8,954 bases of DNA from an uncultured Actinomycetes bacterium (GTDB lineage: Bacteria; Actinomycetota; Thermoleophilia; Solirubrobacterales; 70-9). Below, in pieces: positions 1 to 8,954 of the stretch; the stretch's first letter is position 1; each line of letters begins with the position of its first letter. The position numbers and the translations under genes were made by a program. The stretch spans positions 1 to 8,954 of the forward strand of contig CAMLHB010000084.1 of the NCBI GenBank assembly GCA_946479725.1, given 5' to 3'. Under the pieces are notes generated by a model, which saw only the letters and a list, made by a program, of their open reading frames with translations, did not search any database and was not told the DNA's origin.

Positions 1-180
1 GCGCTTGAACGACTGCAGGTCGCGCAGCGAGTCGTCGCACAGCAGCACGACGTCGGCACCATGGCCGCCGTCGCCGCCGTCCGGACCGCCGCGCGGCACG
101 TGGGCCTCGCGCCGGAACGACAGGCAGCCGTCGCCACCGCGCCCGGCCTGGACGAAGATGCGCGCCTTGTCGTAGAGCAC
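1..180 (-). CDS. obg: GTPase Obg/CgtA, N-terminal 60 residues (cut by window edge)
   Basis: This is the beginning of the Obg family GTPase, which binds the 50S ribosomal subunit and acts in late ribosome assembly and stress control. The 60 visible residues start [16 protein letters not shown] and continue with [21 protein letters not shown], the signature of the glycine-rich Obg fold that precedes the GTPase domain; the G motifs lie beyond the window. The start is GTG at 180-178, because this places the first residues level with the N-termini of known Obg proteins (for example MFVDQVKVYVKGGDGG). A GGAG at 188-191 (read on the minus strand), seven bases upstream, can serve as ribosome binding site. 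The start shares one base with the stop of the upstream SnoaL-like gene (TAGTG), so translation is probably coupled. In most bacteria obg follows rplU-rpmA, so this neighbour is unusual. Identification is firm; the gene is partial only because the window ends. Confidence 0.95.
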
Positions 181-587
181 TACGCCGCTCCGGCGGTCGC
201 GCGCGCCGCGGCAAAGCTCGTGTGCACCTGCATCCGCCGCACCTTGGCGCCCTCGAGCGTGTACACGATCCCCATCTCGACCGGCTCGGCCGCGTCCTGC
301 CCGGGCTCGCGTCGCCACTCGGTGTAGAGCGCGATCACGCGCCCGTCGGGCAGCTCGCGCAGCTCGTGCATCTCGAGGCGCTGCGTCTGCACGCCGGCGA
401 GGTACTTGCCGAATGCCTCCAGGATCGCAGCCGCGCCGACGTACTCGCGCGCGTCGCCCGCCCACGTCTCGTGATGGGTCAGGTCCCAGACGACCTGCGG
501 ATGCCAGTCGGCCGTGAACTGGTCCATGTCGGCGGTCTCGAACGCGTCGAAGCCGCGCTGGACGATCTGTTCGTGCTCGGTTGGCAT
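180..587 (-). CDS. SnoaL-like (NTF2-fold) domain protein, 135 aa
   Basis: This small cytosolic protein has the SnoaL-like/NTF2-like cone-shaped fold, a family that includes polyketide cyclases, isomerases and many proteins without known reaction. The visible signature is an N-terminal helix ([17 protein letters not shown], residues 8-24), then HPQVVWDL (29-36), a helix [13 protein letters not shown] (51-63), a strand [11 protein letters not shown] (81-91) and the C-terminal strands [20 protein letters not shown] (103-122). Length is typical of a single-domain member. The start is the ATG at 587-585. Only a weak GGAAA lies upstream, with an out-of-frame ATG overlapping it. The open frame continues upstream to 1739, but that part runs antisense to the dehydrogenase gene and is not credible as coding. 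The stop overlaps the obg start by one base, so the two genes form a unit, divergent from the dehydrogenase. The substrate cannot be told from sequence. Confidence 0.88.
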
Positions 588-632
588 GATCCGGTTTCCA
601 TCACCCGCCGTGCGAGAGTCTAGGAGCGACAC
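588..632. promoter_or_regulatory. Divergent intergenic region between the SnoaL-like gene and the dehydrogenase gene
   Basis: Only 45 bases separate two divergent start codons, so the promoters of both transcripts must lie here or within the opposite gene. A clear Shine-Dalgarno AGGAG for the plus-strand gene is at 622-626, six bases before its ATG. I see no convincing -35/-10 pair and no dyad operator. The call rests on gene orientation alone. Confidence 0.4.
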
Positions 633-1337
633 ATGGCCGACGACCGCGTCCTCGTGATCACGGGCGCATCCAGCGGTATCGGCGCCGCAACCGCGCGCGC
701 TGCCGCTGCCGACGGATACAGCCTGGTCCTGGCTGCACGTTCGACCGACAAGCTCAACGCGCTCGTCTCCGAGCTCGGCGAGGATCGCGCGATCGCCGTC
801 GGCACGGATGTGACCCTCTGGGAGGACAACGAGCGCCTCATCAACAGCGCGATCGACCGCTTCGGCCGCATCGACGCGGTCTTCGCCAACGCCGGCTTCG
901 GCGCCGCCCGCGGCTTCCTCGAGGAGAGCCCCGAGCACTGGCGCTCGATGGTCCTCACCAACGTCTACGGGGTGGCGCTGACGATCCGCGCCACCCTCCC
1001 CCACCTGCTCGAGCGCGGCGACGGCCACTTCCTCGTCACCAGCTCGATCGCCGGGCGGCGGGTGCTGCCGGGCTCGCTCTACTCGGCGACGAAGTGGGCG
1101 GCGACGGCGATTGGCGAGGCGCTGCGCCAGGAACTGCGGCAGATGCACGACAACCACGGGATCCGGGTCACCCTGATCGAGCCCGGCATGGTCGACACGC
1201 CCTTCTTCGACAATCGCCCCGGCAAGAGCGCCCTCAGCGACGAGGACATCGCCCGGGCCGTGATGTTCGCCCTCGAGCAGCCCGAGGGAGTCGACCTCAA
1301 CGAGATCCTGATCCGCCCGATCACCCAGTCGGGTTAG
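633..1337 (+). CDS. SDR family oxidoreductase, 234 aa
   Basis: This is a classical short-chain dehydrogenase/reductase, a cytosolic Rossmann-fold enzyme that interconverts alcohols and carbonyls with NAD(P)H. The nucleotide-binding TGASSGIG is at residues 10-17. AARS at 34-37 follows the second strand and places an arginine where NADP-preferring members have one, so NADPH is likely. The NAG motif is at 86-88, the structural/catalytic Asn at 110, the Ser pair at 137-138 and YSATK at 150-154 (Tyr150, Lys154). EPGMVDTPF at 183-191 is the usual strand and loop after the active site. Ser138 lies 12 residues before Tyr150, one fewer than in many family members. Length is normal. The ATG at 633 follows AGGAG by six bases, and the protein begins just before the first Rossmann strand, so the start is well supported. 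The gene stands alone, divergent from the SnoaL-like gene and convergent with the glycosyltransferase. The substrate cannot be assigned. Confidence 0.95.
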   Translation: MADDRVLVITGASSGIGAATARAAAADGYSLVLAARSTDKLNALVSELGEDRAIAVGTDVTLWEDNERLINSAIDRFGRIDAVFANAGFGAARGFLEESPEHWRSMVLTNVYGVALTIRATLPHLLERGDGHFLVTSSIAGRRVLPGSLYSATKWAATAIGEALRQELRQMHDNHGIRVTLIEPGMVDTPFFDNRPGKSALSDEDIARAVMFALEQPEGVDLNEILIRPITQSG

Positions 1338-1342
1338 CGACT

Positions 1343-1378
1343 CCGACCTTGGGTCCCCCAGAGGGGCCCAAATGTCGG
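1343..1378 (+). terminator. Hairpin terminator in the convergent gap after the dehydrogenase gene
   Basis: TTGGGTCCC (1349-1357) pairs with GGGGCCCAA (1363-1371) around a five-base loop. An outer stem CCGAC (1343-1347) / GTCGG (1374-1378) continues it across a small internal loop. The T1354/G1366 pair is a G-U wobble in plus-strand RNA but an A-C clash in minus-strand RNA, so it fits best as terminator of the plus-strand gene, whose stop is five bases upstream. The glycosyltransferase stop begins at the next base, 1379. No U tract follows, which is common in G+C-rich actinobacteria but lowers certainty. Confidence 0.65.
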
Positions 1379-2404
1379 CTACGTCGAGAGCAGCGCGCGG
1401 ACCAGGCGCCAATAGCCGCGCAGGGCGAAACGAACAGGTCTGGAGCGGACGAGCGGGGAGATCAGCTCGGAGTCGAGGTCGGGGGTGAGGATCTCGGCGA
1501 ACTCGCGGGCGCCGATCGTGCGTTGGCGCTGGACCGCGCGGCGCTCGCGCAGCAGCCGCGGCAGCCAGCCCAGGAAGGCGAGGTCGGCCCGCAGCTTCTG
1601 CCTTCCCCAGCCGCCGGCGGCGGCGACCGGGAGCAGGGCGAGCTCGGTCGCGACGAGCGCCGGGGCCAGCAAAGCCAGCAGCGCCCCCGGGTAGGTGCGG
1701 ACGAGGAAGGCGAGCCGGTTGCGCTCGAGCCAGAACCACTTCTCGGCGTTGGCGCCGAACTCGTAGGCGTGGGCGACCACCGCGGCGGGTTCGATGCCGA
1801 CCGGGTGGCCCGCCATGCGGATCCGGACCGAGAGGTCGACGTCCTCGTGGTAGAGGAAGAGCTCGTCCGGGAAGCCCCCCATCTCCCTCCAGATCCCCAG
1901 CGGCACCGCCAGGCAGGCGCCGGAGGCGACCGGCACCTCCCCCGCCGCCGGCGCCCGCTCGAGCGGCAGGCCGTGCCCCCCGGCCCAGGTGATGCCCGTG
2001 AAATGCAGCGGGTTGCCGGCCGAGTTGATCCGCGTCCCCTCGCCGTCGGCGACCAGAGCCTGCCAGGCGCCCCAGCCGCGGTCCTCTTCATAAGGACGGC
2101 GGATCGCCTCTCCGAAGCCGGGCCGCGGCGCCGCGTCGGGGTTGAGGATCACCAGCAGGTCGCCGCTCGCCAGCTCGGCGCCGGCGTTGACGCCGCCGGT
2201 GAAGCCGGCGTTCCGCCCCATCGCCAGCAGCCGCGCCCGCGGCGCCAGCTCCCGCACCAGCTCGGCGCAGCCGTCGCCGGGCTTGTTCTCGACGACGATC
2301 AGCTCGTCGTCATCGCCCAGCTCCGAGAGCAGGGCGGGAAGGGACCGCTGGAGATCGTCGCCGTTCTCGTAGGCGACGATCAGGACTGAGAGCGTCGGGC
2401 GCAC
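1379..2404 (-). CDS. Family 2 glycosyltransferase, 341 aa
   Basis: This protein transfers a sugar from a nucleotide-activated donor and belongs to the GT-A fold family 2, in the branch resembling rhamnosyl- and other cell-surface glycan transferases. The first Rossmann strand is LSVLIVAYEN (5-14), followed by ELIVVEN (34-40), the family motif GRNAGFTGGVNAG (63-75) and ILNPDAAP (86-93), whose NPD stands in the DxD metal-site position. SGACLAVP (161-168) and FLYHEDVDLSVR (183-194), with acidic E187/D188/D190, complete the acceptor/catalytic side. A hydrophobic stretch at about 241-263 may bind the membrane face. The C-terminal 70 residues are basic. The start is GTG at 2404-2402: no in-frame start precedes it nearby, and it stands right before the first strand. 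There is no visible Shine-Dalgarno and the GTG lies inside a hairpin (2401-2439). It follows the large secreted-protein gene by 63 bases and may be co-transcribed. Donor and acceptor are unknown. Confidence 0.92.
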   Translation of the reverse strand: MRPTLSVLIVAYENGDDLQRSLPALLSELGDDDELIVVENKPGDGCAELVRELAPRARLLAMGRNAGFTGGVNAGAELASGDLLVILNPDAAPRPGFGEAIRRPYEEDRGWGAWQALVADGEGTRINSAGNPLHFTGITWAGGHGLPLERAPAAGEVPVASGACLAVPLGIWREMGGFPDELFLYHEDVDLSVRIRMAGHPVGIEPAAVVAHAYEFGANAEKWFWLERNRLAFLVRTYPGALLALLAPALVATELALLPVAAAGGWGRQKLRADLAFLGWLPRLLRERRAVQRQRTIGAREFAEILTPDLDSELISPLVRSRPVRFALRGYWRLVRALLST

Positions 2405-2439
2405 CGACGCGGAGGCTATTCGGCCGTCCGCGCCGGTGC
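2401..2439 (-). promoter_or_regulatory. RNA hairpin enclosing the glycosyltransferase start codon
   Basis: Bases 2401-2413 pair with 2427-2439, and 2414-2416 pair with 2423-2425, leaving G2426 as a bulge and a six-base loop (2417-2422). The one mismatch on the plus strand (A2407/C2433) becomes a U-G wobble in minus-strand RNA, so the 16-pair stem is better in the transcript that encodes the glycosyltransferase. The GTG start (2404-2402) lies in the 3' arm near the base of the stem. It could restrain initiation or act as an attenuator between the two genes. No U tract follows in the minus direction. The rest of the 63-base gap (2440-2467) shows nothing recognisable. Confidence 0.55.
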
Positions 2440-2467
2440 GACTGACTCGCTTGCTGGAACTGCCCTC

Positions 2468-5400
2468 CTACTTGCCCTTCTTCTTGCCGCAGGAGGTGAC
2501 GTTCAGCTTGAACTTGTTGTTGTCCTTCTTCTTCCCGTTCTGGCCCTTCATCTTCACGATCGCCCTCTGCTTCTTCGCGCAGAGGTTGGTCGAGTTGACG
2601 AGGAGGCCCTTCTCGCCGCCCTTCATGTTGAGGACGAACCGCTTGACCGGGACGTCGGGCGCCTTGCGGAAGACCGTCTTCAGGCCCCCGGTGCTGCCGC
2701 TGCTGATCACGCCGCGCAGGTAGACCTCCACCTGGCCGCGCAGATCGACCAGCAGGTCAGGCAGTTCGTTGTTGGAGGACACGAGGTAGACCTTGCCCTT
2801 CAACTTGCCTTTCAACAGCGGCGAATTCGCTTCCGCCGACCCGTAGACCGAGGCCTTCGGGCAGGTGTGGGAAGCCAGCTGCGGCCGCGTGCAGACGGTG
2901 CCGATGTGGCCCTGTTCGAGGAACAGCGACCGCGGCATCGTCACCGCCGTGCGGGCGATGTTGGCGTCGCCTTCACGCGCGGTCAGCACCGCCTTCAGGT
3001 GCGGGAACTTGTTCCGCACCGTCGGGCCGGAGAGCTGGATCTTCAGCTTCGGCTTGAAGCCGAGCCTGTTGCATCCGGTCGCCTGGAACGGATCGTTGAC
3101 CGCGTAGGAGCTGAACGTTGCCGGGTTCGCCGGGTCCGCGCCGCCGCCGTTGATCGCGCCCGTCGTCGCCTGCGCGGAGCAGTTCGTCGGGTTGAGCATG
3201 AACCGTTTGCGGTAGAGATCGATATCGATCTGCCGCAGGTCCAGCTTCACCCCGCCGAATACGTCGGGGATCTCGTCGGAGACCGCGTTGACCTGGGCGG
3301 TCTCCGGGTTGACGTTCAGCGCCACCCGGACGACCACGGTGCCGAGGTCGAACGGGCCGGCCAGCGCCGGCGTGGTGGTGACCAGGGAGACCGGCGCGCC
3401 CTTGTAGGGGCCGGCCAGCCAGACGTTCCCCGGCAGCTTCAACGGGTGGTCACCGGTGCCCGAGACGGTCGTGACCGTGCCCAGGAAGCTGTCTTCCGGA
3501 CAGCTCGGTTTATCCGACTCTTCCCTGCCGCTCTTGGCGGCCGCGGCCGCAATCGCCTCCTCCGGGCAGTAGGGGATCCCGGCAAGCTTGCCGGTCAGCC
3601 CCTTCGGCAGGGTGACGTTGACCACTTTCAGCTCCTGCTCACCGTCCTGCCGCGCGATGTGGACGTGGAACGGCGAGTAGGCGCCGCCTTCGGTGCTGTC
3701 GGGGTTCGCCTTGTAGGTCGGCGTGAACTTCCGCTCGGCCATGGTTTTCGGGCAGGCGCCCCCGGTCGGATCGGTGCTGAGGGTGACGGTCGAGTCGACC
3801 GGCTTCAGTTCACCAGGCCGCGCCCACGGTTCGAAGCGGCTGGTGCCCGTGGACGAGCAGATCGGCGGGCTGGTCAGCACGTTCTTGCCTCCGTCGAAAT
3901 GGACACGGATCTCTTCGAACGGGACCTGCGGCAGGCCCGACGGCAGCTGACCGAAGAACTCGTTGCTCAGCTGGTCGTCGATCACCGCGTTGAGCTGACC
4001 GGTCGTCTTGTTGGCCTTGACGTGGCCGACCAGGCGGGCGTTGATCCCCTCCTGTTCGCTCTTGGCTTCGAGCAGGATGCGGAACTGTTCGCCGGATTCG
4101 GGGTCGCGGGTCTTCTGTTCGCCGACGTAGACGTCGCCGACCAGCGGCTCCGACAGCGGCGCCGATTCGACTTCGACCGTGCCGATGTCCGACGCGGCCG
4201 GGCATTCGTTGTCCATCACCCGGACGCCCTTCTTGAACTGGGCGTCCGAGCAGGCAGCGAGGCCATTGGCGCCGGAGGGATTGATGCCCATGCCCTTCGG
4301 CAGCACCACTTCCGCTTTGCGCACGTGCGACTGCGAGATCCCTTCGGTTCCGCCGTTGCGGACTTCGCCGCCTTCTTTGGCGGGGTCGAAGGGCATTCTC
4401 GTCGTCACGGTTGCGGGAGCGGGCGAGTCGACGTTGTTCGTGCCGGCGTCGACTTCAAGCGATGGATCGAACGGGACGGACTCGCATCCGGTCGTTCTCA
4501 CCCCCGGCGGCAGCTTCGCCTGCCAGGGCGTCGATCCTTCGGGGAACGTCGGGTTCGGCTCGCCCCACGACTCGCCACGGAACCAGGTGGAGTAGAGGCC
4601 CTGCTGTTCGGCTGGGTCAAAGCAGGTCGTCGGCAGAGTGACGTGAGTGCCGTCACCCGACTGCCCGAAAGCAACGAGGCGGGATCTCAAGCTGGAGACC
4701 CCGACCGACGGGGGAGGCAGATGAATCGTGAAGTACTCGTGGAAGTCGCTCTCCCAGGCGACACCGCCTTCGAGAACGATGACTTTGCTGAACCCGATGA
4801 TGAAGCCCAAGCGGGCCGGTTCTCCGAATTTTGGCTCGAGGTTGTACACGGCGACCCTGGACCCTTTGGCTGCCTGCGGCGGAATCACGTATCCCCGCGG
4901 CAGGAAGGTCCCGGGAGGGGCGCCCGGCACCGGCACGGCGTTGGCGGTGTTGACCACCAGCCAGGTTTCGTTACGGCCGACGATCGTGCTCGGATCGCAT
5001 TTGGGGACGTGACCCATCTGGCCGCCCGAGCCGGGGATTTCGCCGATCGCTTCGAAATCTTCGTTCGAGCACTTTGGGCTGCTCTGGGGGTTCTCGGTGA
5101 AACCCACCGGCAGATCGACGCGCTCCGTTTTGAGCACACGGTCTTCATACGGTTCGATCAGCGGTTCGACGACTCCGGGGGCGACGGTTTCATGCCTGAT
5201 GATGTACTGGTCGAACGCGAACGGCGGGTGTCCCCCCGCCTGAGTGAAGAACAGGTCCGGCGTTTCCGAGGAGCAAAACGGTTTCGTCGTGTCCGTTTTG
5301 GTTGGGTCTTCTTCGACCTGATTTTCGTAGCAGACCCCCGATTGGAAGCCGTCGCCGGCCGTCGGCGGTTCATGCTGCGGTTCGACTACATCCCCGGTAT

Positions 5401-5476
5401 CCGCCGCTGCCGTGGCCGACAGCAAAAACAGTGCCCCGAGGCACATCAGAAGCAGCGCAAGCGAGCGCTTTGGCAT
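2468..5476 (-). CDS. Large secreted modular cysteine-rich protein, 1002 aa (paralog A)
   Basis: I do not recognise a named family. A Sec signal peptide (MPKRS, then a hydrophobic core at about 6-20, cleavage probably after ATAAA near 25) shows export. The mature chain has 18 cysteines, and four modules with the same plan can be read. Each has an LPxG-type strand, a Cys, a CP- or CD-containing turn leading to an xGTV-like strand, a G-x-VYL/VYVG segment, a PQVPF or PDVPV segment and a closing Cys. Approximate limits are 68-285, 331-540, 575-766 and 802-966. LPVGF is at 122, LPKGM at 392, LPKGL at 623 and MPRSL at 847. The last 36 residues are lysine-rich with KGQNGKKK (977-984) and one final Cys (996). 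No transmembrane anchor or LPxTG sorting signal ends the chain. The start is supported by AGGAGG at 5482-5487, five bases before the ATG. Paralog B lies upstream and the glycosyltransferase downstream. A surface or extracellular structural or binding role is an inference. Confidence 0.93.
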   Translation of the reverse strand: MPKRSLALLLMCLGALFLLSATAAADTGDVVEPQHEPPTAGDGFQSGVCYENQVEEDPTKTDTTKPFCSSETPDLFFTQAGGHPPFAFDQYIIRHETVAPGVVEPLIEPYEDRVLKTERVDLPVGFTENPQSSPKCSNEDFEAIGEIPGSGGQMGHVPKCDPSTIVGRNETWLVVNTANAVPVPGAPPGTFLPRGYVIPPQAAKGSRVAVYNLEPKFGEPARLGFIIGFSKVIVLEGGVAWESDFHEYFTIHLPPPSVGVSSLRSRLVAFGQSGDGTHVTLPTTCFDPAEQQGLYSTWFRGESWGEPNPTFPEGSTPWQAKLPPGVRTTGCESVPFDPSLEVDAGTNNVDSPAPATVTTRMPFDPAKEGGEVRNGGTEGISQSHVRKAEVVLPKGMGINPSGANGLAACSDAQFKKGVRVMDNECPAASDIGTVEVESAPLSEPLVGDVYVGEQKTRDPESGEQFRILLEAKSEQEGINARLVGHVKANKTTGQLNAVIDDQLSNEFFGQLPSGLPQVPFEEIRVHFDGGKNVLTSPPICSSTGTSRFEPWARPGELKPVDSTVTLSTDPTGGACPKTMAERKFTPTYKANPDSTEGGAYSPFHVHIARQDGEQELKVVNVTLPKGLTGKLAGIPYCPEEAIAAAAAKSGREESDKPSCPEDSFLGTVTTVSGTGDHPLKLPGNVWLAGPYKGAPVSLVTTTPALAGPFDLGTVVVRVALNVNPETAQVNAVSDEIPDVFGGVKLDLRQIDIDLYRKRFMLNPTNCSAQATTGAINGGGADPANPATFSSYAVNDPFQATGCNRLGFKPKLKIQLSGPTVRNKFPHLKAVLTAREGDANIARTAVTMPRSLFLEQGHIGTVCTRPQLASHTCPKASVYGSAEANSPLLKGKLKGKVYLVSSNNELPDLLVDLRGQVEVYLRGVISSGSTGGLKTVFRKAPDVPVKRFVLNMKGGEKGLLVNSTNLCAKKQRAIVKMKGQNGKKKDNNKFKLNVTSCGKKKGK
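2575..2602 (-). repeat. 28-base exact repeat, copy in paralog A
   Basis: These 28 bases recur exactly at 5765-5792 in paralog B, and 24 of them recur with one mismatch at 8664-8687 in paralog C. They encode the strongly conserved LVNSTNLC segment that closes module 4. The identity at DNA level exceeds what protein conservation alone requires and may reflect recent duplication or gene conversion. Confidence 0.8.
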
Positions 5477-5481
5477 TTAAT

Positions 5482-5506
5482 CCTCCTCGTTTTCCCTTAA
5501 CGAGGA
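5482..5506 (-). promoter_or_regulatory. Shine-Dalgarno of paralog A with a hairpin that covers it
   Basis: Reading the minus strand, a perfect eight-base inverted repeat TCCTCGTT (5506-5499) / AACGAGGA (5491-5484) encloses the seven-base loop AAGGGAA. Its 3' arm runs into the Shine-Dalgarno AGGAGG (5487-5482), covering four of the six bases, and the ATG is five bases further on. In the transcript the ribosome site would be partly closed when the hairpin forms, so initiation may be controlled by temperature, a ligand, a protein or an upstream ribosome. The symmetry is exact; the regulatory role is inferred. Confidence 0.6.
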
Positions 5507-5546
5507 CGCCCCCTGTAGCGCCCATGAACTACTCCTCCCGCAGAGG

Positions 5547-5574
5547 ACATTACACATGGGCACGGGTCTTTCAA
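5547..5574 (-). promoter_or_regulatory. Candidate promoter for paralog A
   Basis: On the minus strand TTGAAA (5574-5569) is followed after 16 bases by TAATGT (5552-5547), a plausible -35/-10 pair for a housekeeping sigma factor, although the -10 is poor. Transcription would begin near 5540, leaving a leader of about 60 bases that includes the ribosome-site hairpin. The surrounding region is much poorer in G+C (27 of 60 bases at 5581-5640) than the genes, as expected of promoter DNA. It overlaps an inverted repeat that could be an operator. Confidence 0.4.
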
Positions 5575-5588
5575 GTGCCTACATGTGT
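5552..5588 (-). repeat. Twelve-pair inverted repeat in the paralog A/B intergenic region
   Basis: ACACATGGGCAC (5552-5563) is the reverse complement of GTGCC plus CATGTGT (5575-5579 and 5582-5588), with a two-base bulge TA and an 11-base loop. The loop contains the candidate -35 hexamer and the left arm reaches into the candidate -10. It could be an operator dyad, or a hairpin in the RNA running from paralog B. Confidence 0.6.
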
Positions 5589-5609
5589 TACTACCTGAGT
5601 AACCGTTAC
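5587..5609 (-). repeat. GTTAC/GTAAC inverted repeat cluster
   Basis: GTTACT (5587-5592) and AGTAAC (5598-5603) form a six-base inverted repeat around five bases, and GTTAC (5605-5609) follows one base later, giving a second overlapping dyad GTAAC-C-GTTAC. Such overlapping half-sites can bind a dimeric regulator cooperatively or form alternative RNA stems. Each arm is short, so chance is possible. Confidence 0.4.
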
Positions 5610-5622
5610 AGCAAACCGTGAT

Positions 5623-5642
5623 GTGACACTGATCAGTGTCAC
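5623..5642 (-). repeat. Perfect 20-base palindrome downstream of paralog B
   Basis: GTGACACTGA (5623-5632) is followed directly by its own reverse complement (5633-5642). It begins 12 bases after the stop codon of paralog B. In RNA it gives an eight-pair stem with a GATC loop, so it may be a terminator without a U tract. As DNA it looks like the operator of a dimeric repressor. The symmetry is exact, but the sequence does not choose between these roles. Confidence 0.6.
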
Positions 5643-5654
5643 GCTGAGACCTAC

Positions 5655-8504
5655 CTACTTTTTCTTTTTCTTACCCTTGTGGCTGCAGGCGGTGCGCAGC
5701 TTCGGCTTGCTGTTGGCTTTCTTGCCGTTCTGGGCTTTGATCCGGATGATCGCTTTCACCGGCCTCGCGCAGAGGTTGGTCGAGTTGACGAGCAGCCCCT
5801 TCTTGCCCCCCGGCAGGGTCATCACGAACTTGGTCACCGGGACGTCGGGGACGCGGCCGAAGGTGGTGCGGATGCCGCCGCGGAAGCTGTCGATGCGACC
5901 GACGAGGTCGATGTCGACCTGGCCCTTCAGGTGGGCGACAAGATCCGGCAGCGGGTTGTTGGAGGAGCGCAGGTAGACCGGGCCTTCGAGCGGTTTTCCG
6001 AGCAACGGGGTGAAGGCCCGGGCCTTGCCGTAGATCGATTTCTTCGGGCAGTTTTCGGCCGCGAACTGGACCCGGGTGCAGACCTTCGCCAGGCTCGCCT
6101 GGTCGAGGAAGAGCGCGTGCGGCAGCGCCACCGAGGTCTTGCGGATGTTGGCGTCCTTGCCGCGGCCCTTGAGCACCGCGCGCAGTTTCGGGTGCTTGGC
6201 CCGCTGCATCTTCCCGAACAGGCGGATCTTCAGCTTCGGATGGAACTTCAGCTTGCGGCAGCCGCTGGCGCCGAAATCGGCAGCGACCTTGAAGGCGGAG
6301 TAGGAGGCCGGCTTCAGCGGGTCCGCCCCGCCGCCATTGAGCTCACCGCTGGTCGCCCCTTTGCGGCAGTTGGTGCCGTTGAGGGTGAATTCGTCGCGGT
6401 TGACGTTGAGGAAGATCGAGCGAATGTCGAGCTTGGTGCCGCCGTAGACATCGGGGATATCGGTGGTCTTGGGGTGAATCTGAGCGGTTTCGGGATCGAG
6501 GAAGAACGGCACCCGGACGACGACGTTGCCGAGGTCGAAGGGACCGGCCAGCGCCGGGGTGACGACCAGCAGCGAGAGCGGCGCGCCTTTGTAGCGCCCG
6601 GCGAGGTAAGCGTCCCCTTCGATCTGCAGCGGGTTGGGCCCGGTCCCGGCCTGCACCGTCGCCTCGCCGACCTTGCTCTCCTTCGGGCAGGCCGGATTCT
6701 TCTTCTCCGCCGCCCCCGAGCGCTTTTCGGTCTTCTCGATCGCGTCGGGCGGGCAGTACGGAACGCCTTTCAGCTTCGCCGTCGCCCCTTCCGGCAGGGT
6801 GATGTCGAGTCCTTTCAGCTCCTGCTGTCCGGGGGGGCGGGTGATGTGGGTCGAGAACGGGGTGAAGGTTTTCGCCTGGTCGCTTTTCGGCGTCGCGGTG
6901 AAGCCCGGGGCGAAGGGACGGGCGGCCATCGTCTTAGGGCAGTCGCCGCCGCCGGGCGCGTCGGCGAGGTCGAATCTGCTCGACGGCGTGGCGTCGGCGT
7001 TGCCCGACCAGGGCGTCAGCTGGCTGGTGGTCGTGTTCGGTCCGCAGGTCGGGGGGCTGCTCAAGGCCGCCTTTGGCCGCCCGTCGATGCTGAGGCGGAA
7101 GCTGGTGAAGGGAACCTGCGGTAGGCCGCTGGGCAGGTTGTCGGCATTCCCGCCGCGGGTGGTCGCCTTCGCCGGTTCGTCGAAGACGGCGGTCAGCTGG
7201 CCGGTCTGGGCGTTGGCGACGACGTTGCCGACCAGCCGCACCGAAATCCCGTAACGGGCCGACTCGGCGCCGACGAAGATGCGGAACTCTTCCCCCGATT
7301 CGGGATTGCGGCTCTTCTGCTCGCCGACGTAGATGTTGCCGGTCAGCGGGCCTTCGGGAAGCGGCGGCGTCGCCACCGAGACGGTCCCGATCTTCGAAGC
7401 GGCGGGGCAGGCGATCGGATCGCGGGTCCCCTTGCCGAACTGGGCGTCGGTGCAGGCCTTGAGGCCGTTGGCAGCGGACGGGTTGAGGCCGAGGCCGGCG
7501 GGCAGAGTCACCCGCGCCGTCCTCATCGTCGAGGTTTCCTGGCCGGTCGCGCTCGGTTCGATCGGCAGCTTCACCTCGGTCGTTACGCCGGCGGGCGAGT
7601 CGACCTGGTTGGTGCCGGGGTCGACGGCGATCGTCGGTTTGAAGGGGATCGAGCCGCAGTCTTTCGGGCTCGTTCCCGGCGGCAGCTTGGCCTCGACGAA
7701 GGGTGAGCCGTTGGGAAAACTCGGGTCCGGGTTCTGCAGCGAGTCGGCCCGGGCGTAGGTCGAGTAGGTGTGTTCGAAGGCGCCCGACGGCTGGAAGCAG
7801 GTGCTGGGATTGGTGAGGAAGTAGCCGCTGGCGGCCGAGCCGGCCCGGCCGTTGAAAACCAGGCGGTTTTTCAGCAGCCTCACCGAGGAGACCTTGGGCA
7901 CCTGGATCGTGAACCCCTCGTGGAAGTCCGACTCGTAGGCGACGTCGGCTTCGAGGTAGATGTCGTTCGGCGGCAGCAGAGGCAGGTCCGGCACCGCTTC
8001 GACGGTGAACCCGAAGCGCGCCGGCTGACCCTGCTTCGGCTTCAGGTTGAAGACCGACGCGGTGATCGGCACCGGCGGCAGCAGCGGCGCTTCCGGCGAG
8101 ACGGTGACGATGCTTTCACCGACTTTGGTGTTCAGCGGGCATTCTTTCGGATGCGCCGCCTCGCACTGCGGAACCGCTCCCGGGTTGACGCTGAGCCCGA
8201 CAGGGAGGTCGACCCGCAGCGTCTTCATGTCGACTTCCGGTTCTTCGTGCAGCAGTTCGGTTTTGTGGCGGACGATGAACTGGGTGATCCCGAAGAGCGG
8301 GTGCCCGGCGGCGGTTTCGTAGAACTCGGCTTTGGGGCTGTCCGGGGCGCAGGTCGCGATGTTGCAGGTGCCCGCCTGCCAGCCGTCACTTTCGCTCGGC
8401 GGGTTGTTCTGCGGCGAGAAGACGACTTCGCCGGCCTGGGCCGCGGGTACGAGCAGGAGGCCGATGACGGCAAGCAAAAGCAGCAGTGCGACCGGTTTCC
8501 TCAT
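5655..8504 (-). CDS. Large secreted modular cysteine-rich protein, 949 aa (paralog B)
   Basis: This is a close structural relative of paralog A over its whole length, from an unrecognised family. MRKP, a hydrophobic core at about 5-20 and AAQA before Gly25 form a Sec signal peptide. Its 18 mature cysteines match those of paralog A one for one. The four modules run at about 52-236, 283-487, 522-713 and 749-912. Modules 3 and 4 have the same cysteine span as in paralog A to within one residue (192 and 164). Shared segments include CPKTMA (522-527), IYVGEQKSRNPESGEEF (391-407), PALAGPFDLG (650-659), IPDVYGG (683-689), SSNNPLPDL (847-855) and GLLVNSTNLC (903-912). The tail (913-949) is basic, carries AQNGKK and ends in five lysines. 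No Shine-Dalgarno is visible before the ATG, and a hairpin (8509-8534) occupies that position. The start is chosen because the signal peptide begins there and no in-frame start lies just upstream. An extracellular structural or binding role is inferred. Confidence 0.92.
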   Translation of the reverse strand: MRKPVALLLLLAVIGLLLVPAAQAGEVVFSPQNNPPSESDGWQAGTCNIATCAPDSPKAEFYETAAGHPLFGITQFIVRHKTELLHEEPEVDMKTLRVDLPVGLSVNPGAVPQCEAAHPKECPLNTKVGESIVTVSPEAPLLPPVPITASVFNLKPKQGQPARFGFTVEAVPDLPLLPPNDIYLEADVAYESDFHEGFTIQVPKVSSVRLLKNRLVFNGRAGSAASGYFLTNPSTCFQPSGAFEHTYSTYARADSLQNPDPSFPNGSPFVEAKLPPGTSPKDCGSIPFKPTIAVDPGTNQVDSPAGVTTEVKLPIEPSATGQETSTMRTARVTLPAGLGLNPSAANGLKACTDAQFGKGTRDPIACPAASKIGTVSVATPPLPEGPLTGNIYVGEQKSRNPESGEEFRIFVGAESARYGISVRLVGNVVANAQTGQLTAVFDEPAKATTRGGNADNLPSGLPQVPFTSFRLSIDGRPKAALSSPPTCGPNTTTSQLTPWSGNADATPSSRFDLADAPGGGDCPKTMAARPFAPGFTATPKSDQAKTFTPFSTHITRPPGQQELKGLDITLPEGATAKLKGVPYCPPDAIEKTEKRSGAAEKKNPACPKESKVGEATVQAGTGPNPLQIEGDAYLAGRYKGAPLSLLVVTPALAGPFDLGNVVVRVPFFLDPETAQIHPKTTDIPDVYGGTKLDIRSIFLNVNRDEFTLNGTNCRKGATSGELNGGGADPLKPASYSAFKVAADFGASGCRKLKFHPKLKIRLFGKMQRAKHPKLRAVLKGRGKDANIRKTSVALPHALFLDQASLAKVCTRVQFAAENCPKKSIYGKARAFTPLLGKPLEGPVYLRSSNNPLPDLVAHLKGQVDIDLVGRIDSFRGGIRTTFGRVPDVPVTKFVMTLPGGKKGLLVNSTNLCARPVKAIIRIKAQNGKKANSKPKLRTACSHKGKKKKK
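5765..5792 (-). repeat. 28-base exact repeat, copy in paralog B
   Basis: This stretch is identical to 2575-2602 in paralog A, in the same orientation and reading frame, and encodes the LVNSTNLC motif. The two copies lie about 3.2 kb apart. Confidence 0.8.
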
Positions 8505-8508
8505 CTGT

Positions 8509-8534
8509 GCACGCCCGTACCCAGACGGGCGCGC
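8509..8534 (-). promoter_or_regulatory. GC-rich hairpin directly before the paralog B start
   Basis: CGCCCGT (8512-8518) and ACGGGCG (8525-8531) are perfect inverted repeats around a six-base loop. Across A8511/C8532, which is a U-G wobble in minus-strand RNA, the stem continues with two more pairs (8509-8510 with 8533-8534). In RNA this is a ten-pair stem ending four bases before the ATG of paralog B and starting nine bases after the stop of paralog C. It takes up the usual ribosome-site position in a 39-base gap that has no Shine-Dalgarno. It may be an intercistronic attenuator, an RNA stabiliser or a terminator without a U tract. Confidence 0.55.
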
Positions 8535-8543
8535 TGTTAATCG

Positions 8544-8954
8544 CTAGCCCTTGCGGTGTTTTTTCGCCTTGCGGCAGCTCGGCGTCCGCAGCGGCAGCTT
8601 CTTCACCATCAGGCTCTTGCCGTTCTGGCCCTTGAAGTTGAGGAAGGAGCGGTTGCGGTGGCCGCAGAGGTTGATCGAGTTGACGAGGAGGCCTTTCCTG
8701 CCGCCCTTCATCTTCAGCGTGAACTTGCTCACCGGCACGTCGGGGACGCTGTCGAAGACGGTCCGCATCCGCTGCTTCGAGGAGCTGATGACTCCGCGCA
8801 GTCGCACGTTCACCTGCCCCTTCAGGTCGGCCAGCAGGTCGGGCAGTTCGTGGTCGGAGGAAACCAGGTAGACGGGCCCGGCGACCGGGTCGTCGAGCAG
8901 CGGGCTCTCGGCCCAGGCGTATCCGTAGACCGAGCGAGCCGGGCATTCCGCGGC
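8544..8954 (-). CDS. Third tandem paralog (C), C-terminal 136 residues only
   Basis: The frame is open without a stop from the window edge at 8954 to the stop at 8546-8544. It reads AAECPARSVYGYAWAESPLL onward and matches the end of paralogs A and B throughout. It contains CP-x-RSVYG (CPKASVYG in A), GPVYLVSSDHELPDLLADL, LRGVISS, PDVPVSKFTLKMKGG, GLLVNSINLC and a basic tail with KGQNGK. Its three visible cysteines fall in the columns of Cys872, Cys966 and Cys996 of paralog A. This is therefore the second half of module 4 plus the tail, not a small separate gene. A GTG at 8813 is internal (the VNVRL segment) and should not be taken as a start. The rest of the protein, presumably about 800 further residues with a signal peptide, lies beyond the window. 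It precedes paralog B by 39 bases on the same strand. Confidence 0.93.
   Translation of the reverse strand, partial: AAECPARSVYGYAWAESPLLDDPVAGPVYLVSSDHELPDLLADLKGQVNVRLRGVISSSKQRMRTVFDSVPDVPVSKFTLKMKGGRKGLLVNSINLCGHRNRSFLNFKGQNGKSLMVKKLPLRTPSCRKAKKHRKG

Follow-up and report, generated by a model that had tools for sequence, protein, structure and literature searches.

A conserved three-gene locus in Solirubrobacterales encodes large exported proteins built from four cysteine-bearing, predicted Ig-like units

MSCRAMM and CNA-type adhesins typically carry an LPxTG sortase anchor. Fibrillar adhesins are delineated by large length, an adhesive region, a repetitive stalk and a surface anchor (PMC9210967). 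The giant adhesin of Mobiluncus mulieris has 7645-7651 residues and 51 domains, with ester or isopeptide cross-links in its domains and an LPxTG motif; a disulfide was also present in the single isopeptide domain examined there (PMC10619420). We count these proteins, together with the YcnI copper-binding domain (7me6), among the closest known systems to a family encoded by a conserved set of three genes for large exported bacterial proteins, part of which lies in the window analysed here (the whole stretch of 8,954 nucleotides).

The three genes lie on the minus strand. Paralog A (2468..5476; 1002 aa) is the third gene of the array and paralog B (5655..8504; 949 aa) is the second, each forming an open reading frame; paralog C (8544..8954), the first gene in relatives, is open at the window edge, so that only its final 136 aa are present. 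An alignment of A with B spans almost the full length of both (793 bits, 46% identity). A first-pass annotation had proposed a tandem of at least three large secreted paralogs. The tandem is real, and 'at least three' can be made more precise: in all seven genomes where the whole of the homologous locus is visible, it contains exactly three copies.

That annotation knew of no named family with this plan, and our searches of Pfam, NCBIfam and the PDB, by sequence and by profile, likewise gave no assignment. A and B matched nothing in Pfam or NCBIfam, including MSCRAMM or CNA-type adhesin families, and a PDB search with the family profile returned nothing. Several candidates were discarded: LptA reached only E 0.57 in the PDB sequence search, DUF7850 (E 0.25 for C) fell under the family cut-off, and He_PIG (Ig; E 0.0029) and Tir_receptor_M (E 0.035) were weak Pfam matches, each to one of ten diverse members. 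We found no paper on the family in the literature searched by title and start of abstract, which left aside preprints and most subscription papers. A single search, in which 7998 candidates were scored, yielded 4530 homologues, and the 120 of these that were listed are all unnamed or 'hypothetical'; hence, this is a large exported family that appears to be without annotation.

Each array protein comprises four homologous units of ~220 residues with four cysteines apiece, a well-supported four-domain architecture. In B, the units are D1 (7656..8324, ~residues 61-283; Cys 114, 122, 236, 283) and D2 (6939..7643, ~residues 288-522; Cys 351, 366, 487, 522), both with extrapolated borders, followed by D3 (6258..6926, ~residues 527-749; Cys 584, 606, 713, 749) and D4 (5685..6245, ~residues 754-940; Cys 809, 819, 912, 940), all on the minus strand. 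With borders taken from B, the corresponding minus-strand units of A are D1 (4484..5251, ~residues 76-331; Cys 136, 160, 285, 331), D2 (3752..4471, ~residues 336-575; Cys 409, 425, 540, 575), D3 (3071..3739, ~residues 580-802; Cys 637, 659, 766, 802) and D4 (2489..3058, ~residues 807-996; Cys 862, 872, 966, 996). A lysine-rich tail follows D4 in both proteins. The four domains probably arose by duplication.

The mature chains contain 18 cysteines each, at exactly the positions given in the first-pass annotation: the 16 listed above and an N-terminal pair (Cys 49 and 68 in A; Cys 47 and 52, directly before D1, in B). Thus, 18 is four units of four cysteines plus two. A has one additional cysteine, C12, inside its signal peptide. 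The proposed one-for-one alignment holds for 18/18 columns when 240 homologues are added to the MAFFT alignment, but for 17/18 by BLASTP (the exception being A68/B52) and 16/18 in a three-sequence MAFFT alignment. Among the 242 aligned rows, in which the 240 homologues are close ones (at least ~70% identical to A or B), 15 columns are cysteine in 242/242, two in 241/242 and the B122 column in 232/242. The three cysteines of C fall, as had been suggested, in the same columns (A872/B819, A966/B912 and A996). The N-terminal pair is confined to array proteins, and conservation in the wider family extends to 16 of the 18 only, the ones that repeat four-fold within each chain. Across the family, cysteine changes are mostly pairwise, and 373 of 418 unit instances read CCCC; the column test also flagged four-cysteine units displaced by alignment shift, U4 tails cut by slicing and units cut at locus ends, and these were removed by eye. 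Paired loss and even totals lend indirect support to apparent intradomain disulfides, Cys 1 with Cys 2 and Cys 3 with Cys 4, giving two per domain.

AlphaFold models B as a confident multi-domain beta-sandwich chain (mean pLDDT 90.6, pTM 0.84), and residues 524-752 (D3) modelled alone score similarly (pLDDT 92.0, pTM 0.88). Among the structures listed by the fold tools, the predicted fold is closest to Ig-like surface domains. MSCRAMM and pilin domains (ACE 2z1p/2okm, CNA 2f6a, CppA 5xcb), themselves from beta-sandwich surface proteins, are the top fold matches of the chain and near the top for D3, at 5-10% identity over 137-147 residues and 3.4-4.7 A, and PDB searches detected no sequence similarity to them. 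Whole-chain Foldseek matches in the PDB (integrin, mastigoneme, ClfA and others) had TM-scores of at most 0.25 and were not taken as identity, being generic beta-sandwich chains; a viral structure library gave uninformative, generic multi-domain matches (TM-scores at most 0.19). Cohesin, YcnI and collagen-binding domains among the D3 matches could suggest secreted proteins that bind a ligand or polysaccharide, with a substrate for each domain, and capture nutrients alongside secreted enzymes; NHL/SGL matches in one of the members scanned (P0349) and a Peptidase_S15-like gene inside the array of one genome (G005) point the same way. However, A and B match no carbohydrate-binding family, the fold matches are generically Ig-like, and G005 is the one genome in which an array insert was characterised. 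We consider a binding role of this kind quite unlikely.

Relatives span two to ~32 domains, with unit counts of 2, 4, 20, 24 and 32 observed, and cysteine number tracks unit number from 2-unit proteins up to the 20- and 24-unit giants (r = 0.985, in a fit that retains, as called, five proteins split into 3, 5 or 6 hits). The giants follow the order U1-(U2-U3)n-U4; lengthening would proceed by whole U2-U3 pairs between a constant first unit (U1) and a constant last unit (U4). This series constitutes a natural experiment on the growth of giant surface proteins. Scans of 13 other members revealed additional N-terminal domains exceeding the cut-off in 3 of them. Set against fibrillar adhesins, the family is similarly exported and long (949 and 1002 aa here; 4631, 5601 and ~7200 aa in giant relatives), its tandem Ig-like domains vary in number across members, the repetition of four units, or up to 32 in the ~7200-residue relative from G136, would suit a rod-shaped stalk, and the N-terminal domain is again the most variable. 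Unlike fibrillar adhesins, A and B have no recognised adhesive domain, anchor, sortase motif or Pfam stalk family, and the unit cysteines are conserved. The giant Mobiluncus protein offers an actinobacterial parallel, with Ig-like domains in tandem that are cross-linked, as those of our family appear to be, but differs in that our family has four conserved cysteines (two apparent disulfides) per ~220-residue unit, a U2-U3 pair periodicity and no sortase motif.

We identified putative Sec-type signal peptides in A (5402..5476, minus strand, ~residues 1-25; peak hydropathy 2.35 in the first 60 aa) and B (8433..8504, minus strand, ~residues 1-24; peak hydropathy 2.69). By a hydropathy cut-off, 335 of 360 homologues also have a hydrophobic N-terminus, supporting the first-pass proposal that the proteins are exported; the disulfide scaffold proposed there is probable. 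None of nine sortase motifs occurred in the 360 homologues, nor LPxTG in the last 60 residues of 488 family sequences; of 11 genomes, 2 carried a sortase, and G001-G005 had none. The basic, lysine-rich C-terminal tail is a candidate charge-based anchor. We propose, with a probability of roughly 55%, that A, B and C are rod-like surface proteins, chains of Ig-like domains with two disulfides per domain that act as stalks or in the manner of fibrillar adhesins; our best reading is of a new, sortase-independent, disulfide-stabilised family of Solirubrobacterales. The exported chain of four beta-sandwich domains, each held by its Cys 1-2 and Cys 3-4 bonds, would probably form a rod; most likely its lysine-rich C-terminal end lies next to the cell envelope and the N-terminal domain, which varies more, faces outward. 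If this is true, long surface chains are cross-linked by disulfides and sortase-free, in contrast to the adhesins with isopeptide or ester links in better-known Gram-positives. The proteins might instead pack side by side as subunits of a surface layer or extracellular matrix, the array genes supplying three conserved components of a coat or sheath. This seems unlikely: SLH domains, the one S-layer anchor searched for, were found in 0 of 11 genomes (controls matched in 4 of 14), S-layer and BslA fold matches were no better than many unrelated Ig-like ones, and numerous divergent dispersed paralogs and giants of up to 32 units are unlike a uniform lattice.

A quick tree groups the array genes according to their position, giving A, B and C a clade each, with our A in the A-position clade. 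Whole array genes of near relatives have dN/dS values of 0.22-0.45, and G001 and G002 pick out each other's array genes as best hits in both directions, at 79-81% identity. By these measures, the array consists of three orthologous lineages, all of them old, kept in a fixed order and under purifying selection. Thus, the suggestion of a diversifying system made up of the tandem copies was not borne out, and we regard diversification of the array between its fixed cysteines, driven for instance by phages or predators, as highly improbable, although A and B share only 46% identity and the N-terminal third of A changes fast. Compared with its G002 counterpart, A has pN of 0.23-0.44 (pN/pS 0.44-0.88) in its first four 80-codon blocks and 0.03-0.17 in the remaining eight, with a high ratio also in the last (0.17/0.19). 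Since eight dispersed G001 members that were compared have best G002 matches of 36-50%, with 2/8 reciprocal, the data fit turnover and diversification in the dispersed paralogs rather than the array. More speculatively, and on balance doubtfully, the family may constitute a surface-fibre system, hitherto undescribed and independent of sortase, in actinobacteria that are largely uncultured. Its building block would be the Ig-like unit with two disulfides, inserted whole U2-U3 pairs would set length, and a dedicated A/B/C core under a regulator of its own would supply a shared fibre or coat, decorated by fast-changing dispersed paralogs. The three-gene core is a defined target for genetics, given a culturable member. 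One sequence labelled Tepidisphaeraceae (P0323) would place the family in Planctomycetes, but transfer and a binning error are equally likely explanations and it was not used; among the sequences compared, its best match is P0339 (60%), followed by G202 of the class sample (52%).

In relatives, a divergent winged-helix regulator gene adjoins the array and probably controls it; a search at E 1e-15 found no such regulator in, for example, G501, G493 and G494, despite family genes there. The next gene downstream of the array encodes a family 2 glycosyltransferase (1379..2404, minus strand), a conserved neighbour and probably a bystander. We rejected it as a dedicated partner: an orthologue is present in 40 of 50 genomes of the family, many of which have no array genes; G004 and G502, each with a single array-type copy, lack it. 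The convergent short-chain dehydrogenase gene (633..1337, plus strand) serves as a syntenic marker. Rfam gave 0 matches. Scans of positions 5400 to 8700, set aside in our interpretation, returned 0 promoter sites against 0.2 expected and seven terminator-like sites against 4.2 expected.

A, B and C, exported cysteine-rich paralogs, are all encoded on the minus strand of the window: C at 8544-8954, where the window ends inside the ORF, B at 5655-8504 and A at 2468-5476. Intergenic gaps, taken from ORF coordinates, are 39 bases between C and B and 178 between B and A. In the C-B-A direction, A is followed by a gene for a family 2 glycosyltransferase (1379-2404, minus strand), and a short-chain dehydrogenase gene (633-1337, plus strand) converges on this series. 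Beyond the dehydrogenase lie a SnoaL-like gene (about 180-620, minus strand) and the N-terminal part of an Obg GTPase gene (1-240, minus strand; PF01018, E 2.8e-21). Relatives have a CcmF-like gene in place of these two; hence, synteny breaks at this point. BLASTP aligned A and B over almost their full length at 46% identity, and a homologue named Solirubrobacterales (P0002), 90% identical to B, suggests a host of that order.

The first-pass annotation had described an 18-cysteine framework shared by A and B. Its cysteine position lists for both proteins are exact, and the framework is real and better than was described. The number of cysteine columns common to A and B was 17 of 18 by BLASTP, 16 of 18 in a three-sequence MAFFT alignment and 18 of 18 once 240 homologues joined the MAFFT alignment. 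We then examined a 121-row alignment comprising A, B and 119 homologues chosen from the 360 returned (a diversity-picked 122, minus seven longer ones, plus four others). At each of 16 columns, from B114 to B940, cysteine is present in all 121 rows or all but one; the two exceptions are P0356, with a cysteine adjacent to the column (by eye), and P0329, which lacks the last. The remaining columns, B47 and B52, have cysteine in all 31 array-type rows and in none of the 90 dispersed rows, which represent family members outside the conserved three-gene locus. Just ahead of the first domain, at B residues 64-69, a Q/T-A-G/A-G/S/A-H-P motif is shared by most rows of the 121, array-type as well as dispersed.

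The 16 conserved cysteines form four sets of four, one in each of four units (U1-U4). Profile-profile comparison matched U1-U2 at 98.4%, U1-U3 at 98.1%, U2-U3 at 97.6% and U2-U4 at 99.3%, with weak matches for U1-U4 (58%) and U3-U4 (56%), and the four cysteines are in register in the U1-U2 and U1-U3 profile alignments. The profile of the N-terminal stretch matched none of the four unit profiles. By plain pairwise alignment, the domains of B are 25-35% identical, with shuffle z-scores from 0.7 (D1-D4) to 9.6 (D1-D2). Since z is low for some pairs, the case for unit homology rests on the profiles.

With residues up to 40 disregarded, 62 of the 90 dispersed rows have 18 cysteines, 19 have 16 and 4 have 20; the total is odd in 5. 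Two additional U1 columns, with cysteine in 67 and 53 of the 121 rows, probably hold an extra pair of the dispersed members, which would thus have reached 18 by another route than the array genes. C3 and C4 are jointly lost and C1 and C2 retained in seven separate U2 units (five belong to a single giant protein), a pattern consistent with C1-C2 and C3-C4 disulfide bonds. The VKOR family, which is associated with disulfide formation, was found in 11 of 11 genomes searched versus 3 of 14 control genomes.

We called architectures with the four unit profiles. Of 74 four-unit ORFs, 43 have 16 cysteines and 28 have 18, with 15, 17 and 19 in one each. Two-unit proteins are U1-U4, 569-598 aa where whole, with 7-8 unit cysteines; such short proteins, at L073, L074, L075, L076 and L079 (569-598 aa), may resemble the ancestral form. 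At the other extreme are a 20-unit giant (G181, L027; 4631 aa, 79 cysteines inside the unit region) and a 24-unit giant (G133, L026; 5601 aa, 89 cysteines in the same region). Across 87 ORFs, with identical sequences used once, overlapping loci otherwise unmerged and split hits kept as called, cysteine number rises with unit number at 3.74 per unit (r = 0.985). A third giant (G136, L025/L083), left out of this fit, is a 7223-aa frame with 17 + 15 = 32 units, counted by hand from two overlapping pieces. If a few interior units that were called U1 are taken as U3, the three giants read U1-(U2-U3)n-U4, with n = 9, 11 and 15, from which we infer that the family lengthens by U2-U3 pairs. All three have a longer, lysine-rich C-terminal region past U4.

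Gene order at the array locus is a divergent regulator, C, B, A, the glycosyltransferase, then a reverse dehydrogenase and/or cytochrome c assembly gene. The three genes are whole in one cluster in seven genomes (G001, G002, G003, G005, G495, G496 and G499). G005 and G499 have extra sequence between B and A: a Peptidase_S15-like gene in G005 (L023 7800-10151) and about 2.5 kb in G499 (L067 10880-13411), where the one frame checked contains a stop. The locus is in fragments in G497 and G500, and G004 and G502 have a single array-type copy in the same place without the glycosyltransferase. The regulator is HTH_20/MarR-like; the window's own is out of view because the window stops within C. Among 50 genomes of the family to which G002 belongs, 12 have a regulator match at E 1e-30 or better, and in all 12, by coordinates, one such match adjoins and diverges from an array-type gene; G496 has more matches elsewhere. 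Some of the 50 genomes that have cysteine-rich family genes lack the regulator. We also considered the glycosyltransferase as a partner of the array; it is present in 40 of the 50 genomes irrespective of the array, and so is probably a bystander.

The suggestion that the tandem array is a diversifying system did not hold up. In a quick tree of 49 rows, with SH-aLRT support only, B and C each form one clade (100 for both), and A forms one that also takes in a single gene located on a different G004 contig (100); the array genes plus this G004 gene separate from the other dispersed genes (100). B and C have dN/dS values of 0.22-0.23 and A has values of 0.28-0.45, and array genes of G001 and G002 are 79-81% identical. 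Most amino-acid change in A falls in the first four 80-codon blocks: against G002, pN per block is 0.23-0.44 in this N-terminal part (window 4484-5476), versus 0.03-0.17 in the rest of A and 0.04-0.25 in the same part of B. For eight fetched dispersed G001 members, the best G002 match is 36-50% identical (11 of 13 G001 copies and 10 of 10 G002 copies compared). One G001 pair, 74% identical, is a younger duplication. By these sequence comparisons, it is the dispersed paralogs that turn over.

An exported chain of cysteine-bearing Ig-like units, variable in number across the family and with the N-terminal domain the most variable, would work most like a stalk; 3 of 13 members scanned have further N-terminal domains. 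The C-terminal tail is strongly basic, no sortase motif was found in 360 homologues, and 9 of 11 genomes lack sortase; hence, any anchoring at the cell is probably by charge or partners. Fibrillar adhesins are defined in PMC9210967 by length, an adhesive region, a repetitive rod and an anchor; length and repetition are features of the family proteins. PMC10619420 describes a known giant protein of an actinobacterium, in which tandem Ig-like domains carry ester and isopeptide links; a disulfide and an LPxTG motif also occur. Our cysteine-bearing family is without annotation in the libraries searched, and the papers listed by our literature search include none on it. The architecture is striking and testable, and the function is one that we infer.

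Family matches occur in 26 of 50 genomes of the G002 family, in 24 of 199 genomes sampled across the class (four candidates scored per genome) and in 3 of 296 sampled across the phylum (three candidates scored per genome); of these last three, one is the centre and the other two are weak matches. In nine genomes of the G002 family, the clear matches are of the short form only (open frames of 381-601 aa). Counted by hand, with gene pieces merged and one short fragment excluded, there are 7 family genes in G005, 10 in G002, 13 in G001 and at least 18 in G003. The eight genome records examined are all metagenome-assembled. Among the matches listed, named homologues are from Solirubrobacterales or unresolved Actinobacteria, with one exception labelled Tepidisphaeraceae (Planctomycetes). 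This protein, P0323, is 60% identical to P0339, and its label reflects either misbinning or transfer.
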